Source: Polynucleobacter sp. AP-Melu-500A-A1 (GTDB taxonomy: Bacteria > Pseudomonadota > Gammaproteobacteria > Burkholderiales > Burkholderiaceae). Taken from it: DNA of 64,000 nucleotides. The first letter of the stretch is position 1; each line of letters opens with the position of its first letter. A model generated the notes under the pieces. That model ran no database searches, was not told where the DNA came from, and was given only the letters and a program-made list of their open reading frames with translations. Of the stretch, positions 1 to 64,000 are shown piece after piece. The translations under genes and the position numbers were made by a program. The DNA lies in contig NZ_JACVOZ010000005.1 of the NCBI RefSeq assembly GCF_018882125.1, forward strand, positions 1 through 64,000, given 5' to 3'.

Positions 1-63
1 ATGGAGTCTTCAAGGGTACAAGCCCTAGAAAACCCATTTGGTCCCAAAGTATTGGGGATGTGA
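1..63 (+). CDS. C-terminal end of an unidentified ORF cut by the window edge
   Basis: Frame 1 is open from the first base to a TGA at 61-63 and encodes about 20 residues ending in PFGPKVLGM. It points at the tRNA gene. An ORF ending beside a tRNA is a usual place for an integrase of an integrative element, but nothing in these few residues identifies the family. It could also be chance. Confidence 0.2.
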   Translation: MESSRVQALENPFGPKVLGM

Positions 64-90
64 TTGGTAAATGTGTAAACCATGTGGTCG

Positions 91-119
91 GTACCGGACG
101 TAAAGCATGTGTCCGGTAC
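91..119. repeat. 9-bp perfect inverted repeat
   Basis: GTACCGGAC at 91-99 and GTCCGGTAC at 111-119 can form a hairpin with an 11-nt loop. It lies between the left-edge ORF (+) and the 3' end of the tRNA gene (-), where a terminator for either would be expected. No T-run follows on either strand, so it is not a canonical intrinsic terminator; a recombinase or protein binding site is an alternative. Confidence 0.45.
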
Positions 120-133
120 GTACCTTGCTTTTC

Positions 134-433
134 TGGTGGGCCCACCAGGACTTGAACCTGGGACCAAAGGATTCCGGTTTGTGTTGCTTTCACAACTCCC
201 TGGACTATGCCTTCATCATATTCAAACTTAACGTCTGAACTTAGATGGGTGCCGTCTAGTCTCTACACCTTCAACAGCACTTTCACGCTGAAGCTTGGCT
301 CGGCGTTAGCTTGTGCAGCTCTTGGCTGCATTTAGCTTTCTCCGAATTTGACACCATCCCTTATACAGTTTCCACGTATAAGGCACAACTTTCGCTATGA
401 GTCCTCTGCTCTAACCAACTGAGCTATGGGCCC
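134..433 (-). tRNA. tRNA-Ile2 (CAU anticodon), interrupted by a group I intron
   Basis: On the minus strand the 5' half (433 to 397) and the 3' half (173 to 134) form a full cloverleaf once positions 174-396 are removed. The acceptor stem pairs GGGCCCA with TGGGCCC, followed by an encoded ACCA end. The D arm is GCTC/GAGC, the anticodon stem GAGGA/TCCTT, the loop CTCATAA with anticodon CAT, and the T arm CCAGG/CCTGG around TTCAAGT. A CAT anticodon fits elongator Met, initiator Met or Ile2. The GGGCCC-type acceptor stem and the shared intron position with the Azoarcus tRNA-Ile(CAU) favour Ile2, whose C34 is modified to lysidine to read AUA. Being split by an intron is the main oddity. Confidence 0.9.
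174..396 (-). ncRNA. Self-splicing group I intron (Azoarcus-like, IC3 type) in the tRNA anticodon loop
   Basis: The 223-nt insert starts right after anticodon CAT. P1 is plain: exon CAU pairs with an internal guide GUG, giving the conserved U.G at the splice site, and is extended by AGC/GUU closed by a GAAA loop. P2 is a long hairpin (CCTTATAC/GTATAAGG). Core strings recalled from the Azoarcus tRNA-Ile intron recur almost unchanged: GGTGTCAAATTCGG, ACGCCGAGCCAAGC, AGAGACTAGACGGCACC and AAGGCATAGTCCAGGGAG. The intron ends in G at 174 (omega-G) after ACACAAACCG. There is no homing endonuclease ORF, so it is a minimal ribozyme. The match is from memory, not from a covariance search. Confidence 0.9.
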
Positions 434-444
434 TAAAACTGTTT

Positions 445-548
445 TTACTACACACCTTACTGCTGGTGTTTACCACTGCAAAACCACACTAAAACCGCAT
501 TTACTACACACCTCGGTTTTTTCTCTGGTGTGTAAGCGGTGTGTAAGC
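445..548. repeat. Cluster of four TACACACC/GGTGTGTA motifs
   Basis: TTTACTACACACCT occurs at about 445-458 and again at 500-513. The reverse form GGTGTGTAAGC occurs as a tandem pair at 527-537 and 538-548. The stretch 434-626 between the intact and the broken tRNA holds no ORF I can support. Iterated short sites in both orientations next to a tRNA resemble the arm-binding sites of a tyrosine recombinase or the operator of an element, but the assignment is inference. Confidence 0.5.
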
Positions 549-626
549 AATTTTGACTACCTAATCGACCACTAAGCTCTTGAAATCATTGAGGTCTTTG
601 TTACAAGACCCCTAGGGCTTCTTTCT

Positions 627-664
627 TATGAGTCCTCTGCTCTAACCAACTGAGCTATAGGCCC
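627..664 (-). pseudogene. Broken tRNA-Ile2 5' half (38-nt repeat of the intact gene)
   Basis: Minus-strand positions 664 to 627 repeat the 5' half of the intact tRNA at 433 to 396, with one change (C to T at acceptor-stem position 6). Identity stops one base past CAT, at the intron 5' splice site of the intact copy. What follows (AGAAAGAAGCCC...) is neither a tRNA 3' half nor a clear intron. No T arm exists within the next 190 bases, so this copy cannot fold into a tRNA. It starts only 13 bases past the rpoD stop codon. Confidence 0.8.
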
Positions 665-677
665 GTTAATCTTTGGA

Positions 678-3254
678 TCAATCTTCCTCGAGGAAGGTCT
701 TGAGTTTGTCGCTACGGCTTGGATGACGCATTTTTCTCAAGGCCTTAGCTTCAATCTGACGTATACGCTCACGAGTAACGTCAAACTGCTTACCCACTTC
801 TTCAAGAGTGTGGTCTGTACTCATCTCAACACCGAAACGCATACGCAATACTTTCGCTTCACGTGGTGTTAGTGAATCAAGAACATCCTTCACCACATCA
901 CGCATAGAGTCATGCAATGCTGCTTCAGCGGGTGCCAAAGTATTGCCATCTTCAATGAAGTCACCTAAATGAGAATCTTCATCGTCACCAATTGGTGTTT
1001 CCATGGAGATAGGTTCTTTAGCAATCTTCATGATCTTGCGAATCTTATCCTCAGGAATTTCCATCTTGAGAGCCAAGGTTGCAGCATCAGGCTCATGACC
1101 AGTTTCTTGTAAGATCTGACGACTAATACGGTTCATCTTGTTGATGGTCTCGATCATGTGCACTGGAATACGGATTGTACGAGCTTGATCAGCGATCGAA
1201 CGCGTGATTGCCTGACGAATCCACCAAGTTGCATAGGTAGAGAACTTATAGCCACGACGGTATTCAAACTTATCTACCGCCTTCATCAAACCGATATTAC
1301 CTTCTTGAATCAAATCCAAGAACTGCAAGCCACGGTTAGTGTATTTCTTAGCAATCGAGATCACCAAACGTAAGTTAGCTACTGTCATCTCACGTTTTGC
1401 TTCGCGCGCACGCTTCTCACCAGCGATCATTTGCTTGTTCACTTCTTTTAATTCTGGAAGTGGAATAACAACATTCTTCTGAATATCAATTAACTTCTGT
1501 TGAAGTTCTTGGATCGCAGGCACGTTACGCTGTAAGAGTGCGCTGTAGGGCTTGTTCTCTTTGAGTAATTTTTCAGTCCAAGTAAGGTTCATTGACATCT
1601 TAGGGAAGTCTTTTAAAACCTCTCCACGATTGACGCCGACTTTATCTACCAGCAAACTCACAATACCGCGCTCCAGTTTCCATACCTGGTCTACTTGTGA
1701 GCGCATGGTGTCGCATAACTTCTCAACACTCTTTGCTGTTAAGCGGAAACCAAGCAACTCGGCACGAATCGCATCTTGCGCCTTAACGTAAGCTGGGCAG
1801 TTATAGCCATCTTTGTCAAAAGCACGACGCATCTTGTCAGCTTGCGTGCGAACGATTGCGAACTTCTCTAAAGAAATCTGTTTTAACTCTTCGAGCTGTT
1901 TAGCGTTGGCAGTTGCTGCTGCACCACCACCGCCTTCATCATCACCCTCTTCATCGCCCTCTTCAGCATCGGGATCAATCTCTGGCTCTTCTGGTCCCAA
2001 CTTAATGTCTTCTGCATTTGGATCAACCAAGCCATCAACAAATTGATCAATCTCAATTTCACCGCTGGCAATCTTATCGACGTTGCTTAAGATTTCTCCA
2101 ATAGTCACTGGGCAAGCAGCCAAGGCCATTACCATGTCCTTGAGGCCAGCTTCAATCTTTTTAGCAATCACGATCTCGCCTTCGCGAGTCAGCAAATCAA
2201 CGGTTCCCATTTCGCGCATATACATACGCACAGGATCGGTGGTACGGCCAAATTCTGAATCCACAGTAGATAAAGCTGCTTCAGCTTCTTCTTCAGCCTC
2301 TTCTTCAGAAGCCGCAGCTGCAGTGCTGTCAGAAAGAATTAATGTTTCTGCATCGGGAGCTTGTTCGTAAACAGTAATGCCGATGTCATTCAATAAGCTG
2401 ATCAAAGTCTCTAATGCATCTGCATCAGACAACTCATCAGACATGACGTCATTCATTTCACCATGGGTTAAGTAACCCTTGGACATACCCATCTTAATCA
2501 AGGTCTTTAAGCGAGCGCGACGCAACTCTTGTTGCTCTTCGGTACCTAACTGTTGAGCAGCAAATTCTTTTAAAAGCGCTTTTTCTTTTGCCTTACGCTC
2601 ACGTGCTTTTTGACGATCTGTTAAAACGGGCTCAGCACCTTCTACTGGCGCATCTGCTTTTGCTTTACGACCGCGTTTCTTTTCTTCCTCTACTACCGGA
2701 GTCTCAACTTCGGCAGCCTTAGCTTTCTTACCCTTAAGATCTTTTACCTCTTCTACTTTTGGGGCAACAGCCTTACCTTTTTTGGGTGCCTCAACCTTTA
2801 CTTCTCCTTTAACTGCTTTAGCAGGAACTTTTGCAGCAACTTTTACTGGCTTAACCGGTGTCTTTGCTTTTGGTGCTGGTTTAGCAGGCGTCTTTGCTTT
2901 AACTGCAGGTTTTGCTGGAGTTTTTGCTTTTGGCGCTGGCTTGGCAGGTGCTTTTTTAGCTACAGGTTTTGCTGGAGCCTTTGCTTTTGGTGCTGGTTTA
3001 GCAGGTGCTTTTGCTTTAACCGCTGGTTTAGCAGCAGGTTTAGCTGGCGTCTTCGCTTTTGGTGCTGGCTTAGCAGGTGCTTTTGCTTTAACCGCTGGTT
3101 TAGCAGCCGGTTTTGCGGGAGCCTTTGCTTTTAACGCTGGTTTAGCAAGTACTTTTGCCTTAACCGCTGGTTTAGCAGGAGTCTTTGCTTTTGGTGCTGG
3201 TTTAGCAGCAACTTTTACAGCTTTAATTGGTTTTTTGATCTTGGTATTAGGCAT
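678..3254 (-). CDS. rpoD: RNA polymerase primary sigma factor RpoD (sigma-70)
   Basis: This 858-residue protein directs RNA polymerase to housekeeping promoters. Region 1.1 lies near residues 235-290, region 1.2 near 340 ([11 protein letters not shown]), region 2 near 625-700 ([16 protein letters not shown], then [20 protein letters not shown]), and region 4 near 795-850 ([14 protein letters not shown] and [17 protein letters not shown]). It is much longer than the 613-residue E. coli protein because of a Lys/Ala/Pro-rich repeat tail over the first 145 residues. An acidic, Gly-rich insert (about residues 425-450) lies in the non-conserved region between 1.2 and 2. It is the last gene of the rpsU-yqeY-dnaG-rpoD operon, with 223 bases between it and dnaG. 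Confidence 0.97.
2820..3240 (-). repeat. Imperfect tandem repeats encoding the KAP-rich tail of RpoD
   Basis: About 420 bases of rpoD are built from related units of roughly 24-33 bases. They encode blocks such as KAKAPAKPA and KAKTPAKPA about a dozen times. The protein is strongly basic and lacks aromatic residues in this part, like bacterial histone-H1-like or AlgP-type tails. Repeats of this kind change length by slippage, so copy number may vary between strains. Confidence 0.85.
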
Positions 3255-3388
3255 TTATTAGCACTTACTCACATTACTGTTATTGATATCGACTGATTAA
3301 GCACAGCCCCGTTGTCCACTTACCCAAAATTTGTTCAAAATAAAGCGCAAGTGGCTGAATTAATTCATTTTTTTCTTGGGAACAGAGG

Positions 3389-3394
3389 ATTATA
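3389..3394 (-). promoter_or_regulatory. Possible internal promoter for rpoD (-10 TATAAT)
   Basis: The 223-base dnaG-rpoD gap (3255-3477) contains a perfect TATAAT on the minus strand about 135 bases before the rpoD start. No good -35 box sits 16-18 bases upstream (the sequence there is G-rich). An internal rpoD promoter is known in the E. coli operon. The rest of the gap is AT-rich and shows no ORF. Confidence 0.35.
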
Positions 3395-3477
3395 GTCGAT
3401 TGCAACTTTTTTACCCCCTGTTCTGTAATAAATATGGGGGAATTTCAGGGGATTACTAGTGGTAAATCAGAAAAATC

Positions 3478-5421
3478 TTAGGAGAATTTCAGTTTTTCGC
3501 CCAATTCACGATATCTGACCCGATCTTGGTCGTTGGCAGTATTTCCGGCAATTTTTTGGGCAATTTCAGTCATTTCTTGCTTCAGATGGGTCAATTCCAA
3601 CTTTTTGAAGGCGCCATCTAAATCAGCAGCTGCTCCTTTGAGCTCTAAATCGGAGTCCATCACCCGCTTTCTGAGCATTTCATAAAGCGGGGCAAGTTCG
3701 CTACGGGATAGTTGATCCTGAAACATGGCAAAAGATCCTGCCCCAACAACATCAGGCTTGCCATCCTCACCAGCAACCAACTCTACTTGATCGCATTGGA
3801 ATAAAAGGTCTTTCATTAAATCGAGTGCTTTGCTAGATCTTTGTTCTGCAGCCTTTAATGCTAATGCTCGTTTATTGCTATCTAAGGCTTTACCTAGGTG
3901 GGGAAACTGAATCAGCACACGCAACATTTGCTCTGCTAAATCTGTAGGCGCTTTGGGTGGTTCAATATTCTGAGTGGCTACACGCTTAGCGGAACCTTTC
4001 GATGCTTGCCAAGGTGCACCTTGCCTATTGCCCGCGTTAGCATAATTACTTTGGTTGCGCGCTTGAGCAGGCTGATAAGCTTTCTGTTGAACCGGTGCAG
4101 GGGCAACTGTCAAACCACAAAATGCTTCTAGCTCTGCTGGTGTGGTGTTGGTACGAATCGCCAACTCACGCAAGATTTGGGTACGTAGCGCAATCGGTGG
4201 CATCGACAGTAATAATGGCTTAGCAGCATGGTGGGTATGCGCTCTGCCCTCTGGGGTGTTGAGCTCATGGTCCTCACTAACAATCTTGAAGAAGAAACTA
4301 GAGATAGACATCGCTTCTTTAATCACTTTTTCAAATGCAGGCGCACCGTAGGCACGAACATAACTATCAGGATCATGCTCGGTTGGTAAAAATAAGAAAC
4401 GAATTTCTTTATCGTCCGACATGAGTGGCAAGCATGCTTCTAATGCACGTTGCGCAGCGCGTTGTCCAGCTGAGTCCCCGTCAAATGAAAAAACCACTTT
4501 ATCGGTTTGACGCAACAGCATGCGCACATGGTTTGCAGTACAGGCAGTACCTAAAGTGGCTACTGCATTTGGAAAGCCCAGCTGTGCAAGAGCGACAACA
4601 TCCATGTACCCTTCGCACACCAAGACAAATTCTTGCGAACGGATTGCTTGCCTCGCTTCAAACAAACCGTAGAGCGTATTGCCTTTTGAAAACAATGGTG
4701 TCTCAGGAGAATTTAAATACTTAGGTTCACCTTGATCCAAAATACGCCCACCAAAGCCAATCGTTTGACCTTTTGGATTGCGAATTGGAAACATCACACG
4801 ATCACGGAAACGATCGTAGCGTTTCACAGGCTGACCGCCTTGAGTCTGCTCTCCCTGAATCAACAATCCCCCTTCAAGTAAGGTCTTGGCTACTTCATCG
4901 TTAGCGTATGTTCCAAAGACTGCTTCTAGGCCTTGCCAGCCATCCGGGGCGTATCCTAAGGCATAGCGTTTTGCAATCTCACCCGTTAGCCCACGGCCTT
5001 TTAAATACTCCACTGCCCGAGTGTTACCTTTTAATTGCTGACGATACCAATCGGCTGCTGAGCTCATAACTTCACTCAGAGCCATTGCTTGCTGTTGTCT
5101 TGCGACATCATTCGCTGTGCGCTCTTCACGTGGCACATCCAAACCTGCAGAGCGCGCGAGATCTTCGATGGCATCCACATAACCCAAGCCGGAATACTCC
5201 ATCAGAAAGCTGATGGCCGAGCCATGCGCACCACAACCAAAGCAGTGATAAAACTGTTTAGTTGGCGATACAGAAAATGAAGGAGACTTTTCAGAATGAA
5301 ACGGGCACAAACCTTGAAAGTTCGCACCCGCTTTTTTAAGCTTTACATGCTGCCCAACCACATCAACGATGTCGACCCGATTTAAAAGATCAGCAATGAA
5401 GGATTGGGGAATGAGTGCCAT
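3478..5421 (-). CDS. dnaG: DNA primase DnaG
   Basis: This 647-residue primase makes the RNA primers for lagging-strand synthesis at the replication fork. The N-terminal zinc-binding domain has ligands C39, H42, C60 and C63 (CPFH and CFGC). The TOPRIM catalytic domain follows, with CEGYMD near residue 268 and FSFDGDSAG near 312, giving the acidic metal-binding residues. A Q/A/N-rich linker near residue 440-475 leads to the C-terminal DnaB-helicase-binding domain. It lies between yqeY and rpoD in the macromolecular-synthesis operon, 50 bases after yqeY. The length is slightly above the E. coli 581 residues, mostly from the linker. Confidence 0.97.
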   Translation of the reverse strand: MALIPQSFIADLLNRVDIVDVVGQHVKLKKAGANFQGLCPFHSEKSPSFSVSPTKQFYHCFGCGAHGSAISFLMEYSGLGYVDAIEDLARSAGLDVPREERTANDVARQQQAMALSEVMSSAADWYRQQLKGNTRAVEYLKGRGLTGEIAKRYALGYAPDGWQGLEAVFGTYANDEVAKTLLEGGLLIQGEQTQGGQPVKRYDRFRDRVMFPIRNPKGQTIGFGGRILDQGEPKYLNSPETPLFSKGNTLYGLFEARQAIRSQEFVLVCEGYMDVVALAQLGFPNAVATLGTACTANHVRMLLRQTDKVVFSFDGDSAGQRAAQRALEACLPLMSDDKEIRFLFLPTEHDPDSYVRAYGAPAFEKVIKEAMSISSFFFKIVSEDHELNTPEGRAHTHHAAKPLLLSMPPIALRTQILRELAIRTNTTPAELEAFCGLTVAPAPVQQKAYQPAQARNQSNYANAGNRQGAPWQASKGSAKRVATQNIEPPKAPTDLAEQMLRVLIQFPHLGKALDSNKRALALKAAEQRSSKALDLMKDLLFQCDQVELVAGEDGKPDVVGAGSFAMFQDQLSRSELAPLYEMLRKRVMDSDLELKGAAADLDGAFKKLELTHLKQEMTEIAQKIAGNTANDQDRVRYRELGEKLKFS

Positions 5422-5471
5422 GCGGCTAGTATGAAACGAATTGGCTTACCAAATCAATTGACTTCGTCAAT

Positions 5472-5918
5472 TTACTTAGCAAGAGCAGCTTTAACGAGAC
5501 CTGATACCTTGCCCATATCTGCCTTGCCAGCCAATTGGGCCTTAAGAGCGCCAATGACCTTGCCCATATCTTGAGGGCCAGATGCACCTGTTGCCGCTAC
5601 TGCAGCAGCTACAGCTGCCTCTACTTCGGCATCCGATAACTGTGCCGGTAAATACGTCTGCAAGATCGTGACCTCACCCACTTCAATTGCCACCAAATCA
5701 TCACGGCCCGCTTTTTCAAACTGAGAGATAGAGTCTTTGCGCTGCTTAATCATTTTTTCAATCGTAGCGATAACACCAGCATCATCAACCACAATGCGTT
5801 CATCGACTTCGCGCTGTTTGATGGCTGCCAACAAAAGGCGGATCGCGCCCAAGCGCGCAGTTTCTTTTGCACGCATGGCAGATTTCATATCTTCAGTGAT
5901 TTGATCTTTTAAAGTCAT
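5472..5918 (-). CDS. yqeY: GatB/YqeY domain protein
   Basis: This 148-residue protein is all-helical and opens MTLKDQITEDMKSAMRAKE. It contains the typical block RLGAIRLLLAAIKQREVDER and a C-terminal part resembling the tail domain of GatB, the amidotransferase subunit that binds tRNA. The stand-alone YqeY family has no settled function; a role with tRNA or amidotransfer is inferred from the shared domain. It sits between rpsU and dnaG, a common arrangement in proteobacteria, and is separated from rpsU by a hairpin terminator. Confidence 0.92.
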   Translation of the reverse strand: MTLKDQITEDMKSAMRAKETARLGAIRLLLAAIKQREVDERIVVDDAGVIATIEKMIKQRKDSISQFEKAGRDDLVAIEVGEVTILQTYLPAQLSDAEVEAAVAAAVAATGASGPQDMGKVIGALKAQLAGKADMGKVSGLVKAALAK

Positions 5919-5970
5919 GACTCAGTTCCTGATGTATTTAAAATTGAATGATTACTCGTGATTAAAAAGC

Positions 5971-6003
5971 AAAAACCCGCTGCGTTTCACCGTCAGCGGG
6001 TTT
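5971..6003 (-). terminator. Intrinsic terminator or attenuator after rpsU
   Basis: A 10-bp stem (AAACCCGCTG with CAGCGGGTTT) is followed on the minus strand by a T-run. It falls between rpsU and yqeY inside the operon. It probably ends most transcripts after rpsU and lets some read on into dnaG and rpoD, as the internal terminator does in the E. coli operon. Confidence 0.85.
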
Positions 6004-6038
6004 CAAAGCTTCTCGGTGAAGAGAGCTTTTTAATTCTA

Positions 6039-6251
6039 TTAGTAAAGCTTCTTAGGCAACATTTGGCTGCGAATACGCTTGTAATGGCGTTTAGCAGCAG
6101 CAGCCTTTTTACGCTTACGTTCAGCTGTTGGCTTCTCGTAAAACTCGCGAGCACGCAAGTCGGTTAAAAGACCATTTTTTTCAATGGTGCGCTTGAAACG
6201 GCGCAATGCCACTTCAAATGGTTCGTTTTCGCGGAGGCGGACTGTAGTCAT
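6039..6251 (-). CDS. rpsU: 30S ribosomal protein bS21
   Basis: This 70-residue, highly basic protein ([20 protein letters not shown] start, then [20 protein letters not shown]) is a late-assembling protein of the small subunit near the anti-Shine-Dalgarno end of 16S rRNA. Its length matches the family (about 70). It is the first gene of the rpsU-yqeY-dnaG-rpoD operon. A TAGAAT hexamer on the minus strand at 6305-6310 in the 77-base gap to the divergent tsaD could be its -10 box. Confidence 0.97.
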
Positions 6252-6328
6252 ACTTATTTAACTCGTATATGCTCGATAAATATCGAAAAATTAACTGAAT
6301 TGCGATTCTAGCACGACCAAGCAAAAAA

Positions 6329-7414
6329 ATGATTGTTTTAGGAATAGAAACTTCTTGTGACGAGACCGGGGTGGCTTTATACAACACCGCCCCCTGGGAA
6401 GAGGGTAAACCTGCGTTTTTAGGCATCCTAGGGCAAGGTTTGCACTCACAGATCGATATGCACCGGGACTACGGAGGCGTAGTTCCGGAGCTTGCTTCCC
6501 GTGACCATATACGTCGTATTTTGCCCCTTTTAGATCAATCTATGGACCAATCTGGCCTCAAAATGAGCGATATCGATGCGGTGGCATTCACTCAAGGGCC
6601 CGGTTTAGCGGGAGCACTCCTAGTAGGAAGTGCCTTTGCCAAGGCTTTAGCCCAGAGTCTTGATCTTCCCTCGATTGGAGTACACCACCTAGAAGGTCAT
6701 CTTCTTTCTCCGCTCCTAGGTGACTCCGCTCCACAATTTCCCTTTATTGCCCTTTTGGTATCTGGTGGCCATACCCAGCTCATGAAAGTTTCTGGCATTG
6801 GTCAGTACGAACTCTTGGGTGAAACCTTAGACGATGCGGCAGGAGAAGCTTTTGATAAAACCGCCAAGCTATTGGGATTGGATTACCCAGGTGGTGCCGC
6901 CATTTCGAAGCTAGCTGAAAAGGGGCGGCCAGGGATATTTGATTTACCCAAACCTATGCTGCACTCCGGAGATTTAGATTTTTCTTTTTCAGGACTCAAG
7001 ACCGCTGTATTAAATCAAGCCAAAAAATATGCAGAGAAAAATCATGTAGTGATCGATCCCGTAAATGCAGAGACCGTGCAATTTCATGCAGATCTTGCCA
7101 GAAGTTTTGTAGATGCGATTGTTGCAGTACTGGTTAGTAAATCTGAAAAAGCGCTAAAGCAAACAGGCTGTAAACATTTAGTATTGGCTGGTGGTGTGGG
7201 AGCCAATTTGCAACTACGATCTTCCTTAAATGCCATGACTTTGAAGAATGGCTTTGCAGTGCACTATCCACCCTTTGAACTTTGCACTGATAACGGGGTG
7301 ATGATTGCGTTTGCAGGAGCACTCCGCTTGCTGGCAAAAAATAATGGCTCCACAACATCGGGAGCCTTTGATATCAAACCCCGTTGGGATTTGGCGAGTA
7401 ATAACTTAATGTAA
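6329..7414 (+). CDS. tsaD: tRNA N6-threonylcarbamoyladenosine synthase subunit TsaD
   Basis: This 361-residue ASKHA-fold enzyme transfers the threonylcarbamoyl group to A37 of ANN-decoding tRNAs, working with TsaB and TsaE. It starts with the ATP-binding signature [15 protein letters not shown]. The metal-binding HxxxH is H120 and H124 (HHLEGH). Further family blocks are VSGGHTQLM near 144 and [13 protein letters not shown] near 172. The ATG at 6329 follows an A-rich run without a clear ribosome binding site. It is transcribed away from rpsU, a very common pairing in proteobacteria. Confidence 0.97.
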
Positions 7415-7452
7415 TCGGAATGGCTGGGAGCTAGATTTCATCGGGCTTGCAC

Positions 7453-8280
7453 TTATTTGGCAAAGCTAATTCTGGCAAAGGCACTGTGGTTGTGGATGGA
7501 CTCAAAGTTCTCGGCCTCAACGACAAAAGAACGAATACGCTCATCAGCTTTAAGGCGCCCAGCTACATCGCGCACTAAGTCTTCTACAAACTTCGGATTG
7601 CTATAAGAGCGCTCAGTCACCCACTTCTCATCGGGACGCTTGAGTAAGCCCCACAATTCACTAGAGGCTTCGCTTTCAGCGGCCGTAATCAAATCTTCTA
7701 CTGTCATGATTGCTTGAGAATCTAGCACTACTGACATGGTGACATGTGAGCGTTGATTGTGTGCACCGAATTCTGAAATCTCTTTTGAACATGGACATAA
7801 ACTCATCACAGGTACTTGAGCGCGTAAACCCAATTCGACATCTGTACTGCCTGCAGTATTTTGCTTAGCAGTTGCCATCCACGTCACTTCGTAATCCATC
7901 AGGCTTTCCACACCAGAAACGGGTGCTGCTTTTTTAACAAAGTGTGTATACGTAAATTGCACATGGCCTTCTTTGGCATCAAGCAAAGGCAACATTGCAT
8001 TCACCATTGCTACCACGGTTGTGCTATCTACTGGCGCATCTTGTTCTTGCAAGAGTGCCATGAAACGCGACATGTGCGTTCCTTTGACATGCGCAGGCAA
8101 AGCAACATCCATCTCGAACTGTCCCACTGATGGGAAATTACCAGTCTGACTCCGAATCGTGAGCGGATGACGAACCCCCCGAATACCTACCTGCTCAATC
8201 GGTAAGGCGCGTCCATCCAATGTGGATTGCACATCAGGCATTGCGCTGGCTTTTAAAAAGGCGGGGTTCATATCATTCAT
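7453..8280 (-). CDS. folE2: GTP cyclohydrolase FolE2 (type IB)
   Basis: FolE2 converts GTP to 7,8-dihydroneopterin triphosphate, the first step of folate synthesis, as a metal-flexible alternative to FolE. The family block [17 protein letters not shown] with the metal-ligand cysteine lies near residue 160. The C-terminal [15 protein letters not shown] block is also typical. The ATG at 8280 gives 275 residues. A TTG at 8298 would add six residues and a later ATG at 8271 would remove three; none has a strong ribosome binding site. It is the last gene of the xseB-ispA-dxs-folE2 run, a few bases after dxs, so probably translated from the same mRNA. Confidence 0.93.
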
Positions 8281-8305
8281 AGAGCTATTTTCAAGCAAAA
8301 CGGGC

Positions 8306-10207
8306 TTATTTGCCTACAAGCTCTGAATTTATTGTCGATATTGCAGGAAAACGTTGTTTGATGGAATTGCTAATACCTTCCACATCCAGTCCGCACTTGC
8401 TCATTAAGAGGTTGTAATCACCATGTTCGATAAATTGATCAGGAAGACCTAATTGCAAGAGGGGTTTATAAATATCTAAATGAGATAGGGCCTCTAAACA
8501 AGCACTGCCAGCGCCACCTTGAATGGCGCCATCTTCAATCGTGACAAAAAAATCATGATCTGCCGCCAAGGATTTAATGAGATCAAGATCTAAGGGTTTC
8601 ACGAAACGCATATTGGCTACAGTGGCATCAATGCCCTCTGCCACTTCAAGCGCTGGATATAACAAAGTACCAAAAGCCAAAATTGCTAGTCGCTTTCCTG
8701 CAGGCGCATTCGACTTGCGCCGAATCTCCCCCTTGCCCAATGGCAGGGTGCGCAACTCTTTAGAGGGAATAGTGCCAACACCTGAACCACGTGGATAACG
8801 AACTGCACTAGGATGGCTCTGATGGAAAGCAGTGGTCAACAGATCACGACACTCGGCTTCATCAGCAGGAGTCAAAACCAACATGTTTGGAATACACCGT
8901 AAGAAAGGGATATCGTAAGCACCTGCATGCGTTGCGCCATCAGCCCCCACCAAGCCTGCACGATCTAAAGCAAACAATACTGGCAAATCTTGTAGTGCTA
9001 CATCATGAATCAATTGATCATAGCCACGCTGCAAGAAAGTGGAATAAATTGCCACTACTGGTTTCATGCCTTCACAAGCCATACCTGCAGCAAAAGTCAC
9101 GGCATGTTGCTCAGCAATACCAACATCGTAATAGCGTTTTGGAAAATTTTTCTCAAATGCCCCTAGGCCAGAGCCTTCGCGCATTGCTGGTGTAATACCC
9201 ACCAATAATGGATCAGCATGCGCCATATCGCATAACCACTCACCGAATACCTGGGTAAAAGTCATTTTTGAAACGGATGATTTTTTAACGCCTTCTCTAG
9301 GGTTGAATTTGCTGGGGCCGTGATACAGGACAGGATCAGCCTCGGCCAACTCATAGCCTTGGCCTTTACGTGTCACGACATGCAAGAACTGCGGGCCCCG
9401 ACCTTCTAAGGCTAAGCGGCGTACGTTTTGCAACATTGGAATCAAGGCATCCAAATCATGGCCATCAATAGGACCAAAGTAGTTAAATCCGAACTCTTGG
9501 AAAATCGTAGAGGGTGAGACCATGCCTTTAGCATGATCCTCAAGACGTTTAGCAAACTCGCGCAAAGGCGGCGCAATGGACAAAACGCTATCAATTCCTT
9601 TTTTGGTCGCTGAATAAATATTACCGCTCAGTAATCTTGCAAGATGACGGTTCAGTGCGCCCACTGCTGGAGAGATCGACATATCGTTATCATTCAAAAT
9701 GACAACCAGTGGTAAGTCTTCGTACACCCCTGCATTATTCATTGCCTCAAATGCCATACCACCGGTCATTGCGCTATCGCCAATGACGGCTACCGCCACA
9801 TGAGCTTCGCCCTTAGTTTGAAATGCACGAGCCATGCCCATTGCCGCAGAGATACTCGTAGAAGAATGGCCCGTTCCAAAAGCATCAAACTCACTTTCAG
9901 CACGCTGTGGAAATCCAGAGATACCTTTAAATTGACGTAATGTCCCCATTCGCTCGCGACGACCAGTCAATATTTTGTGTGGGTAACTTTGATGCCCAAC
10001 GTCCCATACGATGCGGTCATCTGGAGTATCAAATACATAGTGCAGAGCGATGGATAGCTCAACCGTTCCCAAATTAGAAGAAAGATGTCCACCAGTTTTA
10101 GAAACCGAATCCAAAATAAATTGGCGCAACTCATCCGCAAGAGGAGGAAGCTCTTCTCGAGTCAGCTTTCTTAATTCTTCAGGGGAGTTAATGGAGTCTA
10201 AAGTCAT
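8306..10207 (-). CDS. dxs: 1-deoxy-D-xylulose-5-phosphate synthase
   Basis: Dxs condenses pyruvate and glyceraldehyde 3-phosphate to DXP, feeding isoprenoid, thiamine and pyridoxal synthesis. At 633 residues it is the usual length. The N-terminal thiamine-diphosphate domain shows [14 protein letters not shown] and the GDS...N block ([16 protein letters not shown], then NDNDMSISP). The central transketolase-type domain has [13 protein letters not shown] and [17 protein letters not shown]-terminal domain of about 120 residues completes it. It follows ispA by 20 bases and precedes folE2. Confidence 0.97.
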
Positions 10208-10227
10208 TGAATCTAATGAATATCCAC

Positions 10228-11130
10228 TTATTTACCTCGGTTCACAACCAAAAAGGCTAAATCTTTTAGGGCTTGCGCTTTGCTACCAAAGCTATCTAAG
10301 CTTGCAATGGCAGTTTCTTGTAATTCTTGTGCCGTTTTCTGTGCATAGTCTAAACCCATCAAGGTCACATAGGTTGGCTTATCGTTGATGGCGTCCTTAC
10401 CCGCTGTTTTTCCAAGGGTTTGACTATCAGCAGTCGCATCGAGAACATCATCGACAATCTGAAATGCCAAACCTAGCGCTTGAGAATAATCTTGAAGGTG
10501 CGTCATCTGTATTGCATTGAGATCTGCAGCAATGCCGCCTAATTGAACTGCGCAAGACAATAATGCACCCGTCTTCATCGCATGCATTTGCTTTAAACCC
10601 GCTAAATCCAGTTTCTTGCCAACGCTTTCTAAATCAATCGCTTGGCCACCCGCCATGCCCCTTGATCCTGATGCAGAAGCTAAAGCGCTAATCATGGAAA
10701 GACGTACATCCGCACCACACTTTGCATTTGCCAAGATTTCAAAGGCACGCGTTTGCAGAGCATCACCGACCAAGAGAGCGGTAGCCTCATCGTATGCTTT
10801 ATGCACAGTTGGACGGCCACGACGCAAATCATCATCATCCATACAAGGCATGTCATCATGCACCAATGAATAGGCATGAATACATTCGATGGCTACTGCT
10901 CCAGCATCTAATGCAATTTTTTTAGATGTGCTTTGATCATTACCTAACTGCCCAGCGGCATAAACCAATAAGGGACGAATACGCTTGCCGCCACCTTGAG
11001 CGGCATAACGCATAGCCTCATGTAAGCGCAATGGATTGGTTTGCGCAGAATCCAATAAAACTTCTAAGGCTGCCTCAGTGCGCGCAGAGTGAGAAGTCAG
11101 CCACTCTTGAAATAGATCAACAGAACTCAT
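10228..11130 (-). CDS. ispA: Polyprenyl (farnesyl) diphosphate synthase
   Basis: IspA condenses dimethylallyl or geranyl diphosphate with isopentenyl diphosphate to farnesyl diphosphate. Both Asp-rich motifs are present: [14 protein letters not shown] (first) and DDVLDATAD (second). The block [12 protein letters not shown] is typical of the family. I place the start at the ATG at 11130, which overlaps the xseB stop as TAATG, a sign of translational coupling; this gives 300 residues, the family length. A longer frame to 11184 would run inside xseB. It sits between xseB and dxs, the standard arrangement for this isoprenoid operon. Confidence 0.95.
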
Positions 11131-11363
11131 TAAGCCTCGAATACTCTTACCTGTTGCTCCACTTGCGCAAGCACTGCTTGGCAATGCTTAAGTAAAGCTG
11201 CGCCGCGCTGATAGGCTAAAAGCGTTTCCTCTAGTGAAAACTTTCCAGATTCCATATCGGAGATTAACTTTTCAAGCTCTTTGACTGCCTGCTCGTAGCG
11301 TAAATCAGGGTCGATTTGGACTTCAAGGCCGGGTTTTTGGCTCTCAGACTTCTTGGCTGGCAT
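11130..11363 (-). CDS. xseB: Exodeoxyribonuclease VII small subunit
   Basis: XseB pairs in several copies with XseA to degrade single-stranded DNA. The block YEQAVKELEKLISDMESGKF followed by SLEETLLAYQRGAALLKHC is diagnostic. I choose the ATG at 11363 (77 residues) because AAGGAA lies well spaced upstream; an in-frame ATG at 11390 lacks such a site. It is the first gene of the isoprenoid operon, and its stop codon shares a base with the ispA start. The large subunit xseA is not in this window. Confidence 0.93.
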   Translation of the reverse strand: MPAKKSESQKPGLEVQIDPDLRYEQAVKELEKLISDMESGKFSLEETLLAYQRGAALLKHCQAVLAQVEQQVRVFEA

Positions 11364-11523
11364 ATGCGATTTCCTTGATATTTTCCCCATTTTAGCCCCA
11401 CCCTTACGAGGCAGACGAGGTCTAAATGGGTATAATCCTACCCTTCCTTTCCAATATCGATCCGTCGATGGTTGGATTGGTTATTCCGCTTAGCTTCGGC
11501 TGACGTTTTCGGGGGTGGGGAGA

Positions 11524-12630
11524 ATGACTAATCTGGCTACCGCGCAGAAGCTTGCGCCGTCCAATCTACAACTGCCGGTTTCGGCATATTTTGACGCTGA
11601 CTTATATCAGCGAGAAATCGATCTGCTTTTTAAGCAGGGGCCTGGCTATGTCGGCCATGAACTCATGGTTCCTGACCTTGGCTCTTACCAAACATTGGCC
11701 TGCGAAAATGAAGGTCGCTTATTGGTTCGTAATGCTCAGGGTGTTGAGCTACTCTCTAATGTCTGCCGCCATCGCCAAGCACTCATGCTCAATGGTCGTG
11801 GAACGGCTGAAAATATTGTGTGTCCCCTGCATCGCTGGACCTATGACTTGGGGGGTAACTTATTAGGCGCTCCTCACTTTGAAGACAAGCCTTGCTTAAA
11901 TCTAGGTAAATCTCCTTTACAAAATTGGCAAGGACTTTTATTCGAGGGTCCGCGCGATGTTCGCACTGATTTAGCGAACCTGGGAGTGGCAGAAGATTTG
12001 AAGTTTGATGGATACATGCTTGACCATGTAGAAGTACATGACTGCAATTACAACTGGAAAACGTTCATCGAGGTTTATCTCGAGGACTATCACGTCGTTC
12101 CTTTTCATCCAGGCCTTGGTAAATTTGTTTCTTGTGAAGATTTGCATTGGGAATTTGGGGATTGGCACAGCGTGCAAACGGTTGGTATCCATAAAGATCT
12201 GGAAACGCCGGGTTCTGCAAATTACCGAAAATGGCATGAAGCAGTCCTGCGTCAATATGAGGGCAAAACTCCAAGGCATGGTGCCATCTGGTTAACCTAC
12301 TACCCCAATGTCATGGTGGAGTGGTATCCCGGCGTCCTTTGTATTTCTACTTTGCATCCACTAGGCCCCAATAAGACCCGCAACATTGTTGAGTTTTATT
12401 ATCCTGAAGAAATTGCCCTATTTGAGCGTGAATTTGTCGAAGCAGAACGTGCTGCCTATATGGAAACCTGCATAGAGGATGATGAGATCGCAGAACGCAT
12501 GGATGCTGGACGCGCTGCACTGCTAGCGCGTGGTGTTAATGAGATTGGGCCATATCAAAGTCCTATGGAAGACGGAATGCAACATTTTCATGAATGGTAT
12601 CGTCGCGTCATGAACTTTCAAGGCGCATAA
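11524..12630 (+). CDS. Rieske-type ring-hydroxylating oxygenase, alpha-subunit family
   Basis: This 368-residue protein has an N-terminal Rieske [2Fe-2S] domain with C81, H83, C100 and H103 (CRH...CPLH). A catalytic domain follows, whose mononuclear-iron site includes H190 and H195 (DYHVVPFH). Such enzymes hydroxylate aromatic or quaternary-ammonium substrates and need a reductase. No beta subunit or reductase gene is adjacent, so the substrate cannot be told from context. The ATG at 11524 follows a G-rich stretch (GGGGTGGGGAG) that can serve as ribosome binding site. It is divergent from xseB and 37 bases before the sulfurtransferase gene. Confidence 0.88.
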   Translation: MTNLATAQKLAPSNLQLPVSAYFDADLYQREIDLLFKQGPGYVGHELMVPDLGSYQTLACENEGRLLVRNAQGVELLSNVCRHRQALMLNGRGTAENIVCPLHRWTYDLGGNLLGAPHFEDKPCLNLGKSPLQNWQGLLFEGPRDVRTDLANLGVAEDLKFDGYMLDHVEVHDCNYNWKTFIEVYLEDYHVVPFHPGLGKFVSCEDLHWEFGDWHSVQTVGIHKDLETPGSANYRKWHEAVLRQYEGKTPRHGAIWLTYYPNVMVEWYPGVLCISTLHPLGPNKTRNIVEFYYPEEIALFEREFVEAERAAYMETCIEDDEIAERMDAGRAALLARGVNEIGPYQSPMEDGMQHFHEWYRRVMNFQGA

Positions 12631-12667
12631 TTAAGGCAGTTCCCAACTCACCCATTTAGGAAGCTTT

Positions 12668-13498
12668 ATGACTCCTCTAATTACCGCAAACCAGTTAGAA
12701 GAAATCATCAATAGTGGTGAGAATGTCTTATTGTGTGATTGCCGGTTTGATTTAACAAACCCAGAAGCCGGCAGAAAAGCCTACGAAGAGAGTCACATGC
12801 TAGGCGCCATCTATGTAGATCTTGATCAAGATTTATCTGGCCCTAAAACTGGTAGTAACGGTCGTCATCCGCTACCTAGTCCAGAGGCATGGGCACAAAC
12901 TAAAACACGCCTTGGTATCAATGGCAATACCCTTGTAGTTGCTTATGACAAACAAGGTTCGGTATATGCCAGTCGTTTATGGTGGATGCTCAAAGCTACT
13001 GGACATGCCAATGTTCGCGTTCTCGATGGTGGCTTAGATGCCTGGAATGGTCCAATGGGCAGCATCCCTCGCCAGCCCACCCCAAGCCCACACCCACAAT
13101 CACCCATGCCGTATTTTGGCTTGGCACTGGTTGATGAACTCATGAGCAATATATCTTCCAAGAAAAATATAGTGCTCGATGCAAGATCCAATGATCGCTT
13201 TCATGGTGAAAATGAAACCATCGATCCCATCGGTGGTCATATCCCTGGCGCAATCAATCATTTTTTTAAAAACAATTTATCAGCCACCACCTTCAAAGCG
13301 CCCGAGCAACTCTATAAACAGTTTCTAGAATTATTGGGCTCCACCAAAGCTTCCGAGGTCATTCATTCGTGTGGCTCAGGTGTGAGTGCTTGTCATAACC
13401 TTTTAGCCATGGAAGCTGCAGGCCTCAAAGGCTCACGTCTTTATGTAGGCAGTTGGAGCGAGTGGTGCTCCAATCCCGATAGGCCAATCGAACTTTAG
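12668..13498 (+). CDS. sseA: 3-mercaptopyruvate (or thiosulfate) sulfurtransferase
   Basis: The 276-residue protein has two rhodanese domains, an inactive N-terminal one and a C-terminal one with catalytic Cys235 in HSCGSGVSACH. A CG-S/T-GV loop is typical of mercaptopyruvate sulfurtransferases, whereas thiosulfate-specific rhodaneses carry CRKGVT. It moves sulfur from 3-mercaptopyruvate to cyanide or thiol acceptors in the cytoplasm. It lies just after the Rieske gene and may share its transcript. Its end overlaps the convergent ZIP gene by four bases. Confidence 0.9.
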   Translation: MTPLITANQLEEIINSGENVLLCDCRFDLTNPEAGRKAYEESHMLGAIYVDLDQDLSGPKTGSNGRHPLPSPEAWAQTKTRLGINGNTLVVAYDKQGSVYASRLWWMLKATGHANVRVLDGGLDAWNGPMGSIPRQPTPSPHPQSPMPYFGLALVDELMSNISSKKNIVLDARSNDRFHGENETIDPIGGHIPGAINHFFKNNLSATTFKAPEQLYKQFLELLGSTKASEVIHSCGSGVSACHNLLAMEAAGLKGSRLYVGSWSEWCSNPDRPIEL

Positions 13499-14268
13499 TG
13501 CAGCAGAGACAGTAGGATCACAAATCCTACTCCACATGCAATCAAGACTGTTTGACGCAAAGATTCTGCCCAGTGTGGGCGACGATGCATTTGCGGAATG
13601 AGATCACTTACCGCAATATAAATAAAACTGCTTGCAGCAATGACTAATAAATAAGGCATTGCTGTATTTGCCTTCTCTAGGAAGAAATAAGCCAACACAC
13701 CACCAACAACTGCTGATAAGCCACAAATAAAGTTATAGAGCAGAGCACGCGCTCTTGAGAAGCCAGCGTTAAGCAGGACGATGAAATCACCAATCTCTTG
13801 TGGAATCTCATGGGCAATGATGGCAATCGCGGTAAAGATACCCACTTGATAGTCGGCCATAAAAGCGGCGGCAATCAAAATACCGTCAACAAAATTATGA
13901 ATGCCATCACCCACCAAAATCATCCAACCACTACGCCCAGCATTCTCTGCATCGTGTCCATGATGATGGTGATGACCATCTCCTTCATGATGATGATCAT
14001 GGCGAAGGAGTGCAATTTTCTCGAGCAAGAAAAATCCCAGTAAGCCAGCTAGTAAAGTAGCAAACAGTAATTGAGGGCTGGCGCCCTCCATACTAAATGC
14101 TTCAGGTAGGGAATGGAGCAAGGCGGTGGCCAATAAGATGCCCACCGACAAACTCACCATATTGTTCACCATCTTGGACAGCAATGCCAAAGAACAACTG
14201 GCAGCTACCAAAACGCTAGCGGTTCCTGCCAGCGCGGTAACTAAAAGAATGGTTTGTAAAACCGACAT
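13495..14268 (-). CDS. ZIP family metal transporter
   Basis: This 257-residue inner-membrane protein has about eight predicted membrane segments. A His-rich cytoplasmic loop near residues 92-110 (HDHHHEGDGHHHHHGHD) is the hallmark of ZIP carriers. Metal-site segments HNFVDGILIAAAF and HEIPQEIGDF contain the conserved His/Glu residues of the transport path. It probably imports zinc or another divalent cation. It starts five bases after the hydrolase gene, so polA, the hydrolase and this gene likely form one transcription unit. Confidence 0.92.
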   Translation of the reverse strand: MSVLQTILLVTALAGTASVLVAASCSLALLSKMVNNMVSLSVGILLATALLHSLPEAFSMEGASPQLLFATLLAGLLGFFLLEKIALLRHDHHHEGDGHHHHHGHDAENAGRSGWMILVGDGIHNFVDGILIAAAFMADYQVGIFTAIAIIAHEIPQEIGDFIVLLNAGFSRARALLYNFICGLSAVVGGVLAYFFLEKANTAMPYLLVIAASSFIYIAVSDLIPQMHRRPHWAESLRQTVLIACGVGFVILLSLLH

Positions 14269-14273
14269 GCGGT

Positions 14274-15149
14274 TTAAGCTACCCCATTTTTCTTAAACCA
14301 AGCTAGGCACTTTTCCCAGCCATCTTTTGCAGGGCCCTCACGATAGGAGGCACGATAGTCTGCGTGGAAGGCATGTGGCGCATCTGGATACACCTCAATC
14401 ATGGAAGCTTTAGCAGCAGGATTTTTAGGGGCTGCTTGCGCTAAAGCGGCGCGCATTTGCTCCACACTTTCTAATGAGATGCCAGTATCAGCGCCGCCAT
14501 ACAAACCCAGAACAGGCGCTTTGAGCTCGGCAGCAATATCGACAGGATGACGTGGGTTACCTTCAGTTTTTTCGCCAATTAAACGACCGTACCAGGCTAC
14601 ACCTGCTCGTACTTGGGGCAAGGTAGCGACGAGCCAAGTAATTCGACCTCCCCAACAAAAGCCAGTCACACCAACTCTTTTGAGATCACCACCATTTTTT
14701 CCAGCCCACACTAAGGCAGCTTGAAAATCATTGATCACTTGTGCATCCGTTGTTTTGGCCACAATATTCTTCTGAATCTCTGCCACCGTTCCATAAGAAT
14801 TAGGATCGCCAGCACGAGTAAATTTCTCGGGCGCAATGGCAAGATAGCCCAGTTTGGCAAAACGTCTTGTGATATCAGCAATGTGTTCATGCACACCAAA
14901 GATTTCGCTAATCACAATCACGATAGGCAGTGAACCTTTGGATGCTTCAGGACGAGATACATAGGCTGGCATCTGAAAACTGCCCACCGGAATCATTTGT
15001 TCGCCTGCTTTAATGCCCTTGAAATCGGTTTCAATAGCAGCAGCCATGACCGGCTCGGATGCAGCAACAAATCCGATACCAATTCCGGTTGCACCGATTG
15101 CGGATGCCTTCATAAAAGATCTTCTACTATTTTGTGCTTTGTCATTCAT
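14274..15149 (-). CDS. Dienelactone hydrolase family protein with Tat-like signal
   Basis: This alpha/beta hydrolase has a nucleophile Cys165 in GFCWGG and a late His in HAFHADYR, the DLH-type Cys-Asp-His triad. The N-terminus carries NSRRSFMKASAIGATG, a twin-arginine motif followed by a hydrophobic stretch ending near PVMA, so export by the Tat pathway is likely. The ATG at 15149 has GGAG seven bases upstream (291 residues); an ATG at 15152 is adjacent. It starts 14 bases after polA. True dienelactones are products of chloroaromatic breakdown, but many family members have other ester substrates, so the substrate is open. Confidence 0.88.
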   Translation of the reverse strand: MNDKAQNSRRSFMKASAIGATGIGIGFVAASEPVMAAAIETDFKGIKAGEQMIPVGSFQMPAYVSRPEASKGSLPIVIVISEIFGVHEHIADITRRFAKLGYLAIAPEKFTRAGDPNSYGTVAEIQKNIVAKTTDAQVINDFQAALVWAGKNGGDLKRVGVTGFCWGGRITWLVATLPQVRAGVAWYGRLIGEKTEGNPRHPVDIAAELKAPVLGLYGGADTGISLESVEQMRAALAQAAPKNPAAKASMIEVYPDAPHAFHADYRASYREGPAKDGWEKCLAWFKKNGVA

Positions 15150-15163
15150 CATTTGTCTCCGTT

Positions 15164-17986
15164 TTAATGTGCTTCTTCCCAATTATCACCAATCCCAATA
15201 CTAACCACCAAGGGAACTTTGAGTGCGGCTACATTGCACATCAAATCAGGCAACTTCGCTTGTAAAAGCTCTAACTCATCGTATGGCACGTCAAATACCA
15301 ATTCATCATGAACCTGTAACAACATCTTGGTCTTTAACTTCTCTTTTTCAAGCCAGTTTTGGCTAGCAATCATCGCCAACTTGATTAAATCGGCAGCCGT
15401 CCCTTGCATTGGGGCATTAATGGCAGCACGCTCTGCCCCCTGGCGACGGGGGCCATTCGAGCCTTTAATCTCGGGAAGCCAAAGACGTCTACCAAAAACC
15501 GTCTCTACATAGCCATTCTCACGCGCCTCCAGGCGAGTGCGCTCCATATATTGTGCAACCCCTGGATAGCGATCGAAATACTTGGCAATGTAGTTTTGTG
15601 CTGCTGAGCGCTCAATGCCTAGATTACCTGCCAAACCAAAAGCACTCATGCCATAAATTAATCCGAAGTTAATCACTTTGGCATAACGACGCTGCTCAGA
15701 ATTCACCTCATCCAAAGCAATACCAAAGATCTCAGCAGCAGTTGCTTGGTGTACATCCTTGCCAGTCCTAAATGCTTCTAGAAGATTTTCATCCTCAGCA
15801 ATGTGCGCCATGATACGCAATTCAATTTGTGAATAGTCAGCAGATAAAAGTTTGCAACCTTGCGCAGGAATAAATGCCTCTCGAATACGACGCCCCTCTT
15901 CGGTACGCACGGGAATATTTTGCAAATTGGGATCACTTGAAGCCAGACGGCCTGTAACAGCAGTAGCTTGAGAAAAATTCGTATGAACACGACCCGTCTT
16001 GGGATCTGCCATGCGTGGCAATTTTTCAATATAGGTTGACATTAATTTAGCCAAGCTACGGTAATCCAAAATTCGCGCTGGCAAGGGATAGTCTTCAGCT
16101 AATTTCTGCAATACCTCTTCATCAGTTGATGGTGCGCCAGAAGGCGTCTTTTTGATTACCGGTAATTCCAACTGGCCAAATAGAATCTCCGCGATCTGCT
16201 TTGGCGACTGAATATTAAAGGGCTGACCTGCCAGTTGATGAATTTCCCCCTCTAACTCAAGTAAGCGTTTACCAACCTGCTGACCCTGTTTGGCCAATAA
16301 GGCTGAGTCAATCCGAATGCCATTGCGTTCCATGATTCCCAGAACGCGCATGGCGGGCATTTCTATCTGTTCATAAATATAGAGCAGTCCTGGATTTTCC
16401 TGAATCTGCGGCCAAAGCTCCAGATGTAGGCGCAAAGTAATGTCTGCATCCTCAGCTGCGTAGTTTGTCGCAACCGCAAGGTCAACCTGATCAAAGCCTA
16501 TCTGATGAACGCCTTTGCCACAGACCTCTTCATAGCGAATAGTTTTCATTCCCAGATGGCGTTCGGCCAAGCTATCCATGTTGTGAGGCATGTGAGACTC
16601 GAGCACATAAGACTCGAGCAAAGTATCAAATGCAACACCTTGAAGTGTGATGCCATAGTTGGCAAAAATATGAATGTCGTACTTCAGATTTTGTCCAACT
16701 TTGAAGTGATCCGCATTCTCTAGCCATGGCCTGATGCGCGAGAGAACATATTCTCTGTCCAATTGCACTTCACCATTGCGATGTGCTACCGGAATGTAAC
16801 AAGCTTCGCCAGGTTTTACTGATAAAGAAATTCCCACTAACTCTGCTGCTAATGCATCCAGACTAGTTGTTTCAGTATCGACTGCAGTCAGTGAGGATGT
16901 TTCAATCTTTTTCAACCACTTCTCTAATCCAGCTTCATCGACCACACATTCGTACTGACGCTCAATAGCATCTTGCAAATCCGTAGTGTCTTGCGATAAA
17001 GCTTTAGTGGGTGATGATGCAATCGAGCGAGATTTTTTTTCCTCGAGCACTTCTTGGGCGATTGGCGTGCCAGCTAAATCTACGGCACTCTCCACCTCTA
17101 GAGGCTTATCTGAAGGGCTTTCTAGGCGCTTTTCAACATCCCTTAGCCATGATTTAAAAGCGTATCGCTCAAATAAATCACGCAGGAGTTGTGCATCTTC
17201 TGGCTTGGCATGTAAATCATCTAGGCCAGGCAAATGTGGAGAGAGATCGCAATCTTTTTTAACGGTAATGAGTTGGCGCGCCTGTGGCAACCAATCTAAT
17301 GAGGCGCGTAAATTATCACCAACAACGCCTTTGACTTGATCTGCGTTTGCCATCAAGTTATCCAGATTGCCAAATTCTGCTAACCACTTATTAGCTGTTT
17401 TCGGGCCCGCTTTCGGAACTCCTGGAACGTTATCTACTGCATCACCAATGATCGATAAATAATCCACGATCAAATCCGGTGGGACCCCAAATTTTTCAAT
17501 AACACCATCGATATCGAGTTTTTCATTGGTCATCGTATTAATCAAGGTGACAGATGGATTAACCAATTGCGCCAAATCTTTATCGCCAGTAGAGATGATC
17601 GTTTCCCATCCTGCTTGAGTAGCCTGACAAGATAAAGTGGCGATCACATCATCAGCTTCAACACCCGAAACCATTAATACTGGCCAACCCATTGCTTTGA
17701 CCATTGCATGAATGGGCTCAATTTGTTTAACCAAATCCTCTGGCATGGGGGAGCGATGCGCTTTGTACTCAGGGTACATTTCATCGCGAAAAGTCTTCCC
17801 TTTGGCATCAAAAACGCAAGCAATATGGTCAGCCTTGATTTCGGAACGAGCCCGACGCATCATATTGACCATCCCATAGATAGCGCCAGTGGGATCGCCG
17901 GCCCCATTGCGTAGGTCTGGCATGGCATGAAAGGCGCGATAAAGGTAGCTAGAACCGTCTACCAACAAGAGTCTATGTTTAGTCAT
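15164..17986 (-). CDS. polA: DNA polymerase I
   Basis: PolA fills gaps and removes RNA primers. The 940-residue protein shows all three parts. The N-terminal 5'-3' exonuclease has LLLVDGSSYLYRAFHA and ISTGDKDLAQLV. The central proofreading domain has AVDTETTSL near residue 385. The C-terminal polymerase has motif A LLSADYSQIELRIMAH, the O-helix RRYAKVINFGLIYGMS and motif C LQVHDELVFDVP. The ATG at 17986 is preferred to an upstream frame start at 18001. No clear ribosome binding site precedes it, and a TACGAT hexamer ends six bases before it. Confidence 0.97.
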   Translation of the reverse strand: MTKHRLLLVDGSSYLYRAFHAMPDLRNGAGDPTGAIYGMVNMMRRARSEIKADHIACVFDAKGKTFRDEMYPEYKAHRSPMPEDLVKQIEPIHAMVKAMGWPVLMVSGVEADDVIATLSCQATQAGWETIISTGDKDLAQLVNPSVTLINTMTNEKLDIDGVIEKFGVPPDLIVDYLSIIGDAVDNVPGVPKAGPKTANKWLAEFGNLDNLMANADQVKGVVGDNLRASLDWLPQARQLITVKKDCDLSPHLPGLDDLHAKPEDAQLLRDLFERYAFKSWLRDVEKRLESPSDKPLEVESAVDLAGTPIAQEVLEEKKSRSIASSPTKALSQDTTDLQDAIERQYECVVDEAGLEKWLKKIETSSLTAVDTETTSLDALAAELVGISLSVKPGEACYIPVAHRNGEVQLDREYVLSRIRPWLENADHFKVGQNLKYDIHIFANYGITLQGVAFDTLLESYVLESHMPHNMDSLAERHLGMKTIRYEEVCGKGVHQIGFDQVDLAVATNYAAEDADITLRLHLELWPQIQENPGLLYIYEQIEMPAMRVLGIMERNGIRIDSALLAKQGQQVGKRLLELEGEIHQLAGQPFNIQSPKQIAEILFGQLELPVIKKTPSGAPSTDEEVLQKLAEDYPLPARILDYRSLAKLMSTYIEKLPRMADPKTGRVHTNFSQATAVTGRLASSDPNLQNIPVRTEEGRRIREAFIPAQGCKLLSADYSQIELRIMAHIAEDENLLEAFRTGKDVHQATAAEIFGIALDEVNSEQRRYAKVINFGLIYGMSAFGLAGNLGIERSAAQNYIAKYFDRYPGVAQYMERTRLEARENGYVETVFGRRLWLPEIKGSNGPRRQGAERAAINAPMQGTAADLIKLAMIASQNWLEKEKLKTKMLLQVHDELVFDVPYDELELLQAKLPDLMCNVAALKVPLVVSIGIGDNWEEAH

Positions 17987-18068
17987 ACCGCAATCGTACA
18001 ATCTAGTTGTGAATTGCCTACAGGACTGGTTAAGTAACCACCCACAAGTAGGCTTTAAAAGGTGAAAA

Positions 18069-18476
18069 ATGATGCATGCTCTTACTAACTTAATTGGCCA
18101 TTTTTTCAGCCAAAACCTTGCTCTGATGAGCTTTTTAGTCTGTTTTGGACTCTTTGGTACTAGCCTGACCCAAGCACAGAATAACAGTCAGGCCCTAAGC
18201 CCCGCTGAGCTCAATCGGATCAATAACCAGCCCCTAGCGCCAAGCGTTAGTGCCACTGGCGTGATTAACGCGCCCGAGGGTCGCAAACCAAGCTACCAAT
18301 ACAAGGCTACGAACGGTACTGAGATCACCGAATACAAGGATATCAACGCACCTACTCAGGTAGATGTCAAGACACCCTATACCAGCTATGAAATGGCGCC
18401 GCCTACTTCAGTCATGCCTGGCGTTCCCAAAGAAACGGATTTGCTAAGCGTCCCCAGTATTAGCATCCCCTTCTAA
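18069..18476 (+). CDS. Small exported protein, possibly DUF2782-like
   Basis: This 135-residue protein has a hydrophobic N-terminal segment near residues 17-36 ending SLTQAQ, consistent with a cleaved signal peptide. The mature part is Pro/Asn-rich with YKATNGTEITEYKD and a KTPYTSYEMAPP block. Small exported proteins with a short 'TEYR/K-V-V' core (DUF2782) commonly sit between polA and thrB in betaproteobacteria. Position and shape fit that family, but I cannot confirm it by alignment. Function unknown; probably periplasmic. It ends 17 bases before thrB. Confidence 0.75.
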   Translation: MMHALTNLIGHFFSQNLALMSFLVCFGLFGTSLTQAQNNSQALSPAELNRINNQPLAPSVSATGVINAPEGRKPSYQYKATNGTEITEYKDINAPTQVDVKTPYTSYEMAPPTSVMPGVPKETDLLSVPSISIPF

Positions 18477-18493
18477 TTACCACTTAGCAATCT

Positions 18494-19471
18494 ATGGCTG
18501 TATTTACCCCGATTGAATTAAGCGACATCTCTGACTGGATTTCTCGTGACTTCAATATCGGCCTAGCCACAGAACTGCGCGGCATCCATGGTGGTATCGA
18601 AAATTCGAATTTCTTTCTAGATACCGAACTTGATGGAAAAAAACAGGAATACGTTCTCACTATTTTTGAGCGCCTATCTGCAGAGCAACTACCCTACTAC
18701 TTGGAGTTGATGCGTCATTTGGCGATCCAAGGCATTCCCGTTCCCAAACCCATTAAGAACAAGCAGGGGCAGATATTGTTCTCCCTCAAAGGCAAACCCG
18801 CGGCTATTGTTACTAAGCTCCCAGGTTTATCTCGCCTGCAGCCCAAAGCTAAGCATTGCGCCCTTGTAGGCGAGATGCTCGCGAAGATGCATCTTGCAGG
18901 CAAGGATTTTTCTAAGCCTCAAGAAAACTTACGCAGCCTTGGATGGTGGCAAAAAACGGTTCCGCTGGTGCTGCCTCACTTAGATCCTGCTCAACAAGAA
19001 TTGCTCAGCACTGAATTATCAATTCAAGAACAATTTTTTGGCTCTAGCCAATATGCTTTGCTTCCTGCTGGAGCAAGTCATTGTGATTTATTTAGGGATA
19101 ACGTATTGTTTGACCCTAAAGGTGCGGCCGATAGCGCAAATGATCATTTAGGTGGCTTCTTTGATTTTTATTTTGCCGGCACAGACAAGTGGCTTTTCGA
19201 TTTAGCAGTAACGGCGAATGATTGGTGCCTTACTGATAATAAACAAGATTTAGATCCAGAACGTTTAACTGCCTTGATGAACGCATATCAATCTGTACGT
19301 CCACTGACAACAGAAGAGCAAGCTAGTTGGTCCTTGATGTTACGTGCTGCAGCACTACGTTTTTGGATTTCACGCCTCTGGGATTTCTATTTACCGCGCG
19401 ATGCCCAAATGTTGACACCGCATGACCCTACACACTTCGAACACATTCTCTTAAGCCGACGCTCACTATGA
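18494..19471 (+). CDS. thrB: Homoserine kinase (APH-fold type)
   Basis: The 325-residue protein begins MAVFTPIELSDISDWISRDF and has GGIENSNFFL, both typical of the aminoglycoside-phosphotransferase-like homoserine kinase of betaproteobacteria, which is unrelated to the GHMP-type E. coli ThrB. The kinase catalytic loop is SHCDLFRDNVLFD (H-x-D...N). It phosphorylates homoserine for threonine synthesis. Its stop overlaps the ATG of the next gene (ATGA), which points to coupled translation. Confidence 0.92.
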   Translation: MAVFTPIELSDISDWISRDFNIGLATELRGIHGGIENSNFFLDTELDGKKQEYVLTIFERLSAEQLPYYLELMRHLAIQGIPVPKPIKNKQGQILFSLKGKPAAIVTKLPGLSRLQPKAKHCALVGEMLAKMHLAGKDFSKPQENLRSLGWWQKTVPLVLPHLDPAQQELLSTELSIQEQFFGSSQYALLPAGASHCDLFRDNVLFDPKGAADSANDHLGGFFDFYFAGTDKWLFDLAVTANDWCLTDNKQDLDPERLTALMNAYQSVRPLTTEEQASWSLMLRAAALRFWISRLWDFYLPRDAQMLTPHDPTHFEHILLSRRSL

Positions 19472-20244
19472 AACTCAATACTGTTGCACCCAAAGAAGGT
19501 TATACCTGGATACGGCAAGGAATTTGGCTCTTTAAACAAAGTCCATTGGGCTTTTTAATGTTGATCTTCATGTACGTTTTTGCTGCCCAGCTAGCCGTCA
19601 TCGTTCCAGTGATTGGGGTATTTGCTGTGCTGATACTGACACCCACCTTATCGGTCGGTTTTCTGACGGCCTGTCGCCAAGCGATTCAAAAAGAACGTAT
19701 TCGGCCGATGGTATATCTGGTTGCCTTGCAATCTACTCCCCTTATTCGTAAACGCATTTTGCAGTTGGGCTTGGTATACGCCGCACTCATCCTAACGCTT
19801 AGCTTTACTCTCAGTCTCGTAGTTGATTTTGAGTTGCTCTTACCACTCATGACAAGTGATAAAGCCATCACTCCGGAGGCGCTGCGCCAAATTTATTTAG
19901 TCTTATTTTTTGGTGCGCTTCTTTATATCCCAATAGCAATGTTGATGTGGTTCTCGCCCGTCCTCATTACCTGGTCTGATATGTCAGTAGCTCAAGCGCT
20001 ATTTTCTAGCGCACTTGCTTGCTGGTCAAATCGTAGTGCATTCTTTTTGTATCTTGCTATTTGGAGTGCTGTTTTGATTGGTCTACCGCTCACGGTGGGC
20101 ATGACATTTGATGCGCTCAATTTAGGTCAGGCAGCCTCATTTGTGATCGCGCCCATCTCCATGGCAGGTTTGACGATCATGCATTGCTCATTCTTTGCAA
20201 GCTGGAAAGCTTGCTTTACTGAGGATGAAGTATTGCCAGTCTAA
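19468..20244 (+). CDS. BPSS1780-like multi-pass membrane protein
   Basis: This 258-residue protein has about six hydrophobic segments and a start (GYTWIRQGIWLFKQSPLGF) like the BPSS1780 family of betaproteobacterial membrane proteins that neighbour thrB. The function of the family is not known. It overlaps thrB by four bases and ends 12 bases from the convergent uvrD gene, with no hairpin terminator seen between them. Confidence 0.85.
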   Translation: MKLNTVAPKEGYTWIRQGIWLFKQSPLGFLMLIFMYVFAAQLAVIVPVIGVFAVLILTPTLSVGFLTACRQAIQKERIRPMVYLVALQSTPLIRKRILQLGLVYAALILTLSFTLSLVVDFELLLPLMTSDKAITPEALRQIYLVLFFGALLYIPIAMLMWFSPVLITWSDMSVAQALFSSALACWSNRSAFFLYLAIWSAVLIGLPLTVGMTFDALNLGQAASFVIAPISMAGLTIMHCSFFASWKACFTEDEVLPV

Positions 20245-20256
20245 GTGGGATTAAGC

Positions 20257-22620
20257 TCAGTCGATTGCTGCTAACTTTGCAATACTGAGCTGCAACCACT
20301 TCACACCGTGGCGCTTAAAGTTCACTTGCGCTCTGGCATCTGTATCAACACCCTCTAAGCCAGTCACGCGACCTTCACCAAACTTGGTATGAAATACATT
20401 CTGACCAATGGTAAATGGGTAATCTCCCCTAGGTGGCGCAACCAATCTCCTCACTTCAGTAGAGGCTGAGCCAATCCTTTTTGTAGGCCTTGGTCGCTCA
20501 CTGCCTGAATCAAAAAAATCATTAGACTCATATTCGCGTTGACGCGTATAGCCATCTTGCCAAGTAGACCCTGATCTAGTACTGCCGCCCCATCGCGCAT
20601 CTTTTGCTTTAGGGGTTAGCCACTTTAAAGACTCTTCAGGCAACTCTTCAAGGAAGCGAGATGGCATGTTGTAGCGCACTTGACCGTGCAACATGCGTGA
20701 TTGAGTATGTGAGAGATATAAACGCTCTTTGGCTCGTGTAATTGCCACATACATCAAGCGGCGCTCTTCCTCTAAGCCATTTTGCTCATTCACACTATTC
20801 TCATGTGGAAACAAACCTTCTTCTAGCCCAGTAATAAAGACGGAGGTAAATTCCAGACCCTTGGCAGAATGCACTGTCATGAGTTGTACGGCATCTTGTC
20901 CAGCTTGTGCCTGGTTATCGCCCGCCTCTAAGGAGGCATGAGACAGGAAAGCAGCTAGCGGTGATACCTCCACTGCTCCTGGCGCATTCTCACCTGGCAA
21001 CATGGCTGCCGCAGCATCCTGACCATAACCTTCTTCCGCGATAAATGCGGTAGCAGCATTAATTAATTCTTGTAAGTTCTCAACGCGATCCTGGCCTTCA
21101 CGCTCTGTCAAATAATGCTGTATCAGACCACTGTGCTGAATGACAAACTCGACTGTTTCAGGCAGGGTATTGTGGCGAGTGGCTTCGCGCATATGATCTA
21201 CTAAGCGCACAAACCCGCCTAGTGCTGCGCCTGCCTTACCCTCTAGGGACGAGGCTGCTAAATACAAAGAGCACTGTTGACTTCGGGCAGCATCTTGCAA
21301 GGCCTCAATGGATCTTGCACCAATCCCACGCGTTGGAAAATTAACGACTCTCGAAAATGAAGTGTCATCGTTAGGATTTTCAAGTAGGCGTAAATAAGCC
21401 AGTGCATGTTTAATTTCTGCGCGCTCGAAGAATCGCAAGCCACCATATACACGATACGGAATACCAGCAGAAAATAATGCGTGTTCAATGATGCGGGATT
21501 GCGCGTTACTCCGATAAAGTAAAGCAATCTCAGTACGTTTGATACCGCTACCGACCAATGCTTTGATTTCATCGATAAGCCAAGCAGCCTCGGCATGATC
21601 GCTAGGTGCATCGTAGATACGGACCGGCTCACCATGTCCAGCATCCGTGCGTAGGTTCTTTCCTAGGCGTTCTGAATTATTTGCAATCAAGTGATTTGCG
21701 GTATCCAGAATGTGGCCATGGGAGCGATAGTTCTGCTCCAGCTTCACCATCATGGGATGGTATTGCTTTTCATAGAGACGCATATTCTCAACATCTGCTC
21801 CGCGGAAAGCATAAATACTTTGATCGTCATCACCCACCGCAAAAACTGAGCTACTACCCATGCCACTGACATTGATGCGACTAGCATCATGCCCAGACAA
21901 TAATTTGAGCCAAGCATATTGCAAGGCATTGGTATCTTGAAACTCATCAATCAATATATGACGAAAGCGTTCTTGATAATGCGTCCGAATGGGCTCACTG
22001 TGTTTGAGTAATTCATAGCTACGCAATAGGAGTTCAGCAAAATCAACTACCCCTTCACGTTGGCATTGCTCATCATAGGCAGCATATAGTTGCGCCATCT
22101 TCGCCTGAAAATCATCTCCTACCGATAAATCCTTGGCGCGCTGGCCACGCTCTTTCGCGTGTGCAATAAAGTACTGCAGTTGCTTAGGTGGATATTTCTC
22201 ATCATCGACTTTTAAGCCCTTGAGAAGTCGCTTAATGGCGGATAACTGATCCTGAGTGTCCAGAATCTGAAAAGTAGAAGGTAAACCTGCTTCTTTATGA
22301 TGGGCTCGCAATAAACGATTGCAAAGTCCATGGAAAGTGCCTATCCACATTCCACGGGTATTAATGGGCAACATCGCACTTAGGCGAAGCATCATCTCTT
22401 TAGCAGCCTTATTGGTAAAGGTCACTGCCAAGACTCCAATGGGGGAAACTTGTCCGGTTTGGATGAGCCAAGCGATACGGGTAGTGAGTACGCGCGTCTT
22501 TCCGCTGCCTGCACCAGCCAAAATCATGGCGGATTGGGCCTGGCCATTTTCATTGATGGGCGGGAGGGTTACTGCCTCGCGCTGTTCTGGATTGAGGTTC
22601 GCGAGCAAGTCTGAGTACAT
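20257..22620 (-). CDS. uvrD: ATP-dependent DNA helicase UvrD (Rep/UvrD family)
   Basis: This 787-residue superfamily-1 helicase works in nucleotide-excision and mismatch repair. Motif Q and Walker A are near the N-terminus ([24 protein letters not shown]). Then come DEFQDTN (motif II), [13 protein letters not shown] (III), LEQNYRS (IV), [10 protein letters not shown] (V) and [13 protein letters not shown] (VI). A C-terminal Tudor-like segment ([14 protein letters not shown]) is typical of UvrD/PcrA rather than Rep. The start lies 24 bases from the divergent valS start. Confidence 0.95.
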
Positions 22621-22628
22621 CGTCCCAA

Positions 22629-22635
22629 TTATAAT
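22629..22635. promoter_or_regulatory. Symmetric bidirectional -10 element between uvrD and valS
   Basis: The 24-base gap contains AATTATAATT, a palindrome that gives TATAAT on both strands: 22630-22635 on plus and 22634-22629 on minus. The -10 boxes end nine bases before the valS ATG and eight before the uvrD ATG, and neither start has a ribosome binding site. -35 boxes are poor on both sides. This fits a shared promoter giving leaderless mRNAs; it is inference from sequence alone. Confidence 0.45.
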
Positions 22636-22644
22636 TTGCCTCTT

Positions 22645-25536
22645 ATGCCAAATGCCTCAAATACCCCTAATTCTTCGGCGACCAGTTCGGTAGACGAACT
22701 CGCCAAATCATACGAACCTGCTCCGATTGAAGCCTATTGGGGTCCAGAGTGGGAACGTAGAGGTATTGCTGATGCCAGCATGGATCCCAACAAGGGTGAT
22801 TTTTCCATTCAGCTGCCACCCCCCAATGTCACTGGCACCCTTCACATGGGTCATGCCTTTAATCAAACCATCATGGATGGCTTGATTCGTCATGCTCGTA
22901 TGTCTGGACAAAATACTCTCTGGGTACCAGGCACTGATCACGCAGGTATTGCCACGCAAATTGTGGTGGAACGTCAACTCGATGCACAAAAAGTTTCTCG
23001 CCATGATTTGGGTCGTGAGAAATTTTTAGAAAAAGTATGGGAGTGGAAAGAAACTTCTGGAAATACGATTACTCGACAAATTCGTCGCCTTGGTGCATCG
23101 ATTGATTGGGGTAAAGAATATTTCACGATGGACAGCAAAATGTCCGAAGCGGTAGTAGAAGTATTTGTACGACTTCATGAGCAAGGTTTAATTTATCGCG
23201 GCAAGCGTTTAGTGAACTGGGATCCTGTATTGGGTACCGCTGTTTCTGATCTTGAGGTAGTCAGCGAAGAAGAAGATGGTTCGATGTGGCATATCCGCTA
23301 CCCATTGACTGATGGTTCAGGACATCTCACGGTTGCTACTACTCGCCCAGAAACCTTACTGGGTGACGTTGCAGTCATGGTAAACCCAGAAGATGAACGC
23401 TATAAACATCTGATTGGTAAATCTGTAAATCTGCCCTTATGCAATCGTGAAATTCCGATCATTGCCGATGACTATGTAGATGCGAACTTTGGTACCGGTG
23501 TCGTGAAAGTGACTCCTGCACATGACTTTAATGACTATGCGGTTGGGCAACGTCACCAATTGCCACTCATCAATATCCTTACCTTGGATGCGAAGATTAA
23601 TGAGAATGCGCCTGCCGTGTACCAAGGCTTGGAACGTTTTACCGCTCGCAAACAAATCGTTGCTGATCTTGAGAATACTGGGCTATTAGAAAAAGTACAG
23701 CCCCATAAACTGATGGTACCGCGCGGCGATCGTACGCAAACTATTATCGAGCCGATGCTCACAGATCAGTGGTTTGTGGCGATGTCCAAACCGAGTCCAG
23801 ATAACCAATATCAACCGGGTTCATCCATTGCTGGCGCCGCTTTAGATGCAGTCACTAAAGGAGACATCAAGCTTGTTCCAGAAAACTGGATTAACACCTA
23901 TACCCAGTGGTTAGAAAATATTCAAGACTGGTGCATCTCTCGTCAACTCTGGTGGGGCCATCAAATCCCCGCTTGGTATGGTGATGATGGGCAAATCTAT
24001 GTCGCGCGCTCGGAAGAGGACGCTAGAGCTCAGGCTACAAAAGCTGGCTATACCGGCTCACTCATTCGCGATCCTGATGTTCTCGATACCTGGTTCAGCT
24101 CTGCATTAGTACCTTTTAGCTCCCTGGGCTGGCCAGAGAAAACCCCGGCCCTCGAACATTTCTTACCCTCATCCGTATTGGTGACAGGTTTTGACATCAT
24201 CTTCTTCTGGGTTGCTCGCATGGTCATGATGACCTGCCACTTCACCGGCAAAGTACCCTTCCATACCGTCTATGTTCATGGCTTAGTAAGAGATGCTGAA
24301 GGCCAGAAGATGAGTAAGTCCAAAGGCAATACCTTGGATCCAATTGATTTGATTGATGGCATTGAGATTGAAGAGCTTGTTGGCAAAAGAACTTCTGGCT
24401 TGATGAATCCAAAACAAGCTGAGAGTATTAGTAAGAAAACTAAAAAAGAGTTTCCGGCAGGTATACCTGCCTTTGGAACAGATGCTTTGCGCTTTACCTT
24501 TGCCTCATTGGCCTCCTTAGGTCGCAATATCAACTTTGATCAAAAGCGCTGTGAAGGCTATCGTAACTTTTGTAACAAATTGTGGAACGCCACACGCTTT
24601 GTGTTGATGAATTGCCCAGGTAGCGACGAAGATAATGGCTTTACTCCATGCGATCAGCAGTGCGGCCCTGATGGCTATTTAGATTTCTCTCCAGCGGATA
24701 AATGGATTGTGTCGATTTTGCAAAAAACTGAGGCTGATGTTGCCAAAGGGTTTGAGAACTATCGCTTTGACAATATTGCTAGCAGCATCTATCAATTCGT
24801 TTGGGATGAATACTGCGACTGGTATTTAGAGTTAGCTAAGGTGCAGTTGCAAACAGGGACACCTGCACAGCAACGCGCTACTCGCCGCACTTTATTGCGC
24901 GTGCTTGAAACCATTCTGCGTATGGCCCACCCACTCATTCCCTTTATTACAGAAACCTTGTGGCAAACCGTTGCACCCAAAACTGGCAAAGCGATTGCCG
25001 ATCAAGAAAAGCAAACCATTGCACTCCAAACATATCCTGTTGCACAGCTTGATAAAGTCGATGTAAAAAGCGAAGCTTGGGTCACCCAAATTAAATCGAT
25101 TGTGGATACTTGCAGAAATCTGCGTGGAGAAATGCAAGTGCCTCCAGGTCAAAAAGTGCCGCTTTGGATTAGTGGGTCTGAAGCCTTCCTGCAAAAAGCG
25201 ACTCCCTATCTTTTGGCCTTGGCTAAGCTTTCTGAGGTCAAGATCTACAGCGATGAATCCGCTCTTGAGAAAGAGGCCCCAGGGGCACCAATGGCCTTAG
25301 TAGGTGATTTGAAGCTCTTGCTCAAAATTGAGGTAGACGTTGCTGCAGAGCGTATTCGCCTGAGTAAAGAAATTGAACGCCTTGCTAATGAAATCAATAA
25401 AGCAAACGCTAAACTCACCAATGAAAGCTTTGTGGCTAGAGCCCCAGCTGAAGTTGTTGCCCAGGAAAAACAACGTCTTACCGGTTTTGAGCAGAACCAT
25501 CAGAAGCTTGTTGCACAATTAGAGCGACTTAAATAA
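22645..25536 (+). CDS. valS: Valyl-tRNA synthetase
   Basis: This 963-residue class I synthetase charges tRNA-Val. The HIGH motif appears as [14 protein letters not shown] near residue 57, and KMSKS is K555-S559. The CP1 editing domain lies between them ([13 protein letters not shown]). An anticodon-binding helical domain follows, then a C-terminal coiled coil ([20 protein letters not shown]) that contacts tRNA. The ATG at 22645 is chosen over a TTG at 22636. No ribosome binding site precedes it, and a TATAAT lies just upstream. It ends 14 bases before galU, which may be cotranscribed. Confidence 0.97.
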
Positions 25537-25550
25537 AGATTGGATCCAAA

Positions 25551-26435
25551 ATGCCTTTAAGCACCAAAGCCATTACTAAAGCAGTTTTTCCAGTTGCCGG
25601 ACTAGGCACCCGCTTTTTGCCAGCTACCAAGGCGAGCCCAAAAGAAATGCTCAATGTGGTCGACAAGCCCTTAATTCAGTACGCAGTAGAAGAAGCGATT
25701 GCTGCCGGCATCACTGAGATGATTTTTGTTACCGGCCGCAGCAAACGTGCGATTGAAGATCACTTTGATAAAGCCTATGAGCTTGAGGCAGAACTTGAGG
25801 CTAAAAATAAACAGGCTTTGCTCGAAATCGTTCGCAGCGTAAAGCCAAGTCACGTAGATTGCGTATATGTCCGTCAACCAGAAGCACTTGGCTTAGGCCA
25901 CGCCGTTTTATGTGCAGAAAAATTAGTGCGCGATGAACCTTTTGCCATCATCTTGGCAGATGACTTATTGGATGGGCAACCTCCAGTACTTAAGCAGATG
26001 CTAAAAGTATTTGAAGAGCAAAACGGATCTGTATTGGCGGTTGAGAAGATTGATCCTGCCAAGAGTAGTTCTTACGGTATCGTTGACGGCCTCGAAGTAG
26101 CTAAAGGCATCTATCGTCTTCAGGGTATCGTAGAGAAGCCTCAACCTAAAGATGCTCCATCCAACTTGGCAGTTGTGGGGCGCTATGTATTGTCATCTGA
26201 TATTTTTAGCCACATCCGCAATCTCAAGCCTGGTGCAGGCGGAGAAATTCAACTCACTGATGCGATCGCTTCATTATTGAAGGTGGAGCCGGTCTTTGCT
26301 TATGAATATGATGGTGTGCGCTTTGACTGCGGTAGCAAATTAGGCTATCTCAAGGCTTCAGTAGAATTTGCATTGCGCCATCCAGAGGTAGCGGCAGATT
26401 TTGCAGCGTATTTAAAAAGCCGTTCACTCACTTAA
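25551..26435 (+). CDS. galU: UTP-glucose-1-phosphate uridylyltransferase
   Basis: The 294-residue enzyme makes UDP-glucose for cell-surface polysaccharides. The nucleotide-binding start [20 protein letters not shown] is diagnostic, with further blocks [22 protein letters not shown] and [10 protein letters not shown]. The length fits GalU. It follows valS by 14 bases on the same strand. A 30-base gap without a clear terminator separates it from the convergent tusA-like gene. Confidence 0.96.
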
Positions 26436-26465
26436 GGCTGTATTGCAAACTGCTGTGTTTACTGC

Positions 26466-26705
26466 TTATCGTCTCTTCATATAGAAGACCAGCACTTCGC
26501 CTTCGGTAGTGCTGGCAATCAATTCGTTACCAGTCTGCTTAGCAAAAGCTGGAAAGTCATGGGCTGCCCCTGCATCCGTTGCCTTAATCTTTAAGACTTC
26601 ACCCGACTGCATTGTGGCTAAGGCTTTTTTAGTACGCAAAATGGGTAGCGGGCAGTTCATACCAATCGCATCTACTTCAGCATTAAAAACGATATCTAGA
26701 CTCAT
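26466..26705 (-). CDS. TusA-family sulfur carrier protein
   Basis: This 79-residue protein has the CPLP signature ([15 protein letters not shown]) whose Cys carries persulfide sulfur. In E. coli TusA passes sulfur to the 2-thiolation of tRNA wobble uridines; other family members serve different sulfur routes. Its start overlaps the alaS stop as ATGA, so it is translated with alaS. The link of alaS to a tRNA-thiolation carrier would make sense, but I see no other tus genes here. Confidence 0.9.
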
Positions 26706-29326
26706 TTGCTAGCCACCCAATCTTTAACGCCAGCTAGTGCGGCGTTAATCTTGCTTGGGTCATTACCACCAGCCATTGCCATTTCAGGCTTACCGCCACC
26801 CTTACCACCAACTTGTTGCGCAACAAAGTTCACTAAATCCCCGGCCTTGACTTTAGCAATTGAGTCAGCGGTAACGCCAGCAATCAAGCTCACCTTATCG
26901 CCCTGTACAGAAGCCAAGACAATTGCAGCAGTCTTTAATTTGGTTTTAAGTGCGTCCATGGTTTCCCGTAAAACTTGTGCATCTGCACCGTCTAAGCGAA
27001 CTGCAAGAACCTTTAATCCATCGACGTCGATTGCTTGACTCGCTAACTCATCGCCCTGGCTTGCAGCCAATTTCGAGTTGGCTTTTTCTAATTCACGCTC
27101 CGCCTGACGCAATGCATCTTGCAGCTGAGTAACACGATTAACCAAGTCCCCTGGATGGGTTTTGAGAATCGTTGCCGCCTCATTCACTCTATCTTCCAAG
27201 CCCTGTAAAAATTGCAGGGCGTTATAACCAGTAATGGCTTCCACGCGACGAATACCAGCAGCTACACCACTTTCAGAAATAATCTTCAAGCTACCAATGT
27301 CGCCAGTCCGCGCTACGTGGGTACCGCCACACAATTCCTTAGAGCTACCAATCTCGAGAACGCGCACCTCATCGCCATATTTCTCACCGAAGAGCATCAT
27401 GGCGCCAGTCTTTTGTGCATCCTCTAAAGACATGACCTTACCTGAAGTAGCGCTGTTTTCTAAAATTTCACGATTCACAATATCTTCTATACGGCGAATC
27501 TGTCCTGCTGTCACGGGTGCATTGTGTGTAAAGTCAAAACGGGTTTTGCCAGCATCAACTAAAGATCCCTTTTGCTGCACATGATCACCTAAGACCTCAC
27601 GGAGAGCCTTATGCAAAATATGGGTTGCGCTGTGATTGCGCATGATATCGATCCGCTGGGAACTATCCACCAGGGCATTTAATGCATCACCCACTTTAAT
27701 TTCACCTTCAAGCACTTCACCTTGGTGTCCAAAGACATCTGCCTGAATCTTGAAAGTATCATCCACACCAAAGCGCACTGTTTCATTACGCAGTTCACCC
27801 TTATCGCCGACCTGCCCGCCAGACTCAGCATAGAAAGGGGTGTTATCTAAGACGATCACTGCCGCATCACCTGCTTTCACAGACTGCACTTGCGTACCAT
27901 CTACATACAGAGCAGTCACTTTTGCACCCTCGTGCTTCAAGGTGTCATAACCATGAAACTGGGTAGGTTTGCCTTTGTATTCCAAGCCTTGAGCTACTTT
28001 AAATTTACCAGCAGCACGTGCTTGATCCCGCTGCTTTTGCATAGCTACTTCAAAACCTTCTGCATCTACAGTAACGCCACGCTCACGACAAACGTCAGCC
28101 GTTAAATCCAATGGGAACCCAAAAGTATCATGCAAGCGGAAAGCAGTGTCACCATCAACCACTTTTGCACCACCGGCTAAAGCGCCTTCTAAAATCTCCA
28201 TACCATTGGCGATCGTTTGGAAGAAGCGCTCTTCTTCTTGCTTGAGTACATCACTTACTTTGTCTTGTGCTGCACGTAACTCTGGATACGCATCACCCAT
28301 TTCTTTTACAAGTGCAGGAACCAATTGATAGAAGAACGGTTTGCGTGCACCCAATTTATAACCATGACGAATTGCACGACGAGCAATGCGACGCAAGACA
28401 TAACCGCGCCCTGCATTACCAGGAATCACTCCATCAACCACTACAAAACTGCAGGCACGAATATGGTCTGAAATCACTTTGAGTGATGGACTTTGCGCAT
28501 CACAGTTCTCGCCACCAGCTTGATCTACAGCATCTTTGGCAGCTTTTAATAAATTGACGAAGAGATCGATTTCATAATTGGAATGGACGTGTTGCAAGAC
28601 TGCTGCGATACGCTCTAGACCCATACCAGTATCTACGCTTGGCTTTGGCAGCGGATGCATATTGCCTGCTTCATCGCGGTTGAACTGCATGAAAACGTTA
28701 TTCCAAATTTCAATGAAGCGATCGCCATCTTCATCTGGACTTCCTGGAGGACCACCGGGAATGTGTTCACCATGGTCATAAAAAATTTCGGTGCAGGGAC
28801 CACAAGGCCCCGTATCGCCCATCATCCAGAAATTATCGGAGGCATAACGCGCACCCTTGTTATCACCAATACGAATAATGCGATCGGCAGGTACGCCTAT
28901 TTGTTTATTCCAAATCTCATATGCTTCGTCATCTTCTGCATAGATCGTGACTAAGAGTTTCTCTTTGGGTAACTTGAAAACCTGGGTCAGCAAATCCCAA
29001 GCAAATTGGATGGCATCCCGCTTGAAATAATCACCAAAAGAAAAATTACCCAACATTTCAAAAAAAGTATGGTGACGGGCGGTATAGCCTACGTTATCCA
29101 AGTCATTGTGTTTTCCACCTGCTCGAATACACTTTTGAGCGCTCGTGGCCCGGTTATAGGCTCGCTTGTCAAAACCCAAAAATACGTCTTTGAACTGATT
29201 CATGCCCGCATTCGTAAAGAGCAGGGTTGGATCATCGCCTGGCACTACGGGGCTAGAAGGGACGATTTGGTGGCCTTTTTGGGCAAAGAAGTCCAGGTAT
29301 GCCTGGCGAATTTGGGAGACTTTCAT
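26702..29326 (-). CDS. alaS: Alanyl-tRNA synthetase
   Basis: This 874-residue class II synthetase charges tRNA-Ala. The aminoacylation core opens the protein ([25 protein letters not shown]). The editing domain follows, with zinc-site residues in [11 protein letters not shown] and CGGTHV. The C-terminal DHHA1/C-Ala part includes [14 protein letters not shown]. The ATG at 29326 has no ribosome binding site; a GATAAT hexamer ends seven bases before it. It is followed by the overlapping tusA-like gene and is divergent from tctBA. Confidence 0.97.
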
Positions 29327-29333
29327 AGTAATA

Positions 29334-29374
29334 ATTATCGCATTGGCACTTGTCTAGGGCAAACCCTAGACAAG
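29334..29374 (-). promoter_or_regulatory. alaS promoter overlapped by an 11-bp perfect palindrome
   Basis: On the minus strand, TTGCCC (29362-29357) and GATAAT (29339-29334) are 17 bases apart, with TGC just before the -10 box (an extended -10). A perfect inverted repeat, CTTGTCTAGGG and CCCTAGACAAG with a 4-base loop (29349-29374), is centred over the -35 box. There is no T-run, so an operator is more likely than a terminator. E. coli AlaRS is known to bind a palindrome at its own promoter, which makes autoregulation a reasonable hypothesis here. Confidence 0.6.
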
Positions 29375-29451
29375 ATACCCCTATCGTGGCTTACAATCGC
29401 ACAACACCAATAAATAGATCGGCAATGATGTCGATAAATTAGGAGCAAAAC

Positions 29452-29913
29452 TTGAAAATTCGTAACCAACGGGATTTTGGGGCTGGAATCATGTATATGG
29501 TTATCGGCCTCTTCTTCACCTTCATTGCTACTCAATATCAATATGGCACAGCAGCCAAGATGGGACCTGGTTATTTCCCTTTCTGGCTAGGCATTTTGAT
29601 GACCCTTCTAGGTCTATTGGTTTTTGTGAAATCCTTTAGTGCTAAAGCTGCGATTGAATCGATTCCCAAATTCAACTGGCGCATTATTGTCCAGATTACT
29701 GGCGCTGTTGTGCTCTATGGTCTGCTCCTTCCTAGAATGGGCTTTTTAGTTGCGGTAGTGGTTTTGGTATTTGTTTCTGCAAGCGCTAGCAAGGAATTTA
29801 CTTGGAAGGGCACCGCAATTAATGCTGCATTCTTAGTAACCTTTACTTATTCCGTGTTTGTACTGGGCTTAAAGCTCCAGTTCCCACTCTTGCCAGTCTT
29901 CTTACAACAATAA
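29452..29913 (+). CDS. tctB: Tripartite tricarboxylate transporter small membrane subunit TctB
   Basis: The 153-residue protein has four hydrophobic segments (near residues 12-28, 39-57, 80-98 and 122-145) and the early block MGPGYFPFWLGILM typical of TctB. With TctA it forms the inner-membrane part of a solute-receptor-dependent importer of tricarboxylates or similar acids. The start is a TTG at 29452 with AGGAG well placed upstream; the next Met (residue 11) lies within the first hydrophobic part. tctA follows after 19 bases. Confidence 0.92.
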   Translation: MKIRNQRDFGAGIMYMVIGLFFTFIATQYQYGTAAKMGPGYFPFWLGILMTLLGLLVFVKSFSAKAAIESIPKFNWRIIVQITGAVVLYGLLLPRMGFLVAVVVLVFVSASASKEFTWKGTAINAAFLVTFTYSVFVLGLKLQFPLLPVFLQQ

Positions 29914-29932
29914 CGAACCGAGAAACTACAAA

Positions 29933-31438
29933 ATGGACTTATTTGCTAATTTATCCCTCGGCTTCGAGACTGCATTTACCTTACAAAACCTCCTGTACTG
30001 CCTCATCGGCTGTGTCTTGGGAACCTTGATTGGTGTTTTACCTGGCCTTGGCCCAATTGCAACCATCGCGATGCTATTGCCAGCAACGTATGCCTTGCCT
30101 CCAATTGCTGCATTGATCATGTTGGCCGGTATTTATTACGGCTCCCAATACGGCGGTTCTACAACAGCAATTTTGCTCAACATCCCAGGGGAGACGTCCT
30201 CGGTGGTGACGGCGATTGACGGATACCAAATGGCCAGAAATGGTCGAGCGGGTGTTGCCTTATTCACTGCCGGTATGGGCTCCTTCTTTGCTGGTTGCGT
30301 AGCAACTTTGGTATTGGCTGCTTTTGCTGCCCCACTCTCACAACTCGCCTTTAAGTTTGGTCCTGCGGAATACTTCTCGCTGATGGTCTTAGGTTTAATC
30401 GGTGCCGTGGTATTGGCATCGGGCTCTTTGATCAAAGCGATTGGCATGATCATCTTAGGTCTCTTGATGGGCTTGATTGGTACCGACGTGAACTCTGGTG
30501 TTTCTCGCTATGCGTTTGATATTCCAGAACTCAGTGATGGTATCGGCTTCGTTGCAGTGGCCATGGGTGTTTTCGGCTTCGCAGAAATCATGGGTAATTT
30601 GGAAAAAACTGGTGACGATGAGGGCTTCCTCAACAAACTGACCACCATGGTTCCCACTAAGCAAGATATCAAGCGCATGATTCCTTCTATTTTGCGCGGT
30701 ACAACGATTGGTTCGATTCTCGGTATCCTCCCAGGCGGCGGCGCTGCATTAGCTGCATTCGGCGCTTACTCTGTTGAGAAAAAATCTTCTAAGTACAGCC
30801 ATGAATTTGGTAAAGGTGCGATTGAAGGTGTTGCTGGTCCTGAGTCTGCAAATAATGCTGCAGCTCAAACCTCATTCATTCCATTGCTCACCTTAGGTAT
30901 CCCACCAAATGCTGTGATGGCCTTGATGGTTGGTGCGATGACTATTCATAACATCCAACCTGGTCCACAAGTAATGACCAGCAATCCAGCTTTGTTCTGG
31001 GGTCTGATCGCTTCCATGTGGATTGGTAATGTGATGTTGATTCTCTTGAACTTGCCACTGATTGGTATCTGGGTAAAGCTCTTGAAGATTCCTTATCGCT
31101 TCCTCTACCCAGCTATCTTGGTATTCTGCTGTATCGGTGTGTACACCGTAAATAACACGGTGTTCGATGTATACATCACCGCAGCTTTCGGCTTGATTGG
31201 TTATCTCTTCTTCAAACTCGGTTGCGAACCGCCTCCATTGCTCTTGGGCTTCGTACTAGGGCCAATGATGGAAGAGAACTTCCGCCGCGCCCTGCTCTTG
31301 TCACGCGGCGATTTTACGACCTTTGTTACACGCCCACTCTCTTTAGGATTGCTGATTGCAGCAGCCCTCTTGGTTGTGATCGTGGCTTTGCCAGCGGTTA
31401 AGAAAACCCGTGAAGAGGCGTTTACCGAAGAGGATTAA
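29933..31438 (+). CDS. tctA: Tripartite tricarboxylate transporter large membrane subunit TctA
   Basis: This 501-residue protein with about a dozen membrane segments carries the two family repeats GTLIGVLPGLGPIATIA (N-terminal half) and GSILGILPGGGAALAAFG (C-terminal half), plus GGSTTAILLNIPGE. It is the sodium- or proton-coupled transport channel. The periplasmic solute receptor TctC is not encoded in this window, so the substrate cannot be named. A strong hairpin terminator follows the gene. Confidence 0.95.
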   Translation: MDLFANLSLGFETAFTLQNLLYCLIGCVLGTLIGVLPGLGPIATIAMLLPATYALPPIAALIMLAGIYYGSQYGGSTTAILLNIPGETSSVVTAIDGYQMARNGRAGVALFTAGMGSFFAGCVATLVLAAFAAPLSQLAFKFGPAEYFSLMVLGLIGAVVLASGSLIKAIGMIILGLLMGLIGTDVNSGVSRYAFDIPELSDGIGFVAVAMGVFGFAEIMGNLEKTGDDEGFLNKLTTMVPTKQDIKRMIPSILRGTTIGSILGILPGGGAALAAFGAYSVEKKSSKYSHEFGKGAIEGVAGPESANNAAAQTSFIPLLTLGIPPNAVMALMVGAMTIHNIQPGPQVMTSNPALFWGLIASMWIGNVMLILLNLPLIGIWVKLLKIPYRFLYPAILVFCCIGVYTVNNTVFDVYITAAFGLIGYLFFKLGCEPPPLLLGFVLGPMMEENFRRALLLSRGDFTTFVTRPLSLGLLIAAALLVVIVALPAVKKTREEAFTEED

Positions 31439-31461
31439 TTCCCTTCACCTTCACAAGAACG

Positions 31462-31487
31462 AGCCCGCAGCAGTTTGCGGGCTTTTT
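31462..31487 (+). terminator. Intrinsic terminator after tctA
   Basis: An 8-bp stem (AGCCCGCA with TGCGGGCT, 6-base loop) is followed by TTTTT. It ends the tctBA unit 24 bases after the tctA stop and before glnS. Confidence 0.85.
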
Positions 31488-31522
31488 CTTTATGGCTTGG
31501 GGCTTTTCTCTACAATGACGCT

Positions 31523-33292
31523 ATGTCCCAAGATAGCAAATCCTCCAAAACAGTCGCTCCCACGACCGAGCCATCGAATTTTTTACGTCAGATCATTGAT
31601 CATGACTTAGCCAGTGCTGCATTTAATCAGCGCACGAATATGGCTGGGCAAGCTATTCCATCCATCATTACGCGCTTTCCACCTGAACCTAATGGATATC
31701 TACATATTGGTCATGCCAAAAGTATTTGTCTGAACTTTGGTTTGGCGGCAGATTACAACGAGCAAGCTGGTGGTGCTCGCTGCAATATGCGTTTAGACGA
31801 CACCAATCCCGTAAAAGAGGATGTTGAATACGCCGATAGTATTTTGGATGCGGTGAAGTGGCTGGGGTTTGACTGGGGCACACATCTCTATCACGCGAGT
31901 GACTATTTTGATCAACTCTATGCCTTTGCCGAAATTCTTATTGAAAACGGTAAGGCTTATGTGGATAGTCAAAGTGCAGATGACATTCATACCAATCGCG
32001 GTAACTTTGGTCAAGCGGGTATAAATAGCCCCTATCGTGATCGTAGTCCTGCAGAAAATCTTCAACTCTTTCGCGATATGCGCGATGGGAAATTTAAAGA
32101 TGGTGAACATGTTCTGCGTCTAAAGATTGATATGGCGCATCCTAATATCGTGATGCGTGATCCCGTGGTTTATCGTATTCGCCATACCGATCACCACCGA
32201 ACAGGCAATAAATGGTGCATCTATCCTTTATACGATTTCACCCATTGCATTTCAGACGCATTAGAAAATGTCTCTCACTCGATCTGTACGCTCGAGTTTG
32301 AAAATAATCGCCCGCTCTATGACTGGATTGTTAATTCTCTAAAAGAACTAGGTGTCTTTAAGGATCCAGTGCCTCGCCAATATGAATTCGCACGCCTTAA
32401 TCTGACTTACACCATCACTAGCAAGCGTAAGCTCTTGCAATTGGTTGAAGAAAAGCATGTTGAAGGCTGGGATGATCCCCGAATGCCAACGATTGTTGGC
32501 ATTCGTCGTCGCGGCTATACCCCTGAAAGCATCCGCCTGTTCTGCGAACGCATTGGCGTTTCTAAGGCAGATAGCTGGATTGATATGAGCACACTAGATC
32601 AGGCTTTGCGCGATGATTTAGAAGTGAGGGCACCTCGTGCTACTGCAGTTCTCAAACCCCTCAAGCTCATTGTTGACAATTTTGATGTGACAGCAAGCGA
32701 ACCTTGCTCTGCACCTCGCCATCCGCAGCATCCAGAATGGGGTAATCGGGAGTTTAATTTCACTAAAGAACTCTGGATTGAGGCGGATGATTTTATGCAA
32801 GAACCTGTCAAAGGTTTCTTCCGCCTGTACCCGCCAATCGGTGATCAGCCAGGCAGTCGCGTTCGCTTACGTCATGGCTTTGTTGTCGAGTGCACTGGCT
32901 TTGAGACTGATGCCAATGGCAATGTCACTCAAGTCAATGTCACCCATTTCCCAGACAGCAAGAGCGGTACGCCTGGCTCAAACAACTATAAAGTCAAAGG
33001 TAATATTCACTGGATTAGCGCTGCTGAGGCTATTCCTGCTCAAGTGCGCCTTTATGATCATCTCTTCATCGATCCACACCCAGATAGTGGCGATAAGAAT
33101 TTCTTAGATGCAATCAATGCCGACTCCAAGCAAACAATCTCAGCCTATCTAGAGCCCTGCATGAAAGATGTCAAAGCTGAAGATCGCTTTCAGTTTGAGC
33201 GGCACGGTTACTTTATTGCAGATCAGATAGATTCAACGCCAGGTAAACCCGTCTTTAATCGAACGGTTGGCCTTAAGGATTCTTGGAAATAG
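31523..33292 (+). CDS. glnS: Glutaminyl-tRNA synthetase
   Basis: The 589-residue class I synthetase charges tRNA-Gln directly. HIGH motif: PPEPNGYLHIGHAKS; KMSKS equivalent: ITSKRK in the run YTITSKRKLLQL; GlnS-specific blocks MRLDDTNP and WDDPRMPT. The C-terminal two-barrel anticodon-binding region follows. The ATG at 31523 is preferred over an upstream in-frame codon at 31475, which lies in the terminator. TACAAT (31511-31516) ends six bases before it and no ribosome binding site is visible. The last 20 bases overlap the convergent SDR gene. Confidence 0.97.
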   Translation: MSQDSKSSKTVAPTTEPSNFLRQIIDHDLASAAFNQRTNMAGQAIPSIITRFPPEPNGYLHIGHAKSICLNFGLAADYNEQAGGARCNMRLDDTNPVKEDVEYADSILDAVKWLGFDWGTHLYHASDYFDQLYAFAEILIENGKAYVDSQSADDIHTNRGNFGQAGINSPYRDRSPAENLQLFRDMRDGKFKDGEHVLRLKIDMAHPNIVMRDPVVYRIRHTDHHRTGNKWCIYPLYDFTHCISDALENVSHSICTLEFENNRPLYDWIVNSLKELGVFKDPVPRQYEFARLNLTYTITSKRKLLQLVEEKHVEGWDDPRMPTIVGIRRRGYTPESIRLFCERIGVSKADSWIDMSTLDQALRDDLEVRAPRATAVLKPLKLIVDNFDVTASEPCSAPRHPQHPEWGNREFNFTKELWIEADDFMQEPVKGFFRLYPPIGDQPGSRVRLRHGFVVECTGFETDANGNVTQVNVTHFPDSKSGTPGSNNYKVKGNIHWISAAEAIPAQVRLYDHLFIDPHPDSGDKNFLDAINADSKQTISAYLEPCMKDVKAEDRFQFERHGYFIADQIDSTPGKPVFNRTVGLKDSWK

Positions 33293-34169
33293 TTTTCAAA
33301 AAGTGAGCAACGCTGGGATAGCGTAGCGGCGTTTTTAATTCAGCCAATCGAGCATTAGTCACCTGCCTAGACTCGCGCATAAATGACCAGAGCATTGGGC
33401 TGACTATTTTTTCTAATTGACTTGCCGGCAATCTGGGTGGTCTTTCCAAACCAAAAGCATCGGCCACTTCATCGAAGTAGTCACCCATTTTAGTTTTGCC
33501 ACCATCACATGCGTTAATCACACGTTGTGGTTTGCCGTGATACACCGCAGCACAAACCAATCTGGCAAGGTCATCGCTTTGAATATGATTTGAGTAAGCA
33601 TCCTCCTCTGGCAGCAAAGCAGGTGTCTTAGAGTTCAAGCGCTCAAGTGGCAAACGGTCAAACGCATAAATACCGGGGACTCGTAATATGGTGAGCGCAA
33701 CCCCATGGGCAGGCGCCCATAAACGTAAAGCACGCTCAGCATCCACCCTTCTTTGGGCCCGCTCACTCTGCGGTTTAACGGGGGTGGTCTCACTGACTGG
33801 GGCGCCTCCTTGATCCCCATAGACCCCTGTTGTGCTGATATAGATCAGCCGCCTGACGACATTAGGAGCTTGGGCTAAAATTCGGAGAAGGTTGCGGGTT
33901 CGGCAATCACGATTTCCAGAGTTTTGGGGTGGAGCTAAATGAATCACGGTTTGCGCTAATCCAGGCAGCCGCCATAAAGATTCAGGCTGATCCAAATTAC
34001 CCAAAATAGGAGTCGCGCCAACCTCCCTCAATTCCTGAAAGCGACTTTGCGAAGAAGTTAAAGCAAAGACCCGATAGCTCCGTGCAAGCTGCCTAGCAAC
34101 TCGCAGGCCAATATCGCCGCAGCCAATAATCAGGATTCGAGGTTTACCAAAAGATTGCATAGATAACAT
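33273..34169 (-). CDS. NAD(P)-dependent SDR/epimerase-like protein (YeeZ-like)
   Basis: This protein of up to 298 residues has an N-terminal Rossmann fold (ILIIGCGDIGLRVARQLA) and YISTTGVYGDQGG, where Tyr is the likely catalytic residue of an extended SDR. It resembles the E. coli YeeZ group, whose substrate is unknown. An ATG at 34160 may be the real start, since MQSFGKPRILIIG then opens the fold directly. It is divergent from the reductase gene, with only about 30 bases between the starts. Confidence 0.85.
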   Translation of the reverse strand: MLSMQSFGKPRILIIGCGDIGLRVARQLARSYRVFALTSSQSRFQELREVGATPILGNLDQPESLWRLPGLAQTVIHLAPPQNSGNRDCRTRNLLRILAQAPNVVRRLIYISTTGVYGDQGGAPVSETTPVKPQSERAQRRVDAERALRLWAPAHGVALTILRVPGIYAFDRLPLERLNSKTPALLPEEDAYSNHIQSDDLARLVCAAVYHGKPQRVINACDGGKTKMGDYFDEVADAFGLERPPRLPASQLEKIVSPMLWSFMRESRQVTNARLAELKTPLRYPSVAHFLKTISKNP

Positions 34170-34196
34170 CGTAACGATTTATTGAGAGGAATGAGA

Positions 34197-35237
34197 GTGT
34201 CTTACCAGGTCACGCTCAAAACGAGCGGCAAACAATTTACTGTTCAACAGGAAGAAACTCTTCTGGAAGCAGCCCTGCGTCAAGGCATTAATTTACCCTA
34301 TGGCTGTAAGAATGGTGCCTGTGGGTCTTGTAAAGGCAAAGTCCTTGAGGGACAGGTCACCCATGGGCAGCATAGTGCGAATGCGCTGAGCAGTGCCGAT
34401 GAAACTGCCGGTAATACTTTATTTTGCTGCGCTCACCCTCAATCTGATTTATTAATCGAGGCCCGTGAAGTTCAGGGTGCTGGTGATATTGCCACCCGGA
34501 AAGTGCCCTGTCGTGTGAATAGCATCCTTAAGCCCAGCAGTGATGTGGCTATTTTGCAGCTGCAACTCCCAGCATCTGAGCGCTTCCAGTTTTTAGCAGG
34601 TCAATATTTAGAGTTTCTGTTAAAAGATGGGCAACGTCGCGCTTACTCTATTGCCAATGCTCCCGAACAAGAAGGTCCTCTCGAGTTACACATTCGCCAT
34701 TTGCCTGGCGGCATCTTTACTGACTTTGTCTTTGGTGCTGCTACGCCTGCATTAAAAGAAAAAGATATCCTGCGCTTTGAAGGTCCGATGGGCAGCTTCT
34801 TTTTGAGAGAAGACTCCAAAAAACCCATCATCTTTGTAGCCGCAGGTACTGGCTTTGCCCCAATCAAATCCATCATCGAACAAATGCGAGCTAAGAAGAT
34901 CGAGAGGCCGATTCATCTTTATTGGGGTGGACGTCGCCCAAACGATCTCTATCTCGATAACTTATGCATGGCCTGGGCTAAGGACATCCCTAACTTCAAA
35001 TATATTCCAGTGATTTCAGATGCCTTGGCAGAAGACTCCTGGCAGGGGCGTACTGGCTTTGTTCACCAAGCTGTGATGGCTGACCATCCTAGCCTAAAGG
35101 ACTTCCAGGTATATGCCTGTGGCGCCCCAGTAATGGTCAATGCAGCTCGTGAGGATTTTTCATCGCAATGTCATCTTCCTGAAGAAGAATTCTTTGCAGA
35201 TTCCTTTACCAGTGCTGCTGATTTAGCTACAAACTAA
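34197..35237 (+). CDS. Ferredoxin-flavin reductase, CDP-6-deoxy-3,4-glucoseen reductase-like
   Basis: The protein joins an N-terminal plant-type [2Fe-2S] domain (YGCKNGACGSC, then LFCCAHP) to an FAD/NAD(P)-binding ferredoxin-reductase module (RAYSIANAP, GTGFAPIKS, YACGAP). Relatives include AscD/RfbI and the reductase parts of oxygenases. I place the start at GTG 34197, with AGAGGA six bases upstream and MSYQVTL matching the family start; ATG 34191 is the alternative. No deoxysugar genes are nearby, so the AscD name is a family label, not a proven role. Confidence 0.88.
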   Translation: MSYQVTLKTSGKQFTVQQEETLLEAALRQGINLPYGCKNGACGSCKGKVLEGQVTHGQHSANALSSADETAGNTLFCCAHPQSDLLIEAREVQGAGDIATRKVPCRVNSILKPSSDVAILQLQLPASERFQFLAGQYLEFLLKDGQRRAYSIANAPEQEGPLELHIRHLPGGIFTDFVFGAATPALKEKDILRFEGPMGSFFLREDSKKPIIFVAAGTGFAPIKSIIEQMRAKKIERPIHLYWGGRRPNDLYLDNLCMAWAKDIPNFKYIPVISDALAEDSWQGRTGFVHQAVMADHPSLKDFQVYACGAPVMVNAAREDFSSQCHLPEEEFFADSFTSAADLATN

Positions 35238-35292
35238 ATCCTATAAAGCGAGATAATAGAAACACTTTTTGTACTGATAACCCGAAATTAAC

Positions 35293-36486
35293 ATGAACAA
35301 GCCAGCCCAAGCCATCGACACCCATTCAGTCATGTTTATTACCCCAAGACCAGAAGTCATTATGGTCGAAGGTAATGGCTCATGGCTAAGGGATAACAAT
35401 GGCAAACGCTATTTAGATTTCTTACAGGGCTGGGCTGTAAATTGCTTGGGTCATAGCAATGCCGGGATGATAGATGCTTTAAATGCGCAAGCAAAAAAAC
35501 TCATCAATCCAAGTCCTGCGTTTTATAACGAACCCATGATTCGTTTATCGGATCTGCTCACACAAAATAGTTGCTTCAATAAAGTCTTTTTTGCTAACAG
35601 CGGCGCTGAAGCGAATGAGGGTGCGATTAAGTTGGCACGTAAATGGGGTCAACTCAATAAATCTGGCGCCTTTGAAATCATTACGTTTGATCACAGCTTT
35701 CATGGACGTACATTAGCCACCATGAGTGCTTCTGGAAAGCCGGGTTGGGATACCATGTTTGCACCCCAGGTTGCAGGATTTCCGAAGGCAGATTTAAACG
35801 ATTTAGATTCAGTCAAGAAGTTAGTCAGCGATAAAACTGTTGCCATCATGATTGAGCCCGTGCAAGGGGAAGGTGGCGTCATTCCTGCTGCTCCAGAATT
35901 TATGCGTGAGTTGCGCGCATTCACTAGGGAGAACAACATCCTCCTCATCGTTGATGAAGTGCAGGCTGGCTGTGGGCGTACTGGCACTTTATTTGCTTAC
36001 CAACATTACGGTATTGAGCCTGACATCATGACTTTAGGCAAAGGCATTGGTGGTGGCGTCCCATTAGCAGCCCTCTTGGCAACGGATGCTGTAGCCTGCT
36101 TTGTCCCTGGTGATCAAGGTGGAACATACAGCGGTAACCCACTAATGACTGCGGTAGGTATTAGTGTTATCGAACAACTCTTAGCCCCTGGTTTTTTAGG
36201 GGAAGTAAAAAGAAAAGGGGAGTTACTAAAGTCTGAGCTCCTCACCCTTTCTGCGGAGTTTAATCTTGAAGGTGAGCGTGGTGAAGGTTTACTGCGCGCC
36301 CTGATGCTCAGTAAAGATGTAGGCGGAAAACTGGTTGAGCTAGCACGGGAACGCACCCCAGAAGGATTGCTGATCAATTCACCAAGACCAAACTTATTGC
36401 GCTTTATGCCTGCATTAAATGTGAGCGATGATGAGATTCGTCAGATGTGCAATATCTTGCGCGAATTACTCAAGCAAGTAGCTTAA
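35293..36486 (+). CDS. argD: Acetylornithine aminotransferase
   Basis: This 397-residue class III pyridoxal-phosphate enzyme converts N-acetylglutamate semialdehyde to N-acetylornithine in arginine synthesis. Visible blocks: FANSGAEANEGAIKLAR, DHSFHGRTLATMSASG, LLIVDEVQAGCGRTG and the cofactor lysine in TLGKGIGGG. Other arginine genes (argF, argG) lie about 17 kb away. It follows the reductase gene by 55 bases and meets ispH tail to tail with five bases between them and no terminator. Confidence 0.93.
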   Translation: MNKPAQAIDTHSVMFITPRPEVIMVEGNGSWLRDNNGKRYLDFLQGWAVNCLGHSNAGMIDALNAQAKKLINPSPAFYNEPMIRLSDLLTQNSCFNKVFFANSGAEANEGAIKLARKWGQLNKSGAFEIITFDHSFHGRTLATMSASGKPGWDTMFAPQVAGFPKADLNDLDSVKKLVSDKTVAIMIEPVQGEGGVIPAAPEFMRELRAFTRENNILLIVDEVQAGCGRTGTLFAYQHYGIEPDIMTLGKGIGGGVPLAALLATDAVACFVPGDQGGTYSGNPLMTAVGISVIEQLLAPGFLGEVKRKGELLKSELLTLSAEFNLEGERGEGLLRALMLSKDVGGKLVELARERTPEGLLINSPRPNLLRFMPALNVSDDEIRQMCNILRELLKQVA

Positions 36487-36491
36487 TAAAT

Positions 36492-37442
36492 TTAGTCAAC
36501 TAGGTTTTTGGGCAAAGAAAAAGTAACGTCTTCTACAATACCTGGTAGTGCCCGGATCTGACGCGGTCCAAATTCTTGGATGCGCTCTACGATAGACTGC
36601 GCTAGTGTCTCTGGGGCTGAGGCTCCCGCAGTTAGGCCGATTCGTTTTTTGCCTACAAACCACTCCGGCTTTAATTGATCCGGAGCATCAACCATGTAGG
36701 AAGGAACTCCTAACTTTTCAGAGAGCTCCCTCAAGCGATTGGAGTTAGAGCTCGCCGCACTACCAACCACAATGACCACTTCTACTTGTGGTGCCATAAA
36801 TTTCACAGCATCTTGTCGATTCTGGGTGGCATAGCAAATATCTTGTTTACGAGGTTGGACAATATTGGGGAATTTTTTTGTTAGTGCTTCAACAATCTCT
36901 TTGGTCTCATCTACAGAGAGCGTAGTCTGGGTAACAAAGGCTATCTTTTTTTCGTTTGCAAAATTTAAATGCTCTAAATCTTCCGCTTTTTCAATCAGGA
37001 AGACGCCTTCTTTCACCTGCCCCATTGTCCCTTCAACTTCTGGATGACCGGCATGACCAATCATCAGCACTATGAAGCCATCCTTACACATCTTGACTAC
37101 CTCAAGGTGCACTTTGGTAACCAAGGGACAAGTTGCATCGTATACCTGCAAACCTCGCTCTTTCGCTTCTTTACGAACATCTTGCGAAACACCATGGGCA
37201 CTAAACACCACAATCCCCCCTTTGGGAACTTCATGCAAATGTTCCACAAATACGGCGCCACGTTCACGCAATTCATTGACTACATAAGCGTTGTGCACAA
37301 TCTCATGGCGTACGTAGATTGGCGCACCAAAACGATTCAGCGCTTCATTCACGATATTAATTGCGCGATCCACGCCAGCGCAAAAGCCACGCGGTTGTGC
37401 CATCAAAATTTCAGAGCTATCGGAAAGGTTTTGTTTAGTCAT
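36492..37442 (-). CDS. ispH: 4-hydroxy-3-methylbut-2-enyl diphosphate reductase
   Basis: IspH makes IPP and DMAPP in the last step of the MEP pathway, using a [4Fe-4S] cluster. The three cluster cysteines are in PRGFCAGVDRAI, YDATCPLVTKVH and DICYATQNRQ. The glutamate/SxN active site is in VGSAASSNSNRL. Length 316 is standard. The start is three bases after fkpB, so the two are cotranscribed, as in many proteobacteria. Confidence 0.96.
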   Translation of the reverse strand: MTKQNLSDSSEILMAQPRGFCAGVDRAINIVNEALNRFGAPIYVRHEIVHNAYVVNELRERGAVFVEHLHEVPKGGIVVFSAHGVSQDVRKEAKERGLQVYDATCPLVTKVHLEVVKMCKDGFIVLMIGHAGHPEVEGTMGQVKEGVFLIEKAEDLEHLNFANEKKIAFVTQTTLSVDETKEIVEALTKKFPNIVQPRKQDICYATQNRQDAVKFMAPQVEVVIVVGSAASSNSNRLRELSEKLGVPSYMVDAPDQLKPEWFVGKKRIGLTAGASAPETLAQSIVERIQEFGPRQIRALPGIVEDVTFSLPKNLVD

Positions 37443-37445
37443 GTC

Positions 37446-37892
37446 TTAAAGAATAGCAACGATTTCTGCTTCAAAAGTAACCGGCCTTCCAGCCAAGGGG
37501 TGATTGAAATCGAACCATGCGCCTTCATCATCAATCGATTGCAAAACACCTGCATATTGAGCGCCTCCAGGAGCATTAAATTCAATTACATCACCAGGAT
37601 GAAATTTCGTATCCTCATCACGACCTTCTCTAAGTGCTTTCAAGGAAACCCACTGAACCAAATCTTCCTTGCGATCACCAAAACTTTCTTCTGGCGGTAA
37701 GAGCGCGCTTCGTTTCTCGCCTACACCCAAGCCCAACAACACCTTTTCAAAGCAAGGAGCAAATTGTCCAGATCCCATCAGAACCGTCGCAGGACGATCG
37801 ACAAAAGTGTTGATGTAATCATCCCCGCTAGGCAAAGTAAGCCGATAGTTGAGGGTCAAATAGGAATTAGGCAAAACAGTAAGCTTGGACAT
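37446..37892 (-). CDS. fkpB: FKBP-type peptidyl-prolyl isomerase
   Basis: The 148-residue protein has the FKBP fold with an IF-type insert (PPEESFGDRKEDLVQWV) and the end block NHPLAGRPVTFEAEIV, as in SlpA/FkpB. It is likely a ribosome- or folding-associated prolyl isomerase in the cytoplasm. It is the first gene of the fkpB-ispH pair. Its first 129 bases lie antisense to the longest radC reading frame. Confidence 0.93.
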   Translation of the reverse strand: MSKLTVLPNSYLTLNYRLTLPSGDDYINTFVDRPATVLMGSGQFAPCFEKVLLGLGVGEKRSALLPPEESFGDRKEDLVQWVSLKALREGRDEDTKFHPGDVIEFNAPGGAQYAGVLQSIDDEGAWFDFNHPLAGRPVTFEAEIVAIL

Positions 37893-38612
37893 AGGCTAAT
37901 TGTATCGAGGCCCACGACGAACGTACATTCTCCGATTCCAGAGTGGCCCAAGAACGAGCAACCACGAGAAAAGCTTCGCCTTTATGGGGCTAGAGCCCTT
38001 TCTGATGCTGAGCTACTGGCCATCTTTTTGCGCGTTGGGGTTAAAGGCAAAAGTGCTGTTTCTTTGGCTGAAGATTTATTACGTCAATTTGGCAACCTCC
38101 CTCGACTGCTCGCTTGTAGCCCAGAAGAATTTATTCAAGTTCATGGCATGGGATTATCAAAATGGTCCCAAATACAGGCGGCCTACGAGCTCGTCAAACG
38201 CAGTCTTGAAGAAAGACTCGCCCAGGACTCGGTTTTTTCTTCCCCCAGCCAGGTACGAGAGTTCCTGCAAGCCAAAATAGGGGCCCTCCCCCATGAGGTT
38301 TTCTTATGCCTATACCTTGACTCCCGCTTTCATCTGATTGAATGCCAGGAGCTCTTTAGGGGCTCAATTACCCATACCGCGGTTTATCCTCGGGAGATCC
38401 TGAAAGAGGCCTTGGCCAGAAATGCCAGTGCACTTGTTGTAGCCCATAACCACCCTAGCGGAAACCCACTTCCGAGTGAATCTGATCAAGATCTAACCAA
38501 GACCCTCATCAAAGCACTCCAGCTGGTCGATATTCCACTGCTGGATCATTGCATTGTTAGTGGCACTGGTTTTTTCTCATTTTCCGATGCGGGGCTTATG
38601 AAAATTGATTAA
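37764..38612 (+). CDS. radC: RadC family JAB1/MPN (JAMM) protein, start uncertain
   Basis: The C-terminal JAMM metal-site is complete (VVAHNHPSGNPLPSESDQD), preceded by a helix-hairpin-helix part (VHGMGLSKWSQIQAAYEL) and the entry block LSDAELLAIFLRVG. RadC's cellular role is unclear despite its name. There is no ATG, GTG or TTG in frame between the fkpB start codon and the conserved domain. The only standard choice is TTG at 37764 with AAGGAG four bases upstream, which puts about 45 residues antisense to fkpB. The alternative is a rare start such as ATT at 37899. Confidence 0.88.
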   Translation: MSRSHQNRRRTIDKSVDVIIPARQSKPIVEGQIGIRQNSKLGHRLIVSRPTTNVHSPIPEWPKNEQPREKLRLYGARALSDAELLAIFLRVGVKGKSAVSLAEDLLRQFGNLPRLLACSPEEFIQVHGMGLSKWSQIQAAYELVKRSLEERLAQDSVFSSPSQVREFLQAKIGALPHEVFLCLYLDSRFHLIECQELFRGSITHTAVYPREILKEALARNASALVVAHNHPSGNPLPSESDQDLTKTLIKALQLVDIPLLDHCIVSGTGFFSFSDAGLMKID

Positions 38613-38761
38613 TAATGAGAGTAAACACTAACTTATTAAGCTATCTCAGATCTCTAGAGGGATTCTAGCGAACAATTCCCTTTGGCAAAGCCATTTAGGA
38701 CTAGCCCAAAATAGGTCGAGACTGATACAATCTTCTCTTTTCGCAATTAATGGAGTAAGCC

Positions 38762-38995
38762 ATGGCAAAAGTTTGCCAAGTCACTGGGAAGAAGCCGATG
38801 GTTGGCAACAATGTATCCCATGCAAACAATAAAACAAAGCGTCGCTTTTTGCCTAATTTGCAAAATCGTCGTTTCTGGGTTGAATCTGAAAACCGTTGGA
38901 TTAGCTTGCGCTTAACCAATGCTGGTTTGCGCGTTATCGACAAGAATGGCATCGATGCCGTGTTGTCTGATCTACGTGCTCGTGGTGAAATTTAA
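38762..38995 (+). CDS. rpmB: 50S ribosomal protein bL28
   Basis: The 77-residue basic protein ([20 protein letters not shown] start) is the standard bL28 length. GGAG lies seven bases before the ATG. TACAAT at 38727-38732 may be the -10 box, though no good -35 is seen. The 149 bases before it (38613-38761) show no other gene. It forms an operon with rpmG, 11 bases downstream. Confidence 0.97.
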
Positions 38996-39006
38996 GGAGC
39001 GCACAA

Positions 39007-39174
39007 ATGGCTAAAGGCGGCAGAGAAAAAATCAAGTTAGAGTCATCAGCTGGTACTGGTCACTTTTACACAACTTCAAAAAATAAGCGTACAAAGCCTG
39101 AAAAAATGGAGATCATGAAGTTCGATCCTACTATTCGCAAGCACGTTGCTTACAAAGAAACAAAGCTGAAGTAA
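39007..39174 (+). CDS. rpmG: 50S ribosomal protein bL33
   Basis: A short frame of 55 residues ([18 protein letters not shown] start, [12 protein letters not shown] end) is bL33. It lacks the CxxC zinc ligands of the C+ form, as is usual in proteobacteria. AAGGAG lies eight bases before the ATG. It ends the rpmB-rpmG operon before a strong hairpin terminator. Confidence 0.97.
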
Positions 39175-39204
39175 GAACTCAAGCAATCCTTACTTCAAGT
39201 AAAT

Positions 39205-39233
39205 AAAAAACCCGCTACATCAGCGGGTTTTTT
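39205..39233. terminator. Bidirectional intrinsic terminator (rpmG / desaturase)
   Basis: A 12-bp stem (AAAAAACCCGCT with AGCGGGTTTTTT, 5-base loop) gives a U-run on both strands. It ends rpmBG on the plus strand and also lies 56 bases past the stop of the convergent desaturase gene. Confidence 0.9.
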
Positions 39234-39288
39234 ATTGCCTTCAGATTGCCAAAGACAAAATCCTTTTACTGAATTAACTAAGTGTTAC

Positions 39289-40488
39289 TTAAGCGTATCG
39301 ACGCAATCTTAATGAGAACTCACGCAGGCTTGCTAAGCCACTATCTTCAGCGCGTTGGCACCATGCATGCAACTGGGATACTAGCTGCTCCCTAGTAGAG
39401 TTAGAGCGACCCCAGATCGCATGTAAGTCACGACGCATTTCAATCATCTTGCGAAGCTGCGCGTTGCTTGCCATCAATTCCTCAAGCTTAGCCTTCTCAT
39501 CGCTACTTAAGCGAGCTTCATCTTTCGCTAACCAGGTACGCGCATCTTTTAAATGCACTGCTAAAACTTGCATATGCTGAGCTTCATTGCTGAAGTAGTT
39601 GCGCAAAGTTTTGCTATAGCGGGCCATAATTTCATAACGATTAGCGATGATGGCTTCAAGGGTGTTTTGATCTGCTGGGCGCAAGTCACTTAGCACTGGC
39701 TTTGGTTGCGTCTTCTTCACCTTGGCCAAACCTACTGCACTCATCATCTGAATATAGAGCCAACCAATATCAAACTCATACCATTTATTGGAGAGCTTAG
39801 CGCTGGTAGCAAAGGTATGATGATTGTTGTGCAGCTCTTCGCCGCCAATCAAAATTCCCCAGGGAATAATATTGGTTGAGGCATCTTCACAATCGTAATT
39901 GCGATAACCCCAAAAGTGTCCAATCCCATTAATCACACCGGCAGCAGTAATCGGAATCCATAACATTTGTACTGCCCATACCGTTAAACCAATGCCGCCG
40001 AATAAAAAGACATCAATAATGAGCATCAGGCCAACGCCCTGCCAGGAGAACTTGGAATAAATATTGCGCTCGAGCCAATCATCTGGAGTGCCGTGACCAA
40101 ACTTCTCAAGCGTTTCTAGATTGCCTGCCTCTTTTTTATAAAGCTCAGCACCCCGAGTCAACAGAGTTTTAATACCCAATATTTGTGGGCTATGGGGATC
40201 ATCCACGGTCTCGCATTTAGCATGATGCTTACGATGAATAGAAGTCCACTCTTTTGTCACCATGCCGGTTGTTAACCAAAGCCAAAAACGGAAAAAATGA
40301 GAAACAATTGGATGTAGATCCAAAGCACGGTGTGCTTGGCAGCGATGCAAGAAAATCGTGACTGCAGCAATCGTAATGTGGGTCACAACGAGAGTGAAAA
40401 TGGTGATTTGCCACCAAGACCAGTCTAAATAACCATTGGCAAGCCAATGAAGAAAAGAGTCAAAGCCGGTGTTTGCTGATAAATTCAA
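39289..40488 (-). CDS. Membrane fatty acid (acyl-CoA type) desaturase
   Basis: The 399-residue protein has the three His boxes of delta-9 desaturases: HRCQAH, HRKHH and HNNHH, between hydrophobic segments, and inserts a double bond into membrane acyl chains. After about residue 260 it has a C-terminal helical, charged extension of about 130 residues that is not part of the catalytic core. The start appears to be a TTG at 40488, since no ATG exists in frame before the first membrane segment. It lies 26 bases after rsmB on the same strand. Confidence 0.92.
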   Translation of the reverse strand: MNLSANTGFDSFLHWLANGYLDWSWWQITIFTLVVTHITIAAVTIFLHRCQAHRALDLHPIVSHFFRFWLWLTTGMVTKEWTSIHRKHHAKCETVDDPHSPQILGIKTLLTRGAELYKKEAGNLETLEKFGHGTPDDWLERNIYSKFSWQGVGLMLIIDVFLFGGIGLTVWAVQMLWIPITAAGVINGIGHFWGYRNYDCEDASTNIIPWGILIGGEELHNNHHTFATSAKLSNKWYEFDIGWLYIQMMSAVGLAKVKKTQPKPVLSDLRPADQNTLEAIIANRYEIMARYSKTLRNYFSNEAQHMQVLAVHLKDARTWLAKDEARLSSDEKAKLEELMASNAQLRKMIEMRRDLHAIWGRSNSTREQLVSQLHAWCQRAEDSGLASLREFSLRLRRYA

Positions 40489-40514
40489 AAGTGATGCCCT
40501 AAAGTTCTAAAACT

Positions 40515-42092
40515 CTATTTTAGTTCTTTAAGGGCTTTCTTGGTTTTGACCTTGATCTCTTTTTCCCCATCTTTTTCAGGGCTTAAGATTTTTAATGGGG
40601 CCTTCTTTTGAAATACGGCTCCAAAAAAGCCATCTGTCCCATGAATATGGGGCCATAGCTGCCACCAAGGATTGTCTGGGCTGCATCCTAAGGGCAATTT
40701 GTCTTTTGGAAAGAGTGGCTGCAATACCTCTGCTGCTGGAACCACCTCAAATTCAGGGTGATTTGCCAAGAAAGCTTCCGCAATTCCTTGATTCTCTTGG
40801 GGTAAAAGACTGCAAGTGGCATAGACCAGACGGCCGCCCGGCTTTAATAAACGGGCTGCAGAGGTCAAAATATTGATCTGCTTAACATTGAGCTCTAGCA
40901 CGCCAGTTGGCGTTTGGCGCCACTTCAGGTCTGGATTGCGACGCAAAGTACCCATACCACTACAAGGGGCATCTACCAGCACGCGATCGATTTTTCCGGC
41001 CAAGCGTTTGATCTTGCTGTCATTCTCACTATCAATCCAGACAGGATGCACGTTTGAGAGTCCGCTCCGGGCTTGTCTTGGCTTTAAGTTGGCTAAACGA
41101 CGCTCAGATGTGTCTAAGGCGTACAAACGCCCTGTGGAGCGCATTAAGGCTCCAATCGCCAAGGTCTTACCGCCAGCGCCCGCACAAAAATCCACCACCA
41201 TCTCACCGCGCTTTGGGGCGAGCAAATAGGCTAAGAGTTGGCTACCTTCATCTTGCACCTCAAACATTCCCGCTTTAAAGCCTGCGGTATTTTGCAGTGC
41301 TGGCTTACCCATAATGCGCACACCGTCAGGTGCGTAAGGTGTAGGTATCGCTTGGTAACGACCACCCAAGGCATTCATTTGCGCCAGTAATTCTTCGCGA
41401 TTGGTTTTCATAGTATTTGCACGTAAATCCAAAAGCGCAGGATGCATTAATGATTTAGCTAGCTCTTCACGCGTTTCTTCACCAGGATATTTTCCAAATG
41501 CATCCCACAACCACTCCGGTAAATTATTGCGTACCAAGGGATTTAAAGCAGTTGGATCCACTTTAGAAAAACGTTGTAACCATTCATATTCACCGGCCTT
41601 CAATACATGCGCTAAATCCGCAATGGCACTTTCTGCTCGATTAGCAGAACCTAGGCCGCCCTCCGAGAGGGCAGACAGCAAACCCAATAGGGCTAAGCGT
41701 CTAGCCTGAGATCCTTCACCGCTTGAGGCAAATTGGGAGAATTCATTTTTACGACGCAAAATCGCAAATGCACTCTCAGCAATCAAAGCACGATCACGAT
41801 TTCCTAATTGCGGTTCAGCGCGAAAGTAGCGACTGACAACGCGATCAGCTGGTTGCTCAAAAGTAAGTAACTCTGGCAATAAGCGCTCTAAATGAATCGC
41901 ATGTTGCGGCAGAGCCTTGGCATTAGAAAAATTCTTTTGACCTTCAGGCGCAATTAAATTGCCACTGGCATTACGTCTTTCAGGACGACGCAGTGGGTCT
42001 TTCGTTTTTGCTGCATAACTTTTATGAGGGGCTAACCTGTTGCCAGTTCTTGAACCACTGGTAGATTTTCTTAAAGGGCGCTCGGTACTCAT
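40515..42092 (-). CDS. rsmB: 16S rRNA (cytosine-967-C5) methyltransferase RsmB-like
   Basis: This 525-residue RNA m5C methyltransferase has the SAM-binding block VVDFCAGAGGKTLAIGALM and the two cysteine motifs DAPCSGMGTLRRNP and VYATCSLLPQEN that hold the catalytic and release cysteines. The N-terminal part resembles the NusB-like RNA-binding domain of RsmB but is weakly conserved, and a basic tail of about 60 residues precedes it. Another NOL1/NOP2/Sun paralogue is possible. Its ATG overlaps the purN stop by four bases. Confidence 0.88.
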   Translation of the reverse strand: MSTERPLRKSTSGSRTGNRLAPHKSYAAKTKDPLRRPERRNASGNLIAPEGQKNFSNAKALPQHAIHLERLLPELLTFEQPADRVVSRYFRAEPQLGNRDRALIAESAFAILRRKNEFSQFASSGEGSQARRLALLGLLSALSEGGLGSANRAESAIADLAHVLKAGEYEWLQRFSKVDPTALNPLVRNNLPEWLWDAFGKYPGEETREELAKSLMHPALLDLRANTMKTNREELLAQMNALGGRYQAIPTPYAPDGVRIMGKPALQNTAGFKAGMFEVQDEGSQLLAYLLAPKRGEMVVDFCAGAGGKTLAIGALMRSTGRLYALDTSERRLANLKPRQARSGLSNVHPVWIDSENDSKIKRLAGKIDRVLVDAPCSGMGTLRRNPDLKWRQTPTGVLELNVKQINILTSAARLLKPGGRLVYATCSLLPQENQGIAEAFLANHPEFEVVPAAEVLQPLFPKDKLPLGCSPDNPWWQLWPHIHGTDGFFGAVFQKKAPLKILSPEKDGEKEIKVKTKKALKELK

Positions 42093-42718
42093 AATTTAAA
42101 AAATTGCGACTCTGGGGGTTGTAACTTCACTTGATTACCTTCTATTCGCAATCGTCCATCAAGAAACCATTTTACGGCCCGCGGATAAATCTGATGTTCA
42201 GCAGCTAAAACACGTGCTGCTAAAGTATCTGCATCGTCCCCTGACAGCACAGGAACGGAGGCCTGACAAATAATCGGGCCATCATCCACACCTTCAGTGA
42301 CAAAGTGGACCGTAGCACCATGCTCTTGAACCCTAGCCTCTAAAACCCGCTCATGAGTATGCAAACCCGGGAATGCCGGCAAGAGCGCTGGATGAATATT
42401 GATCAGTCGACCCTTAAAATGATGAATAAACCCTGGAGTGAGGATTCTCATAAACCCAGCCAAAACCACTAAATCAGCTCCTAAACTATCAATTTGCTGG
42501 ATTAGGGCAGCATCAAAGGATTCGCGGCTTGTATGTTCTTTGTGCTCTATGATAAACGCTGGAATGCCCTGAGAGCGAGCAAAATCAAGGCCCTTAGCCT
42601 CAGAATGGTTTGCGATGACCCCAGTAAATTTGACTGGCCACTGCTCTTTTTGAGCAGTTTTAACAATAGCCTCGAAATTAGATCCGCGGCCTGAGATTAA
42701 GGTGACGATTGAAAGCAT
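42089..42718 (-). CDS. purN: Phosphoribosylglycinamide formyltransferase
   Basis: PurN formylates GAR with 10-formyl-THF in purine synthesis. Typical blocks: LISGRGSNFEAI, LVVLAGFMRILTPGF, and the catalytic run INIHPALLPAFPGLHTH with Asn and His. ATG 42718 gives 209 residues; GTG 42724 is also possible. No ribosome binding site is visible. It is the first gene of purN-rsmB and is divergent from ribF, 39 bases away. Confidence 0.95.
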   Translation of the reverse strand: MLSIVTLISGRGSNFEAIVKTAQKEQWPVKFTGVIANHSEAKGLDFARSQGIPAFIIEHKEHTSRESFDAALIQQIDSLGADLVVLAGFMRILTPGFIHHFKGRLINIHPALLPAFPGLHTHERVLEARVQEHGATVHFVTEGVDDGPIICQASVPVLSGDDADTLAARVLAAEHQIYPRAVKWFLDGRLRIEGNQVKLQPPESQFFKL

Positions 42719-42757
42719 GCCCACAATATAATTGATGGCTACCCTGAAAGCGATTTT

Positions 42758-43708
42758 GTGAACGTATTCCGAGGCCCCACCCAGTTTTCTGCAGGACCAG
42801 CTTGTGCCCTAACCATCGGCAATTTCGATGGCGTGCACAGGGGTCATCGCGCCCTGCTCAAGCAATTGGTGGAAGGTGCCAAAGAAAGAGATTTGGTGAG
42901 CTGCGTCATGACTTTCGAGCCGCACCCCAAGGAATTCTTTTCTCCTGAACAAGCCCCGCCCCGAATCCTAAATTTAAGAGATAAATTAGCAGCGCTTGCC
43001 AACATCGGCATTGATCGAGTGGTTGTGGAACATTTCAACTCTGCGTTTGCTCGCCTCTCCCCTGAAGAGTTTGTTTCTGAAATTATTGTGAAGCGACTGA
43101 ATGCAAAATGGATTTTAATTGGTGATGATTTTTGCTACGGCGCCAAACGCGCCGGTAATTTTGCTAGCCTCATGACTGCTGGCGAAAAGTATGGCTTTAC
43201 AGTTTCTAGTATTCAAACTATTTTGGAAGATGGTGAGCGTATTTCTAGTTCTGCTTTGAGAACTGCACTAGCCAATGGCGATATGCAACAAGCAGAAAAA
43301 TTATTGGGTCGTCCTTATGGAATATCTGGTCACGTCATTCATGGACAACAATTGGGTCGTCAATTGGGTTTCCCTACTTTGAACCTAGCAGTAGCCAATC
43401 ACTTGCATCATCGCAAGCCAGCAACGACTGGTATCTTTACTGCGCAGGTATTGGGTCTGGGCGATAAACCTCTCAAAGCTGTTGCTAGCTTAGGTGTGAG
43501 ACCAACCGTTGAAGACGAAGGTCGCGTATTGCTCGAAACCCACATCTTTGATTACAGCCAAGATGTCTACGGAAAAATTATTACTGTAGAGCTCTTAGAA
43601 AAAATTCGTGACGAGGCAAAGTATTCGGACCTCGACACCCTCACAAAAGCCATTGCAGCCGATGCAGTGCATGCCAGAAATTATTTCCTGAAAAAAGCAT
43701 ATGTCTGA
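42758..43708 (+). CDS. ribF: Bifunctional riboflavin kinase / FAD synthetase
   Basis: The 316-residue protein makes FMN and FAD. The N-terminal nucleotidyltransferase has [16 protein letters not shown] and the C-terminal kinase has [19 protein letters not shown] and GVRPTV. The start is a GTG at 42758. TATAAT at 42727-42732 is a likely -10 box. Its last eight bases overlap ileS; ribF-ileS-lspA is a classic gene order. Confidence 0.96.
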
Positions 43709-46562
43709 AAAAGAAAACACCTATCCCGTCAACCTGCTAGATACATCGTTTCCGATGCGAGGGGATCTTGCTAAGCGTGAGCCTCAATGGGTTGCCCAGT
43801 GGCAAAAGAATAAGCTCTACGAAAAGATTCGTGCTTCACACGCCAATCAACCCAAGTTTATCTTGCATGATGGCCCTCCTTATGCGAACGGCGACATTCA
43901 TATTGGACATGCGGTCAATAAGATTCTGAAAGACATGATTGTGAAGTCCCGTTGGTTATTGGGCTTTGATTCGGTATATGTCCCTGGTTGGGATTGCCAT
44001 GGCATGCCAATTGAAATTCAGATTGAAAAAGAGTTTGGCAAAAACTTACCTACCGCGGAAGTCCAAGCGAAAGCACGTGCTTATGCATTGCTGCAGGTTG
44101 AAAAACAGAAGAAGGATTTTGAGCGCTTGGGTGTACTCGGTGATTGGAATAATCCCTACCTCACCATGAGCTATCGCAACGAAGCTGATGAAATTCGCGC
44201 GCTCGGCAAGATTTGGGAAAAGGGTTACGTCTTCCGAGGCTTAAAACCCGTCAACTGGTGTTTTGATTGTGGCTCTGCCTTAGCAGAAGCAGAAGTGGAA
44301 TACCAAGACAAGACTGATCCAACAGTAGACGTAGGCTTTGCATTTGATGATGCGCAGCGCCCACAACTTGCAAAGGCATTTGGTTTATCAGAGCTTCCAA
44401 ATAAACCAGGTCAGATTGTGATTTGGACCACAACACCTTGGACTATCCCAGCCAACCAAGCTATGAACGTTCATCCTGAACTGACCTATGCCTTAGTTGA
44501 TGTGGGTGACAAATTATTGATTCTGGCGCAAGACCGGGTGGAGATCTGTCTGCAAGACTACGGTCTGGAAGGTAAGGTGATTGGTACATGCCAAGGTAAT
44601 GATCTAGCAAATATTTCTTTCTGGCATCCGCTTGCGTCATTGCATGAAGGATACAAACGTCTCTCTCCAATTTATCCTGCCCAATACGTCACCTTAGATA
44701 CTGGTACCGGCATTGTTCACTCAGCGCCTGCCTATGGCGAAGAAGACTTTAAATCCTGCAAAGCTAATCACCTAGATGACAAAGATATCTTGAACCCTGT
44801 CATGGGTAACGGAGTCTATGCATCTTGGTTACCTCTCTTCGCTAACGAATATATCTGGAAAGCCAATCCTAAGATCGTTGAAGCAATGCGTGAAGCAGGC
44901 AGCCTGTTACGCGATAAAACCTATACCCACTCCTATATGCATTGCTGGCGCCATAAGTCGCCGATCATCTATCGCGCTACCTCACAATGGTTTGCCAGCA
45001 TGGACAAGAAGCCATCCGATGGCAATCCTAGCTTGCGTGAAACAGCATTAGCAGGCATTGAAAATACTCAGTTCTTCCCAGCATGGGGTCAACAGCGTTT
45101 GCACAGCATGATTGCCAATCGACCAGACTGGACCTTGTCACGCCAACGTCAATGGGGCGTGCCCATGGCTTTCTTGGTTCACAAAGAAAGTGGTGAGCCT
45201 CATCCACGCACCGTAGAACTTCTCGAAGAAGTTGCTCAGCGCATAGAAAAAGGTGGTATTGAAGCCTGGCAGAAATTAGAAGTTGCAGAGCTATTGGGTG
45301 ATGAAACTGCTCTATATGAAAAGAATCGTGACACTCTAGACGTTTGGTTTGATTCTGGAACAACGCATTGGCATGTCATTCGTGGCTCACATCGCGATGA
45401 GTTACTCACCACTGAAGCGCAGACTCCAAACGGTCGTCTAGCCGATTTATATCTTGAGGGATCAGATCAGCACCGTGGCTGGTTCCATTCATCTTTGCTT
45501 ACCGGCGCAATGCTTGATGGCAAGCCTCCTTACAAGGCGCTGTTGACGCACGGCTTTACCGTCGATGGTCAAGGTCGCAAGATGAGTAAGTCCGTTGGCA
45601 ACGTGATTGCACCACAACAAGTGGCCGATAAACTGGGTGCTGAAATCATTCGCTTATGGGTAGCCTCTACTGACTACTCCGGCGAGATGACCATCTCCGA
45701 TGAAATTCTGAAGCGCGTTACGGAAAGTTACCGCCGTATTCGCAATACCTTACGATTCTTATTGGCTAATCTCTCTGACTTTGATCCAAGCAAACACTCT
45801 ATGCCAGCAGATCAGTGGCTAGAAATTGATCGCTATGCAGTTGCGTTAGCCAACCAATTGCAAAGTGATATTGAGGCGCACTATCAGGCTTATGAGTTCC
45901 AGCCAGCAGTTGCTCGGATGCTAAGCTTTTGCTCTGAAGATTTGGGTGGATTCTATTTAGATATTCTAAAAGATCGTCTCTACACGAGCGCCCCAGACTC
46001 AGCGGATCGTCGTGCTGCGCAAAATGCACTATTTCATATCACCCGCAATCTATTGAAATGGCTATCTCCATTTCTCTCCTTTACCGCAGAGGAAGCATGG
46101 CAGTCATTCCCCCATGGCTCAAATGAAAAAGTAAAAGAATCTATCTTCATGGAAGAGTTTGGAAGCTTCCCTGATGTGGCCAATGCTAATGAACTACTTG
46201 CCAAGTGGAATCGTATTCGGGAAATACGCTCTGAAGTAACCAAGGCCATCGAAATCGAGCGTGAAGCTGGTCATGTTGGCTCATCCTTGCAGGCTGAGCT
46301 CACTATCAAGGTAGGCGATATCGACTTTGCTATTCTGCATTCTCTCGAGAATGATTTACGCTTTGTCACCATTACCTCAAGTGCTGATATTGAATTAAAT
46401 AACAATGGACTAGAAGTCTTGGTGCGCGGTAGTCAATATCAGAAATGTGGACGTTGCTGGCATCACACTGCCGATGTAGGTAGCAATCCAGAGCATTCTG
46501 ATCTTTGTGGTCGCTGCATCAGCAACCTCTTTGGTGATGGTGATCACCGTCTATTTGCGTAA
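43701..46562 (+). CDS. ileS: Isoleucyl-tRNA synthetase
   Basis: This 953-residue class I synthetase charges tRNA-Ile, including the intron-bearing tRNA-Ile2 of this window once it is lysidine-modified. Visible are HIGH in [22 protein letters not shown] in [10 protein letters not shown], the editing domain ([14 protein letters not shown]) and a C-terminal zinc site CGRCWHH...CGRC. It overlaps ribF by eight bases and precedes lspA by nine. Confidence 0.97.
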
Positions 46563-46571
46563 GCGAAGTAA

Positions 46572-47060
46572 ATGAAACTAACATTGCTACGATATCTTGC
46601 ACTTGCCACATTGGTTCTATTGCTAGATCAATTGAGTAAATGGTCTGCATTAAGCAACTTACAGATGGGCGTCCCTGAGCCAGTACTCCCATTTTTAAAT
46701 TGGTTACTGCTGTTTAATCCAGGCGCTGCTTTCTCATTTTTGGCACAGGGCTCTGGCTGGCAACGTTGGTTCTTTACTATCCTTGGTCTTGGGGCTGCAA
46801 TTTATATTGTTTACTTGCTCTACAAAAGCCAAGGTGAAAAAATGCTATGCATAGCCTTAAGCCTGATCCTCGGTGGGGCACTCGGTAACGTTTTAGATAG
46901 GATGATGTTCGGGGCAGTAGTCGATTTTATTGATGTGCATTACGCAAACTGGCATTGGCCTGCATTTAATATTGCTGACAGCGCTATTTGTATCGGTGCC
47001 GCCCTCATTATTTGGGGTGAATTTCGTAAGTCGTTTGGCAAATCTGCCCAATCCCATTAA
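46572..47060 (+). CDS. lspA: Signal peptidase II (lipoprotein signal peptidase)
   Basis: The 162-residue inner-membrane aspartyl protease removes lipoprotein signal peptides. Four membrane segments are visible. The catalytic Asp pair is in GNVLDRMMFGAVVDFIDV and FNIADSAICIG. It lies in the ribF-ileS-lspA-coaBC-dut run, nine bases from each neighbour. Confidence 0.96.
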   Translation: MKLTLLRYLALATLVLLLDQLSKWSALSNLQMGVPEPVLPFLNWLLLFNPGAAFSFLAQGSGWQRWFFTILGLGAAIYIVYLLYKSQGEKMLCIALSLILGGALGNVLDRMMFGAVVDFIDVHYANWHWPAFNIADSAICIGAALIIWGEFRKSFGKSAQSH

Positions 47061-47069
47061 GCTGGCGCC

Positions 47070-48281
47070 ATGCAATCACTTTTAAATAAAAAAATTGTTC
47101 TCGGTATCTCTGGTGGCATCGCTGCCTATAAGACGCCTGAACTTGCTCGTCAATTAATACAAGAAGGTGCCACAGTACAAGTGGTGATGACTGAAGCAGC
47201 AGGACAATTTGTGACGGCAGTGACGATGCAAGCTCTTACAGGAAATCCGGTCTATACAAGTCAATGGGATAGCAGTATCTCGAACAATATGGCTCATATT
47301 GAATTGTCGAGAGCCGCAGATGCCATTCTGATTGCTCCCACTAGTGCCGATCTCATGGCTAAACTTTCTCTAGGATTAGCAGATGATTTACTCAGCACCC
47401 TCTGTCTTGCAAGAGATTGCCCGCTATTACTAGCTCCAGCAATGAATAAGCAAATGTGGGACCACGCTGCCACTCAACGCAGTGCGCAAAGATTGCTAGA
47501 GGATGGCGTTAGCTTATTGGGTCCAGCTAGTGGATTTCAGGCATGTGGTGAAGTAGGCATGGGCAGAATGCTCGAGCCTGCAGAAATTACAGAGCAAGTA
47601 GTCGCCTTCTTTCAGAAAAAAACTTTACTGGGCAAAAAAGTATTAATTACTGCCGGCCCTACCTTTGAAGCAATTGATCCCGTTCGCGGAATCACAAATC
47701 ATAGCTCTGGCAAGATGGGCTTTGCGATTGCTCGTGCGGCATTAGAGGCAGGTGCAGAGGTGCATCTCATTGTAGGTCCCTGCGACCTAGAGACCCCGCT
47801 GGTAGCGGCTGGGAAAATTACCCGCACCAATGTGATCAGTGCGAAAGAAATGCATGCGGCCGCTCTGAATTCAACTGATAAGGACATCTTCTTTGCTGTC
47901 GCCGCCGTAGCAGACTGGGGTATTGCCAAGCCTGCGAAAGAAAAGATTAAACGTCAGGGACAAAATCCGCCTGCATTAGAGTTTGTTGCCAATCCCGATA
48001 TTCTTTTAGATATCGCAAAGACGGTTAAAACCAAGAATGGTAAGTCTTATCCTTATTGCGTTGGCTTTGCAGCAGAGTCTACCAATCTAGAGGCGCATGC
48101 AGAGGAGAAACGGAAGCGTAAAGGCATTCCAATGATCGTTGGCAATCTCGGCCCAGCCACCTTTGGTAGCGACCTCAATGAACTCATGGTGATCGATGCT
48201 CAAGGAAGTAAAAAAATTGCTAAAGCCGAAAAACTCCAATTAGCACGGCAACTTATTCAGCTGGTCGCCAAGAAAATTTAA
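47070..48281 (+). CDS. coaBC: Bifunctional phosphopantothenoylcysteine decarboxylase/synthetase
   Basis: The 403-residue protein carries two steps of coenzyme A synthesis. The N-terminal CoaC flavoprotein has GISGGIAAYKTPEL, the catalytic His in AHIELSRAAD and APAMNKQMW. The C-terminal CoaB has VLITAGPTFEAIDPVRGITN and the KIKRQG substrate block. Length and domain order are standard. dut follows after 21 bases, as in E. coli. Confidence 0.96.
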   Translation: MQSLLNKKIVLGISGGIAAYKTPELARQLIQEGATVQVVMTEAAGQFVTAVTMQALTGNPVYTSQWDSSISNNMAHIELSRAADAILIAPTSADLMAKLSLGLADDLLSTLCLARDCPLLLAPAMNKQMWDHAATQRSAQRLLEDGVSLLGPASGFQACGEVGMGRMLEPAEITEQVVAFFQKKTLLGKKVLITAGPTFEAIDPVRGITNHSSGKMGFAIARAALEAGAEVHLIVGPCDLETPLVAAGKITRTNVISAKEMHAAALNSTDKDIFFAVAAVADWGIAKPAKEKIKRQGQNPPALEFVANPDILLDIAKTVKTKNGKSYPYCVGFAAESTNLEAHAEEKRKRKGIPMIVGNLGPATFGSDLNELMVIDAQGSKKIAKAEKLQLARQLIQLVAKKI

Positions 48282-48302
48282 ATCCCCGCTTTAGGAAATT
48301 TC

Positions 48303-48752
48303 ATGCAAATACTCCAAGTCAAAATTCTCGATGAACGTATGCGTGATCAGTTGCCTTCTTATGGCACACCTGGCAGTGCAGGACTCGATTTGAGAGCCTG
48401 CATTGATGAAACAATTGAAATTGCCCCAGGTCAAACAGTGCTTATCCCTACGGGATTGGCTATTTATGTAGAAGATCCACGTTATGCCGCTTTTATTCTG
48501 CCGCGTTCAGGTCTTGGCCATAAACATGGCATCGTCTTGGGCAATCTGGTTGGTCTCATTGATTCAGATTACCAGGGACAGCTCATGGTGAGCACCTGGA
48601 ACCGAGGTTCAACCCCCTTTAAACTGGAGCCTATGGAGCGCTTAGCTCAATTGGTCGTCATGCCTGTACAACAAGTTGAACTCAAGATAGTGGAAGAGTT
48701 TACTGAAAGTAGTCGTGGCGCTGGTGGATTTGGAAGCACGGGCAGAAGCTAA
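48303..48752 (+). CDS. dut: dUTP diphosphatase
   Basis: The 149-residue trimeric dUTPase hydrolyses dUTP to dUMP. All five motifs can be followed: [44 protein letters not shown] and the C-terminal [10 protein letters not shown] that closes over the substrate. It ends the ribF-dut run ahead of a bidirectional terminator. Confidence 0.97.
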
Positions 48753-48780
48753 GAAATTGATATAGATACTCAATATTAGA

Positions 48781-48804
48781 AAAGCCACCCTAGGGTGGCT
48801 TTTC
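48781..48804. terminator. Bidirectional terminator between dut and the Hc1-like gene
   Basis: AAAAGCCACCC and GGGTGGCTTTT form a perfect 24-base palindrome, extended outward by TTAGA/TCTAA with one bulge. It gives T-rich ends on both strands and serves the convergent dut and Hc1-like genes. Confidence 0.88.
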
Positions 48805-48821
48805 TAATAAGCAAGTATTAC

Positions 48822-49055
48822 TTATTTACGAATATGCGCTTTACGAGCAGCATCTTGTGACATGCCAGCGCCAGGACCTTCGCGAGATTCTTTTTCTGCA
48901 GTGATTTCTTTGCGACGCTCTTTACAAGAACCAGCAATTTCTTGCAGTGCCTTACGAGCACGTGCAGCAGAAGCCTTTATACCTTTACCTTGAAACTTTT
49001 CATTTTCAGCCTTGTAGGTTTCAAAAGCATCTAGTAATTTATCGTGATGGGACAT
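48822..49055 (-). CDS. Small basic protein resembling Hc1-type bacterial histone H1
   Basis: This 77-residue protein is Lys/Arg/Ala-rich. The stretch ENEKFQGKGIKASAARARKAL, then QEIAGSCKERRKEI, has the pattern of Hc1/HctA-like histones (KGNKAA-x-R-x-R-K followed by a basic helix). Such proteins bind DNA and compact the nucleoid. AAGGA lies six bases before the ATG. It stands alone between dut and clpA with its own terminator. The family call comes from pattern memory and needs a profile search. Confidence 0.8.
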   Translation of the reverse strand: MSHHDKLLDAFETYKAENEKFQGKGIKASAARARKALQEIAGSCKERRKEITAEKESREGPGAGMSQDAARKAHIRK

Positions 49056-49085
49056 TTTTTCCTTTTTAATTCGTTATTAAAAGAT

Positions 49086-51392
49086 TTAAATTTCTTCGGC
49101 TGAAGCAATATCAGTCTTAGGGGCCTTACGTGAAACAGCAGGTGCATCAAATTCTAATTTCACCTTACCTTCCTCATCAATATCGACCGAAACATGACCG
49201 CCTTGAGCCAATTTGCCAAATAAAAGCTCATCAGCAAGCGCTTTACGAACCGTATCTTGAATAATCCGCTGCATTGGGCGAGCACCCATGAGCGGATCAA
49301 ATCCGTGCTTAGCCAGATGCGCTCTCAAAGCTGGACTGAAAGCAGCATCGACTTTCTTCTCATGCAGTTGCTCTTCTAGCTGCATTAAGAATTTATCCAC
49401 TACGCGCATGATGATGGTCTCATCAAGTGCCTTGAAGGAAACAATCGCATCTAAACGGTTACGGAACTCAGGCGTAAAGAATTTTTTAATGTCAGCCATC
49501 TCATCACCAGATTCACGTGCATTAGTAAATCCGATGGTAGATTTTTGCATTGCCTCTGCGCCAGCATTGGTAGTCATGATGATGATCACATTACGGAAGT
49601 CAGTCTTACGACCATTGTTATCGGTCAAAGTACCGTGATCCATCACCTGCAAGAGGATGTTGAAAATATCCGGATGGGCTTTTTCAATCTCATCAAGCAA
49701 GAGAACACAATGGGGCTTCTTACTAACCGCCTCAGTAAGCAAACCACCCTGATCAAAGCCCACATAGCCTGGAGGGGCGCCAATCAAACGACTGACAGCA
49801 TGCCGCTCCATATATTCGGACATATCAAAGCGCAGCAGCTCAATTCCTAAAATGTAGGCCATCTGCTTAGCAACCTCAGTCTTACCAACACCCGTAGGTC
49901 CTGAGAATAAGAAAGAGCCAATGGGACGGTCGATCTTACCCAGACCAGCGCGGGTCATCTTAATCGCGCTAGCCAAGGCCTCAATCGCAGGATCCTGGCC
50001 AAACACCACACTCTTAATGTCGCGATCCAATGTTTGCAACTTACTACGATCATCCACGGTGACTGACTGGGGCGGTATGCGAGCAATTTTGGCAACAATC
50101 TCTTCGATCTCAGGACGGCCAATGGTTTTCTTTTGCTTAGACTTAGGCAAGATACGTTGTGCAGCACCTGCTTCATCAATCACATCAATCGCCTTATCTG
50201 GCAAATGACGATCATTGATGTAGCGTGAAGAAAGTTCTGCAGCGGCAACTAAAGCAGCAGCAGCGTATTTCACGCTATGGTGTTCTTCAAAGCGTGATTT
50301 AAGGCCACGCAAGATTTGTACCGTCTGATCGACTGTTGGCTCAACTACATCGACCTTCTGGAAACGACGCGACAATGCAGCATCTTTTTCAAAAATACCG
50401 CGGTACTCAGTGAAAGTAGTTGCCCCAATACATTTCAATTGACCATTCGATAACGCAGGCTTTAATAAATTACTTGCATCTAGGGTTCCACCAGATGCAG
50501 CGCCAGCACCAATTAAGGTATGAATTTCATCAATGAACAAAACACCGTGCGCATGATCTTTTAATGACTTGAGAACGCTCTTTAAGCGCTGTTCAAAGTC
50601 GCCACGATATTTAGTACCTGCCAAGAGGGCGCCCATATCCAATGAGTACACAGTAGCGTTAGCCAAAATGTCTGGAACATCACCTTTCACAATGCGCCAT
50701 GCCAAACCTTCGGCAATGGCCGTCTTACCAACGCCAGCCTCACCCACCAAGAGTGGGTTATTTTTACGACGGCGGCATAGGACCTGAATCACGCGTTCAA
50801 CTTCACTATCACGCCCAATGAGCGGATCAATCTTGCCCTGACGCGCCAAAGTGTTGAGATTTTGAGTGTATTGATCTAAGGGACTTTCTTTTCCAGAAGA
50901 GGCGACCTCCTCAGTCTCTTGTGCTGCATCAGTAGGTTTGATGTGCTCAGCCTGATCTTTTCGTACACCATGACTAATAAAGTTGACAACGTCTAAACGC
51001 GTTACCCCCTGCTGTTGCAAGAAATACACTGCGTGAGAATCTTTCTCACCAAAAATCGCAACTAGTACATTGGCACCAGTAACTTCTTTCTTACCATTGG
51101 ACGTGGATTGCACATGCATGATGGCGCGCTGGATGACACGCTGAAAGCCTAGAGTTGGCTGTGTATCTACTTCATCAGTGCCAGGCACCACCGGCGTATT
51201 GTCATTGATGAAATTCTTGAGCTGTGCTCGCAGCTCTGCAATATTCACAGCGCAAGCCTTCAAGACTTCAACGGCTGTAGCGTTATCAAGTAACGCGGCC
51301 AATAAATGTTCCACTGTGATGAATTCGTGACGAGAAGCTCTTGCGTCAACGAACGCCATGTGCAAACTGACTTCTAGTTCCTGGGCAATCAT
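49086..51392 (-). CDS. clpA: ATP-dependent Clp protease ATPase subunit ClpA
   Basis: ClpA unfolds proteins and feeds them to ClpP. The 768-residue protein has the double Clp N-domain, AAA-1 with [13 protein letters not shown], and AAA-2 with [14 protein letters not shown] ClpP-binding loop is recognisable as IGF (TIGFTN) where E. coli has IGL. ATG 51392 is chosen because GGAGGA precedes it by four bases; it overlaps the clpS stop (ATGA). clpP is not in the window. Confidence 0.96.
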
Positions 51393-51736
51393 GCTTCCTC
51401 CATAGTGCACTGTAGTGGGTGGCCCGCTTCACGGGATAATTCAACAACTTGATGCACCTTCGTAGCAGCGACATCGCGAGTAAACACTCCACAAATGCCT
51501 TTGCCAACTAAATGAACCTGCAACATGATGCGAGTTGCAGTTTCATGATCTTTATTAAAATACTCTTGAATCACCATCACCACAAACTCCATTGGGGTGT
51601 AATCATCATTTAATAACAATACTTTAAACATCGAGGGTGCTTTAACTTTTTCTGCTTGCTTTTCGAGCAGAATCGTATCCTCGAGGTAGGGATTGGCTGG
51701 ATTACCAGTAGTGGGATTTTTAGGTGCGGTACTCAT
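51389..51736 (-). CDS. clpS: ClpS adaptor of the N-end rule pathway
   Basis: ClpS delivers substrates with N-terminal Leu, Phe, Tyr or Trp to ClpAP. The core [20 protein letters not shown] shows the DD-x2-T-x-MEFV substrate pocket. ATG 51736 (115 residues) is preferred to an in-frame codon at 51763. It is translationally coupled to clpA. The 283 bases to the divergent csp start hold both promoters. Confidence 0.95.
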
Positions 51737-51880
51737 GAGAAACATTCTAAACACAGATAACAAAACTTTATTTTTAGGATCTTGTTGCGAAAACCCCGCA
51801 AAAACCCCTATTTAAACCATATTGGGGCATTTTTTGAGAAAAAAAGGGGTAATCACTAGGGTATGAGCACATATAACTCC

Positions 51881-52019
51881 TTGACACCCCTACAAAAAGG
51901 GCAAACAATCGAGGGGTAGGCCTTTATTGAGGTTCTATTTAGGCGTGTTGTGGAGCGAGACTGATTAAAAAGTATTTACCCTCATCACGGTTGTTTTAAG
52001 TTTATGTAATGGAGTTCGC
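51881..52019 (+). promoter_or_regulatory. csp promoter and long 5' leader
   Basis: A perfect TTGACA (51881-51886) lies 17 bases before AACAAT (51904-51909). This predicts a leader of about 100 bases before the ATG at 52020, with GGAG six bases upstream of it. Long structured leaders are typical of cold-shock mRNAs and act as thermosensors in E. coli cspA. The rest of the 51737-52019 gap shows no ORF. Confidence 0.45.
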
Positions 52020-52223
52020 ATGGCGACCGGAATTGTTAAGTGGTTCAATGATGCAAAAGGTTTTGGCTTTATCAAACCTGATGATGGTGAAGAAGAGTTG
52101 TTCGCGCATTTCAGCGCAATTACTATGCCTGGGTTTAAAACCCTCAAGGAAAACCAAAAGGTAACGTTTGACATTACCCAAGGCCCTAAAGGCAAGCAAG
52201 CTACCAATATCCAAGCGGCTTAA
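52020..52223 (+). CDS. Cold-shock domain protein
   Basis: The 67-residue single cold-shock domain binds single-stranded nucleic acid. RNP1 is KGFGFI; RNP2 is LFAHF, where most relatives have VFVHF. The start [16 protein letters not shown] is family-typical. Several Csp paralogues usually exist per genome, so no letter is assigned. A strong terminator follows. Confidence 0.96.
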
Positions 52224-52243
52224 TAGTCCTTAGATCATTATGG

Positions 52244-52274
52244 AAAACCCAGGACTTGTTCCTGGGTTTTTTTT
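52244..52274 (+). terminator. Intrinsic terminator of csp
   Basis: A 10-bp stem (AAAACCCAGG with CCTGGGTTTT, 7-base loop) runs into a T-tract, 21 bases after the csp stop. Confidence 0.9.
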
Positions 52275-52298
52275 CGTCTGCATTTTCTCTCGCTTAGA

Positions 52299-52772
52299 AT
52301 GCACAACATGTCTCTATCCACAAAATACTTGCGCAACGCATGCACATCAATATTCTCATCTATCCTTTTAGTTTGTTCAGGACTTGTGCCAGCACAAGTG
52401 AATGTAGGTTTACCCACGATTGAATTAAAGACAGGTATTTATCGTATTCAGGCAGAACTGGCTGATAACCCAAAAGCAAGAGAGGTAGGCCTCATGAATC
52501 GCACCACGATGCCAGCCAACTCGGGCATGCTGTTTGTCTTTGAACAAAAGGCTGGTCATTGCTTTTGGATGAATAACACTAAGATCCCTCTTGCTATTGC
52601 CTTTATTGCTGACGATGGCAAGATTATCAATATTGAAGAGATGCAAGCAGAAACTACGAATAGCCACTGCCCTAAAGCAACTGTGCGTTATGCCCTTGAG
52701 ATGAACAAGCAATGGTTCTCAGAGCGAGTCATTGTGCCTGGTACAGTGATTACAGGGCTACCTAAGAGGTAA
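52299..52772 (+). CDS. DUF192 family exported protein
   Basis: The 157-residue protein has an N-terminal signal-like segment (SIFSSILLVCSGLVPAQ) and the DUF192 core with AREVGLMNRTTMPANSGMLF, FWMNNTKIPLAIAFI and a Cys-Pro-Lys block. The family is small, often periplasmic, and its function is not known. The start at 52299 has no clear ribosome binding site; 52308 is an alternative. A hairpin terminator follows. Confidence 0.88.
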   Translation: MHNMSLSTKYLRNACTSIFSSILLVCSGLVPAQVNVGLPTIELKTGIYRIQAELADNPKAREVGLMNRTTMPANSGMLFVFEQKAGHCFWMNNTKIPLAIAFIADDGKIINIEEMQAETTNSHCPKATVRYALEMNKQWFSERVIVPGTVITGLPKR

Positions 52773-52793
52773 GCGGTAAAAGAATTACCAATA

Positions 52794-52819
52794 AAAACGC
52801 AGACCTCGGTCTGCGTTTT
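52794..52819. terminator. Bidirectional terminator between DUF192 gene and ppnP
   Basis: AAAACGCAGACC and GGTCTGCGTTTT form a 12-bp inverted repeat with T-runs on both strands, 22 bases after the DUF192 stop and 35 bases past the ppnP stop. Confidence 0.88.
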
Positions 52820-52853
52820 GTTTATGAGTGCTGCTGACTTATTTCCGATTACT

Positions 52854-53159
52854 TTATTCAAAGTGGCAAACATAATGCACGGGTTGCTCCGCACGGATGA
52901 TGAAATAACCGCCCTTTTCGACTTCCCAGCTTTGACCAGCTTTGAACTCTTGTTCTGGAGCGCCATTAATACTGACAAAAGCATTGCCATCGACTACTTC
53001 CATGATTTCTTTGGTACTGAGGTCAAAACGCAAGGTGCTTGGCAATACAACACCTACTGACTTACGAATACCATTAGGCAAAGTCACAGTATGCGATACG
53101 CATTTACCGTCAAAATATACATTGGCCTTTTTGCCTACTGAAACTTGATCAAATTGCAT
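52854..53159 (-). CDS. ppnP: Pyrimidine/purine nucleoside phosphorylase (DUF1255, YaiE family)
   Basis: This 101-residue small cupin (FDQVSVGKKANVYFDGKCVSHTV start, QPVHYVCHF end) matches the PpnP/YaiE family, which splits nucleosides with phosphate. It follows argG by 33 bases on the same strand and may be cotranscribed with it. Length is standard (about 95-105). Confidence 0.9.
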   Translation of the reverse strand: MQFDQVSVGKKANVYFDGKCVSHTVTLPNGIRKSVGVVLPSTLRFDLSTKEIMEVVDGNAFVSINGAPEQEFKAGQSWEVEKGGYFIIRAEQPVHYVCHFE

Positions 53160-53192
53160 CTGAATTTCCTCTAATTTAAATTTTAGGTTTGA

Positions 53193-54425
53193 TTATTTCT
53201 TGGCACGCTTGCGCTTGGCAATTTCTGCAATCCGCATACGCAGCGCATTGAGCTTAATAAAGCCGCCAGCATCCGCTTGGTTGTATGCACCGCCATCATC
53301 ATCAAAGGTGGCGATATTTTGATCAAACAAAGTATTCGCTGAATCGCGTGAGATGACTGACACTGAGCCCTTATAGAGCTTCAAGCGAACTACGCCATTG
53401 ACCATCTGCTGCGTATGATCAATCAAAGTTTGCAAAGCAATGCGCTCGGGAGACCACCATAAACCGTTATAGATCAAGCTCGCATAACGTGGCATGAGGT
53501 CATCCTTGAGGTGAGCCACTTCGCGATCGAGGGTAATACTCTCGATACCGCGGTGCGCTTTCAGAAGAATGGTACCGCCAGGAGTTTCATAACAGCCACG
53601 ACTCTTCATGCCCACAAAGCGATTTTCTACCAAATCCAAACGGCCAATACCGTGCTTGCCACCAATACGGTTTAGTTCCGCCAACAACTCATGAGCTTTA
53701 TAGGCTTTTCCATCGATGGCAACGGGATCACCCGCACGGAACTCAATTTCAATAATTTCAGCGGCATCGGGTGCTTTTTCAGGGGAAACTGTCCAACGCC
53801 ACATTGACTCTTCGGCCTCAGCATTCGGGTTCTCTAAATGACGACCTTCATAACTGATGTGCAGCAAGTTGGCGTCCATTGAATAAGGTGAGCCACCTTG
53901 CTTGTGCTTCATCTCTACTGGAATGCCATGCTTTTCAGCATAGGCCATGAGTTTTTCACGAGAGAGTAGATCCCATTCACGCCATGGGGCAATCACTTTG
54001 ATTCCTGGCTCTAATGCGTAGTAACCCAACTCAAATCGAACCTGATCGTTACCTTTACCAGTAGCGCCGTGTGAAACTGCATCTGCACCTGTCAGACGAG
54101 CAATTTCAATTTGACGCTTGGCAATTAAGGGGCGGGCAATCGAAGTGCCTAGTAAATATTCGCCTTCATAAATTGTGTTCGCACGGAACATCGGAAATAC
54201 AAAGTCGCGAACAAACTCTTCACGCAAATCATCGATAAAAATATTTTCTGGTTTGATACCAAACTGCAAAGCCTTAGCACGCGCTGGCTCCAACTCTTCA
54301 CCCTGACCCAAGTCAGCGGTAAAAGTCACAATCTCACACCCGTAAGTATCTTGAAGCCATTTCAAGATCACGCTAGTGTCTAGACCACCGGAATAAGCTA
54401 GTACTGCTTTTTTAATATCAGACAT
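53193..54425 (-). CDS. argG: Argininosuccinate synthase
   Basis: ArgG joins citrulline and aspartate using ATP. The 410-residue protein has the PP-loop [16 protein letters not shown] at the start and the substrate blocks [15 protein letters not shown] and [18 protein letters not shown]. It follows argF by 66 bases; together they convert ornithine to argininosuccinate. Confidence 0.97.
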
Positions 54426-54491
54426 GTTTTCTATTCAATCAAAAAATAATCAAAACGAATTACAAAACTCAATGAACACTTAAATAACTTT

Positions 54492-55472
54492 TTATTCCAA
54501 ACGCCCGCAGAGCAAATACTCCATCAATGCCTTCTGGACGTGCAGACGATTTTCCGCCTCTTCCCACACAATGCTTTGAGGCCCGTCTATGACTTCGGCA
54601 GACACCTCTTCTCCACGATGCGCTGGCAGGCAATGCATAAATAAGGCATCTGGTTTTGCAGCAGCCATTAACTCCTCGTCTACCATCCAATCCTGAAAAG
54701 CCTTCATGCGTGAAGTATTTTCAGCTTCATAGCCCATGCTGGTCCATACATCGGTGGTTACCAAATCTGCATCTTTGCAAGCGTCCTTGGGATCAGCACA
54801 AACCGTTAAATGCTTTGCAGCTTCCTTTGTCAAGCGACTGGTATCAAGTTGATATCCTGCGGGTGCTGAAAAACGAAATTGGAAATCCAAACATTCTGCT
54901 GCCTGTATCCAGGTGTAAGCCATGTTGTTGGCATCACCAACCCAGGCAACGGTTTTTCCTTGAATAGGGCCGCGTGCCTCCACATAAGTGAAGATATCGG
55001 CTAATACCTGACAAGGATGAAACTCATTGGTTAAGCCATTAATGACTGGCACACGAGAATTCGCTGCAAATCGCTCGATAATGTCCTGTCCGAAGGTGCG
55101 AATCATGATGATGTCAGTCATCCGAGAAATCACCTGCGCAGCATCCTCTACAGGCTCGCCACGGCCCAACTGTGTATCTCGGGTATTTAGGTATACAGCA
55201 TGGCCACCAAGTTGATGTATGCCCGCCTCAAAAGAAAGACGTGTACGAGTGGAGTGCTTCTCAAAAATCATTGCCAATGTACGATCGTGCAAAGGATGCC
55301 AAGTCTCGTAACTTTTGAATTTTGACTTGAGCCATGCCGTTCTTTTGAGCAAGAATTCATACTCCTCACGACTCAAGTCGGAAAACTGGAGGTAGTGCTT
55401 GACCTGACCAGGCACTTGAGGCTTTGCCAGAGATGTCATTGTTGAGCTTTCTACTAAAGTTTTAGCTTGCAT
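54492..55472 (-). CDS. argF: Ornithine carbamoyltransferase
   Basis: ArgF makes citrulline from ornithine and carbamoyl phosphate. The carbamoyl-phosphate loop is STRTRLSFEAG, with FHPCQVLADI and the ornithine-site Cys in HCLPAHRGEEV. ATG 55472 has GAG six bases upstream (326 residues); ATG 55439 (315 residues) better matches the usual start and is equally possible. It heads argF-argG-ppnP. Confidence 0.96.
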   Translation of the reverse strand: MQAKTLVESSTMTSLAKPQVPGQVKHYLQFSDLSREEYEFLLKRTAWLKSKFKSYETWHPLHDRTLAMIFEKHSTRTRLSFEAGIHQLGGHAVYLNTRDTQLGRGEPVEDAAQVISRMTDIIMIRTFGQDIIERFAANSRVPVINGLTNEFHPCQVLADIFTYVEARGPIQGKTVAWVGDANNMAYTWIQAAECLDFQFRFSAPAGYQLDTSRLTKEAAKHLTVCADPKDACKDADLVTTDVWTSMGYEAENTSRMKAFQDWMVDEELMAAAKPDALFMHCLPAHRGEEVSAEVIDGPQSIVWEEAENRLHVQKALMEYLLCGRLE

Positions 55473-55590
55473 TTTTTCTCAAAGCTTTCGACTACACAAA
55501 AATAGATCCTAAAGTCATCTTACGGCCAACTCAGGCTGTTAAGCTAGAGGGCTTAGTACCACTTATTTCTTCCACGTTCCAAAAGCCAAT

Positions 55591-55899
55591 TTGAACTATA
55601 AACAGTTGTTCATTCAAGGTATTACAACTTCTGGCAAGCCCTTTCGCCCCAGTGACTGGGCGGAGCGTCTTTGCGGGGTAATGGCTACGTTTCGCCCACC
55701 AGGAGATTCTGGAGACCCTCGCTTCACTTATTCGCCCTACGTTAGACCTGTACTGATTGCAAAAGTGAAATGCGTTGTTATTGATACCAGACTAGGTGAT
55801 CTTGATCCAAGAGCGCTGGACTTTGTAATGAACTTTGCCAAAGACAACAGTCTACCGATCGAAGAGGCATGTGAGTTTGAACCCAAACCCCAAACCTAG
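55591..55899 (+). CDS. DUF3579 family protein
   Basis: The 102-residue protein has the family core GKPFRPSDWAERLCGVMATF followed by YSPYVRPVLI and KCVVIDTRL. The family is largely betaproteobacterial, without known function. The start appears to be TTG 55591, since a stop codon lies 16 codons upstream and no ATG or GTG occurs between; no ribosome binding site is seen. It is often found beside rpsT and murJ, as here. Confidence 0.88.
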   Translation: MNYKQLFIQGITTSGKPFRPSDWAERLCGVMATFRPPGDSGDPRFTYSPYVRPVLIAKVKCVVIDTRLGDLDPRALDFVMNFAKDNSLPIEEACEFEPKPQT

Positions 55900-55910
55900 C
55901 CCTAAAAACA

Positions 55911-55935
55911 AAAACCCGCTCTGATGAGGAGCGGG
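55911..55935 (-). terminator. Intrinsic terminator of rpsT
   Basis: A 7-bp GC-rich stem (CCCGCTC with GAGCGGG) is followed on the minus strand by a T-run, 44 bases past the rpsT stop. It may also halt the convergent DUF3579 transcript. Confidence 0.8.
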
Positions 55936-55978
55936 CTTAGGTCGAAATACACTCGACCAGCCTACAACAATTACTAAA

Positions 55979-56245
55979 TTACGCTGCCATCGCCTTAATT
56001 GCTGCAGACAAACGTGACTTCTGACGAGCAGCAGTATTTTTGTGAGCAATCTTTTTGTCAGCAATCTTGTCGATCGTTGCTTGAGTTGCTGCGAATACTT
56101 TAGCAGCTGCGTCTTTATCACCAGTGTCGATTGCTTTACGTACTGCCTTAATGGATGTACGGAGCTTTGAACGCAAGCTGGAGTTATGCTCGTTCTGTTT
56201 TACTGCCTGGCGTGCGCGCTTGCGCGCTTGTGCGGTATTGGCCAT
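55979..56245 (-). CDS. rpsT: 30S ribosomal protein bS20
   Basis: The 88-residue basic helical protein ([20 protein letters not shown] start, [17 protein letters not shown] end) binds 16S rRNA early in assembly. It is monocistronic with its own terminator and is divergent from murJ across 152 bases. Confidence 0.97.
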
Positions 56246-56397
56246 CTTTAAACCTTGCCTCTATAAATTGCTAAATACGATTAGTTGAAAATCTTGTCGG
56301 ATGCGCCGGATTTGTAAGCCAGCCCACCAAAACCCAAGATTTTACATTAAAGGGGCAAAAAAGCCCAGTTGCTTGATAAATAGGGGAAAATCGGCTC

Positions 56398-57951
56398 ATG
56401 AATCTGCTTTCTGCCGCATTCAAGGTTAGCTCCTTGACCATGCTTTCCCGCATTACGGGCCTCCTCCGAGAGACTCTGATTGCCCGTAGTTTCGGGGCCT
56501 CCGAGTGGACTGACGCCTTTAATGTGGCTTTTAGGCTACCCAATCTCTTACGCCGATTATTTGCCGAAGGGGCCTTTTCCCAGGCTTTTGTACCTATTTT
56601 GGGGGAGATTTCCAGTAGCGGAGATCAGAAACAGGCTCAAATCCTAGTTAATGCGGTCGCCACGCTCTTATTTTGGGTATTACTGCTCACCGTATTGATA
56701 GGCGTTATTGGCGCCCCAGTGCTCATTCTGGTAATTGCTACAGGCTTCAGTGGTGGGCCGGCTTTTGAGGCTAGTGTCGTAATGACCCGCATCATGTTCC
56801 CTTATATCGGACTGATATCCATGGTCTCGCTATCGGCCGGTATTTTGAACACCTTTGGGCGTTTTGCAATTCCAGCCTTTACCCCTGTATTGCTCAATCT
56901 TGCCCTAATTGGAAGCGCCATCTTTTTAGCGCCACATCTTGAGCAACCCATTTATGCCTTGAGCATTGGCGTGCTGATAGGTGGTGTACTTCAGTTAGCT
57001 ATTCAAATTCCGGCATTGTCTCGCTTGGGTCTTCTGCCGCGCGTTGGCTTAATGCCTGGCGCAATCAAAGCAGCAATTCGTAATCCTGATGCAAGGCGTG
57101 TTTTAAAACTGATGGGGCCTGCCGTGTTTGCTGTGTCAGTTGCGCAAATTTCTTTAATTATTAATACCAACATTGCCTCACGCTTGCAAGCTGGCAGTGT
57201 TTCTTGGCTTTCCTATGCCGATCGCTTGATGGAATTTCCAACGGCTTTGCTTGGGGTAGCTTTGGGTACCGTGCTCCTACCAAGCTTAAGTAAGGCCAAT
57301 GCTAAAAATGACTTGGTTCATGCTGGCGAACTTTTGATCTGGGGCTTGCAACTGACATTCTTATTGGCGGCCCCTTGTGCAATTGCATTGTTTATTTTTG
57401 GCGAGCCCATTGCGGCTGTCTTGTATCACTATGGAAAATTTAATGCCCTCGATGTTTTGATGACGCAGCGCGCCCTATCTGCTTACGGCGTTGGACTCAT
57501 CGGCTTGATCTTGGTAAAAATATTGGCGCCCGGTTTTTATTCTCGCCAAGATATTCGGACACCCGTCAAAATTGGCATACTTGTATTGGTTGCCACCCAA
57601 TTGGCTAACCTGGTATTTGTTCCCTGGCTTGGGCATGCAGGTCTAGCACTTTCAGTAGGGGCTGGAGCCTGTCTAAATGCTGCACTACTTTGGGTCGGTT
57701 TACGTAAACGTGGCGCCTTACCAGATGCTGCTTGGGCTAAATACCTGGGGCAATTATTATTGGCGCTGATTCCTCTGGCGGGGGTACTGTTTTATGGGGC
57801 TTATGCCCACAATTGGATCGCTCTTCAGGCGGAGCCTTGGATCCGGATTGGACTTCTAGCCGGGTGGCTTGGATTGGCAGCGATTGTCTACTTTGCATCC
57901 CTGGCTTTAGTCGGAATTCGCTGGCAAAAATTCTTACGTCATGCAAAATAG
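56398..57951 (+). CDS. murJ: Lipid II flippase MurJ
   Basis: The 517-residue protein has about 14 membrane segments and the family start LLSAAFKVSSLTMLSRITGLLR followed by RLPNLLRRLFAEGAFSQAFVP. It flips lipid II for peptidoglycan synthesis. AGGGGA lies about a dozen bases before the ATG. The next gene starts five bases after its stop. Confidence 0.96.
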   Translation: MNLLSAAFKVSSLTMLSRITGLLRETLIARSFGASEWTDAFNVAFRLPNLLRRLFAEGAFSQAFVPILGEISSSGDQKQAQILVNAVATLLFWVLLLTVLIGVIGAPVLILVIATGFSGGPAFEASVVMTRIMFPYIGLISMVSLSAGILNTFGRFAIPAFTPVLLNLALIGSAIFLAPHLEQPIYALSIGVLIGGVLQLAIQIPALSRLGLLPRVGLMPGAIKAAIRNPDARRVLKLMGPAVFAVSVAQISLIINTNIASRLQAGSVSWLSYADRLMEFPTALLGVALGTVLLPSLSKANAKNDLVHAGELLIWGLQLTFLLAAPCAIALFIFGEPIAAVLYHYGKFNALDVLMTQRALSAYGVGLIGLILVKILAPGFYSRQDIRTPVKIGILVLVATQLANLVFVPWLGHAGLALSVGAGACLNAALLWVGLRKRGALPDAAWAKYLGQLLLALIPLAGVLFYGAYAHNWIALQAEPWIRIGLLAGWLGLAAIVYFASLALVGIRWQKFLRHAK

Positions 57952-57956
57952 CTTCT

Positions 57957-58799
57957 ATGCCAACACAACAACTCGATTATTTCACCTCCTTAGTTGCTGA
58001 AGACGAACACCTGCCTTTAACCGAGGCAGCCATTGCGGTTGCTCAGCACGCTTATCCCGATCTAGATGTTCAAGGGGTGCTCGATCAAATTGACGAGATG
58101 GGTAACAAACTCAAAACCCGTATTACGCCGGATACTTCACCCGTTCAGCGCTTACAAATTCTGAAACATTTTTTTTATACTGAGCTGGGTTTTGGTCCAA
58201 ACCCAAATGATTTCTACAATCCAGAAAATTCTTATCTGCACTACATCCTAGAAAATCGCAGAGGCATCCCCATTTCATTGGCAATATTAATGATGGAGCT
58301 TGGCAATCAAATTGGCTTAAAAATACGCGGCGTGTCATTTCCGAATCACTTTATGATGCGGATCTCTTTGCAACAAGGTGAAGTGATCATGGATCCTCTC
58401 ACAGGAGAATCTCGCTCTAAGCATCAGCTACAAGAAATGTTGGATCCCTATCTGGATGCCAAAGGCTATCGTGGAGATCTCAGCCTGCCATTGAATGTTT
58501 TCTTGCGCGCTTCTAGTCCTCGAGAAATCCTCTCACGCTTTTTAAGAAATCTCAAAATGATTTACTCAGAACATGAGCGCTGGGAACGCTTGCTAGGTAT
58601 ACAGGAGCGCTTGGTCATTCTATTGCCTGACTCTGCAGAGGAGATTCGCGATCGCGGTCTAATCTTTGCACAACTGGAATATTTCCGTCCCGCCTTGGCT
58701 GATATGCATCGTTACCTGAGTGAAGCGCCAGGAGCGGAAGATGCTAGCGATATTCGTGAGCATATCGCCACACTGGAAAGCCAAACCAAACTGCACTAA
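57957..58799 (+). CDS. SirB1 family protein (transglutaminase-like, TPR)
   Basis: The 280-residue protein has the family block NRRGIPISLAILMMELGNQI followed by FPNHFMMRI and a C-terminal helical-repeat part (YFRPALADMHRYL). SirB1 proteins look like inactive or atypical transglutaminases; their function is unsettled. ATG 57957 is chosen because the longer frame from 57813 lies inside murJ. It is coupled to murJ. Confidence 0.9.
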   Translation: MPTQQLDYFTSLVAEDEHLPLTEAAIAVAQHAYPDLDVQGVLDQIDEMGNKLKTRITPDTSPVQRLQILKHFFYTELGFGPNPNDFYNPENSYLHYILENRRGIPISLAILMMELGNQIGLKIRGVSFPNHFMMRISLQQGEVIMDPLTGESRSKHQLQEMLDPYLDAKGYRGDLSLPLNVFLRASSPREILSRFLRNLKMIYSEHERWERLLGIQERLVILLPDSAEEIRDRGLIFAQLEYFRPALADMHRYLSEAPGAEDASDIREHIATLESQTKLH

Positions 58800-58819
58800 T
58801 GTTTTAGCCTGCAGTTTGG
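58786..58819. terminator. Weak hairpin between the SirB1-like gene and dedA
   Basis: CCAAACTGCA and TGCAGTTTGG form a 10-bp stem with a 14-base loop across the SirB1 stop codon. The T-rich stretch after it on the plus strand is interrupted, so termination is plausible but not certain. Confidence 0.4.
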
Positions 58820-58827
58820 CTACTGGT

Positions 58828-59487
58828 CTACTTTTGCTTGCGCTGAAAAATCTTATATACCGCAGCTAGCGCAACGGGAACGGCAGCAGCCCCAACGCCA
58901 ACTAGCACAATGACATTCAAGTTCTGACGAATAATCGGAATATTGCCAAAGAAGTAACCGGCAATGACTAATCCATATACCCAAAGTAATGCGCCGGTGA
59001 TATTGAAAAACTGAAAGCGTGAAAAATTCATTTCAGATACACCAGCAATAAATGGCGCAAATGTCCGAAAGATGGGTAAGAAGCGCGCCAAGATAATGGT
59101 CTTACCACCATGCCTCTCATAAAAGGCATGTGTTTTACGCAAAGCGTTTTGATCGATCCAACGCGATTGACTACTAAACACTTTTTTACCAATCCAACGG
59201 CCAATGAAATAGTTCACCGTGTTGCCGGCAACTGCGGCAATCAAAAGCCCAATAGTCAAAGTCCAAATATTGAAATGCTCTGTGGCGCAATACGCTCCTG
59301 CAATAAACAAGAGGGAGTCTCCTGGCAAAAATGGGGCAACTACCAGGCCTGTCTCGGCAAAGACAATGGCAAATAGCAAGCCATATGCCCATGCGCCATA
59401 TTGCTGAATAACGACGTCTAAATGACGATCAATATGTAGCAATAAATCGCCTAACTGCATCAAAGTATCAATCAACTTAAGCTCCAA
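58828..59487 (-). CDS. DedA family membrane protein
   Basis: The 219-residue inner-membrane protein has five to six hydrophobic segments, the early block PFLPGDSLLFIAGAY and the signature ILARFLPIFRTFAPFIAGV. DedA proteins act in undecaprenyl-phosphate or phospholipid recycling and membrane homeostasis. It is divergent from miaA across 43 bases. Confidence 0.93.
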   Translation of the reverse strand: MELKLIDTLMQLGDLLLHIDRHLDVVIQQYGAWAYGLLFAIVFAETGLVVAPFLPGDSLLFIAGAYCATEHFNIWTLTIGLLIAAVAGNTVNYFIGRWIGKKVFSSQSRWIDQNALRKTHAFYERHGGKTIILARFLPIFRTFAPFIAGVSEMNFSRFQFFNITGALLWVYGLVIAGYFFGNIPIIRQNLNVIVLVGVGAAAVPVALAAVYKIFQRKQK

Positions 59488-59495
59488 ATATTGGT

Positions 59496-59525
59496 TTGAT
59501 AGCGATATTAACAGGCTCTTATAAT
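59496..59525 (+). promoter_or_regulatory. miaA promoter
   Basis: TTGATA (59496-59501) and TATAAT (59520-59525) are 18 bases apart, a near-consensus sigma-70 promoter. The -10 box ends five bases before the first ATG, so the transcript would begin at or inside the start codon. It is either leaderless or uses the second ATG at 59558. Confidence 0.6.
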
Positions 59526-59530
59526 GAGAT

Positions 59531-60532
59531 ATGCAAACTGAACCCTACATTCAGCCTATGCAATCACCAGAGCCTTTTCCAACCATTTGTATTGTTGGCC
59601 CCACTGGTGCAGGCAAAACACATTTAGCGATGGCTTTGGCCGAGCATGCGAAATCTATTGGTCTTTGTATTGAGCTCATTAGTATGGATTCCGCACTCGT
59701 CTATCGTGGCTTAGATATAGGCAGTGCTAAACCCACTAAAGCAGAACAAGCAGCGGTTGTGCATCACCTCATCGATATTCTTGATCCTACCGAAGTCTAT
59801 TCTGCTGCACGCTTTGCTAAGGACGCTAAGCGACTCTGCGAAGAGATTCGCAGTAGAGGGCATATTCCTATAGTTGTTGGGGGGACCATGTTGTATTGGA
59901 GAGCGTGGGCTCATGGCCTATCTACCCTTCCTCCAGCAAATCCTGAGATTCGCGTTCGACTGGAAGAACAAGCGAAAACGATTGGTTGGCCTGCAATGCA
60001 TCAGCAACTCTCACAAGTAGACCCCGTCACTGCCGCACGCTTGATGCCGAATGATTCACAACGTGTTCAACGCGCGCTCGAGGTATTTGAAATTACCGGC
60101 AAACCCATGTCAGCCTTATTGGCCGAATCGCCCAGTGAAGATGGTCGAGAAGGCTCTGTAATTCCACCATGGATCAACTTAGTTTCTCTTGAACCAAGAG
60201 ATCGTGCACGCTTACATCTCAATCTCGAAAAACGGTTTGATGAAATGCTCTCGGGAGGGCTACTTGAAGAAGTAGAAGCTTTGCGAAAAAATACTGCCTT
60301 GCATGCTGACTTACCTGCTATCCGCTCAGTAGGCTATCGCCAAGTTTGGGAATACCTTGATGGGGAAATCGATTGGGCGCAAATGCGTTACAAAGCCTTG
60401 GCTGCCACTCGACAACTTGGAAAACGCCAGCTGACATGGCTACGTGCAATTGCAGGAAGAAATACTTTTGACCCCTTCAATCCAAATGAATTGAGGGCGG
60501 CCTTAGATTACTGCAAGGTAAATTTAAAGTAA
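59531..60532 (+). CDS. miaA: tRNA dimethylallyltransferase
   Basis: MiaA adds the isopentenyl group to A37 of UNN-reading tRNAs. The P-loop is VGPTGAGKTHLAMALAEH, followed by SMDSALVYRGLDIGSAKP, RLMPNDSQRVQRALEV and the catalytic end block SVGYRQVWEYL. ATG 59531 gives 333 residues; ATG 59558 (324 residues) is possible. It meets purM tail to tail with seven bases between them. Confidence 0.96.
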   Translation: MQTEPYIQPMQSPEPFPTICIVGPTGAGKTHLAMALAEHAKSIGLCIELISMDSALVYRGLDIGSAKPTKAEQAAVVHHLIDILDPTEVYSAARFAKDAKRLCEEIRSRGHIPIVVGGTMLYWRAWAHGLSTLPPANPEIRVRLEEQAKTIGWPAMHQQLSQVDPVTAARLMPNDSQRVQRALEVFEITGKPMSALLAESPSEDGREGSVIPPWINLVSLEPRDRARLHLNLEKRFDEMLSGGLLEEVEALRKNTALHADLPAIRSVGYRQVWEYLDGEIDWAQMRYKALAATRQLGKRQLTWLRAIAGRNTFDPFNPNELRAALDYCKVNLK

Positions 60533-60539
60533 GTTTGCT

Positions 60540-61592
60540 TTAAACGACGATGGTTTGAGGTGCATCCTTTGGGCGCTCCACTACTTCACCCACTGCCCAT
60601 GCTTTTAAGCCTTGCGTAGTCAATGATTGAATTGCGGTATCGGCTTGATCAGGCGACACAATGACTACCATCCCAATGCCGCAGTTAAATACGCGAAACA
60701 TCTCTGCATCCGCAACGCCACCCTTCATTTGCAACCAACGAAAGAGTTCCGGCATTTGCCAGCTGTCACGGTGCAATATGGCTTGAACATTTTCCGGTAA
60801 AACACGGGGAACGTTATCTACCAAACCACCACCAGTGATGTGCGCCATACCCTTGACATCCATTTCTGAAATCAGTTTTAAGAGTGGCTTCACATAAATT
60901 TCAGTTGGCGCCATCACCACATCGCCAAGAGGACGACCACCTAAGTCATCGCTTGGTTTTGCGCCGGCGCGTTCAATAATTTTTCGTACTAAAGAGTAGC
61001 CATTGGAATGTGCGCCACTTGAACCAATCGCTAAAACAGTATCGCCCGGAACAATGCGAGCGCCAGTAATGATCTTGGATTTCTCAACCGCACCCACTGC
61101 AAAACCCGCCAAGTCATATTCCCCAGGGGGGTACATGCCAGGCATTTCAGCAGTTTCACCACCGATCAATGCACAACCTGCTAATTCACAACCTTTTGCA
61201 ATGCCACCCACAACCGTGGCTGCAGTATCTACTGTTAATTTTCCGCAAGCAAAGTAGTCCAAGAAAAAGAGCGGTTCAGCACCCTGGACCAAAATATCAT
61301 TCACACTCATTGCGACCAAGTCTTGGCCGATAGTGTCATGACGATTCCATTCAAACGCCAGGCGAAGTTTCGTACCTACCCCGTCAGTTCCAGCCACCAA
61401 TACCGGCTCCTGATAGCGCTTAGGAACCTCAAAAAGTGCTCCAAAGCCACCAATACCGGCTAAAACACCTTCCCGCATGGTTTTCTTAGCCAATGGCTTA
61501 ATGCGATCTACCAAGTCATCCCCAGCGTCGATATCGACACCAGCGTCACGGTAGGAAAGGCCTTTTGATGGAGAATTGCTAGAAGAAGTCAT
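60540..61592 (-). CDS. purM: Phosphoribosylformylglycinamidine cyclo-ligase
   Basis: PurM makes AIR in purine synthesis. The 350-residue protein has [45 protein letters not shown] and [17 protein letters not shown], all standard. It is divergent from the AI-2E family gene; the purM-permease-hda order is typical of Burkholderiaceae. Confidence 0.97.
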
Positions 61593-61664
61593 ATTTGAGT
61601 CGGAATATTAGTAAAAGATGCTACTGGGTCAGTAGAATCATTGAATTCTAGAGGATTACAAGCA

Positions 61665-62654
61665 ATGGCTGAAATTTTTACCCCTTTTCTCGCAGCATTC
61701 ATTCTGGCGTATGCCTTACGCCCAGTTTGCCTGTGGTTTGAGAGACATCGTGTGCCCCGTGCTTTAGCCGCCCTGCTGACCATGTTGATTGGTCTCGGAC
61801 TCCTTTTTTCTATTTTGAGCCTTTTTGTCAATTTACTAAAAGATGAAATTCCGCTGATCAAAACGCAACTTCCAGAATGGATTGCCAATACGCAGTCTTG
61901 GCTAAGCCCAAAACTCGAAGAATGGCACATGAATATTGATTGGGCTCATCTGAAGGCAAATGCCACTAAAAAAGTGACGGAGCACATTAGCGATAACGCT
62001 GATGCTCTCATGAACACAACTATTGAGACAGTTCTGGTCTCAGGTAGCTCTGTGATTGCCGGTTTTGTAAACGCAGTCCTAATTCTGTTTGTGATGTTTT
62101 ATTTACTTATTGATTGGAACCAATTTTTCAATCTCATTAAAAAAATCATTCCGCCGCGTGCACAAGCAACCGTTTATCGCCTCACAGTCCAAACTAACGA
62201 ACTGCTATCCCAATACTTACGCGGCATGTTGATCGTCATATCAATCATGGCTATTTTTTATAGTGTAGGACTAAGTTTCGTTGGAATTAAAGGTGGTGTT
62301 GCGGTTGGAGTCTTTACTGCATTAATGGTTGCCATTCCCTATGTGGGGATCACACTTGGAGTAACCCTTGGGCTATTATCAGCACTGCTTCAATTTGGGC
62401 CAAGCCCTGAAATCATTGGTGTTGCCGCTGTTTTTGGTGCGGGACAATTTTTAGAGGGCTTCTTCTTAACCCCCCGTTTGGTAGGTGAGCGCATTGGCTT
62501 ACATCCCGTTGGTGTGCTATTTGCTTTGCTATTTTTCGGTAAGTTATTTGGATTCTTTGGGGTATTGCTAGCACTGCCAATCAGCGCCGTTAGTATGGTT
62601 TTGGTTCAATATGCCTGGTCTCTTTATATACAAAGCTCTTGGTATCAAAAGTAG
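61665..62654 (+). CDS. AI-2E family (PerM-like) membrane transporter, short N-terminus
   Basis: The 329-residue membrane protein has the family's paired hydrophobic segments and GGVAVGVFTALMVAIPYVG and PRLVGERIGLHPVGVLFALL blocks. Relatives are transporters or exporters (AI-2, sodium/proton) with mixed substrates. ATG 61665 follows AGAGGA; TTG 61641 is an alternative. A stop at 61596-61598 blocks a longer frame. The protein therefore begins in what is normally the end of the first membrane segment (EIFTPFLAAFILAYALRP). Confidence 0.88.
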   Translation: MAEIFTPFLAAFILAYALRPVCLWFERHRVPRALAALLTMLIGLGLLFSILSLFVNLLKDEIPLIKTQLPEWIANTQSWLSPKLEEWHMNIDWAHLKANATKKVTEHISDNADALMNTTIETVLVSGSSVIAGFVNAVLILFVMFYLLIDWNQFFNLIKKIIPPRAQATVYRLTVQTNELLSQYLRGMLIVISIMAIFYSVGLSFVGIKGGVAVGVFTALMVAIPYVGITLGVTLGLLSALLQFGPSPEIIGVAAVFGAGQFLEGFFLTPRLVGERIGLHPVGVLFALLFFGKLFGFFGVLLALPISAVSMVLVQYAWSLYIQSSWYQK

Positions 62655-62666
62655 ATTTGCGCAGTA

Positions 62667-63422
62667 ATGAATAAGACCTCACTGCCAAAACAATTTGCTC
62701 TAGACCTCAGTCATACTCCCAAAGCAAGTCTAGAAAATTACTTACCCGGAAAAGATCTGGCATTGATCTCTACCCTTCAGGATTTGAGCAAGTCCTGGCA
62801 ACTGCAACCTAGTAAGACCCTTAGTAACCCTCTAAATCAACGCTGGATTTATTGGTGGGGCCCAGAAGGATCTGGAAGGTCGCACTTATTAGAAGCGGTA
62901 GGAAATGCTGCTGCCCAGGCTGGCATTGCACATTTTTCTTTACGGCCTCAAGAGCCTACATCTTGGGTGCGGTTAGAAGAAAAATTAACTTCCTTAGTAT
63001 CCAGCGATACGCCATCGGTGATTACGGTAGACGATGTCGATGTCCTCGATGATCGCTTGGTCGGGGCACTCTTTCGTATCCTCAACGCAGTGCAGGCAGG
63101 TAAGGCTATCCATATTTTCATGGCAGGTAAAGCTGCACCTGCAGCCCTAGAGCTCAGAGAGGACTTGCGTACCCGTCTGGCCTGGGGTTTGGTATTTCAG
63201 ACAGATCTTTTGGATGATGATGCGAAAATACAAGCATTGGAACAAGCTGCACAGGCGCGTGGTCTAGTACTATCGCCTGATGTTTTACCTTGGCTACTAA
63301 GTCGCTTCTATCGTGATATGCCGAATTTGATGGCTCTGATAGCTGCTTTGGATGCTTATTCACTTGAAACAAAACGTGCTGTAACCTTGCCCCTAGTGCG
63401 CGAGCTCTTGCAGCCAAAATAA
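62667..63422 (+). CDS. hda: DnaA regulatory inactivator Hda
   Basis: Hda, bound to the sliding clamp, makes DnaA hydrolyse ATP after initiation. The 251-residue AAA+ protein has the clamp-binding motif QFALDL at residues 9-14, a Walker A of the form WGPEGSGRSHLLEA (Arg in place of Lys, as in other Hda proteins) and a Walker B-like VITVDDVDVL. It starts 12 bases after the AI-2E gene. Confidence 0.92.
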   Translation: MNKTSLPKQFALDLSHTPKASLENYLPGKDLALISTLQDLSKSWQLQPSKTLSNPLNQRWIYWWGPEGSGRSHLLEAVGNAAAQAGIAHFSLRPQEPTSWVRLEEKLTSLVSSDTPSVITVDDVDVLDDRLVGALFRILNAVQAGKAIHIFMAGKAAPAALELREDLRTRLAWGLVFQTDLLDDDAKIQALEQAAQARGLVLSPDVLPWLLSRFYRDMPNLMALIAALDAYSLETKRAVTLPLVRELLQPK

Positions 63423-63441
63423 TTTACTAAAGATTTCATTC

Positions 63442-64000
63442 GTGACCCAATTAGCCTTATTTGATTTAGACCACACTCTTTTACCCTGCGATAGCGATTA
63501 CGAATGGGGTCAATTCCTAGCGCGCATTGGTGTGGTGGATAGAGAGTATTACGAAAAACAAAATGAGCGCTTCTATCAGGACTACAAAGACGGCAAACTC
63601 AATATTCAAGAATTCCTACGCTTCGCTTTAAAGCCATTATCAGAACATTCACGCGAGCAACTAAAGGAATGGCACGATGCCTTTATGAAAGAAGTCATCA
63701 ATGGGCAATTACGTCAGCAAGCGATTGATTTAGTGAAGCGTCATCAAGATGCCGGAGACTTATGTTGTGTCATTACTGCCACCAATAGTTTTGTCACGCG
63801 CCCCATTGTGGAAAGTTTTGGAATTGAACATCTGATTGCCACTGAGCCTGCTACCACTACAAATCACCCGCTAGCCAGCTTCACTGGAGAGGTGCAAGGT
63901 ATCCCCAATTTTCGTGAGGGAAAAATTACGAATTTGTATGACTGGCTAGCTGAAAGAAAACTTGCACTAGATACTTTACCTCGTAGTTATTTCTATTCAG
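63442..64000 (+). CDS. HAD-superfamily (class IB) phosphatase, cut by the window edge
   Basis: From GTG 63442 the frame stays open to the window end (186 codons). The HAD nucleophile motif is ALFDLDHTLLPCDSDYEWG, and motif II is the Thr in CVITATNSFVTRP. It resembles SerB/CicA-type small-molecule phosphatases that follow hda in Burkholderiaceae. The C-terminal motif III/IV region is missing. Confidence 0.9.
   Translation, partial: MTQLALFDLDHTLLPCDSDYEWGQFLARIGVVDREYYEKQNERFYQDYKDGKLNIQEFLRFALKPLSEHSREQLKEWHDAFMKEVINGQLRQQAIDLVKRHQDAGDLCCVITATNSFVTRPIVESFGIEHLIATEPATTTNHPLASFTGEVQGIPNFREGKITNLYDWLAERKLALDTLPRSYFYS

Follow-up and report, generated by a model that had tools for sequence, protein, structure and literature searches.

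The box GGTGTTCGCACC proposed for TdiR and the TodT/StyR box ATAAACN4GTTTAT belong to response regulators of the NarL/FixJ family (PMC5874301, available in part). The AGGG-W4-CCCT site described here resembles these boxes in being a short dyad, whereas its bases differ from theirs as given in the available part of that paper, and the targets of those systems are hydrocarbon pathways. In acetate utilisation, the LuxR-type regulator CrbR acts through the ACTU motif, which at acs is an imperfect inverted repeat at -52 to -36 and is needed for activation, and its predicted targets include fumarase (PMC5715377, in the available part). Like the present site, the ACTU repeat lies just upstream of a sigma-70 promoter. 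However, the ACTU sequences in the available part of that paper (PMC5715377), for example TACGACTAAAGTCTAAA, do not contain AGGG..CCCT, and CrbR was rejected as the regulator. RpuR was also rejected, its operator being a direct repeat according to the available part of PMC9100948. The tctCBA genes of Salmonella and Pseudomonas are controlled by the two-component system TctDE, of which TctD is a member of the OmpR/PhoB subfamily (PMC4513871, available in part). Our proposal likewise concerns regulation of a tripartite tricarboxylate transporter, but the candidate regulator is of the NarL/FixJ type, unlike TctD. In E. coli, the palindrome bound by alanyl-tRNA synthetase (AlaRS) flanks the alaS transcription start (PMC10485164, available in part). 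The E. coli gene and the present locus share a palindrome at the alaS promoter, whereas here it lies at the -35 box, is tied to tct and occurs at other promoters as well.

Members of the genus Polynucleobacter rank with the most abundant bacteria of fresh water and live on small organic acids and on products of photodegradation. A literature search that covered few subscription papers yielded no described regulator of organic-acid uptake in this genus, and within the same scope the motif letters and the terms for Polynucleobacter regulons and response regulators gave nothing describing the site. A literal search for GGGTAAACCC likewise gave nothing apparently about such a regulator in titles and abstract openings. 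Uncharacterised operators for known kinds of regulator are common, and the present site would be one of them. With a predicted operator, candidate targets and five candidate regulators of one family, the question becomes directly testable, and the locus would show how the site of a transporter activator and the promoter of a housekeeping tRNA synthetase can share bases.

The window, the whole stretch of 64,000 nucleotides that was analysed, contains alaS and tctBA on opposite strands (Table 1). The product of the minus-strand gene is presumably alanyl-tRNA synthetase, recognised by its sequence.

Table 1. Positions of the palindrome, the promoter elements and the flanking genes in the window.
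Feature	Position	Strand	Basis or remark
Perfect inverted repeat CTTGTCTAGGG-CAAA-CCCTAGACAAG	29349..29374	.	11-bp arms, 4-nt loop
Conserved 12-bp predicted operator core AGGGCAAACCCT (consensus AGGGNAAACCCT)	29356..29367	+	genus gap comparison
tctBA -10 box TACAAT	29392..29397	+	24 bp after core
alaS -35 TTGCCC, within core	29357..29362	-	promoter scan
alaS -10 GATAAT	29334..29339	-	promoter scan; 7 bp from ATG
alaS, alanyl-tRNA synthetase, 874 aa	26702..29326	-	named from sequence
tctB, small membrane subunit of tripartite tricarboxylate transporter	29452..29913	+	Pfam PF07331, E 4e-20
tctA, large membrane subunit of tripartite tricarboxylate transporter	29933..31438	+	Pfam PF01970, E 8e-160

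The original prediction of a perfect palindrome with 11-bp arms that spans the alaS -35 box was borne out by the sequence and by a promoter scan. The sole sigma-70-like promoter in 29250-29500 was that of alaS (TTGCCC, 17 bp, GATAAT), and its -35 box falls in the middle of the palindrome. No plus-strand tct promoter with a -35 box of its own was found in the same scan. A tctBA promoter had been placed at TTGGCA (29344) and TAGACA (29367); this pair is not the conserved one, and 143 of the 144 genus sequences compared have TACAAT at a distance of 40-160 bp to the ATG of alaS. On the alaS side, TTGCCC occurred 17 bp from the -10 box in 109 of the 144 sequences, and in 135 the distance between ATTAT (in the plus-strand reading) and the ATG was 7 bp. 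Because 7 bp separate the -10 box from the ATG, alaS is probably transcribed as a leaderless mRNA here and in most of the genus, with a predicted start at about 29327; no Shine-Dalgarno sequence for alaS is visible in the window. The centre of the palindrome is at 29361.5, and that of the core is at about -42.5 relative to the predicted tct start.

The length of the arms was compared with chance in 40 first-order Markov simulations of the 64-kb window, in which inverted repeats with arms of at least 11 bp and a loop of at most 10 nt were counted. The simulated windows contained 0.225 such repeats on average, and eight of the 40 contained at least one. The actual window has six inverted repeats with arms of at least 10 bp; another repeat with 11-bp arms and a 4-nt loop lies at 32480, and three more have longer arms. 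By arm length alone, the palindrome is within chance expectation. Among 81 distinct genus sequences, the outer-arm pairs matched slightly more often than expected from the columns (for example, 0.64 versus 0.55 and 0.60 versus 0.44). Because this covariation barely exceeds the expectation, no function is claimed for the long arms, and the outer symmetrical bases appear to be largely lineage-specific. The case that the palindrome matters rests on conservation.

To assess this conservation, 151 genus genomes were searched for tctB, and matches were obtained in 146. A weak match (G142) was left out, 145 tctB places were taken, and one of them (L185), which lies at a contig end without an alaS start, was dropped, leaving 144 alaS-tctB gaps. 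The core AGGGNAAACCCT had no mismatch in 78 gaps, one in 45, two in 11 and more than two in the remaining ten, which were excluded from the spacing counts. A search for the palindrome in relatives, suggested earlier, thus succeeded for the 12-bp core (at most two mismatches in 134 of 144) but not for the full 11-bp arms, which are perfect in only two of the 134 sites, namely in the genome of the window and one other. The distance from the core to TACAAT was 24 bp in 114 of the 134 gaps, 25 bp in 11, 35 bp in six and 36 bp in three. The distance to the alaS ATG was 29-31 bp in 124 gaps, 41 bp in one and 70-84 bp in nine. In these nine wide gaps the core is still located 25 bp before TACAAT, and the alaS -10-like ATTAT remains beside the ATG, as in all 144 gaps. 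Because the core keeps its distance to tct where alaS is far away, we regard it as an element of the tct promoter; the alaS promoter overlaps it, as judged from the TTGCCC -35 box falling inside the dyad.

The loose base N of the core is C in 112 of the 124 tct sites that overlap the alaS -35 box, where the opposite strand spells TTGCCC, and A or T in all 19 sites examined upstream of a GNAT acetyltransferase gene (see below). Such a pattern would be expected if C were kept for the sake of the alaS TTGCCC. The ten tct sites without this overlap have G in six cases and C in four, and the explanation by alaS fits in part and is not exclusive, since these four sites also have C.

Beyond the genus, alaS was beside tctB in none of 15 family loci (L306-L320), and the core was not seen by eye upstream of tctB in five loci of other genera of the family (L310, L312, L313, L315 and L316). 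Four of these loci (L310, L312, L313 and L315) have a direct repeat, TGAAAGGTAGCTGAAAGG, upstream of tctB. Within the genus, the DNA added to six of the gaps in which the alaS and tct promoters are apart (L197, L198, L199, L201, L203 and L206) holds TGTGATTTAATCACA or a similar sequence, which we take to resemble a CRP/FNR-type site.

Copies of the dyad were sought at other places with the core plus an A or T on either side (14 bases), first in 10 and then in 61 genus genomes; the same 14 letters reversed served as the control. The 61 genomes contained 100 exact places, compared with 67 for the reversed control. Because this excess is only modest, the case for the motif rests on location. Together, the two scans gave 110 distinct exact places (25 in the 10 genomes and 100 in the 61 genomes, 15 being shared). 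Seventeen of these were assigned to tct by their coordinates; the loci of the remaining 93 were read, and 13 of them were also tct, leaving 80 non-tct places. Of the 80, 71 lie outside ORFs of at least 150 aa, versus three of the 30 control loci that were read out of the 67. In 19 of these 30 control loci the ORF has the same length, 156 aa, so that they seem to represent a single conserved coding site and not independent cases.

These places formed recurring groups. Twenty-four lie upstream of a formate-dehydrogenase-like gene with NuoE- and NuoF-like domains (PF01257 and PF01512; all NCBIfam scores under the cut-off), and both orientations of the centre occur there. Fourteen lie upstream of a GNAT acetyltransferase gene and six upstream of tctC (PF03401 confirmed on L248 and on the copy in the genome of the window). 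Fewer places precede glutathione peroxidase (PF00255, checked on L325) and other solute-binding protein genes, and a few precede bchF (PF07284) and bchH (best NCBIfam matches, a fragment under the cut-off). Some further downstream genes are presumably bchC- and bchO-like, as recognised by sequence. The motif is found upstream of bchC-like, bchF and bchH genes in L247, L259, L346, L349 and L276; in all of these except L276 an AAGGGT half-site follows close downstream of it. A class I fumarase gene (PF05681) is preceded by two imperfect tandem copies, each with three mismatches over 16 bases; its divergent neighbour was recognised by sequence as acetyl-CoA-synthetase-like. L242 and most of the other 23 formate-dehydrogenase-like loci, L326 excepted, share a further conserved inverted repeat, CCTTGAGCGCCGTCAAGG or nearly so, about 10-25 bp past the motif, perhaps a terminator or an additional operator.

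In the genome of the window itself, AGGGWWWWCCCT occurs at five places, versus two for the reversed pattern. Four of them are upstream of the GNAT gene, tctC, the formate-dehydrogenase-like gene and a small ORF adjoining an SDR-like gene, and the fifth is in the leader of one further ORF. At position 1500 of L457 (C4:386146 of the same genome), a perfect AGGGTATACCCT follows TATCAT and is itself followed, 28 bp on, by a start codon. This placement would suit repression, not activation.

The GNAT promoters were then compared in more genomes. The gene was matched in 23 of 30 genomes, of which three with weak matches (G011, G120 and G062) were not read; among the 20 loci tried, 19 were readable and that of G102, in which the gene is broken, was not. 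The core with at most one mismatch was present upstream in all 19 loci (exact in 12, one mismatch in seven). The GNAT gene is broken in G116 (L439/L449), G105 (L443/L450) and G102 (L445/L451/L455), and in the two of these genomes that were readable the core persists with at most one mismatch. Between AGGG and CCCT the centres AAAA, TAAA, TTTA, TATA and TTAA all occur, and one end base is altered in two of the 19 sites. At the formate-dehydrogenase-like promoter, genomes differ in whether the centre reads TAAA or TTTA, and the neighbours are unchanged. Such flips of an AAA/TTT centre between genomes are as expected of a dyad, and the arrangement is 5-2-5, AGGGT-WW-ACCCT (AGGG-W4-CCCT). The operator-like appearance noted in the original prediction was thereby reinforced, as the core is conserved in place across the genus, recurs upstream of other genes and has a centre that flips.

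The distance from the GNAT core to a TANNNT box was 21 bp in 13 of the 19 loci, 22 bp in one and 32-33 bp in four; one locus (L442) had no such box. The definition of TANNNT is loose, and several such boxes can occur at one GNAT locus; for example, L437 and L440, which are among the four with a spacing of 32-33 bp, also carry TATTTT at 20 bp. Further GNAT genomes showed spacings of 20-21 and 32-33 bp. Relative to the predicted starts, the tct core is centred at about -42 and the GNAT core at about -39. The two spacing classes differ at both promoters by about 11 bp, one helical turn, so that the helical phase between the dyad and the -10 box is preserved at tct (134 sites) and at GNAT (18 of 19 loci). 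Eight genomes with a GNAT spacing of 32-33 bp (G005, G006, G009, G029, G031, G040, G084 and G089) have a tct spacing of 35-37 bp; three of these (G029, G031 and G084) have a degenerate tct core with more than two mismatches. In G001, G036 and G049 the shift was seen at tct only.

The layout of an activator is suggested because one helix face is kept and the scan contained no -35 box belonging to tct, and the palindrome is probably a real switch that binds a protein. From the observed conservation, spacing, recurrence and placement outside long ORFs, we infer protein binding, activation and a hindrance of alaS in the following way. The 12-bp dyad AGGGT-WW-ACCCT would be the operator of a transcription activator which, centred near -42, would replace the missing tct -35 box. 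The bound activator would contact RNA polymerase at the TACAAT -10 box and switch on tctBA. The same regulator would be common to tctC, the GNAT protein and the formate-dehydrogenase-like gene, and in some genomes also to bacteriochlorophyll genes, glutathione peroxidase and other solute-binding proteins. Occupancy of the dyad would hinder RNA polymerase at alaS, except in the nine genomes in which the promoters are apart. If this is true, one site between alaS and tctBA would raise transporter synthesis while slowing AlaRS synthesis. That the conserved core is an activator operator for tctBA and a further set of genes in the genus appears likely to us.

Autoregulation of alaS in the E. coli style, as proposed in the original prediction, would have AlaRS bind the palindrome and repress alaS when alanine is plentiful. 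Binding of AlaRS to its operator in E. coli is tighter with alanine, and here the dyad covers the alaS -35 box. Repression of the enzyme's own gene through a palindrome is documented in E. coli (PMC10485164, available in part), but in the present genus the dyad follows the tct -10 box and not alaS in nine of 134 genomes, where alaS is 70-84 bp away; it also occurs at the GNAT, tctC and other unrelated promoters without alaS, and it surrounds the -35 box instead of flanking the predicted alaS start. Since the core appears to be tied to tct and is present at unrelated promoters, this reading was rejected and is very improbable. A chance symmetry of back-to-back sigma-70 promoter parts, involving no regulator, would agree with the arms, because about one window in five should hold perfect 11-bp arms and the outer pairs match barely above the prediction from column composition. 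It would not account for the persistence of the core where alaS is distant or, at other promoters, absent, nor for AGGG and CCCT both being kept at GNAT sites whose centres are themselves palindromic (TATA and TTAA). This explanation, rejected because the core is kept independently of alaS, has a very slight probability. The arms would also be able to pair in RNA, as in a terminator, an attenuator or another structured leader; however, the palindrome lies upstream of both predicted start sites, little covariation is found in the outer pairs, a terminator scan of 29250-29500 did not report it, and Rfam gave no match up to E 1 in 29200-29600. With both searches empty for the palindrome, a terminator or RNA element was rejected, and its probability is practically negligible.

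A repressor shared by alaS and tctBA would block the -35 regions of both until an inducer, for example an organic acid, frees them. The dyad does overlap the alaS -35 box and occupies the position of a tct -35 box, some copies lie near a start codon (L457 and L245), and the site of the formate-dehydrogenase-like gene, 138-208 bp upstream of the start codon, counts against an activator. On the other hand, two distances to the -10 box one helical turn apart would be needed by an activator and not by a repressor that blocks, and the scan shows no plus-strand tct promoter with its own -35 box. The earlier suggestion of a shared repressor therefore holds in part: a shared regulator is supported by the recurrence of the core at other promoters, while its being a repressor is improbable.

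The search for the regulator covered a single protein family, that with the GerE domain, chosen from the operator geometry. A short dyad with two bases between the half-sites, situated near a promoter, agrees with what is expected of a NarL/FixJ operator, and this class is suggested because the geometry resembles that of the TdiR and TodT boxes. The chance that the activator is a NarL/FixJ-type response regulator is close to even, on the lower side. The genome of the window encodes five GerE-domain regulators, and their orthologs were checked in 10 genomes, in which 30 of 33 GerE matches, those with loci, were classified. Alone among the five, a regulator linked to folD had a recognisable ortholog in all 10 genomes; in G102, which is outside the 61-genome motif scan, it was the only GerE protein found. 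It scored 227 bits, below the curated FixJ cut-off of 255 (NCBIfam NF006900), and is called only FixJ-like because this cut-off was not reached. The gene order is an 849-aa kinase, the FixJ-like regulator and folD. The kinase has PAS domains and a FixL-like transmitter, its N-terminus was judged by eye to be membrane-bound, and it presumably resembles DctS of the dicarboxylate system.

G017 is a reduced genome in which an in-frame loss has removed the recognition-helix stretch of the FixJ-like regulator (L414), and it has no exact 14-base site and no GNAT match. Its tct core (L098) has one mismatch, as in related genomes. The ortholog distribution and the pattern in G017 are suggestive of the folD-linked regulator. 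However, a second GerE protein (the L362 type) is present in nine of the 10 genomes, and G017 keeps the tct core; because of these two findings, less weight is given to the folD-linked regulator and to a genus-wide regulon. It is unlikely that the activator is the FixJ-like protein encoded beside folD with its kinase. A genus-wide AGGG-W4-CCCT regulon under a FixJ-like regulator and sensor kinase would comprise organic-acid uptake (tctBA and tctC), formate oxidation, the GNAT protein and, in phototrophs, bacteriochlorophyll synthesis, together with a reciprocal alaS/tctBA switch and, in eight genomes, an activator placed one turn upstream at two promoters; this full picture is tentative and rather doubtful.

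Elsewhere in the window, a loop-free perfect palindrome of 36 bp, TATTAGAAAAGCCACCCTAGGGTGGCTTTTCTAATA, lies at 48774-48809. Its 18-bp arms are the longest with a loop of at most 10 nt, and it is perhaps a bidirectional terminator.
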